From the NCBI GenBank assembly GCA_017554335.1, contig JAFZIO010000048.1:1-55117 (forward strand): DNA of 55,117 nt, given 5' to 3'. Shown here piece after piece: positions 1 to 55,117 of this stretch. Position 1 is the stretch's first letter. The number at the start of each line of letters is the position of its first letter. The position numbers and the translations under genes are program-made. The stretch comes from Bacteroidales bacterium. Its GTDB lineage: Bacteria; Bacteroidota; Bacteroidia; Bacteroidales; UBA932. The notes below the pieces were generated by a model. It made no database searches. It worked only from the letters and a program-made list of their open reading frames with translations, and had not been told where the DNA came from.

Positions 1-1762
1 ATGCGTTGCGGCCTGCAATGATGAAGGCGATTTCCTTGGAGTCCACGGGGTGCATCTTTCCGTCATAGACGAAGACGCGGATGTCGCGGGCATAGGAACC
101 GGTAAGAGGGCCTTCGACCATGCGCTCCTTGATACCCTTCAGGATAGCGGGCATGAAGCCGAGGTCGATGGCACCGCCGACTACGCAGTTATAGAACTCC
201 AGTTTGCCGCCCCAATCGAGTTCGGTGATATCCTGGGTCTTGATGTTGAGCTGAGTGTCTTTGCCGTCAATCTTGAACTTGGTGTTGAGCTCGCCTTCGG
301 CAGGGCAGACGAGGAGGTGAACCTCACCGAACTGGCCGGCGCCGCCGGACTGCTTCTTGTGACGATACTGAGCGCAAGCCACCTTGGTGATGGTCTCACG
401 GTAAGGCACCTTGGGTGCGAAGAGCTCGACCTCGAGACCGAACTCGTTGTTGATACGCCACTTGACGATGTTGATATGCTGCTCGCCGTTACCGGAAAGG
501 ATGGTCTGGCGGAGTTCCTTGGAATACTCTACAACGACGGTAGGATCCTGGGAAGCGATCTTCTTGAGGGCATCGCCCAGCTTCTGGTCGTCCTGCTGTA
601 CCTTTGCCTTGATGGCGCAGCGGTACTTGGGAGCGGGATACTGGATCTTGTCGTAGCTGATGCCGGAACCGGGGACGGAAAGGGTGGTGCTGCTCTTGCT
701 ATTCTTGAGCTTGACGGCGCAACCGAAGTCACCGGCGTGCAGGTTGGTCACGGGCTCCTTCTTGGAACCGGCCACTGCGTAGATGGCGGAGAAACGGTCC
801 TTGTTGCCGCTCACGGGATCTTCGAGATCCATGCCGGTGGTAAGGGTGCCGCTCATCACCTTGAAGTAAGAAACCTCACCGAGGTGCTGCTCCACGTCGT
901 TCTTGTAGATGAACAGGGAAGCGGGGCCGTTCTCCTTCACGTCGGGAACGGGAGCCACGTCCTTGATGAACTCGAGCAGGCGCTTTACGCCGAGATCCTT
1001 CTTTCCGCAGACGCAGAATACGGGATATACCTCACCGCTGACGATACCCTTGTTGAGGCCGCTGTGAATCTCTTCCTCGCTGAGGGTTCCCTCCTCGAAG
1101 TACTTCTCCATAAGGGCGTCGTCGAACTCGGCGGCCTTCTCGATGAGGGCCTCGCGGTACTCCTCGGCCTCGTCTGCGAACTCTGCAGGGATGTCAAGGA
1201 CGTCGTTGCCCTTGTAGTACTTCATGGTGAGCACGTCGATGACGCCGTCGAAAGCGGCACCGGCTGCATTGGGGAACTGTACGTTGATCATCTTGCCTCC
1301 GAAGGTCTCCTTCATGGAGTTCTGGACGTTGTCCCAGTCGGCCTTGTCGGCGTCGAGCTGGTTGACGGCGATGATCATGGGGAGTTTCTGCTCCTCGGCC
1401 CTGCGGACGAAGCTCTCGGTGCCTACCTCGACACCCTGCTGTGCGTTGATCACCAGCACACCGCTCTCGCATACGCGGAATGCGGAGTATGCGCCGCCGA
1501 TGAAGTCATCGGAACCGGGGGCGTCGATGAAGTTGATCTTGCTGCCCTGGAACTCTGCATAGAGGGGGGTGGCGTAAATGGAACGCTGGTTGAGCTTCTC
1601 GAGCTCGTTGCTGTCGGACAAGGTGTTCTTGTCTTCGATGGAGCCCATTCGGGTAATGACCTTACCCTCATAGAGCATTGCTTCCGCCAACGTGGTCTTG
1701 CCGGACTTGGTGGCGCCGAGCAGGACAACATTGCGTACGTCTTTGGTGGAATATTCTTTCAT
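1..1762 (-). CDS. fusA2: Elongation factor G paralogue (EF-G2 type), 3' part cut by the window edge
   Basis: Ribosomal translocase paralogue of EF-G; at least 587 codons are visible and the C-terminus lies beyond the left edge. The P-loop GATKSGKT is at residues 16-23. The G3 motif reads DAPGS (80-84), where canonical EF-G has DTPGH, so the catalytic His is Ser. The G4 motif reads NQLD (134-137) instead of NKxD. Downstream domains II-IV follow the EF-G order. A Bacteroides EF-G2 lacking GTPase activity and needed for gut colonisation is known, and these substitutions fit that class. The start is the ATG at 1760-1762; a perfect TAGATTTG box (minus strand, 1802-1809) leaves a leader of about 35-40 nt. 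The small gene at 1807-1995 lies just upstream on the same strand. Canonical EF-G is less likely because of the G3/G4 changes. Confidence 0.92.
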   Translation of the reverse strand, partial: MKEYSTKDVRNVVLLGATKSGKTTLAEAMLYEGKVITRMGSIEDKNTLSDSNELEKLNQRSIYATPLYAEFQGSKINFIDAPGSDDFIGGAYSAFRVCESGVLVINAQQGVEVGTESFVRRAEEQKLPMIIAVNQLDADKADWDNVQNSMKETFGGKMINVQFPNAAGAAFDGVIDVLTMKYYKGNDVLDIPAEFADEAEEYREALIEKAAEFDDALMEKYFEEGTLSEEEIHSGLNKGIVSGEVYPVFCVCGKKDLGVKRLLEFIKDVAPVPDVKENGPASLFIYKNDVEQHLGEVSYFKVMSGTLTTGMDLEDPVSGNKDRFSAIYAVAGSKKEPVTNLHAGDFGCAVKLKNSKSSTTLSVPGSGISYDKIQYPAPKYRCAIKAKVQQDDQKLGDALKKIASQDPTVVVEYSKELRQTILSGNGEQHINIVKWRINNEFGLEVELFAPKVPYRETITKVACAQYRHKKQSGGAGQFGEVHLLVCPAEGELNTKFKIDGKDTQLNIKTQDITELDWGGKLEFYNCVVGGAIDLGFMPAILKGIKERMVEGPLTGSYARDIRVFVYDGKMHPVDSKEIAFIIAGRNA

Positions 1763-1801
1763 TTGTATCTGTGGTGTTGTTATTATTTTAACAGTAGCCT
1801 G

Positions 1802-1809
1802 CAAATCTA
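1802..1809 (-). promoter_or_regulatory. Bacteroidota -7 box for the EF-G2 gene
   Basis: On the minus strand this reads TAGATTTG, an exact TAnnTTTG match, 39 bp upstream of the EF-G2 ATG. It overlaps the stop codon of the small upstream gene, so EF-G2 probably has its own promoter. Confidence 0.55.
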
Positions 1810-1995
1810 ATAATTTTTACACCGATTACCAAAATATTCATCGAACACTTGTTCGCCCGTGTATCCGAGCTCGCCCAATATCGTTTCATCCATGTCGTCC
1901 GGGCACACCGAAAGGCGTTTGCAGATAGCCTCGTAACTGTCGAACTCTCCGCTCTGCAGGAGGGTTGCGAATTTCTCGAAATAATTGTCCTTCAT
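1807..1995 (-). CDS. Small acidic hypothetical protein (62 aa)
   Basis: An unrecognised 62-residue protein starting MKDNYFEKFATLL and ending CKNY. It is acidic, with no signal peptide or membrane segment. It contains a central SVCPDDMDETILGELG stretch that looks like a helix-turn-helix or RWP-like small fold, but I cannot assign a family. The frame has the composition expected of a real gene. A weak box (CAATTTTG, minus strand, 2015-2022) sits 19 bp upstream of the ATG. It lies immediately upstream of the EF-G2 gene on the same strand and diverges from the XRE regulator at 2180. Its function is unknown and no link to EF-G2 can be shown from sequence alone. Confidence 0.6.
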   Translation of the reverse strand: MKDNYFEKFATLLQSGEFDSYEAICKRLSVCPDDMDETILGELGYTGEQVFDEYFGNRCKNY

Positions 1996-2053
1996 AACTC
2001 TGTGTTTTGTCTGGCAAAATTGGACACTTGTATTGGAAATCGCAACGTTTTTC

Positions 2054-2077
2054 CGGGGGTAAAAACGGGGGTAAAAA
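2054..2077. repeat. Tandem 12-bp direct repeat (two units) upstream of the XRE regulator
   Basis: The unit CGGGGGTAAAAA occurs twice head to tail at 2054-2065 and 2066-2077. It lies in the divergent gap between the 62-aa gene and the XRE-type regulator, about 90 bp before the regulator's promoter box. It could be an operator, but this is inference. Confidence 0.5.
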
Positions 2078-2164
2078 ATAATTTTTACGATTTTTTCGGT
2101 TTTTGTACAATTTTTATAGAAAAATGTCTAGAAAAACGCTATGGGATAAGCCTGAACTAAGTCT

Positions 2165-2172
2165 TAATTTTG
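2165..2172 (+). promoter_or_regulatory. -7 box of the XRE regulator, giving a near-leaderless transcript
   Basis: TAATTTTG matches TAnnTTTG exactly and ends only 7 bp before the ATG at 2180. A transcript starting at the usual distance would begin at or next to the start codon. Confidence 0.6.
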
Positions 2173-2179
2173 CCAAAGA

Positions 2180-2530
2180 ATGGCTACCATAGATAAGTTT
2201 CACGAAAATATTCGCAGAGAACGGGCAAACAAAGGCTATTCCCAGGACGATATAGCGGAGAAAATGGGGATAGAGCGTTCGACTTACAGCAACTTTGAAC
2301 TTGGCAAAACCAAACTGTTTGCCAAGAACATGTACCGTTTTGCCGAAATAGTAGGCAAGAGCGAGGAAGAAATCCTTCTTGGTAACACGCCGCTTACCGC
2401 CGGATATCTTCAGGAAGGCGTCCTGGAGGACCGTATCAACGTGCTCGATGCCAAGCTGGACCTGGTTTCAGAGAAGCTGGATACCATCCTGGCCCTGCTT
2501 TCCGGCCGTCCCGCAAAAAAGCGTGACTGA
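2180..2530 (+). CDS. XRE-family helix-turn-helix transcriptional regulator
   Basis: A 116-residue DNA-binding protein. Residues about 8-65 form an HTH_3/XRE domain: NKGYSQDDIAEKMGIERSTY gives helices 2 and 3, followed by LGKTKLFAKNMYRFAEI. The C-terminal half is helical (VLDAKLDLVSEKLDTILALL), probably a dimerising coiled coil, and ends in a basic tail. The start ATG lies just after a perfect -7 box. It is divergent from the small acidic gene, with a tandem 12-bp repeat between them that is a candidate site for autoregulation. The target genes cannot be deduced. Confidence 0.85.
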   Translation: MATIDKFHENIRRERANKGYSQDDIAEKMGIERSTYSNFELGKTKLFAKNMYRFAEIVGKSEEEILLGNTPLTAGYLQEGVLEDRINVLDAKLDLVSEKLDTILALLSGRPAKKRD

Positions 2531-2566
2531 TTAAAAAGTGCAGTTGCCTGTTTCGGCATTTCTGAT

Positions 2567-2574
2567 TACCTTTG
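2567..2574 (+). promoter_or_regulatory. -7 box of rnhB (near-leaderless)
   Basis: TACCTTTG ends 6 bp before the ATG at 2581. A GTTG -33-like element at 2543-2546 is 20 bp upstream, matching the TTTG-N19-21-TAnnTTTG layout. The box also argues against a start at the in-frame TTG at 2572, which lies inside it. Confidence 0.6.
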
Positions 2575-2580
2575 CCAAAC

Positions 2581-3192
2581 ATGCAGCGAGAAATCTCATT
2601 ACTTCCATACATGGAAGCCGGCAGGATAGAGGCCGGCTGTGACGAGGCTGGCCGCGGCCCTCTCGCCGGGCCCGTTTATGCCGCCGCCGTCATCCTCCCT
2701 CCGGATTTCCGGCACCCGCTGCTGAACGACTCCAAACAGATGAGCCGCAAGGCCCGCGAGACCCTGCGTCCCATTATCGAAAAGGAGGCCGTAGCATGGG
2801 CCGTCGTGCCTGTGGAGGCGGAAGAGATCGACCGCATCAACATACTCAAGGCCAGCATCACCGGCATGCAGCGGGCGGTACGGGCCCTCAAAGTCAAACC
2901 GGATTTCCTTCTGATAGACGGCAACCGCTTCTATCCCTTCGACGGCTATCCCTATAAGACCGTGGTCCACGGGGACGCCACCTACGCCAGCATCGCCGCG
3001 GCATCCGTCCTCGCCAAGACGTGGCGGGACGAGCGCATGGAAGAGCTCTCGAAACTCTATCCCGGCTACGGATGGGAGCGCAACGCCGGCTATCCCACCA
3101 GGGAGCATATAGAAGCCATCAAACTCAACGGCTACACTCCCGAGCATCGCAAGTCATTCCATCCCAAAGAATTAGAACCAACATTATTCTGA
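2581..3192 (+). CDS. rnhB: Ribonuclease HII
   Basis: Endonuclease that cleaves the RNA strand of RNA-DNA hybrids and starts removal of misincorporated ribonucleotides. The 203-residue length is normal for the family. The signature AGCDEAGRGPLAGPVYAAAV near residues 17-36 carries the first catalytic Asp and Glu. DSKQMSRKARE, LLIDGN and the YASIAAASVLAKTWRDERM segment supply the other conserved acidic positions. I chose the ATG at 2581 because the upstream in-frame TTG lies inside the promoter. The next gene begins 1 bp after the stop codon, so the S46 peptidase may be cotranscribed. Confidence 0.95.
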   Translation: MQREISLLPYMEAGRIEAGCDEAGRGPLAGPVYAAAVILPPDFRHPLLNDSKQMSRKARETLRPIIEKEAVAWAVVPVEAEEIDRINILKASITGMQRAVRALKVKPDFLLIDGNRFYPFDGYPYKTVVHGDATYASIAAASVLAKTWRDERMEELSKLYPGYGWERNAGYPTREHIEAIKLNGYTPEHRKSFHPKELEPTLF

Positions 3193-3193
3193 T

Positions 3194-5308
3194 ATGAAAC
3201 GTTTATTTATCGCACTTGCCAGCGCAATGCTGCTATTGCCCGCCACCCTCAGGGCCGATGAAGGCATGTGGCTCCTGCCCCTGCTCGAGAAGATGAATGC
3301 CGACGCCATGAAGAATCTCGGCGCCCGCCTCACCCCGGAGCAGATTTACAGCATCAACAACTCCTCCATCAAAGACGCCATCGTGCAGTTCGGCGGCGGC
3401 TGTACCGGAGAAATAGTATCCGGCAGCGGCCTGCTGCTTACCAACCATCATTGCGGATACGGCAGCATCCAGTCCCTCTCGACCACCGAGCACAACTATC
3501 TGGAAGACGGCTATTGGGCCAAGTCCAGGGCGGAGGAACTTCCCGTCCCCGGCCTCACCGTGCGCTTCCTGCAGAGCATGACTGACGTTACCGACGCCCT
3601 TGCTTCCGGCGCCAGCCGCCGCGAGCTCATCAGCGAGGCGGAGAAGGCCAACCCCCACTGCCAGGTGCGTATAGTGAGTTTCTACAACGAGAACGTACAG
3701 TACCTCATCGTTTCCAAGGTATACCGCGACGTGCGTTTCGTGGGCGCTCCGCCGGCATCTTCCGGTAAGTTCGGCGGCGACACCGACAACTGGATGTGGC
3801 CCCGTCACACTTGCGACTTCTCCTGCTTCCGCGTATATGCCGGCCCCGACAACGAGCCTGCTGACTATTCCCAGGAGAACGTGCCCATGGTGCCCCGCCA
3901 GTTCCTCGGCGTCTCTCTCAAGGGCGTGCACGAGGGCGACTTTGCCATGATCATGGGTTACCCCGGCAGCACCCAGCGTTTCCAGACAGCCGCCCAGCTG
4001 GAGGACATGCTCGAGACCAACAATATCCGCATCGCCGCCCGCGGAGTCCGTCAGGACGTGCTCTGGAAGGCCATGCGTGCAGATGAGAAAGTGTCCCTGC
4101 AGTACGCCAGCAAGTACTCCGGCTCCTCCAACGGCTGGAAGAAGTGGATAGGCATGAAGCAGGCTTTCGAGGCCCTTCAGATTATCCCCCGCGAGAAGCA
4201 GAAGGAGCAGGAGCTCCAGGAGTGGATCAAAGAAGACGCCGGACGCGTTGAGGCTTACGGCGGTGCTATCGACAAGATTGCCGAGTGCGTAGAGGAGGCT
4301 TCCGCTCCCAACAAGGCCGGCACCCTCCTGCAGGAGAGCCTCGGCCGCATCGAGCTGGTCAACTTCGCCCTCTCCATGAACCGCAACCGTCAGGGCATGC
4401 GCGGCGGCCCCGTGCCTCCCCAGGGCCAGGCTCCCGAAATGAGTGAGGAAGAGGCCATCAACGCCATGAAGAAGTTCCTCGCCAGGCAGTACAAGGACTA
4501 CGACGCCAAGGTCGACCATGACGTCGCAATCGCCCTCATAGACTTCTACAAGGCCAATGTTGCTCCGGAGGACGCCATCTCCATCGGCGGCAAGAGCATC
4601 CTGAAGATCGATACCCGCAAGTACGTGGACGACCTATTCAAGAAGAGCGTCTTCGTGTCCGAAGAGAAGCTGAACGCCAAGCCCCTGAACGCCAAAGTTC
4701 TGGCCGCCGATCCTGCCGTACAGCTGGGAGACGCCATTATGACTGCCATGATGCCCAAGCGCGAAGCGGTTATGGCCCCCCGTATAAAGATGGCAGAGGC
4801 CACCAAGGCTTACGCCGCCAGCCTGCTGGAGTGGAAGAAGGGCGAGCCGTCCTACCCGGACGCCAACAGCACCTGCCGCTTAACTTACGGTACCGTAAAG
4901 AGTTACGAACCTAAGGACGGCGTGCTCTATAAGTATTACACCACCCTGAAGGGTGTGATGGAGAAGGAAGATCCCGACAACTACGAGTTCCGCGTGCCCG
5001 CACGTCTTAAGGAAATCTATGAAACCAAGGACTACGGCCAGTACGCCAATGAGAACGGCGAACTCGTGGCCTGCTTCCTCACCAACCTGGACATCACCGG
5101 CGGCAACTCCGGCAGCCCTGTCATGGACGCCGACGGCAACCTCATCGGTCTTGCCTTCGACGGCAACTGGGAGAGCATGAGTTCCGACGTCATGTTCGAG
5201 CCTGACCTCCAGCGCTGCATCTGCGTAGACATACGTTACGTGCTGCTGATGATGGATAAGTTCGGCGGCGCCGGCTACCTGCTCGACGAAATGAACATCG
5301 TGCGCTAA
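3194..5308 (+). CDS. S46-family dipeptidyl-peptidase, DPP7-like
   Basis: Periplasmic serine exopeptidase releasing dipeptides from peptide N-termini, used by Bacteroidota for peptide nutrition. It has 704 residues, normal for S46. Residues 1-21 are a signal peptide, and the mature protein begins DEGMWLLPLLEKM, a family hallmark. The catalytic His is in TNHHCGYG (H85), the Asp probably in WPRHTCDFS, and the Ser in TGGNSGSPV (S639). The residue 18 after the Ser is Gly (FDGNW). In DPP11 an Arg at that place gives Asp/Glu specificity, so Gly suggests DPP7-like preference for hydrophobic P1; this is inference. The stop overlaps the mrp start in TAATG, implying translational coupling. Confidence 0.93.
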   Translation: MKRLFIALASAMLLLPATLRADEGMWLLPLLEKMNADAMKNLGARLTPEQIYSINNSSIKDAIVQFGGGCTGEIVSGSGLLLTNHHCGYGSIQSLSTTEHNYLEDGYWAKSRAEELPVPGLTVRFLQSMTDVTDALASGASRRELISEAEKANPHCQVRIVSFYNENVQYLIVSKVYRDVRFVGAPPASSGKFGGDTDNWMWPRHTCDFSCFRVYAGPDNEPADYSQENVPMVPRQFLGVSLKGVHEGDFAMIMGYPGSTQRFQTAAQLEDMLETNNIRIAARGVRQDVLWKAMRADEKVSLQYASKYSGSSNGWKKWIGMKQAFEALQIIPREKQKEQELQEWIKEDAGRVEAYGGAIDKIAECVEEASAPNKAGTLLQESLGRIELVNFALSMNRNRQGMRGGPVPPQGQAPEMSEEEAINAMKKFLARQYKDYDAKVDHDVAIALIDFYKANVAPEDAISIGGKSILKIDTRKYVDDLFKKSVFVSEEKLNAKPLNAKVLAADPAVQLGDAIMTAMMPKREAVMAPRIKMAEATKAYAASLLEWKKGEPSYPDANSTCRLTYGTVKSYEPKDGVLYKYYTTLKGVMEKEDPDNYEFRVPARLKEIYETKDYGQYANENGELVACFLTNLDITGGNSGSPVMDADGNLIGLAFDGNWESMSSDVMFEPDLQRCICVDIRYVLLMMDKFGGAGYLLDEMNIVR

Positions 5309-6444
5309 TGACTGAAAAAGAGATACTTGCGTTATTGCGGGACGTCCGCCATCCGGGCAAGGGCGACAAGGATATCGTGGAGCTTGGAATGGTCCAGAAG
5401 GTTACGGTCGAAGAAGTTCTGGAGCGAAGCGACGAGGGGGGTGTCGGGGGGAACGCCCCCCGTCCCCTGGGGGTGCAGGGGGATAGTAGTCCGACAGCGT
5501 CAGCTGTCGTGACCCTGGCGTTTCCCAAGCGCCGCGACCCTTTGGCTGAATATCTGATTGGCGCCACTCGCGCAGCACTTATCCGCGGCGGCGTCAAGGA
5601 CCCGAAGGTGGAGACGGTGGTGCTGGAGGAGGCGGCTCCCAAGAAGAAGGGGATGGAGTTCGACACTGAGTGCCTGCGGAACGTACGCCACATAGTGGGC
5701 GTGGCCTCCGGAAAGGGAGGCGTGGGCAAATCCACCGTAGCCGTCAATCTGGCGTGCGCCCTCGCTCGCCTGGGTTACAAAGTGGGACTGGCCGACGCCG
5801 ACGTGTACGGCCCTTCCGTGCCGCTGATGACGGGAACTGAAGGCTCCCAGCCGATGGCGGAGGAGGTCGACGGGCGTGAACTCATCGTTCCGCTGGAGAA
5901 GTACGGCGTCAAGTGGATGAGTATCGGCTACTTCGCCGAACGCGGGCAGGCGCTTATCTGGCGCGGCCCCATGGCGACGAACGCCCTTAAGCAGATGATT
6001 CTGCAGGTGAAGTGGGGGACGCTGGACTTCCTGCTGGTGGATATGCCTCCGGGAACGGGGGACATCCATATCAGCCTGATGCAGGAGGTGCCGGTTGAGG
6101 GTGCGATTATCGTGACGACGCCGCAGGAGGTGGCGCTGGCGGATGTTGAGAAGGGGGCGGCGATGTTCCGCAACCCCGGCATCAACCGGCCCATTTTCGG
6201 CATCGTGGAGAATATGGCGTGGTTTACGCCGGCGGAGCATCCGGACGAGAAGTATTACATTTTCGGACGCGACGGTGGTGCCCGCATGGCGGAGGACCTC
6301 GGCATCGAGCTCCTCGGGCGTATTCCGCTGGTGCAGAGCATCTGCGAGAGCGGTGACGCCGGCGAGCCCGCCGCCCTCGGCACCCGTCCCGACGCCGCTG
6401 CCTTCCTCGACCTCGCCGCCCGCCTCGCCGAAAAACTTGGATGA
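5308..6444 (+). CDS. mrp: Mrp/NBP35-family ATP-binding iron-sulfur carrier with an in-frame repeat insertion
   Basis: Cytosolic P-loop ATPase proposed to carry and deliver Fe-S clusters. It has 378 residues. The N-terminal MIP18 (DUF59) domain spans about 1-95 and the deviant Walker A ASGKGGVGKSTVAVNLA begins near residue 132. VDMPPGTGD and VTTPQEVALADV follow. The C-terminal CxxC of E. coli Mrp is absent, with ENMAWFTPAE in its place. About 28 residues (roughly 5422-5505) interrupt the MIP18 domain between VTVEEVL and VVTLAFPKRRDPL. Their DNA includes a 43-bp repeat found again inside ksgA. The reading frame is intact, so the protein is probably functional with an added loop. The start overlaps the peptidase stop (TAATG). 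Confidence 0.92.
   Translation: MTEKEILALLRDVRHPGKGDKDIVELGMVQKVTVEEVLERSDEGGVGGNAPRPLGVQGDSSPTASAVVTLAFPKRRDPLAEYLIGATRAALIRGGVKDPKVETVVLEEAAPKKKGMEFDTECLRNVRHIVGVASGKGGVGKSTVAVNLACALARLGYKVGLADADVYGPSVPLMTGTEGSQPMAEEVDGRELIVPLEKYGVKWMSIGYFAERGQALIWRGPMATNALKQMILQVKWGTLDFLLVDMPPGTGDIHISLMQEVPVEGAIIVTTPQEVALADVEKGAAMFRNPGINRPIFGIVENMAWFTPAEHPDEKYYIFGRDGGARMAEDLGIELLGRIPLVQSICESGDAGEPAALGTRPDAAAFLDLAARLAEKLG
5421..5505 (+). repeat. G+C-rich palindromic repeat, copy 1, inside mrp
   Basis: Positions 5421-5463 are identical to 6706-6748 in ksgA. The core is a GGGGGG-AACG-CCCCCC hairpin followed by CCCCTGGGGG. Here the repeat's first base is codon position 3, giving ERSDEGGVGGNAPRPLG. The right part differs from the ksgA copy and contains a small inverted repeat, CGACAG/CTGTCG. 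The insert preserves the mrp frame. Confidence 0.85.
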
Positions 6445-6597
6445 CCGTCCGACTGTCGCTCTCCGGGGCTGCCACCGGAGAGAACTTCGCGCTACGCGCT
6501 CATCCCTCCCAACCTGGCGGTTGGGCCCCTCCCTCTAACGTGTCCGAGGGTGGACACGGTTCCTCCGGTGGCAGCCCCGGAAAGCTGGTCAGACGGT
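6444..6597. repeat. 154-bp nested palindromic element between mrp and ksgA
   Basis: Outer arms 6444-6453 and 6588-6597 pair at 9 of 10 bases. An 18-bp perfect inverted repeat follows (6462-6479 with 6564-6581, arm TCCGGGGCTGCCACCGGA). Inside are two more hairpins: CCCAACC-TGGC-GGTTGGG at 6508-6525 and GTGTCC-6 nt-GGACAC at 6540-6557. It fills almost the whole gap between the two genes. It resembles REP- or MITE-like extragenic elements; no transposase is nearby. Confidence 0.8.
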
Positions 6598-6608
6598 AAT
6601 TATTGTAT

Positions 6609-7508
6609 ATGGAAGTAAGAGCTAAAAAAGCATTAGGGCAACATTTCTTAACAGATCAATCGATTGCAAAGCGAATTGTCGACACGCTTGGTAATGGCAA
6701 TTTAGGGAGCGAAGCGACGAGGGGGGTGTCGGGGGGAACGCCCCCCGTGCCCCTAGGGGCAGCAGCGGAGCTGCGGGGGTTGGAAGCCGCAGGCGGCGGG
6801 ACGACTTGTCGGACCGACGTCCTGGAAATCGGGCCTGGTATGGGAGTATTAACTCAATACCTGCTGCAGCGGGACGACATAGACCTGAAGGCAGTAGAGC
6901 TGGACGGCGAGTCGGTCGAGTACCTGCTGACGCACTTCCCCGGCATGCAGGGCCGCCTGCTGCAGGCGGACTACCTGCGCCTGGACATGAACCGCGTGTT
7001 CAATGGCCCCTACCGCATAATCGGCAACTTCCCCTACAACATCTCCTCGCAAATCTTCTTCAAGATCCTGGACGATAAGGACCGCATCCCGGAGGTTGTC
7101 TGTATGATACAAAAGGAGGTGGCGGAACGCATCGCCGAAAAGCCCGGGAGCAAGACCTACGGCATCCTGAGCGTGCTGCTGCAAGCCTGGTACGACATCG
7201 AATACTGCTTCACCGTGGGCCCGGGAGCCTTTGCTCCGCCGCCCAAGGTGCAGTCGGCCGTAATCCGCCTTACCCGCAACGGCCGCACAGAGCTCGGCTG
7301 CGACGAGAAGCTCTTCAAGCAAGTGGTCAAGACGGCATTCAACCAGAGACGCAAGACGCTGAGGAACGCCCTCAAGCCGCTGCTGAAAGACAAATTGACA
7401 GACGGTTCTGTCATGTTGAGCGACAGCGAAACATCTATTCTGGATCTGCGGGCCGAACGCCTGAGCGTGGAAGACTTCATCCGGCTGACACAGGCTATCG
7501 CAGAATAA
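6609..7508 (+). CDS. rsmA: 16S rRNA (adenine1518/1519-N6)-dimethyltransferase with an in-frame repeat insertion
   Basis: KsgA/RsmA dimethylates two adjacent adenines near the 3' end of 16S rRNA during small-subunit maturation. It has 299 residues. The N-terminal KKALGQHFLTDQSIAKRIV is the family signature. The SAM-binding motif is VLEIGPGMGVLTQ and the target-binding motif is IGNFPYNISSQI. The start is the ATG at 6609; an upstream in-frame TTG at 6603 is less likely. Between LGNGNLG and DVLEIGPG lies an insert of about 36 residues (6708-6815) that other KsgA proteins lack. It is encoded by the same 43-bp repeat as in mrp, read in another frame (SEATRGVSGGTPPVPLG). It sits before the SAM motif I, and both flanking motifs are intact. 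Confidence 0.94.
   Translation: MEVRAKKALGQHFLTDQSIAKRIVDTLGNGNLGSEATRGVSGGTPPVPLGAAAELRGLEAAGGGTTCRTDVLEIGPGMGVLTQYLLQRDDIDLKAVELDGESVEYLLTHFPGMQGRLLQADYLRLDMNRVFNGPYRIIGNFPYNISSQIFFKILDDKDRIPEVVCMIQKEVAERIAEKPGSKTYGILSVLLQAWYDIEYCFTVGPGAFAPPPKVQSAVIRLTRNGRTELGCDEKLFKQVVKTAFNQRRKTLRNALKPLLKDKLTDGSVMLSDSETSILDLRAERLSVEDFIRLTQAIAE
6706..6815 (+). repeat. G+C-rich palindromic repeat, copy 2, inside ksgA
   Basis: Positions 6706-6748 are identical to 5421-5463 in mrp. The copy continues with GCCCCTAGGGGCAGCAGCGG and GAGCTGCGGGGG, which has a close inverted relative at 40123-40191. The repeat's first base is codon position 2 here but position 3 in mrp. The insert is 36 codons and keeps the ksgA frame open. 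Confidence 0.85.
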
Positions 7509-7513
7509 AAAGA

Positions 7514-7556
7514 CAAGAGGCTGACCGAAAACCAATAAAAAACGGTCAGCCTCTTG
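7514..7556. terminator. Bidirectional hairpin terminator between ksgA and the convergent barrel gene
   Basis: A 14-bp perfect stem (CAAGAGGCTGACCG with CGGTCAGCCTCTTG) with a 15-nt A-rich loop sits between two convergent gene ends. The flanks are A/T-rich but have no long T run, so the call rests on position and stem strength. Confidence 0.7.
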
Positions 7557-7580
7557 GCAAAAATAAAGTGTGTGGATAAA

Positions 7581-8231
7581 TCAGAATCTGTAGCCCGCTC
7601 CGAACATAAGACCGGTTGAAGCACAGCTGATATTCATCTCGGCAAGGCCGTAAAAATGGCCTTTGCCAAAGTTAATACCTATAGGTGTAAGGTAAGGTGT
7701 GGGTATAAACAGGCTAAAGTTGCCGATTACCAGGCATCCCAGTCCGAAGGAGGAATACAGGCGCCAGTTGTCGCGGCGCATCCATTTCCAGCGGAAATCC
7801 ACCATTGGAGTATACATGGTGCCGGAATACTGTGTGCTGGATGATTGTACGCCCGCTTCATAATCAATCTCTCTTTGGATATCCAGCAGATTGCCATCAT
7901 CATCCTTTATTTCTATTTCGTGCATGAGGTAGTTGTCCCTTCTGTAAATAGCACCGCAGGCATTGATAATCACATTGAAGTCCCAGCGCTCATTCATGGC
8001 ATAGGTATAGCCGATATTCAGACTGGGTATAAAGAGCCGCGTATCCTTAAAACCACGAGTCATTTGCGCGTAACTGTTGCTTGTACTGAGCAGCAGCGAC
8101 TGCGCGGGCGGAACTCCGGTAGAAATTTCTATGGAGTGCCTGTGTTCGGGATCAAAGTGCTGGGCCCGTGCAGGCGTGCTTAAAAGCAGCGCCGCAAGCG
8201 GCAAAACAACTAATTCAAACAGCTTTTTCAT
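7581..8231 (-). CDS. Predicted outer-membrane beta-barrel protein, exact family not recognised
   Basis: A 216-residue protein with an N-terminal signal peptide (MKKLFELVVLPLAALLLS, cleavage near ARAQ). The body has alternating polar/aromatic strands (WDFNVIINACGAIYRR, RLYSSFGLGCLVIGNFSLF) and ends GLMFGAGYRF, with a C-terminal aromatic residue typical of barrels. An 8-strand barrel of the OmpA-like/PorT-like kind would fit this length. Its ATG overlaps the stop of the upstream VWA lipoprotein gene by 4 bp (ATGA), so the two are very likely translated together. The substrate or partner is unknown. Confidence 0.75.
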   Translation of the reverse strand: MKKLFELVVLPLAALLLSTPARAQHFDPEHRHSIEISTGVPPAQSLLLSTSNSYAQMTRGFKDTRLFIPSLNIGYTYAMNERWDFNVIINACGAIYRRDNYLMHEIEIKDDDGNLLDIQREIDYEAGVQSSSTQYSGTMYTPMVDFRWKWMRRDNWRLYSSFGLGCLVIGNFSLFIPTPYLTPIGINFGKGHFYGLAEMNISCASTGLMFGAGYRF

Positions 8232-9751
8232 TCTCCTTTCTTGCTTATTGCTTCAGCTTCTTCCACCAGCTTGACAAGGCTGGATCGGAGCTTCAGGGGG
8301 TCAACATTGTTTGCGGGTTTCTCGGCGGTCTTTACGAGCTCTTTCACCATGCTGTAGTCGGCATTGCCCTTGTACTTGGAGTCGCGAAGTATCATGGCGT
8401 AGGCGGCAAGACCGGCGGCGAAATTGTATTCTGTGCTCGTCTGGGCTACACCTTCATAGTATTTGCCCACGTTCAGATGCAGCAGGCGGCTCTCTTCGCC
8501 CAGGGCCTTCTTGTAGCGGACGTCGAAGGATGCTGCCATGGCATCCATAGCAAGGCTGCCGGAAGGGATAATCTCGTAGAGGGCGGTGACGGTCTGGCCT
8601 GCGCCTATCTCGCCGGCGTCTTTCTTGTCATCCTCGAAGTCCTCGTTGTTCATGACGCGGTTCTCGTAACCGATGAGGCGGTAACTGTCGACCCAGTCGT
8701 AGAAGGTTACCTGGCACTTGGTGTCGTTGGCTACGGAGTAGAAGTGGGAGCGCTCGTGCACGAAGACCTTCATCATCTCCTCTTCGCTGTCGATATAGGT
8801 GTAGGTGCCGTTTCCGTGGTTGGAGAGGCTCTCCATCATGGAGTCGTTGTAGTTGCCGGAACCGAAGCCCATGATGCTCAGGTAGATACCCTTGTCCAGG
8901 TAGCTTTCGACCATCTCCACCAGCGCGTCGGTGGAGGTGACGCCCACGTTGAAGTCGCCGTCCGTGCACATTATGATGCGGTTGTTGCCGCCCTTGATGT
9001 AGTGCTCCACCGCCTCGTCGTAGGCCAGCTTCATGGCAGCTCCGCCGGGGGTGTAGCCGCTGGCTTCCAGCTTCTTGATGGCCGCCTTGATCTTGGAGGC
9101 GTCCTTCACCAGGGTGGATTCAAGCACGCGCTTGACTTCTCCGGAGTAGGTGATGATGGCGATGCGGTCCGCCGGCCTCATGTAGTCGATCATGTTGCAG
9201 AGGCCCGATTTCAGCAGGTCAATGCGGTCGCTGCCGGACATGGATCCGGAGGTGTCGATCAGCAAAATGTAGTTGGCGGCAGGGATGTCGGCCTCGGCCA
9301 GCGATTTGCCCTTCAGGCCAAGTCGGAGCAGCCTGTGCCCGGTATCCCAGGGGCAGACGCCCATTTCCGCGTTGATGCCCACGGTCTCGCCCACTTCGGG
9401 CTCCGGATAATCGAAGGTGAAGTAGTTGAGGAACTCCTCGGCGCGTACAGCATTGGCTGAAGGAAGGAAGTCGTTGCTGATGCAGCGCCTCATATATGAA
9501 TAGGAGGCGCCGTCAGCATCTATCGAGAAAGTTGATGTCGGCTGGTCGGACACTTTTATGAAATCATTCTCCACAATCTCGTCGAACCTGTCCCCTGGAA
9601 CCTCCGGCTCGCCGGGCATTTCTCCGTCATTCATCATGTAGGCATCGGCGTCGGCATACATTCCGCCGGGCATTATATACTCGCCCTTATCACAAGCGGA
9701 CAAGAAACTGATAGCTGCAACGCTGATTATGAATACGAAAAACCTTCTCAT
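8228..9751 (-). CDS. von Willebrand factor A domain lipoprotein (YfbK-like)
   Basis: A 507-residue predicted lipoprotein; the signal sequence ends in a lipobox, SFLSAC, near residue 19. An N-terminal YfbK-type domain (about 65-160, STFSIDADGASYSYMRR) precedes a VWA domain at about 170-345. Its metal-ion-dependent adhesion site is DTSGSMSGS, with TPGG and TDGDFNVG supplying the other ligands. The C-terminal region matches the YfbK/DUF3520 tail (GAGQTVTALYEI). Such proteins probably scaffold envelope complexes through Mg-dependent contacts. The downstream barrel gene overlaps it, so the two may act together. It is divergent from the NigD-like gene and lies next to ECF sigma genes. Confidence 0.9.
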   Translation of the reverse strand: MRRFFVFIISVAAISFLSACDKGEYIMPGGMYADADAYMMNDGEMPGEPEVPGDRFDEIVENDFIKVSDQPTSTFSIDADGASYSYMRRCISNDFLPSANAVRAEEFLNYFTFDYPEPEVGETVGINAEMGVCPWDTGHRLLRLGLKGKSLAEADIPAANYILLIDTSGSMSGSDRIDLLKSGLCNMIDYMRPADRIAIITYSGEVKRVLESTLVKDASKIKAAIKKLEASGYTPGGAAMKLAYDEAVEHYIKGGNNRIIMCTDGDFNVGVTSTDALVEMVESYLDKGIYLSIMGFGSGNYNDSMMESLSNHGNGTYTYIDSEEEMMKVFVHERSHFYSVANDTKCQVTFYDWVDSYRLIGYENRVMNNEDFEDDKKDAGEIGAGQTVTALYEIIPSGSLAMDAMAASFDVRYKKALGEESRLLHLNVGKYYEGVAQTSTEYNFAAGLAAYAMILRDSKYKGNADYSMVKELVKTAEKPANNVDPLKLRSSLVKLVEEAEAISKKGE

Positions 9752-9865
9752 TTTTTAAACCTTTTGCCTTATAAACGCGAATAATTTGGCTTTCTTGCAT
9801 TGCTATCACAAAAAAATTTCGCATAATGTGCAAGATTTCGTTTCGGAAAGGATTTATAAAGCGAA

Positions 9866-10576
9866 ATGAAAATGAAACTCATACATATTGTATATATAAT
9901 TGCGGCCGTCGTGACGGCGTCCGCCTGCTCTAAATCGTTTACGGATTACCCTGAAGCATTTTCTGACTATGAAGGTGTAGTGTATAAACTGGACAGATTG
10001 TCCGTGCCCGTAGAGATTAACTCCCTTGTAACTGTCAAGTGCGATGCCGAAGGAAAGGTTTTCCTGCAGTACGGCCCGCTTAAGCTGCGTCCCGACGAGC
10101 TGGAATATACCGGACAGGCAAGGGCCATGGCCAGCCTTACCATTCTTCCCGGCAAGCAGGGGGATTATTACAACTGCACCATGGAGTGGATAGAGCCCGT
10201 AGAAGTGGGCACTTTCTCTATGTACAACTCCATCTCCCTTGCGCCCGGCGACGGAATAACGCTTATAATGGACTCCGGCTTCACTACCGTTGAGGACGGC
10301 TATTTGTCCGTGCATTATTTCACCTGGTGGGGAGAAGAACCCAGGCACCACGACTTCTACCTGTCTTCCGGAGTCAACCCGGATGACCCTTACGTTCTGG
10401 AACTCAGGCAGGACAGCCACGGGGACGGCAACGAGACATGGTCGGAAGGGCTTGTATGTTTTGATATCAACGGCCTCCCGGATACAGCCGGAGAGACAAA
10501 GATTATAACACTTAACTGGATAGAACTGGACGGTACCTCACGTACCAACTATTTTGAATTCAAAACCCGCGAATAG
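9866..10576 (+). CDS. NigD-like lipoprotein
   Basis: A 236-residue predicted lipoprotein: a signal sequence with lipobox VTASAC near residue 21, then an N-terminal small beta domain (about 35-110) and a C-terminal beta domain. The C-terminal part has the NigD_C pattern: DGYLSVHYFTWWG, then HHDFYLS, then LELRQDSHGDGNE. NigD-like proteins are widespread in Bacteroidales and first came from a bacteriocin locus, but their general function is unknown. The 3' end overlaps the downstream ECF sigma gene by 23 bp, so this lipoprotein, the sigma factor and the trans-envelope protein probably form one operon. Confidence 0.78.
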   Translation: MKMKLIHIVYIIAAVVTASACSKSFTDYPEAFSDYEGVVYKLDRLSVPVEINSLVTVKCDAEGKVFLQYGPLKLRPDELEYTGQARAMASLTILPGKQGDYYNCTMEWIEPVEVGTFSMYNSISLAPGDGITLIMDSGFTTVEDGYLSVHYFTWWGEEPRHHDFYLSSGVNPDDPYVLELRQDSHGDGNETWSEGLVCFDINGLPDTAGETKIITLNWIELDGTSRTNYFEFKTRE

Positions 10577-11111
10577 CCTGAGCGAAAGGGAGCTTGTCAG
10601 GCTTGTTGGTGACGGTGATCCACGTGGCCAGCGTGAGCTGTATCTCCGCTACGCAGGGTCTTTGACGGCTGTGGCGTCCAGGTATCTGGCAGATGACGAC
10701 ATGGTTAAAGATGTGCTCCAGGATGCGTTCATTCGCATATTCGAGCGTTTCGGGAGCTTCCGCTACAGGGGCGAAGGGTCGCTGAGGGCCTGGATGTCCA
10801 GGGTCGTTGCCAACGGCGCCTTGCAGGCGCTGCGCAGGGAAGGAAGGCTGCTGCCGGTTGAAAAGCTTCCGGACACGCTCCCGGATGATGATCCCGATGT
10901 GGACAGCGTGCCCATGGATGTGCTGCAGGACATGATAAGCCGCCTGCCGGACGGATACCGTACGGTGTTCAATTTGTTTGTGTTCGAGCAGATGAAGCAC
11001 AAAGAGATAGCCTCTCTGCTCGGTATTAAGGAGAATTCCTCCGCGTCCCAGTTCTTAAGGGCCAAAGCCCTGCTGGCCAAGGAGATAAAAGAATACAGAA
11101 GAAATGGCTGA
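10554..11111 (+). CDS. ECF-type RNA polymerase sigma factor (pair 1)
   Basis: A 185-residue sigma-70 family protein. Region 2 spans about 20-90, with DDDMVKDVLQDAFIRIFERF. Region 4 spans about 125-180, with LPDGYRTVFNLFVFE and the HTH EIASLLGIKENSSASQFLRAK. The RTVFNL(Y/F)V signature resembles the ECF21 group common in Bacteroidetes. No ATG lies near the N-terminus; the TTG at 10554 gives MNSKPANSLSERELV and overlaps the NigD-like gene. Its stop overlaps the start of the next gene by 8 bp. That partner begins with an anti-sigma-like cytoplasmic segment, so it is the likely regulator. A sequence relative is encoded at 14331-14888. Confidence 0.92.
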   Translation: MNSKPANSLSERELVRLVGDGDPRGQRELYLRYAGSLTAVASRYLADDDMVKDVLQDAFIRIFERFGSFRYRGEGSLRAWMSRVVANGALQALRREGRLLPVEKLPDTLPDDDPDVDSVPMDVLQDMISRLPDGYRTVFNLFVFEQMKHKEIASLLGIKENSSASQFLRAKALLAKEIKEYRRNG

Positions 11112-12348
11112 GAAATGGAATGACAAACTCCGTCGGAAGATGGAGGATTACACCCAAACTCCTCCCGAAGGCTTGTGGGAGGGGATAGAGGCAGGCCTGC
11201 CTGCGCCGCGCACGGCATTCCCGTGGGTGTGGGCGCTGGCCGGAGTGGCGGCGGTGCTGCTCGCAGTGGTGCTGATATGGCGCCCTGCCGATACGCCCGT
11301 CCCTGCCGTAGCTGAGGTCAATACCGAAGAGGTAATCGTATCCCCTGAAGAACTGGCGACCGATACCGTTCCCGTTGAGCCGGAGGCGCAAGAAAAGCCC
11401 GACGCAGTGCGTCCCGTGGCCGTTTCTTCCCACCGCAATACTGCAGCCGAGGCGCTCGCCGAAGTTGCCCCCGCAGAACAGCCTGAGTCCGAAGCTGCTG
11501 CTTCCGGGACCGATCAGGCCGTGGCCGTTCCTGCCGATGACGCCGCTACTGAAGAGTCCGTTTCAGAAGAACCCGTCTCTGAAGAATCTGTCTCCAAAAA
11601 CGACGGCGCCGGTGTGGCTCCGTCCCCCGTCGTTCCGGAGAGAAACGTTCCCGTCTTCCCTGCGGAGAAGACCGTCATACGCCGCAAGCCTGTCGTCTCC
11701 GGCAGCCTGATTGCCGGCGCCATTCCCGGCTCCGCAGCCACTTCCTACACCAGTTTTGCGACTACCGCCCCTTCCGGGCGTGGAGGCGGACGAATGTCCA
11801 CCGCCGCCCTCCTGAGCCGCAACAAGCCCAACCAGACAGAGACCAATTACTCCGTCGCCATGCGCGTCGGCGCTATGTTCAATTTGTCATTCTCGCCTCA
11901 CTGGGGCATAGAGAGCGGCCTTCAGCTGACCAACCTGCAGGCCCAGACCAAGTCGGTCACAGGTAACGTCACTAATCTGACGGACAAGACCATATCCTAC
12001 ATCGGCATACCTTTGCTTGTGGTTTACACTCCGCTCAGGCTCGACCGGTTCTCGCTGTACACTTCAGCCGGTCCTATGTTCGAATACGGCTTCCGCAGCT
12101 TCGGTACCGTTGAATCGTACATCGGAGAGGAGCAGGTAGGCAGAGAGAAGATTGGCAATAAAGAGAGTGACGCCATATTCTCCGTCGGCCTGAACATAGG
12201 TGCCCAGTGGCAGCTTGCCGACTTCGGCGGCCTCTTCGTTCAGCCCGGTGTGTCATGGCATATGGCCGGGGAGGGGAATACGGAGAGCTTCTATACCAAG
12301 CACCCTCTGGCGTTTAGCCTGGCAGCCGGATTCCGCTTCACATTCTAG
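11104..12348 (+). CDS. Dual-membrane anti-sigma-like protein with outer-membrane barrel (pair 1)
   Basis: A 414-residue protein with no N-terminal signal peptide. Residues 1-36 are cytoplasmic and contain PPEGLWEGIEAGLP, like the short P-x-x-(L/V)-W-x-x-I segment of Bacteroidetes anti-sigma proteins. One membrane helix (about 40-58, VWALAGVAAVLLAVVLIW) follows, then a Pro/Ala/Glu/Ser-rich linker to about residue 235. The C-terminal domain (about 240-414) is an 8-strand-type barrel ending AAGFRFTF with a terminal Phe. A single chain would thus touch the sigma factor and reach the outer membrane. This is the architecture described for dual membrane-spanning anti-sigma factors (Dma) of Bacteroides thetaiotaomicron, which control vesiculation. 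It is coupled to the sigma gene by an 8-bp overlap. Confidence 0.85.
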   Translation: MAEKWNDKLRRKMEDYTQTPPEGLWEGIEAGLPAPRTAFPWVWALAGVAAVLLAVVLIWRPADTPVPAVAEVNTEEVIVSPEELATDTVPVEPEAQEKPDAVRPVAVSSHRNTAAEALAEVAPAEQPESEAAASGTDQAVAVPADDAATEESVSEEPVSEESVSKNDGAGVAPSPVVPERNVPVFPAEKTVIRRKPVVSGSLIAGAIPGSAATSYTSFATTAPSGRGGGRMSTAALLSRNKPNQTETNYSVAMRVGAMFNLSFSPHWGIESGLQLTNLQAQTKSVTGNVTNLTDKTISYIGIPLLVVYTPLRLDRFSLYTSAGPMFEYGFRSFGTVESYIGEEQVGREKIGNKESDAIFSVGLNIGAQWQLADFGGLFVQPGVSWHMAGEGNTESFYTKHPLAFSLAAGFRFTF

Positions 12349-12358
12349 ATTATTTTTC

Positions 12359-12366
12359 TATATTTG
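12359..12366 (+). promoter_or_regulatory. -7 box upstream of the LolA-like gene
   Basis: TATATTTG matches TAnnTTTG exactly and lies 20 bp before the ATG at 12387. The LolA-like gene therefore probably has its own promoter as well as read-through from the sigma operon. Confidence 0.5.
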
Positions 12367-12386
12367 CGACAGTTAAGTACTGTTAT

Positions 12387-13016
12387 ATGAAAAAGGTAGC
12401 CATAATTGTCGCCGCTCTGTTTGCCGCGCTGAGCCTTACCGCCCAGACCCCCAAAGAGATTATTGAACGCATGGACAAGGCCATGGACCAGCCTGCAGAT
12501 GTGGGGACTGTCTTCGATTTTGTTATGGACATTCCTATTCTCGGCAAGGTCTCGACCAAGGTTTACATGCTGGGGGACAAGAGCAAGATGGAACTCTCAT
12601 ATATAGGGGAGACTGGTGAGACATGGATGGACGGAAAGACTACCTGGACATACAACAAGAAAGACAACCAGATAGTGATCTCAGAGGTCAAAGCGGACAA
12701 AGACGATGCTGCAAAAGACGGATTGACCGCTTTTGAGGGTATTACAGAAGGTTATGACGTGAGTCTGGAGAAGGAAACGGACAAGGCATGGTACCTTCTC
12801 TGCAAGAAATCACGTAAGAATAAAGACAAGGACGCTCCCAGGAAAATGAATCTTGCCGTAGATAAGAAAACATATCTGCCCATCTACCTTAAGATGAAGG
12901 AGAAGGGTGTGGGAGTATCCGTAGAAAATGTCAAATTCGGATTTGACCCGTCCATCGTTGAATTCAGCATGGACAGATTCCCCGGCGCCACCGTCAAGGA
13001 CGAGCGTAAGAAATAG
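12387..13016 (+). CDS. LolA-like outer-membrane lipoprotein carrier family protein
   Basis: A 209-residue periplasmic protein. Residues 1-19 are a signal peptide (MKKVAIIVAALFAALSLTAQ). The mature part begins with the LolA-type helix PKEIIERMDKAMDQ and continues with beta strands and spaced acidic/aromatic patches (GETWMDGKTTWTYNKKDNQI, MNLAVDKKTYLPIYLKMK), as in the LolA/LolB fold. LolA binds lipoproteins released by LolCDE, or other lipids, in the periplasm. It lies between the two sigma/anti-sigma modules, which fits an envelope-homeostasis role (inference). The stop codon directly abuts tRNA-Pro on the other strand. Confidence 0.78.
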   Translation: MKKVAIIVAALFAALSLTAQTPKEIIERMDKAMDQPADVGTVFDFVMDIPILGKVSTKVYMLGDKSKMELSYIGETGETWMDGKTTWTYNKKDNQIVISEVKADKDDAAKDGLTAFEGITEGYDVSLEKETDKAWYLLCKKSRKNKDKDAPRKMNLAVDKKTYLPIYLKMKEKGVGVSVENVKFGFDPSIVEFSMDRFPGATVKDERKK

Positions 13017-13090
<74 letters not shown>

Positions 13091-13103
13091 AATCAGGAAA
13101 TAA

Positions 13104-14318
13104 CTAGAAATTGAATCTCAGACCCGCGTCGAAGTTGAACATGAGCGGCTTGTCCGTGCGTACAGACTTCGGCTGGTTGCTTGGTATGAAGTAACGTACG
13201 GAAGGGTCTGCGTACAGTCCCAGGAAATCGTTGAGCTTGAATTCCAGACCCAGACCGAGTGCGGTGGAGAACTGGAATCCTCCGGCCTTGTCGGGTATGA
13301 CCGTGTTGACCATGGTCAGGAGACTGTATTTGTTGGAGATGCAATAATCTGCTTCCACGCCGCCCCATGCATATACCTTCATAAGGTCGTCCCTCGTCTG
13401 GAGGAGCTCATAATATGCATTTACCGGGATACCGATGTACTGGACGGTATGGATTATGTGTCCCGAATAAGAGTTAGCCGTACCCCCATAGTAACTGCCC
13501 GGATAGGAGTAGCTGCCCACGAAGGATCTGGTAAGCAGGGAGTAATCCACACCTGTGCCTATGGAAAGCTTGTCCGTAACGCCGAAGCGCACGCCGAGAC
13601 CGAGGGTGAACGGAACTCCGTAGGTTGACTGACCTGCTTCGGTAATGCCGGAGTCCGACGAACCTGCGCCCGGAGCCATGCGGCTTATGCCGTTGCCTCC
13701 GTACTTTATGTTGGAGTCGTTACCGCCCACGCTGCCCTGGGCATACATGCTGCGAAGCTTGAGACCTTCGCTCTTGTGCTTGTTCTCTTCCTTCTCTATG
13801 CGGGCCCACTGTGATGCGGCCTCAGCATCGTAAGTTTCTTCTGCGGCGTCTTTCCGCTCTTCTGCGGCAGAATCATCCGGTATGGCGGCAGGTTCTTCTG
13901 CAACTTCTTCCACGGCCTCAGGAAGCTCTGCGGGCTCCGTTGCGGCAATCTGCCGGCGGGATGGCCTGAGTTCCGCTTTCCGGCCGGCCTCCGCCGCCGG
14001 TTCCTCCTCCGTAAGCTCAAGCGAGGCGAGGTATTCCGGGGCAGTGCTGTCCTGGGAAGAAGTGACTTCGGTTTCTGCCAATATATCCACGTCGCCGGAA
14101 GTGCTTACCGGGGTACCGATGGTGCCGGTAAGGAACAGGACGGCCACGATAGCGGCGGCGGCAAAGGCGGGAACGGCCCACCTCCACCAAAGCGCAGCGG
14201 ATGCTGCCGAGTCGAGACGCGAAGACACGGCACGCCACACACGCCCGGGAACTTTCTCCCCGGCGTCCTGCAGCACCGACTGTATCTGTCGGTCAAATTC
14301 CTGCCAATTGTCTTGCAT
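13104..14318 (-). CDS. Dual-membrane anti-sigma-like protein with outer-membrane barrel (pair 2)
   Basis: A 404-residue protein with the same plan as the one at 11104-12348. The cytoplasmic N-terminus (1-44) contains VPGRVWRAVSSRLD. One membrane helix spans about 46-66 (WAVPAFAAAAIVAVLFLTG), followed by a long Glu/Ala/Pro-rich linker to about residue 195. The C-terminal barrel (about 215-404) has strands such as PFTLGLGVRFGVTDKLSIG and ends DAGLRFNF. There is no cleavable signal peptide. It lies 12 bp downstream of an ECF sigma gene on the same strand. The two modules are convergent, and the proteins share layout but little linker sequence, suggesting an old duplication. Family knowledge (Dma) supports sigma sequestration; the specific signal is unknown. 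Confidence 0.85.
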   Translation of the reverse strand: MQDNWQEFDRQIQSVLQDAGEKVPGRVWRAVSSRLDSAASAALWWRWAVPAFAAAAIVAVLFLTGTIGTPVSTSGDVDILAETEVTSSQDSTAPEYLASLELTEEEPAAEAGRKAELRPSRRQIAATEPAELPEAVEEVAEEPAAIPDDSAAEERKDAAEETYDAEAASQWARIEKEENKHKSEGLKLRSMYAQGSVGGNDSNIKYGGNGISRMAPGAGSSDSGITEAGQSTYGVPFTLGLGVRFGVTDKLSIGTGVDYSLLTRSFVGSYSYPGSYYGGTANSYSGHIIHTVQYIGIPVNAYYELLQTRDDLMKVYAWGGVEADYCISNKYSLLTMVNTVIPDKAGGFQFSTALGLGLEFKLNDFLGLYADPSVRYFIPSNQPKSVRTDKPLMFNFDAGLRFNF

Positions 14319-14330
14319 CAGTATCTTTCT

Positions 14331-14888
14331 TTAATTCTTTTCCCTTTCTTTAATCTTTGCCTGCAATATCGCCCTCGCCCTCAGCAGCTGGGAGCGGGAT
14401 GTAGTAACGGAGATGCCAAGCTCCTCCGCTATATCCTGATGGGAATAGCCTTCAACCACGTAAAGGTTGAATACGGTTCGGAAACCTGCAGGCAGTTCGG
14501 CTATCATGCGGCACAGTTCCTTGTATCCGAGGTCCTGCACGGCGGACGGGGTCTCGCTGGTCATAGACCGCGCGCTGTCCACGTCTTCGCTTTCCTTGAG
14601 CACGTCGTTTTTCCTGAGGCTCATCAGTGCGGTATTGACAAAGATCTTTCTGGCCCAGCCCTCGAAGGCACCGTCACCTGTATAGGTGTCAAGCTTGGCA
14701 AACAGGGTCACAAATCCGTCCTGGAGCACATCCTCGGCCGTCTCACGGTCACCCATGTAGCGTATGCACAGGGCGAACATTTTCTCGGCGAGGGCGTCGT
14801 AGATGGCTTTTTGTGCACGTCTGTCACCTTCCTTTGCCTTCTCGAGCATCCGTTCTATTAGATGCGCTTTGTCCTCAAAAAGTTGCAT
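14331..14888 (-). CDS. ECF-type RNA polymerase sigma factor (pair 2)
   Basis: A 185-residue ECF sigma factor. Region 2 is at about 25-95, with MGDRETAEDVLQDGFVTLF and FEGWARKIFVNTALMSLRK. Region 4 is at about 125-180, with LPAGFRTVFNLYVVEGYSH and the HTH DIAEELGISVTTSRSQLLRAR. It is homologous to the sigma at 10554-11111, and both carry the RTVFNL signature. The start MQLFEDKAHLIERM was chosen as the longest ATG frame; a start at the second Met (residue 14) is possible. The anti-sigma-like partner follows after 12 bp. Confidence 0.92.
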   Translation of the reverse strand: MQLFEDKAHLIERMLEKAKEGDRRAQKAIYDALAEKMFALCIRYMGDRETAEDVLQDGFVTLFAKLDTYTGDGAFEGWARKIFVNTALMSLRKNDVLKESEDVDSARSMTSETPSAVQDLGYKELCRMIAELPAGFRTVFNLYVVEGYSHQDIAEELGISVTTSRSQLLRARAILQAKIKEREKN

Positions 14889-14921
14889 CGGGTCTAAAAA
14901 AAACTCAAAACCGCAAATGAT

Positions 14922-14954
14922 GTTGCGAAAATAGGCAAAAATTCAATACTTTTG
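14922..14954 (+). promoter_or_regulatory. Promoter of the TPR gene (-33/-7), near-leaderless
   Basis: GTTG at 14922-14925 and TACTTTTG at 14947-14954 are 21 bp apart. The ATG at 14962 follows the -7 box by 7 bp, so the transcript would have almost no leader. Confidence 0.55.
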
Positions 14955-14961
14955 TAATTAT

Positions 14962-16110
14962 ATGAAGAAACTCCTGCTCTGTCTGGCCCTTTCCGTCGTG
15001 TTTTTTCCCCTCTTTGCTCAGGAGGAAAAACGCGACAGCATAGCGGTAGAAAACGCCCTTCTGGACGTTGTGGCGCACATTGAGGCGGGAGATTTCGAGA
15101 TTGCCGGAGCTAGTTTGGATTCTCTGCTCGCGGACCATCCGGAGAACGACGCAATACGTTATTACAAGGGTCTCTGCAGCATATCCGCCGGGGATTACAA
15201 AGACGCCGGTGAGAATTTCCGCAAGGCGCTGGAACTGGATCCGTCGAACGCCTGGTACAAGGAGACTCTCGCCAACCTTTACCTGAACACAGGAGAAGTC
15301 AAAGAGGCGGAAAAGCTGCTCCGCGAACTTCAGCTGGTGAACCCCGGGAAGTTCCCGGAAATCTCCGTTTCCACCATGCTCGCGGCCTCCTACCGCATGA
15401 AACGGGACTTCCCGTCCTACTTCGCCGCCCTGCGCTCGCTGGTAAGCGACAACGTGGCCGACGACGACATGAAGTATGAGGCCATGATGAGCGTGATGAG
15501 CGGATTCGACTCCCGTACCTTCAACGCCCTGCTGCCCCAGATCGACACCCTCCTGCGCGTATACGTTGAGGCTGAGCCCAAAAGCATGCACGCCCGAGGG
15601 CTGATGATAGAGACCGCCCACGCCCTCGGAGACGATGAACGCGTGATAGAGATATGCCAGGAGATGATGGAGCTGCAGCCGGAAGACACCACGAACGTGG
15701 TATCCTGCCTGTCCATCATAGGTGATACATATCATTCAATGGGCCAGACGCGCAAGGCGTACAAGACCTACGAGAAGGCCCTGAAGCTTGACCCCCGGAA
15801 CTGCCCCGTGCTGAACAATTACGCCTATTACCTCAGCCTGGAGAAGCGCCGCCTCGCTAAGGCGGAAAAGATGAGCTTCATAACCATTGAGGAGGAGCCG
15901 GACAACCCCACCTACCTGGATACTTACGGCTGGATACTATTCCTCCGCGGCAAAGCCAAGCAGGCGAAGCCATACTTCAAGCATGCCATGCTCTACGGCG
16001 GCAAGGACAACGCCGTGATACTCATGCACTTCTCGCAGGTGCTCGAGAAACTTGGAGAGAAAGACCTGGCCACCTATTACAGAACCCTGTCGGAGAGCAA
16101 GACGAAATGA
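14962..16110 (+). CDS. Periplasmic tetratricopeptide-repeat protein
   Basis: A 382-residue protein with a signal peptide (MKKLLLCLALSVVFFPLFAQ). At least five TPR-like helix pairs follow, for example PENDAIRYYKGLCSISAGDY, KDAGENFRKALELDPSNAWY, TGEVKEAEKLLRELQ, GQTRKAYKTYEKALKLDP and RGKAKQAKPYFKHAMLYGG. No enzymatic motif is visible. The stop overlaps the start of the EnvC-like gene (ATGA), and similar TPR plus M23 pairs are common in Bacteroidales. A scaffold role for cell-wall hydrolysis is plausible but inferred. Confidence 0.82.
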   Translation: MKKLLLCLALSVVFFPLFAQEEKRDSIAVENALLDVVAHIEAGDFEIAGASLDSLLADHPENDAIRYYKGLCSISAGDYKDAGENFRKALELDPSNAWYKETLANLYLNTGEVKEAEKLLRELQLVNPGKFPEISVSTMLAASYRMKRDFPSYFAALRSLVSDNVADDDMKYEAMMSVMSGFDSRTFNALLPQIDTLLRVYVEAEPKSMHARGLMIETAHALGDDERVIEICQEMMELQPEDTTNVVSCLSIIGDTYHSMGQTRKAYKTYEKALKLDPRNCPVLNNYAYYLSLEKRRLAKAEKMSFITIEEEPDNPTYLDTYGWILFLRGKAKQAKPYFKHAMLYGGKDNAVILMHFSQVLEKLGEKDLATYYRTLSESKTK

Positions 16111-17309
16111 GAACGTTGACCCGCATAGTACTTACGGCGCTGCTGCTGGCCTGCTGCCTCCCCCTGGGGGCGCAGAGCCTCTCGTCCAGAAAAGACAAAA
16201 AGGCGCGGCTGGAGCGCGACATACGCATACTTGAGCAGCAGCTCCAGACGGCTACGGCCAAAAGCAACTCCGCGGCCACCCAGCTGAACATCCTCCGTGC
16301 CCAGACGGCCGCACGCAAGGAGCTCCTGCAGGACAGCGAAAAGGAGCTCCGTCAGCTTACCGACAGCGCGCGCCTCTGCCAGAAGGAGGTGGAACGTGTG
16401 CAGGCGCGCCTGGATACCATGACCTACTATTACGGGCGCCTGGTCCACAATGCCTACAAGAACCGCGACTCGCGCATGTGGTACATGTATATACTTGCCA
16501 GCGAGAACCTGGGCCAGGGCATGCGGCGCTACGGTTACCTGCGCCAGCTGTCTTCCCAGATGAACGAGCAGGGGCGGCGTATTGGTGAGGAGCGCGACTG
16601 CCTGCAGCAGGAGAAGCAGCGGCTGGACAGTCTCCGCACGCAGGCCCGCCGTATCCGTGACGAGAGGGCCGTGGAGCTGGATAAGGTTCGGAAAGAAGAA
16701 AGCAGGTCACAGCAGCTGGTAGACCAGCTCCAGAAAGACCGCAGGACCTACCAGAACCAGCTGGCTGCCAAGCGCAAGGAGGTTGAGGCCTTGAACCGTG
16801 AGATCGAGAGGCTCATCCGTCAGGAGATGGAGGGCGGCAAAGACAAAGGCAAGGGCAGGAACGGAGGCAAGAAGACGCAGACCAAGATAGACACCGCCCT
16901 TTCCGACCAGTTCTCCGCCAACAAGGGCAAACTTCCATGGCCTGCCGAGGGCAGGGTGGTCAGCCACTTCGGCCGCAATCCCCATCCGGTCTACACCAAG
17001 CTGGAAATGCCTTTCAACAACGGTGTGGGCATTGCCGTAGACAAGGACGCCCCCGTAATGGCGGTGTTCAACGGAGTGGTCAAGCAGATAGTCGTAGTGC
17101 CCGGCTACAACCAGTGCGTTCTGGTGCAGCACGGAGAATATTTCACTTTCTATTGCAAACTGGGCTCGGTAGCCGTGAAAGCCGGCGACAAGGTCAAGAC
17201 CGGCCAGGTGCTCGGTCACGTGGCCACGGGCTTCGACGACATCCAGGTCCACTTCCAGCTCTGGAAGGGACGCGATCCGCAGGATCCGGAAAAGTGGCTG
17301 AGGAAGTAG
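16107..17309 (+). CDS. EnvC-like murein hydrolase activator (M23 fold, degenerate active site)
   Basis: A 400-residue periplasmic protein: signal peptide (1-22), long coiled coil (about 28-100 and 150-250), Lys/Gly linker, then a C-terminal LytM/M23 domain (about 275-400). The zinc ligands are not conserved: the HxxxD position reads NNGVGIAVD, and HLHFE is replaced by QVHFQLW. This is typical of EnvC, which does not cut peptidoglycan but activates N-acetylmuramyl-L-alanine amidases at the septum. An activator role is therefore inferred. Its ATG overlaps the TPR gene stop by 4 bp. Confidence 0.88.
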   Translation: MRTLTRIVLTALLLACCLPLGAQSLSSRKDKKARLERDIRILEQQLQTATAKSNSAATQLNILRAQTAARKELLQDSEKELRQLTDSARLCQKEVERVQARLDTMTYYYGRLVHNAYKNRDSRMWYMYILASENLGQGMRRYGYLRQLSSQMNEQGRRIGEERDCLQQEKQRLDSLRTQARRIRDERAVELDKVRKEESRSQQLVDQLQKDRRTYQNQLAAKRKEVEALNREIERLIRQEMEGGKDKGKGRNGGKKTQTKIDTALSDQFSANKGKLPWPAEGRVVSHFGRNPHPVYTKLEMPFNNGVGIAVDKDAPVMAVFNGVVKQIVVVPGYNQCVLVQHGEYFTFYCKLGSVAVKAGDKVKTGQVLGHVATGFDDIQVHFQLWKGRDPQDPEKWLRK

Positions 17310-17318
17310 CGGGCGGAA

Positions 17319-17972
17319 TTATTCCTCCCCTATGACCCAGACGAGGACGTGGCGGTCGAAGGTGATGTACTCGAGCTTGAGTTCCTCTTCGTAGCCGTCC
17401 TTGTTGATGAACGTGGCGTCCAGTTCGCCTTCCTTGCGGGGGCGTACGGCCTCTATCTCAATCTGCTCGGCGAAGTCCACGTTGTACTGCGACATCTTCT
17501 TGTAGACGGCTTCCTTGGCGCACCAGTAGATTGCCAGCTGGGTGCGGCGGTCGTCGGCGTCGTCGTCGAGTTCGTCGATTTCTTCTTCCGACAGGGCCTT
17601 CTTCTCCACGGCGCTGAAGTCGCGGTCCAGGGACTCGCAGTCGATGCCGACTTCTTCCACGTCGTTGAGTATCACGGCCACGTATTTGTCTGTATGGGTG
17701 ATGCTGATGTTGATGGCGTTGTTCTCTATGTAAGGCTTGCCGTTGTCGTGATGGCTGAGGTAAACCTTCTCTTCGAACATGACGTCAAGGAGCGCACGCA
17801 CTGCAAGCTTCTGCTTGCGCATGGACTCACTTTTTATGTATGAAATTTCCTCGAGTTCGTCGGAGGGGATGGAGGTGAGAGCGCGAAGCTCGGCTTCGGT
17901 CTCGGTAATTTGCCAGACGCCTATCCGCGAGTGATAGTCGTCGTCAAGGTCTTTCTGTAGATATAGTGCCAT
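17319..17972 (-). CDS. 4'-phosphopantetheinyl transferase superfamily protein
   Basis: A 217-residue cytosolic enzyme that should move the phosphopantetheine arm of CoA onto acyl or peptidyl carrier proteins. Sfp-type motifs are present: ISITHTDKYVAV, then VGIDCESLDRDF with the Mg-binding Asp, and WCAKEAVYKKM with the conserved Trp-Lys-Glu. The length matches the Sfp/HetI/AcpT class rather than the small AcpS. It is convergent with the EnvC-like gene and divergent from mdh. No carrier-protein gene is nearby, so the substrate is open. Confidence 0.88.
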   Translation of the reverse strand: MALYLQKDLDDDYHSRIGVWQITETEAELRALTSIPSDELEEISYIKSESMRKQKLAVRALLDVMFEEKVYLSHHDNGKPYIENNAINISITHTDKYVAVILNDVEEVGIDCESLDRDFSAVEKKALSEEEIDELDDDADDRRTQLAIYWCAKEAVYKKMSQYNVDFAEQIEIEAVRPRKEGELDATFINKDGYEEELKLEYITFDRHVLVWVIGEE

Positions 17973-17989
17973 AAACAGTTATAACGTGA

Positions 17990-17997
17990 CAAAGATA
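17990..17997 (-). promoter_or_regulatory. -7 box of the phosphopantetheinyl transferase gene
   Basis: TATCTTTG on the minus strand, an exact TAnnTTTG match, 17 bp before the ATG at 17972. Confidence 0.55.
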
Positions 17998-18027
17998 GTG
18001 ATTATTTTTATTATGCAAGAAATTTTG

Positions 18028-18035
18028 TAATTTTG
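18028..18035 (+). promoter_or_regulatory. -7 box of mdh
   Basis: TAATTTTG, an exact match 35 bp before the mdh ATG at 18071, in the divergent gap with the phosphopantetheinyl transferase gene. Confidence 0.55.
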
Positions 18036-18070
18036 CCGCGCCTTTTGGTGAACCATATTATTAAAAAGAT

Positions 18071-19063
18071 ATGAAGTATTTGACAAACGAAAAATTGACC
18101 ATCGTGGGTGCCGGCGGAATGATCGGCTCCAACATGGCACAGACCGCTCTCATGCTCGGTCTCACTCCCAACATCTGCCTTTATGATATTTTTGAGCCCG
18201 GTGTTCACGGAGTAGCAGAGGAAATTTATCATTGCGCTTTCGAAGGTGCCAACGTTACCTGGACCGTAGATCCCGCTGTCGCATTCAAGGACGCCAAGTT
18301 CATCATCTCTTCCGGCGGCGCTCCCCGCAAGGAGGGCATGACCCGCGAAGACCTGCTCAAGGGCAACTGCCAGATTGCAGCAGAGTTCGGCGACCTCATC
18401 AAGAAGTACTGCCCCGATGTCAAGCACGTTGTCGTTATCTTCAACCCCGCCGACGTCACCGCTCTTACAGCACTTATCCACTCCGGACTTAAGCCCAACC
18501 AGCTTACCTCCCTCGCAGCCCTGGACAGCACCCGTCTCCAGGAGGCTCTCGCCGCAGAATTCGGCGTACAGCAGTGCAAGGTTACCGGAGCCCACACTTA
18601 CGGCGGTCACGGTGAGGCCATGGCAGTTTTCGCCAGCGAGGCACTCATCGACGGCACTCCTCTCGCAGAGAAGAATCTCTCCGCAGAGCGCTGGACAGAA
18701 ATCAAGCACGCCACCATTCAGGGCGGCTCCAACATCATCAAGCTCCGTGGCCGCAGCTCCTTCCAGAGCCCTGCATACCAGGCCGTCAAGATGATTGAGG
18801 CTGCAATGGGCGGTCCCAAGTTCACCTGGCCCGCCGGCTGCTACGTAAACGCTCCCGAGCTCGGTTACCAGAACGTTATGATGGCCATGCCGACCGTCAT
18901 CGACGCCGAGGGTGTACACTACACCGCTCCCAAGGGCACCGCTGCAGAAATGGCCGACCTCCAGGCATCTTACGAGCACCTCTGCAAGATGCGTGACGAG
19001 ATCGTCAGCCTCGGTATCGTTCCTCCCGTCGCAGAGTGGAAAAAGGAGAATCCGAACCTGTAG
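18071..19063 (+). CDS. mdh: Malate dehydrogenase (NAD-dependent)
   Basis: Interconverts malate and oxaloacetate. In gut Bacteroidales it mainly runs the reductive branch of the TCA cycle towards fumarate and succinate/propionate. It has 330 residues. The N-terminal nucleotide-binding loop is IVGAGGMIGSNMAQT, followed by SGGAPRKEGMTREDLL with the substrate-binding Arg residues and FNPADVTA. The catalytic His lies in GAHTYGGHGEAMAVF. Codon use here is smoother than in its neighbours (many GCC, ATC and CTC), in keeping with high expression. It has its own promoter and a terminator downstream. Confidence 0.94.
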   Translation: MKYLTNEKLTIVGAGGMIGSNMAQTALMLGLTPNICLYDIFEPGVHGVAEEIYHCAFEGANVTWTVDPAVAFKDAKFIISSGGAPRKEGMTREDLLKGNCQIAAEFGDLIKKYCPDVKHVVVIFNPADVTALTALIHSGLKPNQLTSLAALDSTRLQEALAAEFGVQQCKVTGAHTYGGHGEAMAVFASEALIDGTPLAEKNLSAERWTEIKHATIQGGSNIIKLRGRSSFQSPAYQAVKMIEAAMGGPKFTWPAGCYVNAPELGYQNVMMAMPTVIDAEGVHYTAPKGTAAEMADLQASYEHLCKMRDEIVSLGIVPPVAEWKKENPNL

Positions 19064-19088
19064 GACTACAGTACATTCTTAATTATAC

Positions 19089-19132
19089 TTCCCGGAACGA
19101 AAACAATCATTTTGTTCCGGGAATTTACTTTT
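19089..19132 (+). terminator. Rho-independent terminator after mdh
   Basis: TTCCCGGAAC (19089-19098) pairs with GTTCCGGGAA (19114-19123) around a 15-nt A/T-rich loop, followed by a T-rich tract (TTTACTTTTTT). Confidence 0.8.
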
Positions 19133-19172
19133 TTGCCATTTTTGGAACAAAACAGAGCGATTTGTTCCCGGC

Positions 19173-19203
19173 TTTGCACTTGCATCTCTTTTTCCTATCT
19201 TTG
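19173..19203 (+). promoter_or_regulatory. Full -33/-7 promoter of the LolD-like gene, leaderless
   Basis: TTTG at 19173-19176 and TATCTTTG at 19196-19203 are separated by 19 bp, the textbook Bacteroides spacing. The ATG at 19208 is only 4 bp after the -7 box, so the transcript should begin at or beyond the start codon. Confidence 0.7.
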
Positions 19204-19207
19204 CACC

Positions 19208-19876
19208 ATGATTATCAACGCGCACGACATCCATAAGAGCTACGGCACTCTGGAGGTACTCAAAGGCATAGACCTGGAGGTGCCCCAGGGCGAGATTTTG
19301 TCCATCACCGGAGCCTCGGGAGCGGGTAAGACCACTCTCCTCCAGATACTCGGAACCCTTTCCACGCCGGACGGGGGTACCCTGGAGATAGATGGCACCA
19401 AGGTGTTCGACGGCAGCGGCCGCTCCCTGAAAGGAGACGCGCTTGCCGCTTTCCGCGGACGTAAAATAGGCTTTGTCTTCCAGGCCCACCACCTGCTGCC
19501 GGAGTTTACCGCCATGGAGAATGTGATGATACCCGCGCTGATAGCGGGCCGCTCCTCCCAGTCTGCAAAGGCCGACGCCAGGCGCCTGCTGGAGCTGGTC
19601 GGCCTGAAGGAACGCGGTACGCACAAGCCGTCCGAGCTCTCCGGAGGCGAGCAGCAGAGGGTCGCAATCGCACGTGCGCTAGTCAACAGTCCGGCGGTGC
19701 TCTTTGCCGACGAGCCTACCGGCAACCTTGATTCCGCCACCAAGCAGGAAATCCACAAGCTCCTCTTCAGCTTGCGTGACTCCCTGGGGCAGACCATAGT
19801 AATTGTTACCCACGATCCCGAGCTCGCCGCGTTGTGCGACCGCAGCCTCGTGATGAAGGACGGCCAGTTTGTCTAA
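19208..19876 (+). CDS. lolD: ABC transporter ATP-binding protein, LolD-like
   Basis: A 222-residue ATPase. Walker A is [11 protein letters not shown], the Q-loop [12 protein letters not shown], the signature [15 protein letters not shown], Walker [13 protein letters not shown], and the switch His VTHD. The QAHHLLPEF and [13 protein letters not shown] pattern fits the LolD/MacB subfamily, which powers lipoprotein or peptide extraction from the inner membrane. No LolC/E permease gene is present, as is usual where these genes are scattered. The start is the ATG at 19208, placed right after a strong promoter; a longer frame upstream would have to cross that promoter. It overlaps the MATE gene by 8 bp. 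Confidence 0.88.
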
Positions 19877-21278
19877 AGGTTTGTCTGCCAAAGATATATT
19901 GCTTGCCCGCCTGAGGAATGGCGAGACCATGAGCCGCGGCCAGCAGCTCAAGCTTACCCTTATGCTTGCGGTGCCGGCCATCCTGGCCCAGCTCTCCAGC
20001 GTGCTCATGCAGTATATCGACTCCGCCATGGTTGGTCATCTGGGGTCGAATGAAGCTGCGTCCATTGGTCTCGTGGCCTCCTGTACATGGCTCTTCAACG
20101 GCTTCGCGCTGGCGGTCATTACCGGCTTTACCGTGCAGGTGGCCCATGCCTGCGGCGCCAAGGACTTCGACCGCGCCCGCGGGCTCCTGCGCCAGGGCCT
20201 CTTCAGCGTGAGCCTCTTTTCCGTCGGTCTTGCCGTCGTGGGCCTGCTGATAACGGGACCCCTTCCGATGTGGCTGGGCGGCACGGAGGCAATACATGCG
20301 GACGCATCCGCCTACTTCAGAATATACTCCGCCTTCCTGCCCATCAGTATGGCGGGGTGGGCCGCCAATGCCATGCTTCAGTCGAGCGGCAACATGAAGG
20401 TCCCGAGCATCATCTACGTGGCCATGTGCGCCCTGGACGTGGTGTTCAACTATATCTTCATCTATCTGCTGGACATGGGTGTCGAGGGGGCCGCATGGGG
20501 TACGGGAGTAGCGGAAACCATCGCCTCCGCCTGCGGCATATGGTATGCCGCCACCAGGTCGGAAGAACTGAAAATCAAAGGTGTGAAGGGTTCCCTTATA
20601 CCCCCTCCGGCTATACGCAAGGCCGCTTTCAGCGTCACCGGGCCGCTCTGGCTGCAGAATGTCGTGATGCGCGGAGCCTACGTCGCCAGCACCCTGATCG
20701 TGGCGCCGCTGGGGCCTGTAAGCATCGCCGCCAACGCCTTCGCCATTACGGCGGAGAGCTTCTGCTACATGCCGGGATTCGGCCTTGAGGAGGCGTCCAC
20801 CACGCTGGTCGGGCAGAGCCTGGGCGCCAGACGGCGAGACCTTGCCCGCCGCTTCGGATGGACCACTATAGGCATGGGAATGGCCATGATGTCGCTGCTG
20901 GCGGTGGCCATGTTCGCCTTTGCGCCGCAAATGATGGGCATCATGAGCAACGACCCCGATGTGGTGTCCCTTGGCGCCCGCGTGCTGCGCATAGAGGCCT
21001 TCGCAGAAGCGTTTTACGCCGCTTCCATAGTCGGTTTCGGAGTTTGCGCCGGAGCCGGTCAGACACTCGTCCCCACTATAATAAACTTCGGCACGATGTG
21101 GATCGTGCGCATTGGTCTGGCATTGATTTTGACGCCTCGTTACGGCCTGACCGGATATTGGATTGCTATGTGTCTGGAACTCAGCTTCCGGGGCCTCCTC
21201 TATCTGGTCTATGTGAGGAGCGGCCACTGGCTCAAGAAATGGGCTCCGGCTCCCGCAACTTTAGATAACAATTGCTAA
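19869..21278 (+). CDS. MATE-family multidrug/sodium antiporter
   Basis: Inner-membrane exporter using an ion gradient. It has 469 residues and about 12 hydrophobic helices in two MatE halves (about 20-190 and 245-410). Typical MATE segments are visible: [20 protein letters not shown], then [14 protein letters not shown], and [18 protein letters not shown] in the second half. The frame opens with a TTG at 19869, overlapping the LolD-like stop by 8 bp. The first ATG is at 19929 ([13 protein letters not shown]) and is a serious alternative start. The substrate is unknown. Confidence 0.9.
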
Positions 21279-21301
21279 TTAGCGAAAAATTAGTACCTTT
21301 G
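21271..21301 (+). promoter_or_regulatory. Promoter of the first M23 peptidase gene, near-leaderless
   Basis: ATTG (21271-21274), a 19-bp spacer and TACCTTTG (21294-21301), ending 5 bp before the ATG at 21307. Confidence 0.6.
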
Positions 21302-21306
21302 CCGCG

Positions 21307-22296
21307 ATGAAGCGAATCGCCATCAACAGGGCTACCCTGAAGTATGAGGAACCACGTCTGCCCAAGTGGCAGGCGGTTCTGCATTTTATCGTGACCGCAA
21401 TAGCTGCGGTCGTAGTGGTAGCCGCGTTCTATTGGCTGTGGTTTGTGGAGCTGGGTAACGACCTCCCCAAAACGGTCTTTCTAAAGAAGCAGAACGATGA
21501 CTGGCAGGCACGAATGGAGGTCATCCGCCACAAACTCGACATTTACGAATCCACCCTCGACGGAATAGCCGCACGAAACAACGAAGTGTACCGTTCCATC
21601 TTTGCCCTCGATCCTGTAGTGGACAGCGCTTTCCGGGACAGCAGCAAGAATGCCATGAGCTCCCTGAACATGCGTCTGGATTGGGTCCAGGGCCGGATCG
21701 ATACCCAGATGGTGGCGCTGAACGAGGTGGCTCTGGTGGCCAAGAATGCAGGTGATATGGTGTCCTGTATTCCGGCCGTGCCGCCCATTCTTCCCAAGAA
21801 GGGGACATATCATCTTTCCAGTCCTTTCGGGGTTCGGACGGACCCGGTTTACGGTGGCGCGGCCAGGCATACCGGCCAGGATTTCGCATCCAAAATAGGC
21901 AATCCGGTTTATGCCACCGGCGACGGCATCGTTAAGAAAGTGGATTTCAAACACACCGGCTATGGCAACGAAGTCGTCATAGACCATGGCTTCGGATATG
22001 AGAGCCGTTACGCCCACCTGAGCACCATAAATGTCGGGGTGGGACAGACGGTCCACAGGGGAGACAAAATCGGTGAAGTAGGCAAGTCCGGCAAGTCCAC
22101 GGGTCCTCATCTGCATTATGAGGTGCTCTACAAAGGCAGCGCCGTGAATCCTATGAGTTTCATGGACATAAGCATGCCGGTTGATGAATATAAGGCAATG
22201 ACAGTCAAGCGGAAAGAGGAGAACGAGGGCACGCGGCCGACGGTTTCCTCGCTTGGCGAGAGACAGAAAAAACAAGGCACGAATGGGCGGAGGTAA
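21307..22296 (+). CDS. Membrane-anchored M23 peptidase, intact active site
   Basis: A 329-residue zinc endopeptidase of the LytM type that should cut peptidoglycan cross-links. One N-terminal membrane helix (about 24-50, AVLHFIVTAIAAVVVVAAFYW) is followed by a coiled-coil region. The C-terminal LytM domain (about 170-300) has the zinc ligands HTGQDF, RYAHLST and GPHLHYE. The long helical stalk and the position of the anchor resemble MepM/DipM-like enzymes. A second M23 gene follows with a 14-bp overlap, and a MerR regulator follows that. All three are probably cotranscribed. Confidence 0.93.
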   Translation: MKRIAINRATLKYEEPRLPKWQAVLHFIVTAIAAVVVVAAFYWLWFVELGNDLPKTVFLKKQNDDWQARMEVIRHKLDIYESTLDGIAARNNEVYRSIFALDPVVDSAFRDSSKNAMSSLNMRLDWVQGRIDTQMVALNEVALVAKNAGDMVSCIPAVPPILPKKGTYHLSSPFGVRTDPVYGGAARHTGQDFASKIGNPVYATGDGIVKKVDFKHTGYGNEVVIDHGFGYESRYAHLSTINVGVGQTVHRGDKIGEVGKSGKSTGPHLHYEVLYKGSAVNPMSFMDISMPVDEYKAMTVKRKEENEGTRPTVSSLGERQKKQGTNGRR

Positions 22297-23239
22297 TTAC
22301 GAAGTTGACTCGCGGAATTTACATATCCGCGAGACCGGCGGCCGCATCACGCGGGCCGTCTGGAGGGTCGTCAAATTCGTGCTCTCCGTAATCTCTCTGA
22401 CCATAGTTGCATATGTCGTGGTCTGCCAGTTCTACAGCACCGACGAGGAGAAGGCCATACAGGCGGAAAACAAGGCCTACGAGGAGCTCTATCCTGAACT
22501 TCCAAGGAAGCTTAACAACATAAGCAAAGACCTGGAAGAACTATCCAGACTGGACGACAAGATCTATGAGGACATCTTCAATGCAGACCCTCCGGCAGAC
22601 GACCCTATGTCGTCGCTGAGTATCTTCTTCGGCAGTGATTCCATCCCCGATTCCAAGCTGGTTTTCTACACCGCCCAGAAGGCCGACCGCCTCTCGGCAG
22701 ACGCTGAAAGGGTGGACAGCCTTTTCCGGAACATAGTCGCCTGCCTGCAGCAGGAGGGCTTCGTGATGCCGCCTATGGAACTGCCGCTGGGAGGCAGCAT
22801 CAGCTATACCCAGACGGGCGCCGGAACCGGCACGAAAATCAATCCTTTCTACACCACTCCGGCCCAGCATAACGGGGTCGATTTCATAGTGTCCCAGGGT
22901 ATGCCCATCATGGCTCCGGCCCCCGGAATCGTGAGCGACGTGACCCGGTCCCGCAAGGGAGAAGGGAATACCGTAACCATCAAGCATAAAGGCGGTTACA
23001 TAACCAGGTACGCTCACCTCTCGGACATCTTCGTTTCCAAGGGCCAGAGCGTCCGGAAGGGCGCCCGCATAGCCACCGCCGGCATGTCCGGAAACTCCTA
23101 TGCGCCGCACCTCCATTACGAGGTCTGGCGGGACAGCACCATGCTGGATCCGCTAAACTACATCTTTGCTTCCGTTACCCCGGAAGACTATACCAACATG
23201 GTCTTTATGGCCCAGCACACCAAGCAATCAATGGATTAA
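22283..23239 (+). CDS. Membrane-anchored M23 peptidase, second tandem copy
   Basis: A 318-residue relative of the preceding gene: N-terminal helix at about 30-55 (VVKFVLSVISLTIVAYVVV), extracytoplasmic helical stalk, then a LytM domain (about 190-305). The ligands QHNGVDF, RYAHLSD and APHLHYE are all intact. I chose the ATG at 22283 (MGGGNYEVDSRN), overlapping the upstream gene by 14 bp; an in-frame TTG 30 bp upstream is possible. The two copies differ in the linker and catalytic loop, so they probably have different cross-link preferences or partners. Confidence 0.92.
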   Translation: MGGGNYEVDSRNLHIRETGGRITRAVWRVVKFVLSVISLTIVAYVVVCQFYSTDEEKAIQAENKAYEELYPELPRKLNNISKDLEELSRLDDKIYEDIFNADPPADDPMSSLSIFFGSDSIPDSKLVFYTAQKADRLSADAERVDSLFRNIVACLQQEGFVMPPMELPLGGSISYTQTGAGTGTKINPFYTTPAQHNGVDFIVSQGMPIMAPAPGIVSDVTRSRKGEGNTVTIKHKGGYITRYAHLSDIFVSKGQSVRKGARIATAGMSGNSYAPHLHYEVWRDSTMLDPLNYIFASVTPEDYTNMVFMAQHTKQSMD

Positions 23240-23243
23240 CAAT

Positions 23244-23561
23244 ATGGAAAAACTCTACTACACCATCAGCGAAACCGCGGAGCTGCTCGGGGAGTCCGTA
23301 TCCCTCGTCCGCTTCTGGTCCAATTCTTTCCCCAAGCTGATCAAGCCCAGGCGCAATGCCAAGGGCAACAGGCAGTACACGGCAGCCGATATAGATGTGC
23401 TCAAGCAGATTCACTTCCTGGTCAAAGACAAGGGCCTTACCCTGGAAGGCGCCGGGAAGCAGATTGCCGCAGAAAAATCTCCGGTCAGCAACTCGGTAAA
23501 GGCTATCGAGTCCCTGAAGGAAATCAGGGCCCAACTTATGGAGATTAAGAATTCCATTTAA
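23244..23561 (+). CDS. MerR-family transcriptional regulator
   Basis: A 105-residue protein with a winged-helix MerR domain: LYYTISETAELLGESVSLVR, then FWSNSFPKLIKPRRNAKGN, and RQYTAADIDVLKQIHFLVK. A short C-terminal helical tail follows and no effector domain is visible. Small proteins of this kind are common in Bacteroidales, often next to M23 or Mg transport genes. The start is the ATG at 23244, 4 bp after the M23 stop; an earlier frame opening would lie inside the M23 gene. It is the last gene before an independent promoter at 23575. Confidence 0.88.
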   Translation: MEKLYYTISETAELLGESVSLVRFWSNSFPKLIKPRRNAKGNRQYTAADIDVLKQIHFLVKDKGLTLEGAGKQIAAEKSPVSNSVKAIESLKEIRAQLMEIKNSI

Positions 23562-23574
23562 AGAAAAAAATTCA

Positions 23575-23582
23575 TACCTTTG
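23575..23582 (+). promoter_or_regulatory. -7 box of the zinc-ribbon/dnaB/rnf gene train
   Basis: TACCTTTG, an exact match 31 bp before the ATG at 23614. It heads a run of ten close-packed genes ending at 31769. Confidence 0.55.
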
Positions 23583-23613
23583 CAGTTCTTTAGAAAAATA
23601 TTAGTATCAACAT

Positions 23614-24435
23614 ATGGCCGCAACTAAGAAAACAAAGAAAATCGGAACCCCGATTGACGAACGCGAAACCTTCGTTTCCCTGCAGAAAAACTTTGCAGAT
23701 TCCGAGTCCAATACCGAAGAAAAACTTAAGATTCTTTACGACCTGCAGAACGCAGACAACGAGATAGAAAAACTGGTCCAGCTCCGCGGTGAGCTGCCCG
23801 CAGAAGTCGCAGCCCTCGAGACCGAGGTTGACGGATGCAACGCCAGGATTGCCGGCATCGAGGAAGTCATCGCCCAGTACAACCAGAACATCGACGCGAT
23901 GAACGAGGATATCGTAAGCCTCGACGCAGAAATCGAGAAGTACCGCAAGCAGCTGGAGAAGATCTCCAACAGCCGCGAGTTCGACTCCATCAACAAGGAG
24001 CTCGAGAATCTCGGAATCCTCCGCAAGATAGACGAGAAGAAGATTGGCGAGTCCCGCGAGGCCATCGCAGAGAACAAAGCCACCATCCAGCGCATACAGG
24101 AGAAGCTCGAGGTCCTCGGCATCGACCTGGAGGCCAAGAAGGAAGAGCTCGCAGTTATCGTCGAGTCCACCGCCAAGGAAGAGAAGACCCTCGTGAAGAA
24201 GCGCGAGGAGCTTGCTGCCCTTCTGGACGAGCGTACCATCAGCGCATACGACCGCATCCGCGCCAGCGTGCACAACCACCTTGCCGTGGTTACCGTGTTC
24301 AACGGCGACTCCTGCGGCGGCTGCTTCAGTACCATCACCCCGCAACGTCTCATCGACATCGCATCCGGCAAGCGCCTGGTGATCTGCGAACACTGCGGGC
24401 GAATTATCGTGGCTACGCCACAGAATGCTGAATAA
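23614..24435 (+). CDS. Coiled-coil protein with C-terminal C4 zinc ribbon
   Basis: A 273-residue protein. Residues about 35-205 form an almost continuous coiled coil (for example LQNADNEIEKLVQLRGEL and SLDAEIEKYRKQLEKISNS). The C-terminus holds two Cys pairs, GDSCGGCFS and VICEHCGRI, which form the zinc ribbon (zf-RING_7/CT398 type). This family is widespread and its job is unclear; nucleic-acid or flagellar-adaptor roles have been suggested for relatives. The stop overlaps the dnaB start (TAATG), pointing to coupling with the replicative helicase. Confidence 0.88.
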   Translation: MAATKKTKKIGTPIDERETFVSLQKNFADSESNTEEKLKILYDLQNADNEIEKLVQLRGELPAEVAALETEVDGCNARIAGIEEVIAQYNQNIDAMNEDIVSLDAEIEKYRKQLEKISNSREFDSINKELENLGILRKIDEKKIGESREAIAENKATIQRIQEKLEVLGIDLEAKKEELAVIVESTAKEEKTLVKKREELAALLDERTISAYDRIRASVHNHLAVVTVFNGDSCGGCFSTITPQRLIDIASGKRLVICEHCGRIIVATPQNAE

Positions 24436-25940
24436 TGGCGGAAAAAGGTTCCAATACCACACGCAAGAAAAGCCGTCCTGCGGCCGACCTTGAAACGATA
24501 GGGCTTGAGATGGGTAATAAACCCCCTCAGGCTCTTGACGTTGAGGAAGCGGTCCTCGGAGCCATGCTTATAGAGCCCTCCTGCGTCGATATGGCGATGG
24601 AGGAGCTCACGGCGCCTTGCTTCTACGACCAGAAGCACAGGATGATCTTCGAGGCTATGAGCGCCCTCGTGGTGGACCATACTTCCATCGACATCATTAC
24701 CGTCAGCAACAAGCTCAAGACCAACGGCAACCTGGATATTGTCGGCGGCCCCGCCGTGCTTGCGGGCCTGTCCGAAAAGGTGGGCAGCGCCGCGCACATG
24801 GAGTATTACGTCAAGATTCTCAAGCAGAAGACCATCCAGCGCGACCTCATCACCGCTTCCTACGACATCCTGCGGGACGCCTACGACGAGTCGGTTGCGG
24901 TAGACGATCTCATCGACAAGGCCCAGACCAAGGTGTACGACGCCATACAGAGCAACGTACGCAAGGAGGTCCAGGACATCGGCAGCATCATCAACGAGGC
25001 CATGGGCGACATACAGGAGCAGCAGACCTCGCAGGGCCTCAGCGGCGTTCCTTCCGGCTTCGTGAGCATAGACCGTATCACCAACGGCTGGCAGCGCTCG
25101 GACCTCATTATCCTGGCCGCCCGTCCTTCCGTCGGTAAGACCGCCTTCGCGCTCAACCTCGCCCGCAACGCCGCAGTCGACCATCATATGCCGGTGGCCG
25201 TGTTCTCCCTGGAAATGTCCGCCACCCAGCTCGTCAAGCGTCTTATGACCAGCGAGTCGGGCCTCAGCGCAGACAAGATCAAGGGCAGCGTGAAACTGGA
25301 GCCGCACGAGTGGGAGCAGCTGGAGTTCAAGCTCCGCAACCTCTCCAAGGCCCCCTTCTACATCGACGATACGCCCGGCATGCAGATAATGGAGTTCCGC
25401 ACCAAGGCCAAGAACCTCGTGAAGAACAAGGGCGTACGCCTCATCGTGGTGGACTACCTGCAGCTGATGCAGGGGCCCGTTGAGCTGAAGGGCCTGCGCG
25501 AGCAGGAGGTGGCGGCCATCTCCCGTACGCTCAAGGCTACGGCCAAGGAACTCAATATCCCCATCATAGCCCTTTCCCAGCTGTCCCGTCAGGCGGTTAC
25601 GCGTGCAGGCAGCGCCGGCAAGCCCCTCCTCAGCGACCTCCGCGAGTCGGGCTCCATCGAGCAGGACGCGGATATGGTAATTTTCATCCACCGTCCGGAC
25701 TATGTGGGCCTGAGCGACAACATCGAAGACCGCGAAAAGACGCAGATAATTATTGCAAAGCACCGTAACGGCGAGACCAGGGACATAGACATGGTGTTCA
25801 AGAGCGAGCAGATCCGCTTCCTGGAGATGGACGACGCCCTGGACCGCATGGCATCACGCCCCATAGAGTCCGCCATGAACGACGACTCCGGCTTCGGAGG
25901 CCCGTCTTACGGAGGCTTTGGCCAACCAAGTGAATTTTAA
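24435..25940 (+). CDS. dnaB: Replicative DNA helicase
   Basis: Hexameric 5'-3' helicase unwinding DNA at the replication fork. It has 501 residues. The N-terminal DnaB_N domain (about 30-135) begins PPQALDVEEAVLGAMLIEPS. A linker is followed by the RecA-like core, with Walker A AARPSVGKTAFAL, FSLEMSATQLVKR, VVDYLQLMQGP and the DLRESGSIEQDADMV arginine-finger region. No intein is present. The C-terminal Gly/Ser/Phe tail (GFGGPSYGGFG) is typical of Bacteroidetes. It overlaps both neighbours by TAATG junctions, so it is embedded in the same message as the Rnf genes. Confidence 0.96.
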   Translation: MAEKGSNTTRKKSRPAADLETIGLEMGNKPPQALDVEEAVLGAMLIEPSCVDMAMEELTAPCFYDQKHRMIFEAMSALVVDHTSIDIITVSNKLKTNGNLDIVGGPAVLAGLSEKVGSAAHMEYYVKILKQKTIQRDLITASYDILRDAYDESVAVDDLIDKAQTKVYDAIQSNVRKEVQDIGSIINEAMGDIQEQQTSQGLSGVPSGFVSIDRITNGWQRSDLIILAARPSVGKTAFALNLARNAAVDHHMPVAVFSLEMSATQLVKRLMTSESGLSADKIKGSVKLEPHEWEQLEFKLRNLSKAPFYIDDTPGMQIMEFRTKAKNLVKNKGVRLIVVDYLQLMQGPVELKGLREQEVAAISRTLKATAKELNIPIIALSQLSRQAVTRAGSAGKPLLSDLRESGSIEQDADMVIFIHRPDYVGLSDNIEDREKTQIIIAKHRNGETRDIDMVFKSEQIRFLEMDDALDRMASRPIESAMNDDSGFGGPSYGGFGQPSEF

Positions 25941-26347
25941 TGGAAGAAATAACCCATAAAGGCCGCATAGTTGCAATCGACCCCGACATTACCACGGTTG
26001 AGATTATCGCGGAGTCGGCATGCGCATCCTGCCACGCCAAGGGCCTCTGCGGCCTGGGCGAGGAAAAGGTGAAGCTGGTTCAGGTTCGCACCAGCGCCTG
26101 GCATCCCCACCAGATCGGCGACGAAGTGGAGCTGGTGCTCAAGAAGGCCCTGGGTTATAAAGCCGTGTTCATCGCCTACGGAATGCCCCTCGTGGTGCTT
26201 TTCGTGGCCTTGATGGTACTTACCCAGCTGGGCGTTGGCGAGCTCTATGCCGGCCTCGGCGCACTTGCTGCCGTGGCCGTGTGCTATCTGGTCATCTTCC
26301 TGTTCCGCAACAAACTCAGTAAAGAATATTCGTTCTATTTGAAATGA
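25940..26347 (+). CDS. rseC: RseC/MucC-family protein
   Basis: A 135-residue inner-membrane protein. The cytoplasmic N-terminal beta domain carries the Cys pattern ACASCHAKGLC (about residues 28-38). Two membrane helices follow (about 75-95 and 98-118). In E. coli RseC belongs to the SoxR-reducing system with Rsx/Rnf proteins. In Bacteroidales it is normally the first gene of the Rnf cluster, as here, and may help Fe-S assembly or membrane electron transfer. Both ends overlap neighbours (TAATG with dnaB, ATGA with rnfB). Confidence 0.9.
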   Translation: MEEITHKGRIVAIDPDITTVEIIAESACASCHAKGLCGLGEEKVKLVQVRTSAWHPHQIGDEVELVLKKALGYKAVFIAYGMPLVVLFVALMVLTQLGVGELYAGLGALAAVAVCYLVIFLFRNKLSKEYSFYLK

Positions 26348-27231
26348 CAGAAACAATAATTTGGACCATATCTGTGCTGACGGCCCTCGGCCTGCTGCTC
26401 TCCCTGGTGCTCTTCTGGGTTGCCAGGAAGTTCCGCGTAGAAGAGGACCCCAGGATAGATGAAATCGAGAAGACTCTGCCGGGAGCCAATTGCGGCGGCT
26501 GCGGGTTTGCAGGCTGCCGGGCTTTTGCGGACGCTGCCGTAAAGGCGGGAAATCTCGATGCGAACTACTGCCCTGTGGGCGGCGGTGAAGTGATGAAGAA
26601 AGTGGCTGCCATCCTGGGCTGCGAAGTTCAGGAGGCCGCACCCCGCGTGGCCGTGGTGCGCTGCAACGGCAGCTGCGCCAACCGTCCCAAGATTAACGAA
26701 TACGGCGGAGCCCGTTCCTGCAAGGTGAAGGCTGCCCTCTACGGAGGCGACACCGGCTGCCTCTTCGGATGCCTGGGCTGCGGCGACTGCGTGGCGGCCT
26801 GCCAGTTCGGCGCCCTGAGCATGGATGCGGAAACCGGCCTGCCCGTCGTTGACGAGAGCAAGTGCACCGCCTGCGGCAAGTGCGTCGCTGCCTGCCCCAA
26901 GCGCATCATCGAGCTGCGCGACAAGGGCCCCCGCGGCATGCGCATGTACGTCTCCTGCACCAACAAGGACAAAGGTCCCGTGGCACGCAAGGCCTGCTCC
27001 GCCGCCTGCATAGGCTGCGGCATCTGCGCCAAGACCTGCCGCCACGATGCGATAACCGTTACCGACAACGTGGCCTACATAGACTTCAGCAAGTGCAAGC
27101 TCTGCCGCGAGTGCGAGGCCGTATGCCCTACCGGAGCCATCCACGGGGTGAATTTCCCCAAGCCGCTGGACAAGGAGGCCGTGAAACAACGTATCGCTGA
27201 CCGCAAGAAAAAGGAGGAAGAAAATGTCTAA
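26344..27231 (+). CDS. rnfB: Rnf complex subunit B (ferredoxin-type)
   Basis: Electron-input subunit of the ferredoxin:NAD+ oxidoreductase that pumps Na+ or H+. It has 295 residues. An N-terminal membrane helix (about 5-25) precedes the CGGCGFAGCRAF 4Fe-4S domain. Four CxxCxxC-type clusters follow: CLGCGDCVAAC, CTACGKCVAAC, CIGCGICAKTC and CKLCRECEAVC. Together these make a multi-ferredoxin wire to RnfC/RnfD. It overlaps rseC (ATGA) and rnfC (8 bp). Confidence 0.95.
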   Translation: MTETIIWTISVLTALGLLLSLVLFWVARKFRVEEDPRIDEIEKTLPGANCGGCGFAGCRAFADAAVKAGNLDANYCPVGGGEVMKKVAAILGCEVQEAAPRVAVVRCNGSCANRPKINEYGGARSCKVKAALYGGDTGCLFGCLGCGDCVAACQFGALSMDAETGLPVVDESKCTACGKCVAACPKRIIELRDKGPRGMRMYVSCTNKDKGPVARKACSAACIGCGICAKTCRHDAITVTDNVAYIDFSKCKLCRECEAVCPTGAIHGVNFPKPLDKEAVKQRIADRKKKEEENV

Positions 27232-28573
27232 ACTTACATTCTCCATCGGCGGCATACATCCCGCCGACAGCAAGCTGGCACGCGACTGCAAGATCGAAGT
27301 GCTGCCCCTGCCTCCCAAGGTATACGTCTCCATGTTCCAGCACCTCGGCGCGCAGGCAAAGCCCGTCGTGGCCGTGGGCGACAAGGTAAAGGCCGGCCAG
27401 ATAATCGCTGAGCCGGGCGGGTTCATTTCCGCCTACGTGCATTCTCCGGTATCCGGCACCGTCAAGGCAATCGGCCCCCGCAAAGACCTAGCAGGCTTCA
27501 ACGTGGTGCACATAGAAATTGACGTGGAAGGCGACGAGTGGGCCGAGGGAATCGACCTCAGTCCGGAGCTCGTAAGCGCCATCCCCGAGGACCGCGAGTT
27601 CATACTGGACCGCATCAAGATGGGCGGTGTCGTGGGCCTCGGAGGTGCAACCTTCCCCACCCACGTGAAACTCAATCCGCCGCCCGGAAAGTCGGCCGAC
27701 TGCCTCATACTCAACGGCACCGAGTGCGAACCCTACCTCACCAGCGACTTCCGCATCCTGCTGGAGCGCACGGACGAGATAGTGGTGGGCGCCGCCATCA
27801 TGCAGAAGGTGCTGGGAGGCTGCAAGTGCGTTATCGGCATAGAGGAGAACAAGCCGGAGGCAATTACCGCCGTCCGTGCCTCCATCAAGAAGCTCGGCTT
27901 CTCCAACATGAACGTGGCGGTGCTCAAGAAGCGCTATCCGCAGGGCGGTGAGAAGCAGCTCATCGACGCCGTAATGCACCGTCAGGTCAAGTCCGGCGGT
28001 CTGCCTATTGACGTGGGCGCAGTGGTGCAGAATGTAGGCACTTCGCTCGCCGTTTACGAGGCCGTTCAGAAGAACAAGCCTCTGGTTACCAACGTCATGA
28101 CCTTCACCGGCAACATAGTTCCGGCGGAGCGTCAGCGCAACTACCTCTTCCGCATCGGCATGCCCCTGTCGTTCATCGCAGAGCAGGCCGGAGGCGTTCC
28201 GGAAGGCACCGTGAAGCTGGTGAGCGGCGGCCCCATGATGGGAAAGGCCATTGCCAACTTCGATGCGGCCACCGTGAAGGGAACGTCTGCCATCCTCTGC
28301 CTCGGCGAGGAAACCAGGCGCCACCAGGAGACCCCGTGCATCAGCTGCTGCCGTTGTGCGGACGCCTGCCCCATGGGTCTGGAACCCTTCCTCCTCAAGA
28401 AACTGTACGCCGTCGGCGACACCGCCGCGCTGGAGCAGAACGCAGTGCAGGATTGCATAGAGTGCGGCTGCTGCCAGTACAGCTGTCCCGCTTACGTGCC
28501 TCTGCTGGACAATATCCGCATGGCCAAGGCCCAGGTGATGGGTATCATCCGTGCCAGAAACGCTAAAAAGTAA
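27224..28573 (+). CDS. rnfC: Rnf complex subunit C
   Basis: Soluble subunit that binds NAD(H) and FMN and docks on RnfB/RnfD. It has 449 residues. The RnfC N-terminal barrel-sandwich domain (about 1-100, including GDKVKAGQIIAEPGGF) is followed by the Nuo-like NADH-binding Rossmann region with GVVGLGGATFPTHVKL. Two 4Fe-4S clusters are at CISCCRCADACP and CIECGCCQYSCP near the C-terminus. The long Ala/Lys-rich tail of E. coli RsxC is absent. Confidence 0.95.
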   Translation: MSKLTFSIGGIHPADSKLARDCKIEVLPLPPKVYVSMFQHLGAQAKPVVAVGDKVKAGQIIAEPGGFISAYVHSPVSGTVKAIGPRKDLAGFNVVHIEIDVEGDEWAEGIDLSPELVSAIPEDREFILDRIKMGGVVGLGGATFPTHVKLNPPPGKSADCLILNGTECEPYLTSDFRILLERTDEIVVGAAIMQKVLGGCKCVIGIEENKPEAITAVRASIKKLGFSNMNVAVLKKRYPQGGEKQLIDAVMHRQVKSGGLPIDVGAVVQNVGTSLAVYEAVQKNKPLVTNVMTFTGNIVPAERQRNYLFRIGMPLSFIAEQAGGVPEGTVKLVSGGPMMGKAIANFDAATVKGTSAILCLGEETRRHQETPCISCCRCADACPMGLEPFLLKKLYAVGDTAALEQNAVQDCIECGCCQYSCPAYVPLLDNIRMAKAQVMGIIRARNAKK

Positions 28574-28577
28574 GAAG

Positions 28578-29561
28578 ATGGACAAAATGATAGTATCCCC
28601 TTCGCCGCATCTTCACAGCCCGGCATCCACCAACTCCATAATGAGGGACGTGGTCATAGCCCTTGCGCCGGCAACCGTGGTGATGCTGCTGTTTTACGGC
28701 TGGGCCAGCCTTCTGGTGCTTGCGGTCGCCTGCGTTGGCTGCGTCGGCCTCGAGTATGCTATTGCCCGCTGGCTCATGCACAAGCCCGAGTTGTTCAACG
28801 GCTGGTCTGCCGCCGTCACCGGTGTGCTGCTGGCCCTGAACCTGCCTCCTACCACTCCCTGGTGGGTGGTGGTGATAGGAGCTCTCGTCGCCATAGGCGT
28901 CGCCAAGATGTCTTTCGGCGGCCTGGGACAGAACCTCTTCAACCCCGCCATCACCGCCCGAGTGTTCCTGCTCATCTCTTTCCCGGTCTACATGACCAAC
29001 TGGGACCTGACAGGAGGTTTCATCAACAGCGTGGATGCGATTTCCGGGGCTACTCCCTTGAGTATCATCAAGGAGGGCCTTATGTCCGGCATGACCCTGG
29101 ATGAGATTATGGAGGTAAACGGCATGAACGCCAGCTCCATTATCCGCGACCTCGGCGGCTCAGGCGGTGAGATTTCCGGCCTGGCTCTCGTTGCCGGTTT
29201 CATCTATCTGTGGATACGTAAGGTTGTTAAGCCCTGGATTCCCCTGAGCATCCTGCTTACCGTGGCGCTCATTTCAGGCGTATTCCATGCCGTCAATCCC
29301 GAGTACTTCACCGGAATCGAGATCAATATCATCTCCGGAGGTATGCTGCTCGGCGCACTCTTCATGGCTACCGACTATGTGACTTCCCCTTCCAGCAAGT
29401 GGGGCGGAGTCATCTTCGGCGTCGGCATCGGTGTGATAGTGATGATGATACGTTACTTCGGCTCCTATCCCGAAGGTATGTCGTTCGCCATCCTCATCAT
29501 GAACTGCTTCGTGCCTCTTATCAACAGGGCGTTCCACCAGAAAAAGTACGGGAGGGCATAA
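28578..29561 (+). CDS. rnfD: Rnf complex subunit D
   Basis: Inner-membrane subunit of 327 residues with about 9-10 hydrophobic helices. Covalent FMN is expected at the Thr of DAISGATPLS, the RnfD/NqrB motif. Other conserved stretches are FGGLGQNLFNPAI and ATDYVTSPSSKWG. The start is the ATG at 28578, 4 bp after the rnfC stop; a GTG frame start 27 bp upstream would run into rnfC and is unlikely. It is the presumed ion-conducting subunit with RnfA/E. Confidence 0.94.
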   Translation: MDKMIVSPSPHLHSPASTNSIMRDVVIALAPATVVMLLFYGWASLLVLAVACVGCVGLEYAIARWLMHKPELFNGWSAAVTGVLLALNLPPTTPWWVVVIGALVAIGVAKMSFGGLGQNLFNPAITARVFLLISFPVYMTNWDLTGGFINSVDAISGATPLSIIKEGLMSGMTLDEIMEVNGMNASSIIRDLGGSGGEISGLALVAGFIYLWIRKVVKPWIPLSILLTVALISGVFHAVNPEYFTGIEINIISGGMLLGALFMATDYVTSPSSKWGGVIFGVGIGVIVMMIRYFGSYPEGMSFAILIMNCFVPLINRAFHQKKYGRA

Positions 29562-29562
29562 T

Positions 29563-30117
29563 ATGGCAGCTAAATCGAATCTCAGAAACATGGCCCTCAG
29601 CCTTACCCTGGTGTGCCTCGTGTGCTCCGGTCTGCTCGGCGTGGTGTACGCCATGACGGCAGAGCCCATACGCAAGGCGGAGGAGGCCAAGGTTGCGGCT
29701 TCCATTGCCCGCGTGCTTCCTGAATCAGAGGCCCAGCCCGTTCAGGAGAGCATCAACGTGGACGGCGTGGATTATACTTACTACAGGCTGCCCGGTGCAG
29801 GTTATGCCATCATAAGCACGGTCGGCGGCTTCGGCGGCCCTCTCTCCGTCATGGTGGGTATTTCGGAGGACGGCATTGTGGTCAACTCAGTGGTGCTGTC
29901 GCACAGCGAGACTCCGGGACTCGGTGCCAAGTGCGCGACGGACGTCGATTTCATAGACCAGTTCAAAGGCTGGGATCCTGCCGAGAAGCGCCTGGTAGTG
30001 CGCAAGGACGGCGGTGACGTGGACGCCATTACTGCTTCCACCATCACCTCCAGGGCCTACACCAAGGCTATTGCAAATGCTGTTGTGGTTTATTCAAAAC
30101 TGACGGAAAATGAGTAA
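29563..30117 (+). CDS. rnfG: Rnf complex subunit G (FMN-binding)
   Basis: A 184-residue subunit with an N-terminal membrane helix (about 8-30, MALSLTLVCLVCSGLLGVVY) and a periplasmic FMN_bind domain. The covalent FMN site lies in DAITASTITSRAY near residue 165, a variant of the usual SGAT-x-T. GGFGGPLSVMVGI and SHSETPGLGAKC are the other conserved blocks. It overlaps rnfE by 8 bp. Confidence 0.93.
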   Translation: MAAKSNLRNMALSLTLVCLVCSGLLGVVYAMTAEPIRKAEEAKVAASIARVLPESEAQPVQESINVDGVDYTYYRLPGAGYAIISTVGGFGGPLSVMVGISEDGIVVNSVVLSHSETPGLGAKCATDVDFIDQFKGWDPAEKRLVVRKDGGDVDAITASTITSRAYTKAIANAVVVYSKLTENE

Positions 30118-30691
30118 GTTCGGTCTTATAACAAAGGGTTTTCTCAAGGAGAATCCTACTTTCGTGCTGGTGCTGGGTATGTGCCCCACACTGGCTACGA
30201 CCACATCTGCCATGAATGGCCTCGAGATGGGACTTGCGACCATGTTCGTGCTCATTCTCAGCAATATAGTCATTTCCCTCATTGCTCCGGTAGTGCCCGA
30301 CAAGGTGCACATTCCGGTGTATATCGTGGTCATTGCGACTTTCGTTACTCTCCTGCAGCTGCTCATGCAGGCCTACACCCCCGAGGTTTATGAAACCCTG
30401 GGCCTGTTCATCCCGCTAATCGTGGTGAACTGCATAGTTCTGGGCCGTGCTGAGGCATTCGCCAGCAAGAACAGCGTAGGGGATTCCGCCCTGGACGGTA
30501 TAGGAATCGGCCTTGGCTTCACCCTCACGCTTACTATCATAGGTATTGTGCGCGAGGTGCTGGGCAGCGGTTCTGTCTTCGGATGGAAGTTCATAGCCGG
30601 CGACGGCATACTTGCCTTCGTCATGGCTCCTGGCGCCTTCCTCGTGCTGGGATATCTTATGGTATTGTTTAACAAATTAGCCAAGAGGTAG
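30110..30691 (+). CDS. rnfE: Rnf complex subunit E
   Basis: A 193-residue inner-membrane protein with six helices, homologous to NqrD/RnfA. Family segments are VLVLGMCPTLATTTSAMNG, IVVNCIVLGRAEAFA and GVIGIVRE-like stretches. It forms part of the membrane ion pathway with RnfA, which follows after 2 bp. Confidence 0.93.
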   Translation: MSKFGLITKGFLKENPTFVLVLGMCPTLATTTSAMNGLEMGLATMFVLILSNIVISLIAPVVPDKVHIPVYIVVIATFVTLLQLLMQAYTPEVYETLGLFIPLIVVNCIVLGRAEAFASKNSVGDSALDGIGIGLGFTLTLTIIGIVREVLGSGSVFGWKFIAGDGILAFVMAPGAFLVLGYLMVLFNKLAKR

Positions 30692-30693
30692 TT

Positions 30694-31293
30694 ATGGAAA
30701 TTTTGCTCATAATCGTTTCGGCGATTTTCGTTAACAATATCGTGCTTGCCCAGTTCCTGGGCGTATGCCCGTTCATGGGTGTATCCAACAAACTCTCCAC
30801 TGCCACCGGAATGTCCGGTGCGGTCTGCTTCGTCATTACCCTGGCCACCGTGGTGACTTACCTCATCAACAAGTTCTTCCTGGTGCCCCTCGGCCTTACC
30901 TTCCTGCAGACCATTGCCTTCATCCTGGTGATCGCAGCCCTGGTGCAGATGGTGGAGATAGTACTCAAGAAGATAAGCCCGTCGCTCTATCAGGCCCTGG
31001 GAATCTTCCTTCCCCTGATTACCACTAACTGTGCCGTGCTCGGCGTTGCCATCAACGTGGTTACCAAGGAGTTCACCTTCGGGGATGCAGCTCACATGCT
31101 GAACCTGGGAGAGGCAACGGTATACGCCCTTGCCACTTCCCTCGGCTACGGCCTGGCGATGATACTCTTCGCCGGCATGCGCGAGCAGCTTTCCCGCAAT
31201 AATGTGCCCGAGGCATTCAAGGGCCTGCCCATCGCCTTCATTACGGTTGGCATCATGGCAATGGCCTTCCTCGGTTTTTCAGGTATAGTATAA
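30694..31293 (+). CDS. rnfA: Rnf complex subunit A
   Basis: A 199-residue, six-helix membrane protein, paralogous to RnfE/NqrE. It begins with the characteristic FVNNIVLAQFLGVCPFMGVS, which holds one of the conserved Cys residues of the intramembrane 2Fe-2S site shared with RnfD/RnfE. LITTNCAVLGVAIN supplies the second. Its stop overlaps the ispF start (TAATG). It completes the order RseC-B-C-D-G-E-A. Confidence 0.94.
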   Translation: MEILLIIVSAIFVNNIVLAQFLGVCPFMGVSNKLSTATGMSGAVCFVITLATVVTYLINKFFLVPLGLTFLQTIAFILVIAALVQMVEIVLKKISPSLYQALGIFLPLITTNCAVLGVAINVVTKEFTFGDAAHMLNLGEATVYALATSLGYGLAMILFAGMREQLSRNNVPEAFKGLPIAFITVGIMAMAFLGFSGIV

Positions 31294-31769
31294 TGTACAG
31301 GATAGGACAGGGATACGACGTCCACCAGCTCCGTGAGGGGCTGCCCATGTGGCTCTGCGGCGTGCAGATAAGCTCGCCGACGGGCTTCGTGGCCCATTCG
31401 GACGGTGACGTCGCCATCCATGCCCTTTGTGACGCTCTCCTCGGGGCCCTGGCCCTCGGAGACATAGGACATCTGTTCCCCGACACCTCCGATGAATTCG
31501 CCGGAATCGACAGCAAGATTCTGCTTGCACGCGTTGTGAAACTCGTGCGCGAGCATGGCTGGGACCTGGGGAACGCAGATATTACCATTGCACTGCAAGC
31601 GCCCAAGATTGCCCCATATATCACAGACATGCGTGAGTGCCTGGCATCTGTGATGGGGGTCGACCCGTCGGTTGTGAGCGTAAAGGCCACTACGACGGAG
31701 CGCCTCGGGTTCGTGGGCAGGAAAGAAGGCTGTGAAGTCTGGGCGGTAGTACTGCTGGAAAGACACTGA
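31293..31769 (+). CDS. ispF: 2-C-methyl-D-erythritol 2,4-cyclodiphosphate synthase
   Basis: Fifth step of the MEP isoprenoid pathway. It has 158 residues, the normal length. The zinc ligands are in GQGYDVHQL (Asp and His) and DGDVAIHALCDALLGA. GDIGHLFPDTS and SVKATTTERLGFVG complete the active site. It is the last gene of the dnaB-rnf train. After its stop a hairpin-forming stretch (ACCAACCAAG at 31778-31787 with CTTGTTGGT at 31804-31812) may terminate or attenuate transcription before the next operon. Confidence 0.95.
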   Translation: MYRIGQGYDVHQLREGLPMWLCGVQISSPTGFVAHSDGDVAIHALCDALLGALALGDIGHLFPDTSDEFAGIDSKILLARVVKLVREHGWDLGNADITIALQAPKIAPYITDMRECLASVMGVDPSVVSVKATTTERLGFVGRKEGCEVWAVVLLERH

Positions 31770-31818
31770 AACCAATAACCAACCAAGAAAAAACTATTTA
31801 AAACTTGTTGGTGGTAGA

Positions 31819-33012
31819 ATGGACTATTCACTTGATTTCTTTACTTATTGGAAGTACCACATTCTGGTGCTTTACTACTGGCTGGGAGAGTACCCGCCCG
31901 TAGTACGTTTCTGCGCCATCTTTATAATCGTGAACTTGCTGCTCGCGATTATATTCCTGTTGCGCGACTATGTGGTTGCGGAAAAAGTAGCTGTTGATAA
32001 TTTTCGCGTAAAGCGCTATCGTCAGCGTTTCTATGAAGGTATGAAGGAGATAGCACTCTCTCCTAATCTTTATACCCAGGCCGACGTTGTCGCATACCTC
32101 AGGCTTTCGCCCCGTATACGTGTGCGTCCCAAGAAATGGAAATGCTACGTTCCCCTGTTCCGTGAACTGTACGTAGAGGTGAAAGACTCAGGCGTGAACA
32201 AGGAGAACTGGAGCAATATGCTCTATGCATTCAAGATGCCGACTTATTTTGAAATGCAGGTCCGTTCCAGGAGAATGAAGGAGCGACTGGACGCATTGAA
32301 AGATGTTGCCGACATCAGCTGCGACCTTAAGGAGGCGACCGCTGCGCGATACCTGTATGCAAAGGATGATGCCCTGAGGCTTACTTCTCGTCTGCATACT
32401 GCCAGGTTCGGTATGTCATATCCTTTCCGTGTGTTCGCCGAAGACTGCGGCAAAGAGTATACGGACGAGGTCTGCATCAAACTTCACTGGGTGCTTAAGG
32501 TCAGGCACGACCTGGGCTTGTCTATTCCGAATTTCGTACGCTGGTGCAGTCTTCCTGACTCCAGCATCTCTTTCCGTTTGTTTGCGGTTAACGAGATTCG
32601 TCTTTTCGGATTCAAGAGCGATTGCCCGGAGTTGCTCAATATCTTAAAGACATGTAAGAATGAAAAACTTTCCTGCGCATTGATCCAGGCCCTTGGCGAG
32701 CTCCAGTATGAGCCTGCAGAGCAGGAGTTCTTCAAGCGCTATCTGTATGCCGGTCTTACGGAAAGGCAGTACCTTTCCGAAGCCCTGGGCGCAATCAATT
32801 CCGGCAATCCGGAGGTGGTCAGGTTCCTCGAGGAAGACTATCGTAAAGCCACCAGCGCTGTCGGTAAGATAGGACTTCTGAGGGTTTTGTATGATTATGG
32901 AGAAGCGGGCCGTGAGTCTTTCAACCGTTTGAAAGCCGAGGCTCCGGAATATGACCGGATTTATTTCGAGCATATTGAGTGTAAACTTATAGACAGCAGG
33001 AAGTATGCGTGA
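31819..33012 (+). CDS. Membrane-anchored HEAT-like protein of the exopolysaccharide operon
   Basis: A 397-residue protein of no family I can name firmly. One or two N-terminal membrane helices (about 10-50, VVRFCAIFIIVNLLLAIIFL) precede a cytoplasmic helical domain. Its later part (about 250-380) has repeat-like helix pairs (SFRLFAVNEIRLFGFKS, CALIQALGELQYEPAEQEFF, RQYLSEALGAINSGNPEVV) in the style of HEAT/ARM repeats. The gene overlaps the GT2 synthase by 8 bp. By position it is a candidate regulatory or scaffold subunit of the synthase, analogous to the accessory partners of PgaC and BcsA (inference). Confidence 0.75.
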   Translation: MDYSLDFFTYWKYHILVLYYWLGEYPPVVRFCAIFIIVNLLLAIIFLLRDYVVAEKVAVDNFRVKRYRQRFYEGMKEIALSPNLYTQADVVAYLRLSPRIRVRPKKWKCYVPLFRELYVEVKDSGVNKENWSNMLYAFKMPTYFEMQVRSRRMKERLDALKDVADISCDLKEATAARYLYAKDDALRLTSRLHTARFGMSYPFRVFAEDCGKEYTDEVCIKLHWVLKVRHDLGLSIPNFVRWCSLPDSSISFRLFAVNEIRLFGFKSDCPELLNILKTCKNEKLSCALIQALGELQYEPAEQEFFKRYLYAGLTERQYLSEALGAINSGNPEVVRFLEEDYRKATSAVGKIGLLRVLYDYGEAGRESFNRLKAEAPEYDRIYFEHIECKLIDSRKYA

Positions 33013-34453
33013 CACTATTATCAACTTCTTCAATTACTTCGTGATTTTTTACTCGGGAATTCTGATCTCGAGTTATGTCGCGATGGTTCTGCTGGCTCTC
33101 CGCAAGCACATCAAGCACAATGTTTACCATAACGAGCTGCATACCGTGCGCCTGCTGAGGCACTCCCCTTATGCTCCTGGTATCTCTATCGTGGCTCCGG
33201 CCTACAACGAAGAGAAGACCATTATTACCAATGTGTATTCCCTGCTCAGCCTGGAGTACCCTGATTACGAGGTGGTTATCGTGAACGACGGTTCCAAGGA
33301 CAAGACCCTGGACCTGCTCATCAGCGAATTCGACCTTGTAAAGGTACCGTACGCATATGTAGAAAAGATCAAGACCAAGCCTTTCAGGGCTGTCTACAAG
33401 ACACAGTCGGACAATCCCGTTTTCAAGCGCCTGATCGTGGTTGACAAGGAGAACGGCGGTACCAAGGCGGATGCATCCAATGCCGGCGTGAACGTTGTTT
33501 CCAACAAATACTTCGTTTGTACCGACGTGGACTGTATTCTGGACAAGTACGCCCTTTACCGTATCATCTGGCCTATCTTGCAGTCCCGCCGTCGCGTCAT
33601 CGCCGTTTCGGCGGCCATGCGTATGTCCAACGGATGTATAGTTAAGGACGGCCAGATGGTGCAGACCCGTGCTCCCCGCAGCTTGCTGCCCCTCTTCCAG
33701 GATCTGGAGTACGCCCGTTCCTTCCTTGTGGGTAAGTCCGCTCTCGCATCCCTGAACGCCATGCAGAACGTATCCGGTGGTTTCGGTATGTTCGAAACCG
33801 AGGTCGTCATCAAGGCTGGCGGTTACGACGGCGACTCCTTCGCTGAAGATATGGATATGGTTGCACGTATGATACGATACATGTGCGACAGTGGTGAAGA
33901 TTACCGTATCGTGCAGATTCCCGAGACCTGCTGCTGGACTGAAGGTCCTTCCACCCTTAAGGTCCTTTCCCGCCAGCGTACGCGCTGGGGACGTGGTCTG
34001 CTGCAGTTCTTCATCGTGCATCACGACATGCTCTGGAACCGTACCTACCGTCAGTACGGCAACCTCACCCTGCCTTACATTTTGATATTCGAGTTGCTGG
34101 CACCTGTCATTGAGTTTATAGGTTACACCATGGTGTTCTACCTTTTCCTCATCAACGCCGTCAACTATCATACTATCTGGGTCGCGTTCCTGGGCCTTTA
34201 CGCGTTTGCGCAGATGCTTACTACATGCGTCGTTTCCTTCGACATGTATGCAGGTACGCCTTTCCCCAAGAGGAGTAATTACATTCTCATATTCCTGGCT
34301 TCCATGATGGAGCCTATCATTTATCACCCGCTCAGCGTGTTCTTCTCTCTCCGAGGCTACTGGCGTCATATCACCGGCCGCCGAATGATCTGGGGAACCA
34401 TGACCAGGCGAGGCGTCAACCAGGAGCCTGCAAAGAAAAAGAAGAAATCATGA
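33005..34453 (+). CDS. Processive GT2 family glycosyltransferase (polysaccharide synthase)
   Basis: A 482-residue integral membrane enzyme. A first membrane helix (about 8-30) is followed by a GT-A domain and three to four C-terminal helices (about 350-460). All hallmarks of processive synthases are present: VNDGSKD (DGS at 95-97), the DxD motif DVD (174-176), the general-base ED (281-282) and QRTRW (324-328). PgaC, HasA and BcsA share this set and couple polymerisation to translocation across the inner membrane. The sugar cannot be read from sequence. The neighbours suggest a secreted homopolymer in an operon with a TPR-barrel exporter, which overlaps by 4 bp. The C-terminus is Lys-rich. Confidence 0.9.
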   Translation: MRDTIINFFNYFVIFYSGILISSYVAMVLLALRKHIKHNVYHNELHTVRLLRHSPYAPGISIVAPAYNEEKTIITNVYSLLSLEYPDYEVVIVNDGSKDKTLDLLISEFDLVKVPYAYVEKIKTKPFRAVYKTQSDNPVFKRLIVVDKENGGTKADASNAGVNVVSNKYFVCTDVDCILDKYALYRIIWPILQSRRRVIAVSAAMRMSNGCIVKDGQMVQTRAPRSLLPLFQDLEYARSFLVGKSALASLNAMQNVSGGFGMFETEVVIKAGGYDGDSFAEDMDMVARMIRYMCDSGEDYRIVQIPETCCWTEGPSTLKVLSRQRTRWGRGLLQFFIVHHDMLWNRTYRQYGNLTLPYILIFELLAPVIEFIGYTMVFYLFLINAVNYHTIWVAFLGLYAFAQMLTTCVVSFDMYAGTPFPKRSNYILIFLASMMEPIIYHPLSVFFSLRGYWRHITGRRMIWGTMTRRGVNQEPAKKKKKS

Positions 34454-37263
34454 GAATCAGTTTGAAAACACTTCTTGCGCTTATCATTCTCTGCATGATA
34501 GCCATGCCCGGCTATGCACAGCAGAACCGCAAGCCGATAACCCCGGGACAATATATAGACCAGGTCAACTCTTACTTCTCCCAGCACCGTTGGGATAAGG
34601 GAAAAGAGCTCCTGGATGAGAGTCTGGACAAGTATCCCAAGGATCCTAACCTGCATTACCTGGCCGGACGCTACTGGTATCACGTGAAGAATTATGACAA
34701 GTCACGTTATCACCTTGTAAAGAGCTGCAACCTCAATTACAATCACATTGACGCCAAGAACCTCCTTGTGAACGTTGAGGAATTGACAGGCAACTATTCC
34801 AGCGCCATATGCTACGTGAACGAGCTGTTGGAAATCAACCCTTACTGGAAGGGCCTGTGGCTGAGAAAGGTAGACCTCTACAGGAAACAGGGCAACTTTG
34901 AAGAGGCCACGGCCATTCTGAGGCGCCTGAGGCAGATTTACCCTAACGATTCCACAATCTCCAGCGACTGGTTCGAAGTGCTTTCGACCACCTACGAGAT
35001 GGCCCGCAAGAACGGCGACATGGCGTCTGCGGAGGACGCCCTCAGGGAAATGGTGGCCATCTATCCGAACGATGCCGACTATCAGCTGGCGTATGCCAAC
35101 ATGCTGATCAGCAAGGGTAAGACCGACGAGGCCCTGCAGAGCCTTACGGCAGCTATCAACATCATCCCGGGCAACGTGGACCTGGTGCGCAAGGCCACCG
35201 ACATCCTCATGTCTACCGGCCATGACGCCTCAGCCCTTTCGCTGGTCCGCGGCCAGATGGAGACCCACCCTTCGCCTGAGCTCCGCGCCCTCTACAACCG
35301 CCTGCTCTCAAGCTCCGCGGAGATAGAGAACGAGGCCGACCCTTATCAGCTGTATACCAAGGTGTACGCCACCCGCCACAGCTCCGACGCCTTGAATTAC
35401 CTTATCAAGGAGTCCTACCGCCGCGGCTACAACGACGATGCCCTTACATACATCGCCGCCAAGCGCCGCGCGTCCGGCGACACCCCCGGTCTCTGCATGA
35501 TGGAGTATGAGGTGCAGCACCGCATGGGCCACCCGGAAGAGGCTGCACGCGTGCTCCGTTCCGCAGAGCTCCGCTATCCGGACAACTACGATATCAACAT
35601 CGCCGCCTGCCGCCAGAGGCTTACGGATGCCTCCGAGGCCATGGCCGAGGAACGTTACGACCTTGCCATCGACCCCCTGGAGTACGTCCGCGTAAATTGC
35701 ATGGAGGAGGAATACCGCACCACCGCAATCCGTCGTCTGGCCGTCTGCTATGCCGAGGTGTCCGAGTTCGACAAGGCCAAGGAGATGCTCCGTGAGCGCC
35801 TGCGTACCGAAACTCCTGCCGCAGTCACTGCAGATTATGCCCAGATACTCGTGAAGCAGGGCAAGACCGACGAGGCCTTGAATGAGCTCTACCTTACGTG
35901 GAACGACACCAAGGATGACGCCGCCCGCCAGTCGCTGGTCTATGCCTACGAAGAGACGGCTATCCCCGTGATAAAGAACGGCATGCAGGAGGGCTCCTAC
36001 CCTTACGTGCTTTCGCTCTGCGACACCCTGCTGAAGATGGACCCCACCAACTATTGGGCCCTCCGTTATGCCAGCCAGGCCGCCGAGGAGCCGGAGAGAT
36101 ACGTCGATGCAGGAATGGAGGCATATCCGGACGACGTCAGCTTCCGCATCCGCAAGGCGTCCCTTCTGGTTAAGGCTGACCAGTGCGACGAGGCCATGGA
36201 CCTGCTGCGCGACATCATGCAGGAGCACCCTGGCGACGAGACCCTCACGGGCGCGTTCGTCACGGCCGCATCGCACAAGGCGGAACTGAAGATGAAGGAG
36301 AAGGACTACGACGGAGCCGCAGCAGTGCTCGAGTCCGCCCTTTCCCTGCGCCCGTCGGACAAGGAGCTGATGAACGCCAGGGGACTGGTGTACGAGAAGC
36401 AAAAGCAGTGGGATTCGGCCTACGTCTACCAGCGCTACTACATTCCCGGACCGCTGGAGGAGCGTGAGTTCCTTCAGAAGATGCGCGCTCTCCGCAACCG
36501 CGGCTACCGCAACACTGCGGACGTCGGATACGACTTCTTCCGCTTCGCCACGTCGCACAACATTACCGGAATCGCAACCGTGGGCTACAATCATAACGAT
36601 CCCAACGGCATCAGCTACGGCGGACGCATCAATTACTCCGCCCGCGACGAGTACACCGAGGGCGGACGCCTGATCGACGCCGGCGGCCGTGGATTCCAGA
36701 TCCAGGGAACCTTCGGCAAGCAGTTTTCCAAGGAGTGGGAGATGTCGGCAGACGCCGCTTACGGCAGCAAGTATTTCCCCATCGTCTCGCTGAACGTTTC
36801 CGGCAAGCACACCTTCCCCAACGATTGGGAGCAGGAGGCCGGACTGATGTTCAGGGTGATGCAGGACACTACCGTCATGACAGGTGCCAACATCGCTTCT
36901 GCGATATCCGTCGACCACTTCTACTTCGGCGGCAAGCTTACCGCAGGCGTGTTCCACAACCGCTTCTTCGCCAACGGTTCCGTGCGGGCCCGCGCCTATC
37001 CCTTCGACGGAGGGCGTACCTTCATAGAGGCTCAGGCCGGTGCCGGTTCCGCTCCCGAAATGGATTTCATCAACATCTATTTCGACTCCTACCTCTTCAA
37101 CCATTTGAACTCTTTCGTGTCGCTGGCCGCCAACTGGCTGCTGGCAGACAATCTGTCCGTGAATTTGTCCGGAACCTGGAATACCCTGTATGACCAGCGG
37201 GACAAAGTAGTCAGTTACCGAAACATGCTTGTTGGCCATGTGCAATTTGTCGTTTATTTTTAA
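34450..37263 (+). CDS. TPR plus outer-membrane beta-barrel protein (YaiO/PgaA-like exporter)
   Basis: A 937-residue secreted protein with a signal peptide (1-23, ending MPGYAQ). Residues about 30-660 are packed with TPR-like helix pairs (for example RWDKGKELLDESLDKYPKDP, NFEEATAILRRLRQIYPND, DGAAAVLESALSLRPSDKEL). The C-terminal part (about 690-937) is a beta barrel with alternating strands (DVGYDFFRFATSHNITGIAT, LTAGVFHNRFFANGSVRARA) ending VQFVVYF. A periplasmic TPR domain plus barrel is the layout of PgaA, BcsC and AlgK-AlgE polysaccharide exporters. It therefore probably carries the GT2 product across the outer membrane. Confidence 0.88.
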   Translation: MRISLKTLLALIILCMIAMPGYAQQNRKPITPGQYIDQVNSYFSQHRWDKGKELLDESLDKYPKDPNLHYLAGRYWYHVKNYDKSRYHLVKSCNLNYNHIDAKNLLVNVEELTGNYSSAICYVNELLEINPYWKGLWLRKVDLYRKQGNFEEATAILRRLRQIYPNDSTISSDWFEVLSTTYEMARKNGDMASAEDALREMVAIYPNDADYQLAYANMLISKGKTDEALQSLTAAINIIPGNVDLVRKATDILMSTGHDASALSLVRGQMETHPSPELRALYNRLLSSSAEIENEADPYQLYTKVYATRHSSDALNYLIKESYRRGYNDDALTYIAAKRRASGDTPGLCMMEYEVQHRMGHPEEAARVLRSAELRYPDNYDINIAACRQRLTDASEAMAEERYDLAIDPLEYVRVNCMEEEYRTTAIRRLAVCYAEVSEFDKAKEMLRERLRTETPAAVTADYAQILVKQGKTDEALNELYLTWNDTKDDAARQSLVYAYEETAIPVIKNGMQEGSYPYVLSLCDTLLKMDPTNYWALRYASQAAEEPERYVDAGMEAYPDDVSFRIRKASLLVKADQCDEAMDLLRDIMQEHPGDETLTGAFVTAASHKAELKMKEKDYDGAAAVLESALSLRPSDKELMNARGLVYEKQKQWDSAYVYQRYYIPGPLEEREFLQKMRALRNRGYRNTADVGYDFFRFATSHNITGIATVGYNHNDPNGISYGGRINYSARDEYTEGGRLIDAGGRGFQIQGTFGKQFSKEWEMSADAAYGSKYFPIVSLNVSGKHTFPNDWEQEAGLMFRVMQDTTVMTGANIASAISVDHFYFGGKLTAGVFHNRFFANGSVRARAYPFDGGRTFIEAQAGAGSAPEMDFINIYFDSYLFNHLNSFVSLAANWLLADNLSVNLSGTWNTLYDQRDKVVSYRNMLVGHVQFVVYF

Positions 37264-39442
37264 ATCGTTGGCGGGCTTGGCTGCCTGTCTTGTCCTGCTG
37301 TCCTGCGGCTCCCGTAAAGGGGCGACCTCCGACAGGTACTACTGTATAGAAGGAGCGACCAGCGCCAGGCTGGACAACAAGATGGCCGAGTACCTCTCCA
37401 GGCATCTTCAGGCCAGGTCCGACGCCAAAATACTGGTGCCGGTTGCCAAAGGTGACAAGGATTATTATGTCAGCCTGCACGTGGCGGATGATTTCGGAGG
37501 CGACTACGCCATCGAAAGCAACGACAATTCCTGCGCCTTGTACGCCCGCAACGAGCGTATCATGACATGGCTGGTTTACCAGTTCATCAAGCGTGAGGGA
37601 GATAAATACGGCTTCAGGGTGGATGATCTGCCGCCCAGCATCTTGTCGGAACGCGACACGGTGTATACCTTCCCGTTCGAGTACCGCGACATATACATGC
37701 CGATCAACCAGAACCCGGACATGACCCATATCATGGGCATAAACAGTCTGGAAATAGACTGGGCAATCTGGGGCCACCAGATGTCCCGCGTACTGGGCTC
37801 CAACGGTGACTCCAACTACGGTTACCAGAACCTCAATCAGGAGCTGTTCGCCCATAGCGGCGGCATCACACATCCCGAGCAGTTCTGCTTTTCTTCCGAT
37901 AAGCTTTACGACCTTACGGTGCAGTATATCCTGGAGCAGTACGGAGACGGTACGGATTACCCCAGCCGCTTTACCATAGGCCCGAACGACAACTCTATAG
38001 CTTGCGAGTGCCGTGAGTGCCAGGTGCTGGGAAATACTCGTCACAACGCCACTCCGGCTGTGACGCGTTTCGTGGAAAAGCTGGCTACGCGCTTCCCCAA
38101 GCACATGTTCTTCATTCCGGGTTATTCCACAACGTTCTCGGTGCCTGACCACAGGCTTCCCAGCAATGTGGGTGTGTTCCTGTCCGCTATAGATTATCCC
38201 CGTGCCGCAAACAACAGCGACTCGCCCAAGGCCCAGGCATTCTTCCAGCGTTTGGAGCAGTGGAAACAGGTTACCAATACGGTTTATATCTGGGACTATA
38301 TTTGTAACTTCGACGATTATCTTACTCCGTATCCTATTCTGTATGTGATGCAGCAGCGCCTGCGTGAGTACCGCGCCAGGGGAGTGAAGGGCGTTTTCCT
38401 CAACGGAAGCGGTTATTATTACTCCACCCTGCAGGAGGCCTATACCTTTATTCTCGCCGACTTGCTCATTAATCCGGATGTGGATATTAACACGTTGATC
38501 CTCAGATACTTTGACGATGCCATGCCGAATATCGGAAGGTACATTTCCGATATCTTCATTGTTATGGAGCAGCTGGCTTGGGACCGTGGAAAGGAACTGC
38601 CGCTATATGGTGGTATTGAGGACGCGTTTAACTCCTATCTTACGGAATCCGTATACAGGGATCTGTACGACAAGTATTTCAAGCTTGAAGACAGGCCCAT
38701 GACCAAGCGCGAGCGTGTGATATATGAGAAGACGGGCCAGATAGTGTCATACTCTTATCTTGAGGCGTGCCGTTTGTACGGCCTGCACGAGGGTGGCTAT
38801 GCCGTGAAGACAGAAAAGGGCTGGCAGGTCAAGCCTGAAGTGCTTGCCGCCGTGAAGAACCTGAAGAAGATGTTCGACGAGGATGAGATTTACATCCTCA
38901 CCGGAAACGACAGGGCGTCAATGGACCACATGGACCGCATCAACGAGGAAGGTGTATATATTGCCGACTACGATGCCGAGTGCGAGACCTGGCTTGACTA
39001 CAAGACCTGGAACAACGACAACCTGATCAATATTCCCCTTACGGTCCATACTGCCGACGGCCCGGTTGTTACTGATAAGCTTACCGACGGCGTGATAGGC
39101 ATTTCCCAGAACTATCACTGGGGCTGGCAGATTTACCCCCAGGCGCATCTGGTCATTGATTTACCAGCGGAATCGCTTCGCGGAGCCAGTGAGATCGTGA
39201 TGGCATTCCTTAACTATGAGCGCCACAGGCTCGCCCCTCCTGAAGATGTAGAACTTTGGGCCGACGGACGCTATATCAAGTCTCTGCACAAAGAGTCTCT
39301 CACAGAATGGTACGACGAGGGCGAGAAGGTGGTGTACCGTGCCCGTATCTCGCTGCCGCCTGTAGATCATGCGGAGCTGCGTTTCAAGCGTTCCCGCTCC
39401 CATAATGTATTCTTCGCAATAGATGAAGTAGTCGTAAGATGA
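37238..39442 (+). CDS. DUF4838 lipoprotein (glycoside-hydrolase-like)
   Basis: A 734-residue predicted lipoprotein; the signal sequence ends in a lipobox, LVLLSC, near residue 22. The ATG at 37238 is preferred over upstream TTG codons and overlaps the exporter gene by 26 bp. The central region (about 185-480) is DUF4838, with IACECRECQVLGN and barrel-like segments such as VKGVFLNGSGYYYSTLQEAY. DUF4838 is related to GH20-type hydrolases but its activity is not established. A C-terminal beta-sandwich (about 600-734) looks carbohydrate-binding. In the operon it takes the place of PgaB-like polymer-modifying or cleaving proteins, so action on the nascent polysaccharide is inferred. Confidence 0.83.
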   Translation: MCNLSFIFKSLAGLAACLVLLSCGSRKGATSDRYYCIEGATSARLDNKMAEYLSRHLQARSDAKILVPVAKGDKDYYVSLHVADDFGGDYAIESNDNSCALYARNERIMTWLVYQFIKREGDKYGFRVDDLPPSILSERDTVYTFPFEYRDIYMPINQNPDMTHIMGINSLEIDWAIWGHQMSRVLGSNGDSNYGYQNLNQELFAHSGGITHPEQFCFSSDKLYDLTVQYILEQYGDGTDYPSRFTIGPNDNSIACECRECQVLGNTRHNATPAVTRFVEKLATRFPKHMFFIPGYSTTFSVPDHRLPSNVGVFLSAIDYPRAANNSDSPKAQAFFQRLEQWKQVTNTVYIWDYICNFDDYLTPYPILYVMQQRLREYRARGVKGVFLNGSGYYYSTLQEAYTFILADLLINPDVDINTLILRYFDDAMPNIGRYISDIFIVMEQLAWDRGKELPLYGGIEDAFNSYLTESVYRDLYDKYFKLEDRPMTKRERVIYEKTGQIVSYSYLEACRLYGLHEGGYAVKTEKGWQVKPEVLAAVKNLKKMFDEDEIYILTGNDRASMDHMDRINEEGVYIADYDAECETWLDYKTWNNDNLINIPLTVHTADGPVVTDKLTDGVIGISQNYHWGWQIYPQAHLVIDLPAESLRGASEIVMAFLNYERHRLAPPEDVELWADGRYIKSLHKESLTEWYDEGEKVVYRARISLPPVDHAELRFKRSRSHNVFFAIDEVVVR

Positions 39443-39945
39443 TGAAAAAAGTATTCTATATAATATTATTAGCCCTGGCTTGCTGCTCATGTCACAGCAA
39501 GCTGGGCTTGACCTCGGTTTCGCTGTCAGATCCCGTGCGTCACTATTATCCTATCCTTCAGGGCCAGGAACTCTTAGTGATTGCCAAACTTACCAACACC
39601 GGGGAAGAACCGCTGGTCGTGACTGATGTCCAGCCCTCCTGCGGATGCATAACAACCGATTTTAAAGACGATACCATGATCCCTCCGGGACAGTATATGT
39701 ATGTTACACTTAAGTATGACAGTAAAAAGAATGTCGGCCTGGTTGAGCATACAGTACGGTTCTGGGGCAATATCGAGCCCGACGGCATGGCCCAGATGCG
39801 CTTCGACGTGAATGTGGTTCCGGATGCGGACTACCACCACGACTACGAGGAACTCTATGACAAAGACCAGACAGGCGGAATGCTCAAGGACCTTGTTACA
39901 GGAACGGGACGGGATACAGGTTTGGGTTATTACACAGACCTTTAA
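39439..39945 (+). CDS. DUF1573 lipoprotein
   Basis: A 168-residue predicted lipoprotein with signal sequence and lipobox ALACCSC near residue 16-18. The body is one immunoglobulin-like DUF1573 domain with KLTNTGEEPLVVTDVQPSCG followed by CITTDF and PPGQYMYVTLKYDSKKNVG. The function of DUF1573 is unknown; it often accompanies secreted polysaccharide or envelope proteins in Bacteroidota. A second ATG at 39442 is possible. Its ATG overlaps the DUF4838 stop (ATGA), making it the last gene of the operon. Confidence 0.85.
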   Translation: MMKKVFYIILLALACCSCHSKLGLTSVSLSDPVRHYYPILQGQELLVIAKLTNTGEEPLVVTDVQPSCGCITTDFKDDTMIPPGQYMYVTLKYDSKKNVGLVEHTVRFWGNIEPDGMAQMRFDVNVVPDADYHHDYEELYDKDQTGGMLKDLVTGTGRDTGLGYYTDL

Positions 39946-39963
39946 TCATTGGTGCAGATTTTT

Positions 39964-39994
39964 TTTGCATTTTAGCAAAAGAATTGTACCTTTG
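39964..39994 (+). promoter_or_regulatory. Full -33/-7 promoter of tRNA-Gln
   Basis: TTTG (39964-39967), 19-bp spacer, TACCTTTG (39987-39994), 12 bp before the tRNA 5' end. Box and spacing are both consensus. Confidence 0.75.
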
Positions 39995-40006
39995 CAGTCC
40001 CATTAT

Positions 40007-40077
40007 TGAGATATGGTGTAATGGTAGCACTACAGATTCTGGCTCTGTCAGTGAGGGTTCGAGTCCTTCTATCTCAA
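40007..40077 (+). tRNA. tRNA-Gln (anticodon CUG)
   Basis: A 71-nt cloverleaf. The acceptor UGAGAUA pairs with UAUCUCA, with discriminator A at 40077. The anticodon stem is ACAGA/UCUGU with loop UUCUGGC, giving CUG. The T arm contains GGUUCGAGUCC. CCA is not encoded. The 3' end overlaps the foot of the terminator hairpin. Confidence 0.95.
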
Positions 40078-40114
40078 CAAAAGAGTGAGTCGCCAAGCGT
40101 CTCACTCTTTTGTT
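40076..40114 (+). terminator. Terminator of tRNA-Gln
   Basis: A 14-bp perfect stem, AACAAAAGAGTGAG (40076-40089) with CTCACTCTTTTGTT (40101-40114), and an 11-nt loop. The descending arm contains its own T tract. Confidence 0.8.
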
Positions 40115-40122
40115 GTAATAAT

Positions 40123-40191
40123 CTCCCCCGCAGCTACGCTGCTGCCCCCAGGGGCAACGGGGGCATGCCCCCGGGCCCCCAGCCCTCCGGG
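40123..40191 (-). repeat. G+C-rich palindromic repeat, copy 3 (inverted, intergenic)
   Basis: Read on the minus strand it contains GGGGGCATGCCCCC, then GTTGCCCCTGGGGGCAGCAG, then CGTAGCTGCGGGGG. These align with the ksgA insert (hairpin of G and C runs, GCCCCTAGGGGCAGCAGCGG, GAGCTGCGGGGG). Unlike the other two copies it lies between genes. Confidence 0.65.
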
Positions 40192-40201
40192 CTTATACCT
40201 C

Positions 40202-40317
40202 TGTCACGAAATACATGCGGAAGGCTATCCATTGATTTCGTGACAACAAAATGACGGTTTTGGCATGTTTTCATGTCACGAGATACACCGGGAGCCGCAG
40301 TGGTGGATTTCGTGACA
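40202..40317. repeat. Two 44-bp stem-loop repeats with TGTCACGA(A/G)AT arms
   Basis: Unit 1 (40202-40245) has arms TGTCACGAAAT and ATTTCGTGACA, an 11-bp perfect inverted repeat. Unit 2 (40274-40317) has TGTCACGAGAT and ATTTCGTGACA. Both are exactly 44 bp and start 72 bp apart. Their loops share only a partial ATACA-CGG pattern, so arm sequence and total length are conserved. Confidence 0.85.
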
Positions 40318-40579
40318 GCCTGATGGGCTGCAGTTCGTCGAGCCAGCATCTCAGCCTCCCCAACGCCGTTTGTGCGGTCTCGCCCTCCGCTGCAGGCGGC
40401 CTTTTTATCAGGCCGACGGTAGCCAGGTCAGGATATGGCCTCCCCCATTCTTGGATGACGACACTGTTTGGGAGCACCGGCGGCGGCCGGCCGGGGAGGA
40501 GAGCCCTTTGGGTGTTGCTCCCCGCAACCCGGCCGAGCCGCAGCCGCATATTCTGGTGTCGCAACAATAATCCTCGCCG

Positions 40580-40714
40580 TTCTGACAGGTTTTGCTGGTT
40601 TTTCTGTCAGAAAAGGTGGAAATTTCTTCATTCTGACAGGTTTTTTGCATTTTTCTGTCAGAAAAGGCGGAAAAGGGAACGATCTGACAACTTTTCGCGA
40701 ATAATCTGTCAGAA
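40580..40714. repeat. Array of three 33-bp stem-loops at a 51-bp period
   Basis: Units lie at 40580-40612, 40631-40663 and 40682-40714. The first two have arms TTCTGACAG and CTGTCAGAA (9 bp perfect). The third has ATCTGACAA on the left and the same right arm. The 18-bp spacers begin AAGG(T/C)GGAAA. All units are exactly 33 bp with a T-rich loop. Confidence 0.88.
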
Positions 40715-40794
40715 ATGGCGAGAATGCCGTAATGATGGATGAAAATTTATAAATTTACGCCGGGAAACTGTTACCAATTGAGCGCAGTGGTACA

Positions 40795-42111
40795 ATGAGA
40801 GTAATATCTGAAGAATTAATGGCAGAGGCATGTCGCCTCAACGATATAAGCCGGCCGGGATCAGCCACCATCATGGAGTGTTCCAAACTGTCGGCCTGCC
40901 TGGAAAAGCAGACCGGTATCCCCTTCATCCATCTGGAGCTGGGTTCGCCCGGCTTTGCCCCAAACCGTATAGGAGTGGAGGCGGAAAAGGCGGCACTCGA
41001 TGCTGGCGTCGGCTCCAAGTACTCTCCGGCCGACGGGCTGCCGGTGCTGAAAGAAGCGTCGTCGAAATTCGTCAAGGCGTTTCTTGGGCTTGACATCGAT
41101 CCGGCGTGCCATATTCCGACCACCGGCTCCATGCTCGGCGCCTTCAGCGCCTTGCGCATAGCAAGCCAGTGCGTCCCGGGGCGACGGAAGATATTGGTGC
41201 TGGAGCCCAGCTTCTCCGCCAACAAGAAGCAGATGGCCATTCTGGAAATACCCTGGAAGGGAGTGGAAGTGGCTGAATTGAGAGGCCCGCACTTCCGTGA
41301 GCGCCTGAGAGAGGCAATGTCCGACGACGACTATGCGGCGATTATCTATTCCAACCCCAACAATCCCTCCTGGATGTGCCTGTCGGAGGAAGAACTGCAG
41401 AACATAGCGGCCGTATCCCGTGAAACCGGCGCCATCGTCATAGAGGATATGGCCTATTTCTGCATGGACATGAGGGGGGCCGGATATGGCACGCCCGGCC
41501 GGGAGCCGTATCCGCCGACCATCGCCAGATACACCGGACGCTTCATCCTGCTAATTTCCGCATCCAAGATTTTCTCCTATGCCGGCCAGCGTATAGCGGT
41601 CCTTTGTGTAGGCCCCGCACTTTTCAACGAGCATTTCGACGCTCTCGCCCGGCGCTACGGAGACAGCGGCCTCTTCGGGCATACGTTAGCGGGAAGCATA
41701 TTGGACATGATTACCTCCGGGTGCACGGCAAGCACACAATGGGGCTTGGCAGCAATGATGGAAAAGAGCTGCGACGGCAGCCTTGATTTCGTCAAGGATA
41801 TCAGCGAGTATGGGGTCAGGGCCGCCCGGATGAAGACGATATTCCTGCAAAACGGCTTCAGCCTCAGCTACGAAAGCGACGCCCGCGGAAAGATTGGCGA
41901 CGGCTTCTTCTTTACCATAAGTTATCCCGGCATGGACAGCGGCACCCTGGTCGAAGAGTTGCTCGCGTATGGAGTAAGTACCGTGAGCCTGGACAAGATG
42001 GGCAGCAAGCGCCATGGCGTGCGCATATGCTCCAGCCGCATTCAAGAAGACCAATTCGCCCTCCTGGCGCAGAGAATGGCGGATTTTGCCGCCGACCACG
42101 GAACTCGCTGA
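40795..42111 (+). CDS. PLP-dependent aminotransferase, class I/II
   Basis: A 438-residue fold-type I PLP enzyme. Substrate and cofactor motifs include ELGSPGFAPNRIG, YSPADGLPVLKEA, IIYSNPNNPSWMCLSEEEL and VIEDMAYFCMDM (PLP ring Asp). The Schiff-base Lys is in LISASKIFSYAGQR. The layout resembles aspartate/aromatic aminotransferases, but the amino acid used cannot be told. It follows the long palindromic gap and converges with the DUF819 gene, the two stop codons being 2 bp apart. Confidence 0.88.
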   Translation: MRVISEELMAEACRLNDISRPGSATIMECSKLSACLEKQTGIPFIHLELGSPGFAPNRIGVEAEKAALDAGVGSKYSPADGLPVLKEASSKFVKAFLGLDIDPACHIPTTGSMLGAFSALRIASQCVPGRRKILVLEPSFSANKKQMAILEIPWKGVEVAELRGPHFRERLREAMSDDDYAAIIYSNPNNPSWMCLSEEELQNIAAVSRETGAIVIEDMAYFCMDMRGAGYGTPGREPYPPTIARYTGRFILLISASKIFSYAGQRIAVLCVGPALFNEHFDALARRYGDSGLFGHTLAGSILDMITSGCTASTQWGLAAMMEKSCDGSLDFVKDISEYGVRAARMKTIFLQNGFSLSYESDARGKIGDGFFFTISYPGMDSGTLVEELLAYGVSTVSLDKMGSKRHGVRICSSRIQEDQFALLAQRMADFAADHGTR

Positions 42112-42113
42112 TA

Positions 42114-43283
42114 TTACCCCAGCAGACCGGCAATCAGGACCCCAAGATAGTTACCAACGGCATAACCTATTATTCCAATAGATATGCCGCTGATAATTAC
42201 GCGTTTATTCTTCATGGCCCCGGCTATCATGGGGACGAAGAGCGGAGAGTTTATCATGGCAACGGAGGTTATAACCGCTGTATCTGCGTCGACCCGGAAG
42301 AGGCGGGAGAACAGCACCTGGAGCGTCAGCGAGCCGAAGATGGCGAAGGCGATGTAGCACAATAACCAGAATCCGTTAACAAGGTCGAGGCTCTTGGGAT
42401 CGGCCATAGAAGCTACCACAAGGCTGAAGACGAGCACCAGATACATGCCGACATCATAACTCTTGGTCCATTTGCCTACCGCAGGAACAAAAGAGGCGGC
42501 AATAGCCAGGGTGGTGATGGTCAGTATCAGCACCAGCATATCTATGCCTCCGGTGATCAAGAATGACATACCCAGGCCGACGCCCATAATGAGTATGGCC
42601 AGGCCGATGGCAGACAGCGTTCCCTTCCTGTTTTCGCGGGAGAAAATATCCTTGTACATCTGCGTCTCATCCATTGCCATAACGGAACTGCTTGTTGCCT
42701 CGTTTGTCTCGCAAGCGGCGAATGGCAGCACCTTCCTGGCGAGCTTGATTCCCACAGCCGCCAGGAAAACCAGATAGATGAAGCTTACGAGCATATCTAT
42801 TGAATTGACAATCAGATAAGTGCCTTCGTCAACATCCAGCATCATCTTTACCGCCGCAAGGTTGGGAGTGCCGCCGGTGTAGATGCCCGTAATCATTCCC
42901 GCCACAGATGCAGCATCGTCACCCAGATGGCTCCGGAAAAGGAAGTAACCGGATATGACAACGATGAATACGGATATCAGCCCTATGATGAGAGAGGTGA
43001 GAGCCTTCTTAATCGGCCACTCCCTGAAGTTGCAGGCAAAAAGGATAAGCGGTATCGCCAGCGGAATGGTCACGCTGGAAAGTGCATCCTGAAGGGGGAA
43101 CACCAGCTCACGAGCCCCTTCGATCGGATAGATCAATAAGTGCCCGACAATTATCCCTATAAAATACATCATCAAGATGGCGCCTATGCGGGCTATGACC
43201 TTGACTTTCCGGGACATGCGCACCACAAGCGCAGGCGTTACCAGAAAGAAAACGGTCCATAGGACGAGGATGAGGGCGTTCAT
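42114..43283 (-). CDS. DUF819-family membrane transporter
   Basis: A 389-residue inner-membrane protein with about 11-12 hydrophobic helices and an internal repeat, as in DUF819 (YjcL-like). Conserved Gly/Pro-rich blocks are GMITGIYTGGTPNLAAVKMM and TSVAMINSPLFVPMIAGAMK, placed where ion- or substrate-binding helix breaks lie in related carriers. The substrate is not known; amino-acid-related transport is a guess from the neighbouring aminotransferase. It is divergent from the cyclophilin gene. Confidence 0.85.
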   Translation of the reverse strand: MNALILVLWTVFFLVTPALVVRMSRKVKVIARIGAILMMYFIGIIVGHLLIYPIEGARELVFPLQDALSSVTIPLAIPLILFACNFREWPIKKALTSLIIGLISVFIVVISGYFLFRSHLGDDAASVAGMITGIYTGGTPNLAAVKMMLDVDEGTYLIVNSIDMLVSFIYLVFLAAVGIKLARKVLPFAACETNEATSSSVMAMDETQMYKDIFSRENRKGTLSAIGLAILIMGVGLGMSFLITGGIDMLVLILTITTLAIAASFVPAVGKWTKSYDVGMYLVLVFSLVVASMADPKSLDLVNGFWLLCYIAFAIFGSLTLQVLFSRLFRVDADTAVITSVAMINSPLFVPMIAGAMKNKRVIISGISIGIIGYAVGNYLGVLIAGLLG

Positions 43284-43302
43284 GACTGCGAATATACCAA
43301 TT

Positions 43303-43335
43303 ATTGCGCTTATTACAGATAAATAATTAACTTTG
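43303..43335 (+). promoter_or_regulatory. Promoter of the cyclophilin lipoprotein gene, near-leaderless
   Basis: ATTG (43303-43306), 21-bp spacer, TAACTTTG (43328-43335), ending 5 bp before the ATG at 43341. Confidence 0.55.
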
Positions 43336-43340
43336 TAAAT

Positions 43341-44048
43341 ATGAAAAAGACATTATTATTAATTTGCGTAGTGGCTGCGGCGCTCGTTGTAGCGGGCTGC
43401 GGCAACAGGAACGGAAACAAGCAGAAGGGATCCGAATCCGCAGAAGTAAGCCAGACAGAAGCCATGGCGGACTCCGTTAAACAGGAAAAATTGAAACATG
43501 ATACTATGGAACGTATTGCAGCAATGCCCGCCGAGCCTGTGTTTGACATCGTAACCAGCCTCGGCACCATCAAGGTCAGGCTCTACGCCGACACCCCCAA
43601 GCACCGTGAGAACTTCGCCAAGCTGGCCTTCGACGGCTTTTACAACGGCCTCCTCTTCCACCGTGTGATCGCCAACTTCATGATCCAGGGCGGCGACCCC
43701 CTCACAAAGAACATCGAGAACCAGCCCAAATTCGGCACCGGCGGCCCCGGCTACCAGATTCCGGCGGAAATCGTTGCTGGCCACCATCATAAGAAAGGAG
43801 CCCTCGCAGCAGCACGCAAGGGCGATATGGCCAACCCCATGAAGGAATCCAGTGGCTCCCAGTTCTACATTGTGCAGAGCGAGGCCGGCTGCAGCCACCT
43901 CGACGGCGAGTACACCATCTTCGGCGAAACCATCGACGGATTTGCGGTTATCGACAAGATTGCAGCAGTCCAGACCGACGGCCGCGGCCTCCCTTTGGAG
44001 CCTGTAATGATAATTTCTGTAAAATACGACGAGGAACTTAACCAATAG
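43341..44048 (+). CDS. Cyclophilin-type peptidyl-prolyl isomerase lipoprotein
   Basis: A 235-residue predicted lipoprotein that should speed folding of envelope proteins. The signal sequence has lipobox LVVAGC near residue 20, then a charged Gln/Lys/Glu-rich linker. The cyclophilin domain spans about 62-232 and keeps the catalytic Arg in LLFHRVIANFMIQGGD, the GSQFYIV strand and YTIFGETIDGFAVID. The length is typical for a periplasmic bacterial cyclophilin with a tether. Confidence 0.93.
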   Translation: MKKTLLLICVVAAALVVAGCGNRNGNKQKGSESAEVSQTEAMADSVKQEKLKHDTMERIAAMPAEPVFDIVTSLGTIKVRLYADTPKHRENFAKLAFDGFYNGLLFHRVIANFMIQGGDPLTKNIENQPKFGTGGPGYQIPAEIVAGHHHKKGALAAARKGDMANPMKESSGSQFYIVQSEAGCSHLDGEYTIFGETIDGFAVIDKIAAVQTDGRGLPLEPVMIISVKYDEELNQ

Positions 44049-44106
44049 CTGCAAGTTTGGCACGCCTCTTGCAAAAAACTTAACCGAATAGTTTTTTCAT
44101 AGGTTA

Positions 44107-44154
44107 AATTTTAGGTTAGAATTGCAAGCGCCCCGCGTCGAGAGATGCGGGGTG
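44107..44154 (+). repeat. 22-bp direct repeat plus G+C hairpin, left copy
   Basis: The first 22 bp (44107-44128, AATTTTAGGTTAGAATTGCA then AG) are identical to 48795-48816. A hairpin with CCCCGC/GCGGGG arms follows (44131-44136 with 44147-44152). It may be the terminator for the cyclophilin gene, but the conserved 22 bp upstream is not explained by that. Confidence 0.75.
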
Positions 44155-44227
44155 TGTTGTTCGCACGATGCCCACGAGATACTTGCTCTCGGTCAATGTG
44201 GAATGTAATCAAGTTGCGAAAAAAGCG

Positions 44228-44235
44228 TATATTTG
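44228..44235 (+). promoter_or_regulatory. -7 box of the large surface lipoprotein gene
   Basis: TATATTTG, an exact match, giving a leader of about 30 nt before the ATG at 44271. No -33 element at the right spacing is visible. Confidence 0.5.
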
Positions 44236-44270
44236 TAGTAACCGCATAATGACAAATAACCTACTACAAT

Positions 44271-47200
44271 ATGAAGTCTCTTCCTAAACTCCTGATTGCC
44301 ACCACTCTGCTGGCATGTTTTGCAGTATCCTGCTACGACGAAACGGCCGTAATGGACAAAATCAACGGTCTGGACAGCCGCATCTCTGCGCTCGAACAGC
44401 AGATGCGTACGGCCAACGACAACATAAGCAGCCTGCAGACGATTACGGCGGCGCTGCAGAAGAACGTCTCCGTAAGCTCCGTGACGGAAGTTGACGGCGG
44501 CTACAAGATCGTTTTCTCCGACGGCACCTCTGCCACCATCAAGAACGGCACTGACGGCCGCACCCCGTCCATGGGCGTCAAACAGGACGCCGACGGCGTC
44601 TATTACTGGACCCTGGACGGCAACTGGCTGCTCGATTCCAATGGCAAAAAGCTGCGCGTGACGGGCGAAAATGGCAAGGACGGAGCTTCAGGAGCCGATG
44701 CGATATCCCCTCAGCTCAAGATTGAAAAGGGTTACTGGTACGTCTCCACCGACGGAGGCGCTACCTGGAGCCAGATGGGTAAGGCTACCGGCGAGGATGG
44801 CGACGCCTGGTTTACGGAAGTCAAGTGGGACGATGACTACGTATATCTTACGCTTGCCGACGGCACCCTCCTCAAGCTCCGCAGGGGAGAGGGTCCGATT
44901 ATCTCCATTGCGGCGATTCCCGATTATAACGACGGTTCCGTGAAGGCTGGTACAGGCCTCTTCACCATCCGCTTCAACGTAGAACCGGCCGGTTCCGCAG
45001 AGAGCCTGCTGGACCTCGCGAAGGACTGCTTCAAGCTGAAGGCCGTTTACACCCTCACCAAGGCCGAGGGCGACATCATTACCCTTCCCATCCACAAGCG
45101 TACTGTTAAGGACGGTATACTCACTATCACCACCACCGGCGAGGACCTGGCTCCCGAGTTCGCAAGCAAGAAGCTCGGAGTGAATGCCGCCCTCTTCATC
45201 AGCGATGATATTTTCGCCGTCAATACCGGCTACTTCCCTCTCTGGCCCGTGAACGAATACATGGGCCACGAGTACGTGGACCTGGGCCTGAAGTCAGGAA
45301 ACATGTGGGCCGAGACCAACCTTGGGGCCGAAAATCCGGGAGAGCCCGGAAACTATTACTCCTGGGGCGAGTTAACACCCAAGGACAACTACACCTGGGG
45401 CAAGTATCTCTGGTGCAACGGAACCGATGATTCCATCACCAAGTATAATCTGGAAGACGGTAAGGTATCCCTGAAGGATTATGGCTATGAAGATGATGCA
45501 GCCCGCAAGGAATGGGGCGGGGAATGGCGTATCCCTACTGCGGACGACTGGGCTGAACTGATGGACAAAACCAAGTTTGCCTGGGCATGGACATATAGGG
45601 ACGGCTCATACGGATATGAAATCAAAAGCAAAAAGGGCGGTTCTGACCAGTCAATATTCCTTCCTACTACCGGTCATAAGAGCGGGACGGATCTTATCTG
45701 TCAGGGACAGGGCTATTACTGGACTTCGAATCTTTGGAGCAAGGCTCAGGTATCTCCTGACATGGCTAATTTCGTTGTCTTCAAGAGCCCTGATTGGGAA
45801 GACGGCATACATTCGATTTCACGCTCTGTCGGCATCGTCATCCGTCCGGTCCTCGGCAAATACGAGGATAATAATGTTACAGGTATAAGCATCACCCCTG
45901 AGACCCTTACCCTTGCCGTTGGGATGTCAAGGCATCTGATTGCCAAACTGGAACCGGAACATGCTGACAATCCTAAGGTTACCTGGTCTTCAAGCAATCC
46001 GGGCGTAGCCACGGTATCCGAGGATGGCGTCGTTATCGCAGTTGCAGCCGGTACCGCCAACATTACCGTCAAGTCCGTTGACGGCGGCTATACAGCCACC
46101 TGTGCCGTTACCGTAAAAGACAAGTCGGCATTTTCTCCCGAAGCTGTCGATCTCGGTTTTCCGTCCGGAGTAAAATGGGCCACCTTCAACGTGGGTGCCA
46201 TCAGCCCCGAGGACTATGGCGATTACTTTGCCTGGGGCGAAACTGAGCCGTATTACCTTCCCGGCTACGCGCTGGATAATCCTTGCAAAGACTGGAAGTC
46301 AGATAAAACGGGGGGATATGTCTGGGGGTCCTATAAGTGGAGTACCGGGAATACTGACCAAATCACAAAGTATAACAATTCTAACAACGAATCAAGTTTC
46401 AAGGATTATAATTACCAGGACGATCCAGCCCGGGTCAACTGGGGCGGAGAGTGGCGCACGCCTACCCGCGCAGATATGTCGGATTTGCAGGATTATTGTG
46501 TATGGACCCAGGAGGTTGTCAATAACATCTTTGGTTGCAGGATTACCAGTAAAATTAATGGTAACTCCATCTTTATCCCTGCCGGCGGACATAGAGAGGA
46601 CATGGATATCATAACATTGGGTACCGAGTGTAATTATATGACTGCAACTGGAATGGGTAATAAGTTTTACTTTTTTCTGTTCCATAAGCCCAGTTCGGGT
46701 TTTACCGGTGTAGGTAATGGCGTTTATAATCGTTGTTACGGAGTGACTGTCCGCCCTGTCCTCGGAGAAGAAAAGGTTTTTCCGATTACCGGACTCAGCA
46801 TCGACCAGACGGAAATCACACTGGCGCCGGGTGAGACTTGCAAGCTCCACGCAATTGTGGAGCCTGAGACGGCTACATTTAAGCATTTTATCAGCTGGAG
46901 CTGCACAGACAATGGTGTGGTTAAGGTGGAGTCTGGTCTTGTGACCGCTCTTAAACCAGGTCAGGCCATTGTTACGGTACAGACACACGACGGTGAGTTC
47001 AAGGCCTCCTGCACTGTTACCGTCAATGGTGGGTCCGAAGACCCCCAGGATGTAGTTGACCTTGGCCTTCCTTCCGGCGTCAAGTGGGCAAAGTGCAACC
47101 TGGGAGCCAAGTCCGAAGAAGAATACGGCGACTACTTTGCCTGGGGTGAGACGGAGCCGTACTATCAGAATGGTTATGCACTGGCCGACAATCCCCTCTG

Positions 47201-48578
47201 GAAATCCGGCAAGAATGCCGGCTACGACTGGCCTTCGTACCGCTGGTGCAACGGAGACTGGGACAAGATAAACAAGTACAATACAAATAGTTACTATGGC
47301 CCGACGGTTGACAATATCACCACTGTTTCCGCTGAAGACGATGCTGCGGCAGTCGCTCTTGGAGGGGGCTGGCGTATGCCTACCAGCGCCGATTGGGAGG
47401 ACTTGATGAATCCGAACAACTGCGAATGGACCTGGACCACTTCCGGCGGAGTCCTGGGCTACAAGGTCACCAGCCACAAGACTAAGGAATCCATATTCCT
47501 CCCTGCATGTGGACGTCGTGTGGAGGAGATTCTGGACCTTGATGAAAAAGAAATCGAGGATGCGAACGGTTACTATTGGTCTTCAACCCTGTCGGAGTAT
47601 TCCTGCAATGCCCTGGCCCGTTGTTTCTTCAAGGACAGCCAGTCCTCCAATACCGAATGGTACGACGAACCTCGCTGCTATGGTTTAGCAATACGCCCTG
47701 TGCTTGATGTCGCGCAGGCTGCGTCTTCGGTTGAAAGGCAGTGGGTTTACGAATATGAGTCCCAGGGCGAAACCATCAAGACTGTCTATGATTTCGGGGC
47801 CTCTTTCCCGCACCGTCTGTTCACGAAAGAGGAGCCTCTCTCCAGCGACGTATTGCCCTCTGACCAGTTTGAAGGCAATCAATATTCCATCGTCAAACTC
47901 CCGGACGGAGGCGTCAAGGTGTATTCGGACGACCCCAGACTTATGTGGTATGTGTTCTATGGCGTAACGGCAACTGCTGCCACTCTCGTAAAGTATTATT
48001 CGTCGGATTACTACACGAAGGAGGATATTTACAATATCTGGGATAAATATCCGGAGGAGGATCAATATGGATTAATAATCAATACGATAACTGTCAAGAC
48101 CAGAGACCCGTTCGAAAAACTAAAATGGGAGCAGTGGGTGTTGGAAGTTGACGGCTACAAATATCGTATCTACGGTTCCGATTACGATAACGTAGGGGGC
48201 GATCAATACAAACTCTTTGTGAATTCGGTCCTTCACGGCCAGGCGTGCTCCGTTCCTATAGTAAGGATGAACAACTATGGCTCGGAGGAAGATTTTGCAA
48301 AGGTTGACGTAAAAGACAAAATTGCCGTTATTGACAGGGGTGATTTGACTTTCTCTGAAAAGTATGAGAATGCTTCAAAGGCAGGCGCCATGGCGGTGAT
48401 ATGCGCAAACAGCATGGATGGACATGCACTCGTCTTACCCAATTTGGCTGGAGTCAGTGGCAACGTGAAAAAAATACCGTTCGTTACTGTCATCAAAGAA
48501 GCCGGAGAGCGCTTGAACGGTAAGAGTACAGCCACCTTTACCTGGTGCACTGAACCTGGTGAAATAGAAGGATATTAA
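44271..48578 (+). CDS. Modular surface lipoprotein (DUF4988 N-terminus, three FISUMP-like domains, two Big_2, PA-like domain)
   Basis: A 1435-residue predicted lipoprotein with lipobox FAVSC near residue 21. A short coiled coil (about 30-65) leads into a DUF4988-like region with collagen-like ENGKDGASGADAIS. Three homologous domains, each opening VDLGL/VDLGF-x-SG-x-x-W and ending IRPVL or VRPVL, lie at about 332-529, 623-835 and 926-1145. They resemble the Fibrobacter major paralogous (FISUMP) fold and carry YWTS/YWSS cores. Big_2 Ig-like domains lie between them (about 535-617 and 839-920). A unique stretch (about 1150-1300) and a protease-associated-like domain (DKIAVIDRGDLTFSEKYENA) finish it. 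No catalytic site is visible. A binding or adhesion role at the cell surface is inferred. Confidence 0.85.
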   Translation: MKSLPKLLIATTLLACFAVSCYDETAVMDKINGLDSRISALEQQMRTANDNISSLQTITAALQKNVSVSSVTEVDGGYKIVFSDGTSATIKNGTDGRTPSMGVKQDADGVYYWTLDGNWLLDSNGKKLRVTGENGKDGASGADAISPQLKIEKGYWYVSTDGGATWSQMGKATGEDGDAWFTEVKWDDDYVYLTLADGTLLKLRRGEGPIISIAAIPDYNDGSVKAGTGLFTIRFNVEPAGSAESLLDLAKDCFKLKAVYTLTKAEGDIITLPIHKRTVKDGILTITTTGEDLAPEFASKKLGVNAALFISDDIFAVNTGYFPLWPVNEYMGHEYVDLGLKSGNMWAETNLGAENPGEPGNYYSWGELTPKDNYTWGKYLWCNGTDDSITKYNLEDGKVSLKDYGYEDDAARKEWGGEWRIPTADDWAELMDKTKFAWAWTYRDGSYGYEIKSKKGGSDQSIFLPTTGHKSGTDLICQGQGYYWTSNLWSKAQVSPDMANFVVFKSPDWEDGIHSISRSVGIVIRPVLGKYEDNNVTGISITPETLTLAVGMSRHLIAKLEPEHADNPKVTWSSSNPGVATVSEDGVVIAVAAGTANITVKSVDGGYTATCAVTVKDKSAFSPEAVDLGFPSGVKWATFNVGAISPEDYGDYFAWGETEPYYLPGYALDNPCKDWKSDKTGGYVWGSYKWSTGNTDQITKYNNSNNESSFKDYNYQDDPARVNWGGEWRTPTRADMSDLQDYCVWTQEVVNNIFGCRITSKINGNSIFIPAGGHREDMDIITLGTECNYMTATGMGNKFYFFLFHKPSSGFTGVGNGVYNRCYGVTVRPVLGEEKVFPITGLSIDQTEITLAPGETCKLHAIVEPETATFKHFISWSCTDNGVVKVESGLVTALKPGQAIVTVQTHDGEFKASCTVTVNGGSEDPQDVVDLGLPSGVKWAKCNLGAKSEEEYGDYFAWGETEPYYQNGYALADNPLWKSGKNAGYDWPSYRWCNGDWDKINKYNTNSYYGPTVDNITTVSAEDDAAAVALGGGWRMPTSADWEDLMNPNNCEWTWTTSGGVLGYKVTSHKTKESIFLPACGRRVEEILDLDEKEIEDANGYYWSSTLSEYSCNALARCFFKDSQSSNTEWYDEPRCYGLAIRPVLDVAQAASSVERQWVYEYESQGETIKTVYDFGASFPHRLFTKEEPLSSDVLPSDQFEGNQYSIVKLPDGGVKVYSDDPRLMWYVFYGVTATAATLVKYYSSDYYTKEDIYNIWDKYPEEDQYGLIINTITVKTRDPFEKLKWEQWVLEVDGYKYRIYGSDYDNVGGDQYKLFVNSVLHGQACSVPIVRMNNYGSEEDFAKVDVKDKIAVIDRGDLTFSEKYENASKAGAMAVICANSMDGHALVLPNLAGVSGNVKKIPFVTVIKEAGERLNGKSTATFTWCTEPGEIEGY

Positions 48579-48594
48579 CTGCTGGACAGGGCTG

Positions 48595-48702
48595 TCAGCG
48601 GATAAAGCCCTTAAGGAGTTTGTGCAGCATCTTGCTCACATCTTCGTAATCCTTGGGGTGGCAGTTGGCGAATGCCGACTGATGCCGAGTTTTTAATGAC
48701 AT
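48595..48702 (-). CDS. Possible 35-aa small protein or gene remnant
   Basis: A minus-strand frame from ATG (48700-48702) to TGA (48595-48597), starting MSLKTRHQSAFANCHPKD and ending KGFIR. It is basic and helical at the C-terminus (VSKMLHKLLKGF). Codon choice resembles real genes here, and the end looks like a natural protein C-terminus. It could be the last piece of a decayed gene that was displaced when the neighbouring DNA changed. No family was recognised and no clear promoter is present. Confidence 0.3.
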   Translation of the reverse strand: MSLKTRHQSAFANCHPKDYEDVSKMLHKLLKGFIR

Positions 48703-48794
48703 TATTCATGCAGAAGTTTCGCGTATGTTTCGCAAAACGATTGTCTGACAAATAGCAAGCCCTTGATTATGATTGGGATATGCTGATTTCTTCC

Positions 48795-48842
48795 AATTTT
48801 AGGTTAGAATTGCAAGTTGCCCGCGCTGTGAAGCGCGGGCAA
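48795..48842 (+). repeat. 22-bp direct repeat plus G+C hairpin, right copy
   Basis: 48795-48816 is identical to 44107-44128. The hairpin that follows has an 11-bp perfect stem (TTGCCCGCGCT with AGCGCGGGCAA) and a GTGA loop, then a T-rich stretch. It lies between the large lipoprotein gene and bcp. Confidence 0.8.
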
Positions 48843-48872
48843 TATTGTTTAAGGTATTCCCAATAAAGTTAC

Positions 48873-48880
48873 TAACTTTG
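48873..48880 (+). promoter_or_regulatory. -7 box of bcp
   Basis: TAACTTTG, an exact TAnnTTTG match 16 bp before the ATG at 48897. Confidence 0.5.
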
Positions 48881-48896
48881 TTGAAACTACTTCAAT

Positions 48897-49349
48897 ATGC
48901 TTAAAATCGGTGACCGAATGCCGTCTTTCGAGGTTATGGACCAGGACGGGAATATGGTGAAGTCTGAGGATTTCATCGGAAAGGGTAAAAAGACCATCAT
49001 CTATTTCTATCCCAAGGACAATACGTCCGGCTGCACGGCCGAGGCATGCTCGTTCCGCGATAATTATGCGGAACTCACCGCCGCCGGTTACAACGTGGTT
49101 GGCGTGAGCAAAGACAGCGCAAAGTCGCACAGCGGCTTCCGGGCAAAGTTTGAGCTACCTTTCCGCCTGCTGGCAGATACCAGCACGCAGATGCTACAGG
49201 ACTTCGGCGCCTGGGGAGAGAAGAAGATGTACGGAAAGACCACTCTGGGCACGCTCCGCCGCACTTTCATCTTCAGCGAAGACGGCACCCTGGAGCGCAT
49301 CATAGAAAAAGTCGACACCAAGAACGCCGCCGGGCAGATTCTGGAATAA
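48897..49349 (+). CDS. bcp: Thioredoxin-dependent peroxiredoxin (Bcp/PrxQ)
   Basis: A cytosolic thiol peroxidase reducing H2O2 and organic hydroperoxides. It has 150 residues, normal for Bcp. The peroxidatic Cys lies in YPKDNTSGCTAEACSFRDNY. The second Cys five residues later (CTAEAC) is the resolving Cys of the PrxQ class, which forms an intramolecular disulfide. GVSKDSAKSHSGFRAKFELP and the catalytic Arg in RRTFIF are conserved. Confidence 0.95.
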   Translation: MLKIGDRMPSFEVMDQDGNMVKSEDFIGKGKKTIIYFYPKDNTSGCTAEACSFRDNYAELTAAGYNVVGVSKDSAKSHSGFRAKFELPFRLLADTSTQMLQDFGAWGEKKMYGKTTLGTLRRTFIFSEDGTLERIIEKVDTKNAAGQILE

Positions 49350-49353
49350 TTAG

Positions 49354-49361
49354 TACTTTTG
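49354..49361 (+). promoter_or_regulatory. -7 box of the DUF1232 gene, near-leaderless
   Basis: TACTTTTG, an exact match, ending 7 bp before the ATG at 49369. It lies immediately after the bcp stop codon. Confidence 0.5.
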
Positions 49362-49368
49362 CAGAGCC

Positions 49369-49764
49369 ATGTCTAATAAGAACCTCACATCCAAGGACTT
49401 GACGCTGTACGAGCGGAATTACTCCGAGGCGGCGTTCTGGAAGAAACTGAAGCAGATTGCCGGCAAGGCCGGGGTTAAAGTGGTGTATTATGCCCTGGTG
49501 CTGTTCTACACCCTCACGGATCCGGACACGCCTGCCAAATACAAAGCCGTGATTGCCGGAGCGCTGGGTTATCTCATCCTGCCGCTCGACGTGCTCCCGG
49601 ACTTCCTGCCTTTTGCCGGCCTGGCCGACGACTGGGCGGCCCTCATTGCGGCCGTGTCGTACGTGCTTTCCGCAATCTCCGCCCGCAGCAAGGAAAAGGC
49701 CAAGGCCAAGCTGCTCACATGGTTCCCTAACGCCAAGCCGTCGGACCTCGGCGATATTGCTTAA
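49369..49764 (+). CDS. DUF1232 (YkvA-type) small membrane protein
   Basis: A 131-residue protein with the DUF1232 core ALGYLILPLDVLPDFLPFAG followed by LADDWAAL, where the P-x-D-x-x-P motif is typical. Two hydrophobic helices (about 40-56 and 62-90) suggest a membrane protein. The function is not known; relatives occur next to toxin immunity or envelope genes. The aldolase gene starts 18 bp after the stop and may be in the same message. Confidence 0.87.
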   Translation: MSNKNLTSKDLTLYERNYSEAAFWKKLKQIAGKAGVKVVYYALVLFYTLTDPDTPAKYKAVIAGALGYLILPLDVLPDFLPFAGLADDWAALIAAVSYVLSAISARSKEKAKAKLLTWFPNAKPSDLGDIA

Positions 49765-49782
49765 CACGGTCCCAGCATTTTT

Positions 49783-50811
49783 ATGTCTTCAATATCATTC
49801 ACTTGCGATTATTGCGAAGGGGCGCATCCCCTGATACTGCAGGCCCTTGAGCAGACCAATATGGTCCAGGTTCAGGGGTACGGGGAGGACTGCTTCTGCC
49901 GGATCGCCAAGGAAAAGATACGCACCGCCTGCGGGTGCCCCGATGCCGGAGTGTACTTCCTGGTGGGCGGCACCCAGACCAACGCCACCGTAATCGACGC
50001 CATGCTGCGCGGCTACGAGGGTGTGCTTGCCGTAGAGACGGGCCACATCGCCGTACACGAATCCGGCGCCGTGGAGTCCTCCGGCCACAAGGTGATCACC
50101 CTGCCGCAGCACGCCGGCAAAATGGACCCGGAGGAGCTTGACAACTGGCTCGCGCGCTTCCATGCCGACGAAACCTGGCCCCACATGGTCTACCCCGGAA
50201 TGGTCTACCTCTCCTTCCCGACGGAGTACGGCACCATCTATTCTAAGGCCGAGCTGACCCGCATCCACGATATCTGCCGCCGGTACGACATCCCCCTGTT
50301 TGTCGACGGAGCCCGCCTGGGCTACGGCCTCTCCAGCCCCGCCTGCGACCTCTCCCTGCCGGAGCTGGCCCGCCTGTGCGACGTCTTCTACATCGGCGGC
50401 ACCAAGGTCGGCGCCCTCTGCGGCGAGGCGGTGGTCTTCCCCCGCGGCAACGTCCCGCCCCACTTCTTCACGACCGTCAAGCAGCATGGGGCCCTCCTTG
50501 CCAAGGGACGCCTGCTGGGCATTCAGTTCGACACCCTCTTCACCGACGACCTCTATTTCAAGATAAGCCGCAACGCGATCGGGCACGCCATGCGGGTCAA
50601 GGAGCTCTTCCGCGGGCGCCTCTACATCGATTCCCCCACCAACCAGCAGTTCCCCGTCCTCACTGAGGCGGAAGCCGAAGCCCTGAAGGGGAAGGTCGAA
50701 TTCGAGGTGTGGGAGAAGTTGCCCGACGGCCGCCTCGTCACCCGATTCGCGACCAGCTGGGCCACCACGAAGGAGCAAGTTGATTACTTAGAAACGCTGA
50801 TAAATGGCTGA
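49783..50811 (+). CDS. Threonine aldolase-family PLP enzyme
   Basis: A 342-residue fold-type I enzyme of the beta-eliminating lyase group. It probably cleaves L-threonine or allo-threonine to glycine and acetaldehyde. Motifs are YGEDCFCRIAKEKI, FLVGGTQTNATVI (PLP phosphate), ETGHIAVHESGAVE, LFVDGARLGYGL (PLP ring Asp) and YIGGTKVGALCGEAVV, which carries the Schiff-base Lys. The subgroup with GGTK instead of the LtaE-type SKGLGAPVG is common in Bacteroides, so substrate range is not certain. It overlaps the nitroreductase gene by 8 bp. Confidence 0.88.
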   Translation: MSSISFTCDYCEGAHPLILQALEQTNMVQVQGYGEDCFCRIAKEKIRTACGCPDAGVYFLVGGTQTNATVIDAMLRGYEGVLAVETGHIAVHESGAVESSGHKVITLPQHAGKMDPEELDNWLARFHADETWPHMVYPGMVYLSFPTEYGTIYSKAELTRIHDICRRYDIPLFVDGARLGYGLSSPACDLSLPELARLCDVFYIGGTKVGALCGEAVVFPRGNVPPHFFTTVKQHGALLAKGRLLGIQFDTLFTDDLYFKISRNAIGHAMRVKELFRGRLYIDSPTNQQFPVLTEAEAEALKGKVEFEVWEKLPDGRLVTRFATSWATTKEQVDYLETLING

Positions 50812-51439
50812 TAATTATCTGGAGCGGCGCGAGGAAGCGCTGCGGACGGCGGGACGCACGGTGGTGCGCCGCAATACCCCTTCGCTCGACACTCTGCTGC
50901 TGCGGAACCGCAGCCACAGGGGCTTCGACGCCTCGTACGAAGTGGCCATGCGCCAGCTTGAGGCGATAGTTTCCGTCAACCCCAGGATTCCGTCCAGCAA
51001 GAACGGCCAGGTGTTCCGCTTCAAGCTGCTGGATGCCGCATCCGGCGGCCGGGACTTCTGCCGCTTCCTGCGCTTCGGGGCCTATCTGCCCGAGCTGAAG
51101 CTCCCGGTCCCGGGCACAGAACCGCAGGCTTTTATTGTAGTATGCAGCACCCTGCCGGAGTCGCCCAGCGTGGACATAGATCTTGGGATAGCGTTGCAAA
51201 GTATGGCGCTGAAAGCCGTGGAGATAGGACTCAACGTCCTGATAGTACGCGCCTTCAACCGTCAGGAAGTTAAAGACGCGTTAGGCCTGGAGCTCGAGCC
51301 GCTGGCCGTCCTGGCCGTCGGCAAAGGCACCGACAAGATTGAGCTTGTAGAAGTTCCGGAAGGCACCGACCTCCGCTATTACCGCAAGGACGGCGTTCAC
51401 TACGTTCCCAAGATCAGTCTGAAAGATCTGCTGCTGTAG
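50804..51439 (+). CDS. Nitroreductase-family flavoprotein
   Basis: A 211-residue FMN-dependent oxidoreductase. RNRSHRGFD is the FMN-phosphate binding RS-R motif near the N-terminus. Further conserved blocks are VNPRIPSSKNGQVFRFKLL, DIDLGIALQSMALKAVEIGL and PLAVLAVGK. Substrates of such enzymes range from quinones to bile-acid or nitro compounds, so none is assigned. It is translationally coupled to the aldolase gene by an 8-bp overlap. Confidence 0.86.
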   Translation: MADNYLERREEALRTAGRTVVRRNTPSLDTLLLRNRSHRGFDASYEVAMRQLEAIVSVNPRIPSSKNGQVFRFKLLDAASGGRDFCRFLRFGAYLPELKLPVPGTEPQAFIVVCSTLPESPSVDIDLGIALQSMALKAVEIGLNVLIVRAFNRQEVKDALGLELEPLAVLAVGKGTDKIELVEVPEGTDLRYYRKDGVHYVPKISLKDLLL

Positions 51440-51444
51440 CTTTT

Positions 51445-51855
51445 TTACTTTTTGATTACCTGGCTCATCTTTTTCACCAGGTCACGCATTGTGGCTCGGG
51501 CGTCGCGAGGACGGCGTTGTGTGGCCCTCAGCAAGATGCGGCCACTCTTTCCTTCTGCTAACGATGCGGTGAAAGTTGAATAAGTATTAGATGTCTCAGG
51601 CTCCAGAGAACAATTAATCTCCAGGACGTATTCTTCGCCCTTGCGTCTGTTATAATAGGTAACGACATCGAAGCCGTATTTATCCAGCTGATTGTAAAGC
51701 TCATCGGTACCGAAAGCAGAGGCATCATGGAAAGGGATTACTGCAACGGGAGTGTCACGAGTATAATCCCCGCCGCGGGTGCGGGTGGTAAACCTCATAG
51801 GAGAACAGGATGCGAGGACTGCAACCAGAAGCAGAGCAAAAAAGAATCTTTTCAT
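51445..51855 (-). CDS. Small hypothetical lipoprotein
   Basis: A 136-residue predicted lipoprotein of a family I do not recognise. The ATG at 51853-51855 gives MKRFFFALLLVAVLASCSPM, with a good lipobox (VLASC). A frame opening 33 bp upstream would put 11 residues before the signal peptide, so it is unlikely. The mature part has beta-rich segments (TPVAVIPFHDASAF, EYVLEINCSLEPE, SGRILLRATQRRP) and a helical tail, and could be a small GNA1162-like or DUF4136-like fold. It lies downstream of the metallophosphoesterase on the same strand. Confidence 0.75.
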   Translation of the reverse strand: MKRFFFALLLVAVLASCSPMRFTTRTRGGDYTRDTPVAVIPFHDASAFGTDELYNQLDKYGFDVVTYYNRRKGEEYVLEINCSLEPETSNTYSTFTASLAEGKSGRILLRATQRRPRDARATMRDLVKKMSQVIKK

Positions 51856-51888
51856 TGTATGGAAATATTGAACACCCAAATATAACAA

Positions 51889-53025
51889 TTATTCTTTTAC
51901 TGGAAACTCCCTCTCGAACTCCAGCTTGCCGGAAGGGGCGAACATTCGAACGGAAACACGCCCGGTGGTGCAGCGGACGTCCATGCGGCGGACGTCGTCG
52001 TTCACCACGATGGGGAAGTCGGCACCCATGGATCCGGGCTCGCACATCATGAATTCGTGCAGGTCGGCGCCTATCATCAGGTCTATGCCCGCCTCGTTCA
52101 GCATGGGCACCATGGCCCTGTTCAGCCAGCGCTGCAGCAGGAAGTCGCTCTGGTCGGGGTGGTCGATCATGGGCACGTGCAGCAGGCACAGCTTCACGGG
52201 GGCGTCGCGGAACTCCGGCGCAAACAGCTCCTTGCGGGCCCAGGCAATCTGCTCCTGCAGGTAATCTTCGTACACCGGCTTGCCGCAGAACAGCAGCGAA
52301 CGTGACTCCCCGGTCTCGCCGGCGTCGAACACCACGAACGCCACCGGCCCCTCGCGGAAGGTGTAGTAGAACGGCGCCTCCGAAGGCTCCGGGTACACGT
52401 CGGCCACCAGTTCCACGTTGTTGCCGCGACCCTCATGGTTCCCGCGGGCGAACATCAGCGGCAGGCCATTGGTCAACGAGCCCAGCGGCTCGATGGAGTA
52501 GTGTACCAGCGTATCCAGCACGTAGTTGCCGGCGGACACTATGTCGCCGTTCAGGAAGATGAAGTCGGTCGCGGAAGAGTCTACCTGTGCCGCCAGTTTG
52601 CGGTACTCGCGGGCGCGCAGGTGTATGTCGTTGAAGATGGAGAAGCGGCATTCCGTGGCGGCAGGATCGAAGGTGCGCACCCTGAACCAGCCGCTGGAGT
52701 AAGTGTCGCCGAACTGCGGCTTGCGGGCGTTGCTGTCGTCCGTAAGCACCTGGCCGCCAATGCGGTAGCGTACGACCTGGCCGGGACGGAAGCCGTCCAG
52801 CTGTATACTGTGGAGACGGTGGAAGACGCGCCTGCCGGCGAAGGTTTCGTACTTGAGCGTGCCGTCTTCCAGTTCCACCCACGCCAGCCCGGGCTTCTCG
52901 CTGGTCCACAAGATGGTAACGGAGCTTTCACGCACGCCCGACACCCAGGGCCCTGCCTTAATGTCCTGCGCCCGTAAGAGCGTGGATATCAACACGGTAA
53001 CTAAAAAAACCGCCACTCTTTTCAT
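51889..53025 (-). CDS. Secreted metallophosphoesterase, purple acid phosphatase-like
   Basis: A 378-residue exported enzyme. The signal peptide (MKRVAVFLVTVLISTLLRAQ) leads into an N-terminal fibronectin-like domain (about 22-115, starting KAGPWVSGVRESSVTILW), as in purple acid phosphatases. The calcineurin-type core follows with metal ligands in FNDIHLRA, FLNGDIVSAG, GNHEGRG, LLHVPM and GADLHEFM. It probably removes phosphate from nutrients or other phosphoesters in the periplasm. The ATG at 53025 is chosen over an upstream GTG. It is divergent from the E2-like gene. Confidence 0.9.
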   Translation of the reverse strand: MKRVAVFLVTVLISTLLRAQDIKAGPWVSGVRESSVTILWTSEKPGLAWVELEDGTLKYETFAGRRVFHRLHSIQLDGFRPGQVVRYRIGGQVLTDDSNARKPQFGDTYSSGWFRVRTFDPAATECRFSIFNDIHLRAREYRKLAAQVDSSATDFIFLNGDIVSAGNYVLDTLVHYSIEPLGSLTNGLPLMFARGNHEGRGNNVELVADVYPEPSEAPFYYTFREGPVAFVVFDAGETGESRSLLFCGKPVYEDYLQEQIAWARKELFAPEFRDAPVKLCLLHVPMIDHPDQSDFLLQRWLNRAMVPMLNEAGIDLMIGADLHEFMMCEPGSMGADFPIVVNDDVRRMDVRCTTGRVSVRMFAPSGKLEFEREFPVKE

Positions 53026-53064
53026 AATCACGACTGATTTTCATGCTAAGTTACGAGTTTTTAC

Positions 53065-53072
53065 TAAATTTG
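53065..53072 (+). promoter_or_regulatory. -7 box of the E2-like/acyl-CoA ligase operon
   Basis: TAAATTTG, an exact match 22 bp before the ATG at 53095. Confidence 0.5.
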
Positions 53073-53094
53073 CGATGTACTATTAACAAAACCA

Positions 53095-53991
53095 ATGCAA
53101 GAAACTGTTCAACGCAAGAAGCACCGGCTAGACAGATATGACGGCTGGTACGTTCAAGGCCTTGATTCGCTGCATGTTATGATGCCATACTTCTTTGGTC
53201 CCCGCACCAAGAACGAGGCTGTGATGAGCGAGGTTGTCGACCTTACCGAGGTGGATAAGTATCTGGCCAAAAAGAATTCCGGAGAAAACGTAGATTTCAA
53301 ATATACCTGGTTCCACTTTATAGTGGCGGCCTTGTCCAAGGCCATCCTGCTGCGCCCCAAGATGAATTATTTCATTTCCGGCCACAGGTTCTACGAGCGC
53401 AAGAAGATCCAGATATCCTTCATAGTCAAGCGCCAGTTAAACGAGAAAGCGGAAGAAACTGAGGCAAAGTTCGTGCTTGACCCCAACGGCGGATCCCCCG
53501 TCGACCAGGTCCACGATTATGTGCAGAAGTTCGTTCATAAGGTGAGGGTGGAAGACAAATCCGTTGGTGTAGACGGCGCCCTGAACGTTATAAAGTACCT
53601 CCCCAGGCCTCTGTTCCGCCTGCTCGGAAGCGGCCTCCGCTGGCTGGAGTACCACGGCTGGTATCCCAAGTCCCTGGCAAAGGACGACCCCTGCTACTCA
53701 AGCGTTTTCGTAACCAACCTCGGCAGTATCAAGCTGAATGCCGACTACCATCATCTCTTCGATTGGGGCACCAACTCCTTCTTTGTGGTTATAAGCGAAA
53801 AGAAGCTGCGCCCCTTCTTCAAGGAAGACGGCAGTTACGACATGCGCAATACCATCAAGGTTGGCCTGACCATAGACGAGCGCATCGCAGACGGCTATTA
53901 TTTTGCCAAGACACTCAAGCTTGTCCGCCACTTTTTCGCTCACCCTGAGCTTCTGGACGAGCCGGCATCAACCCCAATAGAGTTCGAATAA
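53095..53991 (+). CDS. E2/CAT-fold acyltransferase-like protein lacking the catalytic His
   Basis: A 298-residue protein with the catalytic-domain fold of 2-oxoacid dehydrogenase E2 (CAT superfamily) but no lipoyl or E1/E3-binding domain. Fold features are LHVMMPYFFGPRTKNEA, FKYTWFHFIVAALSKAI, SVFVTNLGSIKLNADYHHL and the C-terminal TIDERIADGYYFAK. The last block matches the E2 motif DHRxxDG, except that His is replaced by Glu (DERIADG). Normal E2-type transfer is therefore doubtful. An acyl-CoA ligase gene follows 1 bp after the stop codon, suggesting acyl transfer or binding. Confidence 0.82.
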   Translation: MQETVQRKKHRLDRYDGWYVQGLDSLHVMMPYFFGPRTKNEAVMSEVVDLTEVDKYLAKKNSGENVDFKYTWFHFIVAALSKAILLRPKMNYFISGHRFYERKKIQISFIVKRQLNEKAEETEAKFVLDPNGGSPVDQVHDYVQKFVHKVRVEDKSVGVDGALNVIKYLPRPLFRLLGSGLRWLEYHGWYPKSLAKDDPCYSSVFVTNLGSIKLNADYHHLFDWGTNSFFVVISEKKLRPFFKEDGSYDMRNTIKVGLTIDERIADGYYFAKTLKLVRHFFAHPELLDEPASTPIEFE

Positions 53992-53992
53992 A

Positions 53993-55117
53993 ATGAAATT
54001 TGACTACAGTAATGTGGCAACGCCGTGGCTGAGCAGCTACGACGGTGTGCGTCCTACTCTCGATTATACAGAAAAAACCATGTCCGGCGCAGTCCTGGAG
54101 ACCGCCGCAAAAGAGGGCAGTTATCCCGCCCTCACATTCATGGGCCGCAAGATAAGTTACGCGGAAATGGCTCAGAACATCGAGCTCGTGGCCAAGTCTT
54201 TCTACGCCATCGGAGTGCGTCCCGGCCAGCGTGTGCTGGTGTGCCTGCCCAACGTGCCCCAGGCCATCTACTGCCTCTACGGACTCAACCGCATCGGCGC
54301 CATCCCGGCCATGGTGCATCCGCTTTCGGCCGTTGGCGAGATTGTCTACTATCTCAATGAGGCGGAGTGCGACGTGGCCGTGACCCTGGACCAGTTCTAC
54401 GCCAAATTCCAGGACGTACGTGCCCAGAGGCCCATAGGCAAACTCATCATCGCCCGCGTGAGCGAGGAGCTCCCGTTCCCCTTGTCGCTCGGACAGAAGT
54501 TGCTGACGGAGAGGAAGTTCCCCAAGCTCGTCGAGAATTGGGGCACCCTCAGCTGGAAGAGCTTCCTGAAGCTTGGCAGCGGCTTCCAGGGGGAGTATGT
54601 GGCCGACAAGGACTACCAGAAGGAGGCCGTCGTGCTCTTCTCCGGCGGCACTACCGGCGTCACCAAGGGCATCATGCTCTCCGACCTCAACTTCAACGCC
54701 CTTGCAGCACAGACCTGCGAGATGAGCAAGGAGGAGGTGAACCACTGCCGCATGCTTGCCGCGATGCCTGTGTTCCACGGCTTCGGACTCGGCGTCTGCA
54801 TACATACGGTGCTCTTCTGCGGCGGTACCGCTATCCTCGTACCCCGCTTCAACGTAAAGAGTTACGCCAAACTTATCAAGACCACGCGCCCCAACTTCAT
54901 TGCCGGCGTGCCCACCCTCTTCGAGGCCATCACCCGCAACGAATACCTTAAGGGTGCCGACCTCTCCTGCCTGCGTGGCGTCTTCTCCGGCGGCGACTCG
55001 CTCTCCATCGAGCTCAAGAAGAAGTTCGACAAGTTCCTGGCCGAGCACAACGCCACCGTACGCGTACGCGAGGGTTACGGCACCACGGAATGCGTTACCG
55101 CCTGCTGCCTCACGCCG
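53993..55117 (+). CDS. AMP-forming acyl-CoA ligase, 3' part cut by the window edge
   Basis: Adenylating enzyme (ANL superfamily) activating a carboxylic acid to acyl-AMP and acyl-CoA. At least 375 residues are visible. Motifs present are YPALTFMGRKISYAEM, LPNVPQAIYCLYGLNRIGAI, the P-loop VLFSGGTTGVTKGIML, PVFHGFGLGVC and EGYGTTE (A5). The C-terminal domain with the catalytic Lys lies beyond the right edge. A fatty acid is the likely substrate but is not proven. The gene begins 1 bp after the E2-like stop, so the two share a transcript. Confidence 0.9.
   Translation, partial: MKFDYSNVATPWLSSYDGVRPTLDYTEKTMSGAVLETAAKEGSYPALTFMGRKISYAEMAQNIELVAKSFYAIGVRPGQRVLVCLPNVPQAIYCLYGLNRIGAIPAMVHPLSAVGEIVYYLNEAECDVAVTLDQFYAKFQDVRAQRPIGKLIIARVSEELPFPLSLGQKLLTERKFPKLVENWGTLSWKSFLKLGSGFQGEYVADKDYQKEAVVLFSGGTTGVTKGIMLSDLNFNALAAQTCEMSKEEVNHCRMLAAMPVFHGFGLGVCIHTVLFCGGTAILVPRFNVKSYAKLIKTTRPNFIAGVPTLFEAITRNEYLKGADLSCLRGVFSGGDSLSIELKKKFDKFLAEHNATVRVREGYGTTECVTACCLTP

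Follow-up and report, generated by a model that had tools for sequence, protein, structure and literature searches.

A short, hairpin-rich sequence, here called element A, lies in frame inside two conserved genes, mrp and ksgA, of the window, i.e. the whole stretch of 55,117 nucleotides analysed here, which is one of the 75 contigs of a 2.35 Mb assembly (87.6% complete). On balance, we lean towards reading element A as a small mobile module of one Bacteroidales genus that is moved in trans and inserted by fold-back priming, the three parts of this reading being judged together. Its mobility is argued from four observations: the sites are scattered, orthologues in relatives are empty, two copies share 65 identical bases and the orientation beside tRNA genes follows a rule.

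The repeat shared by mrp and ksgA

An earlier note on this DNA had claimed an identical 43-bp repeat inside both genes, and this was confirmed: positions 5421-5463 and 6706-6748 (plus strand) are identical over 43 bp, and identity ends exactly at both flanks, as the adjoining base differs on either side when the two places in the window are compared. Across the whole assembly, the inner 30-mer of this stretch has 3 perfect matches, and 5 matches with at most 3 mismatches; a reversed-pattern control gave no match in the same assembly. As claimed, the 43-mer is read in two frames, as ERSDEGGVGGNAPRPLG in Mrp and as SEATRGVSGGTPPVPLG in KsgA. The repeat is thus real, but it is not the unit: it is the 5' part, consisting of the hp1 module and the hp3 hairpin, of the longer and modular element A.

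The first host gene, mrp (5308-6444, plus strand, from the open reading frame list), encodes an ApbC/NUBPL-type iron-sulfur carrier ATPase (Pfam ParA/NUBPL, PF10609, residues 125-369) and carries its in-frame copy near the N-terminus of Mrp. The second, ksgA (6609-7508, plus strand, from the conserved ATG at 6609 to the end of the reading frame at 7508), encodes the 16S rRNA adenine dimethyltransferase (Pfam RrnaAD, PF00398), and its in-frame copy is placed between helix 1 and the LEIGPG motif. Inserts of about 28 and 36 codons had been proposed; in comparison with relatives, Mrp is 31 codons longer than in loci L006 and L007, and KsgA is 37 codons longer than in L012 and 36 alignment columns longer than in the same-genus genome G016. 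The KsgA insert falls between two aligned segments that lie 4 residues apart in PDB chain 3tqs_A, a position that fits a loop.

Judged by the family alignment, the mrp copy is of full length and runs on the plus strand from GGA to ATAGTAG at 5421-5489 (covariance-model match 5418-5489, E 1.4e-15). It contains the mini-hairpin hp1 (GCGAAGC, 5424-5430), followed by hp3 (CGGGGGG-AACG-CCCCCCG, 5445-5462, from RNAalifold and folding). Beyond the 43-mer it continues to 5489 with the usual 3' module of the family, CCCCTGGGGGTGCAGGGGGATAGTAG, which comprises the hp4 module at 5464-5482 and the 3' tag ATAGTAG at 5483-5489. Behind the element there is a short 7-bp hairpin (5492-5509, plus strand) whose far arm reaches native mrp codons and whose score of 7 is below the cut-off of 10 used elsewhere. 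The ksgA copy (6706-6786, plus strand, 3' limit approximate) departs from the family beyond the 43-mer, with a variant 3' part, an extra mini-hairpin CAGCGGAGCTG and an indel relative to hp4, and it is only a weak match to the model (6703-6765, E 0.0015); the phase of the shared 43-mer differs from that in mrp. It has no clear hairpin in its 3' flank (score of 5). The strong G/C core hairpin described in the earlier note has its pairing arms within 5445-5462; when folded, however, the window copies show no clear gain in stability over dinucleotide shuffles (z from -0.9 to -1.4). A scan of 5200-7600 returned one promoter-like site (0.6 expected) and one terminator-like site (1.9 expected).

The family was described from 91 copies, namely 90 distinct places of the hp4 module (at most 3 mismatches) plus the variant ksgA copy of the window; they include 11 from the window's own genome and are a part of the covariance-model matches, not a census. 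Element A is about 57-95 bp long and follows the order GGA-hp1-GAC, a G-rich stretch, an optional hp2, hp3, the near-constant hp4 CCCCTGGGGGTGCAGGGGG, which alignment and RNAalifold mark as the most conserved part, and mostly ATARTAG. Short forms lack hp1 and start near GGCAGGG. Among the 61 copies with hp1, this mini-hairpin takes 34 distinct forms, mostly self-complementary. Forms longer than 7 nt (n=28) make a mean of 3.8 pairs, against 1.6 when the inner letters are shuffled; in real and shuffled forms alike, the outer G and C are set by the search pattern, which also mis-cuts a few forms. The variable mini-hairpins may serve as a recognition structure. RNAalifold predicted hp3 and hp4 for the family; of the 11 predicted pairs, 2 show double changes, both of them in hp3.

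As to the ends, a 3' TAG was found in 50/91 copies, GTAG in 28/91 and no terminal TAG in 41/91. At the 5' end, GAC precedes a variable base in 57 of the 61 hp1 copies, which reads as NGTC on the other strand (CGTC in 14). In an alignment of 36 copies, the 5' end GGA-hp1-GAC and the 3' end ATARTAG do not form an inverted repeat. We could see no protein-coding capacity of its own in element A. On average, 4.2 of the six frames are open per copy and 3.8 in base shuffles, a difference so small that selection for open frames is not shown. An Rfam search of 8 loci (25,181 bases) gave only tRNAs above the gathering score and no family matching element A.

Dispersal, reading phase and empty sites

By Mrp, the closest relatives in public records are uncultured Bacteroidales, many of which come from rumen or other gut samples, and Candidatus Cryptobacteroides records stand among the more distant ones. 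A covariance model made from 36 copies gave matches with E of at most 0.01, the weakest of which may be chance, in 24 of 61 same-genus genomes, 13 of these matches being in the window's own genome. This excludes the outcome, named beforehand as damaging, that the 43-mer is absent elsewhere. The 3' module alone (at most 2 mismatches) was present in 9/37 same-genus genomes and missing from all 24 genomes searched in other families of the order. Over 65 bp, the mrp copy is identical to one in a gene for a penicillin-binding protein. Carriage by phage or plasmid was considered and set aside: an exact 22-mer of element A is absent from the viral contigs searched and blastn with a 70-bp copy found no match in plasmids or phages, searches from which diverged copies could escape.

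Gene conservation was judged against G016, which has a single element A copy (2.346 of 2.375 Mb used). In 34 copies both sides were homologous to one reference gene in one frame, and in none in two frames. Leaving out L130, which is G016's own copy, 33 of the 91 copies are located in conserved genes; this comparison does not separate intergenic copies from those in genes that are not conserved. An open frame runs through element A in 32 of these 33 gene copies and none is frame-shifted. The exception, L203, is in frame with stop codons within 15 codons on both sides of the element and may be a damaged gene. Pfam identified as hosts mrp, ksgA, the exonuclease VII large subunit, penicillin-binding protein, alpha-2-macroglobulin, uppP/BacA, miaA (IPP transferase), queH, YgiQ-type radical SAM, a ferredoxin-type protein, Mur ligase, methyltransferase, class III aminotransferase, PmbA/TldD and purL. 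From alignments and weaker Pfam matches, we would read hemW, prmC, argC and ispE as further hosts. Several copies represent one gene in two or more genomes, so that the independent gene sites number about twenty.

Relative to hp4, all six reading phases occur among the 32 assignable copies, the two commonest with 14 and 9 copies. Since all six are used, the nucleic acid is conserved and not a peptide. The earlier view that selection kept the DNA is thereby upheld, and selection at the peptide level is ruled out because the phase differs between copies. The further idea of a family of coding-tolerant small palindromes in this lineage gains support from the dispersal, the open frames and the six phases together.

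In Mrp, the insert is absent in 78 of the 79 relatives that cover the site (L014 is outside this count, as its match does not cover the insert site), and at the same turn the remaining one, L017, carries a different insert. For mrp, this excludes the second outcome that had been named as damaging, i.e. the same insert conserved in related species. The ksgA gene was matched in 34/80 loci, and its loop is an insertion hot spot: element A is present in L006, L007, L023 and L033, a second repeat family, B, stands in either orientation in others (e.g. L008-L011, L018, L025), and L012, L013, L016, L019 and more are free of any insert. In purL of L224, both sides of the element align with 9 relatives, 9/9 without insert, three of them at 95-96% identity over the 98-residue query. 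Base-level alignments of empty sites cover purL, mrp and ksgA; those of purL and mrp show no evident target-site duplication, and their 5' junctions are not exact. From the scattered sites and the empty orthologues, we infer that element A is probably a mobile element.

The inverted copy at the 3' junction and how it may arise

The 110 bases after element A were searched for hairpins with a stem score of at least 10, five copies near a sequence end being left out. Such a long 3' hairpin was found in 51/86 copies; on the 5' side the count was 1/86, and among 645 control windows it was about 9 (1.4%). The other 35 of the 86 copies have no long 3' hairpin. Among the confirmed gene copies in this comparison (n=31), 13 have a stem of at least 10 and 18 do not. 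For 16 gene copies with a stem of at least 9, two of which (L193 and L207) are not confirmed as gene copies by G016 homology, 98% of the far-arm residues aligned to the empty reference as against 38% of the near-arm residues, the latter value being raised by L023, L218 and L224, where the aligner pairs near-arm residues with the reference. The far arm is part of the native gene or tRNA, and the near arm is new and repeats the far arm in inverted orientation. In the purL copy, native sequence shared by all 9 aligned relatives recurs, with one mismatch, as an inverted near arm of 17 nt, an arm that none of the 9 has. The near arm is partly native at some gene sites (L147, L223, L224). The inverted copy is an argument that new DNA arose next to the insertion point with the target strand as template, and it hints at how element A inserts.

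The same pattern appears beside tRNA genes. Twenty copies have a tRNA gene within 150 nt, always on the 3' side of element A and on the opposite strand, and none has one within 150 nt on its 5' side; a few of the twenty are shared between related genomes or are neighbours in one array. Read in the direction of the tRNA, the tRNA is followed by a terminator hairpin, a T-tract, the inverted copy of its own end, often an extra mini-hairpin, and element A in reverse. A scripted count found the inverted tRNA end in 19/20 copies, over 5-18 nt with at most one mismatch, the shortest (5-6 nt) being weak on their own; L131 has none. The inverted copies start at the natural 3' end of the transcript, behind the T-tract of the terminator. 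The corresponding G016 tRNA was compared for 17 of the 20, and the inverted end is present at G016's own element A copy and lacking at the other 16, many of which are best matches at other loci or paralogues and hence imperfect empty sites.

The simplest picture of insertion, drawn from these junctions, would be fold-back priming opposite element A followed by a switch onto it. Element A would probably be moved in trans by an enzyme, through a single-stranded intermediate. The native 3' end on the strand opposite to element A would fold back at a small hairpin, either a terminator or a chance hairpin in a gene, and would be extended by copying itself, giving the inverted arm; synthesis would then switch onto element A and continue across it. 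Insertions that break needed genes would be lost, leaving the in-frame copies. Put in its strongest form, this would be an undescribed insertion route in which each copy is stamped with its inverted landing site, chance gene hairpins and tRNA terminators act as landing sites, and in-frame survivors record insertion into essential proteins; we advance this form only tentatively. Several points weigh against fold-back priming. No transposase or reverse transcriptase was clearly linked to element A in the same-genus genomes. The long 3' hairpin is missing in the 35 and 18 copies counted above and in both window copies, and L131 lacks the inverted tRNA copy. Single copies fold no better than shuffles, double changes affect few of the predicted pairs, palindromes can also arise by replication errors, and fold-back priming needs no dedicated element.

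An unlikely but serious alternative is that element A is a REP-type repeat moved by a RAYT (Y1 HUH) transposase, with TAG/GTAG and the hairpin behind it as the recognition site and the inverted flank being that hairpin. The frequent TAG and GTAG ends, often with hairpins directly behind, agree with this, as do two Y1_Tnp genes in the window's own genome and Y1_Tnp in 14/15 strongly A-positive genomes versus 32/46 others; the strong/weak cut was our own choice, and the association is not significant (p 0.09). Against it stand the 41 copies without a terminal TAG, the absence of any A or B motif in the stretches around the two Y1 genes of the own genome, and the low number of Y1 genes within 4 kb of element A (4/46 with 1.3 expected, and two of these four seem to be one locus). 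Target-primed reverse transcription of an element A RNA could account for the RNA-like structure of the element and for inverted tRNA copies that start at the transcript 3' end behind the T-tract, and reverse transcriptases can self-prime by snap-back. We nevertheless regard it as very improbable: RVT_1 had no match in the own genome (87.6% complete) and occurs in 3/15 strongly A-positive genomes versus 16/46 others, so that a reverse transcriptase as driver was rejected for want of association, and the 8 loci searched hold no matching Rfam family, although diverged reverse transcriptases could fall below the search.

It is also improbable, in our judgement, that the palindromes pre-existed and that element A picks hairpins as targets and inserts beside them in fixed orientation, in the way that group IIC introns use terminators. 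The 20 copies behind tRNA terminators in a single orientation and the partly native near arms of L147, L223 and L224 speak for such a choice, for which the use of terminator hairpins by group IIC introns offers a precedent (PMC3898094, as far as its accessible part goes). The near arm is however absent in the 9 aligned purL relatives, and the inverted tRNA end is found in 0/16 G016 flanks versus 19/20 with element A, a contrast weakened by G016 tRNAs from other loci or paralogues. To an assembly or binning artefact we give next to no credence: the records of relatives are mostly metagenome-assembled and the repeat is short and G/C-rich, but copies occur in different contexts in 24/61 separate genomes, and open frames in 32/33 gene copies are not expected from misassembly.

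Comparison with known systems

In-frame palindromic inserts are best known from Rickettsia. With an unrelated lineage offering dozens of sites, many related genomes and empty orthologues, the question of how in-frame palindromes move becomes testable. The one-sided inverted target copy is a fingerprint of insertion chemistry that can be searched for in other repeat families, and natural experiments in protein tolerance are provided by essential enzymes, KsgA, Mrp and PurL among them, that carry 30-40 extra residues. Searches of open-licence papers turned up no report of comparable elements in Bacteroidales, nor of a target flank copied in inverted orientation.

Rickettsia palindromic elements (RPEs) are described, in the parts of the sources available to us, as short palindromes in frame in many unrelated genes and also between genes (PMC10969869, PMC3733652), about 150 bp long and with an open reading frame for a conserved peptide (PMC10969869). 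Judged by these descriptions, element A resembles them in being palindromic and in frame in about twenty different genes. In contrast, it uses six phases and keeps no single peptide, it measures about 57-95 bp, and its host lineage is unrelated; a one-sided inverted target copy is not mentioned in the accessible parts of those two papers. For REPs and REPINs (GTAG- or CGTC-tagged, with RAYT), the literature documents intragenic copies, as well as CGTC repeats in Bacteroidetes (PMC3733652). REPs are mainly extragenic, have their tetranucleotide tag at the foot of the hairpin and flank the associated transposase gene; of the element A copies, 33/91 lie in conserved genes. Element A shares with REPs hairpins, variable stems with kept pairing and a non-autonomous nature, and its TAG and GTAG ends may correspond to their tag, whereas it differs in being a chain of several hairpins with a degenerate tag and target-derived inverted arms, and in that no linked RAYT was shown.

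MITEs, according to the part of PMC10969869 consulted, are small, non-autonomous and dispersed and at times lie in frame with genes, and all of this applies to element A. Unlike MITEs, it has no terminal inverted repeats in the 36-copy alignment. Group IIC introns insert at DNA hairpins, terminators among them (PMC3898094), which recalls the 20 copies of element A beside tRNA terminators in fixed orientation; unlike them, element A is much shorter than an intron RNA would have to be, and neither an Rfam match in the 8 loci nor RVT_1 in the own genome was found. As each of these families has a defining feature that is unmet or open, element A was filed under none of them. Its nearest counterparts are RPEs in effect, REP/RAYT systems in architecture and group IIC introns in the choice of terminator hairpins.

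Family B beside and within ksgA

Between mrp and ksgA, repeat analysis of the window located a copy of family B, the second repeat family distinct from element A, at 6458-6585, where 23-bp inverted arms enclose GGGAGGGGCCC-hairpin-GGGAGGGATGAGCG. In the case of ksgA of relatives, family B is inserted in frame, and both orientations were found. The sequence of the outer arms varies from copy to copy, with complementarity being kept.

Insertions into queH and a YgiQ-type gene, and a probable hot spot in uppP

Element A, the modular hairpin repeat of about 57-95 bp, was also found in other genes of the relatives. In genome G023, three consecutive copies form an array within one gene (locus L204, about 4084-4320, reverse strand), which retains a single open frame of 281 codons and corresponds to QueH in related genomes (L136, L218). 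A gene of the YgiQ-type radical SAM group carries element A at the identical site in G023 (L147) and G015 (L223). Here the flanks of the element are unlike, yet the near arm, i.e. the inverted copy adjoining its 3' end, fits its own flank in each case; this suggests either separate insertions or co-evolving arms.

As to uppP, six genomes (G000, G004, G027, G033, G071 and G072) have a match that is broken at one common point, near query residues 31-35, and the frames of the same six are longer, at 304-320 codons. Taken together, the common split and the longer frames point to uppP as a probable further insertion hot spot.

Other repeats in the window and its genome

Two 55-nt repeats of 76% identity were observed at 44107-44161 and 48795-48849; both start with the same 22 nt, AATTTTAGGTTAGAATTGCAAG, followed by a G/C hairpin that differs in sequence between them. 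At 40580-40724, three 43-nt repeats follow one another in tandem with a 51-nt spacing, every one of them with inverted repeats TTCTGACAG...CTGTCAGAA.

A pattern search of the assembly containing the window returned 33 occurrences of GAGCGAAGCGA (example loci: L087, L088, L093, L094, L096, L098, L100, L101, L106, L107 and L109), compared to 2 for the reversed pattern, which served as control. Among the copies listed, the majority belong to family B and smaller numbers to element A and a third repeat. This third repeat, with a sequence near TGTCATTCTGAGCGAAGCGAAGAATCT, was seen in the same assembly at several sites that are by appearance intergenic (L089, L090, L091, L108 and L115). Similar repeats are known from other Bacteroidetes.
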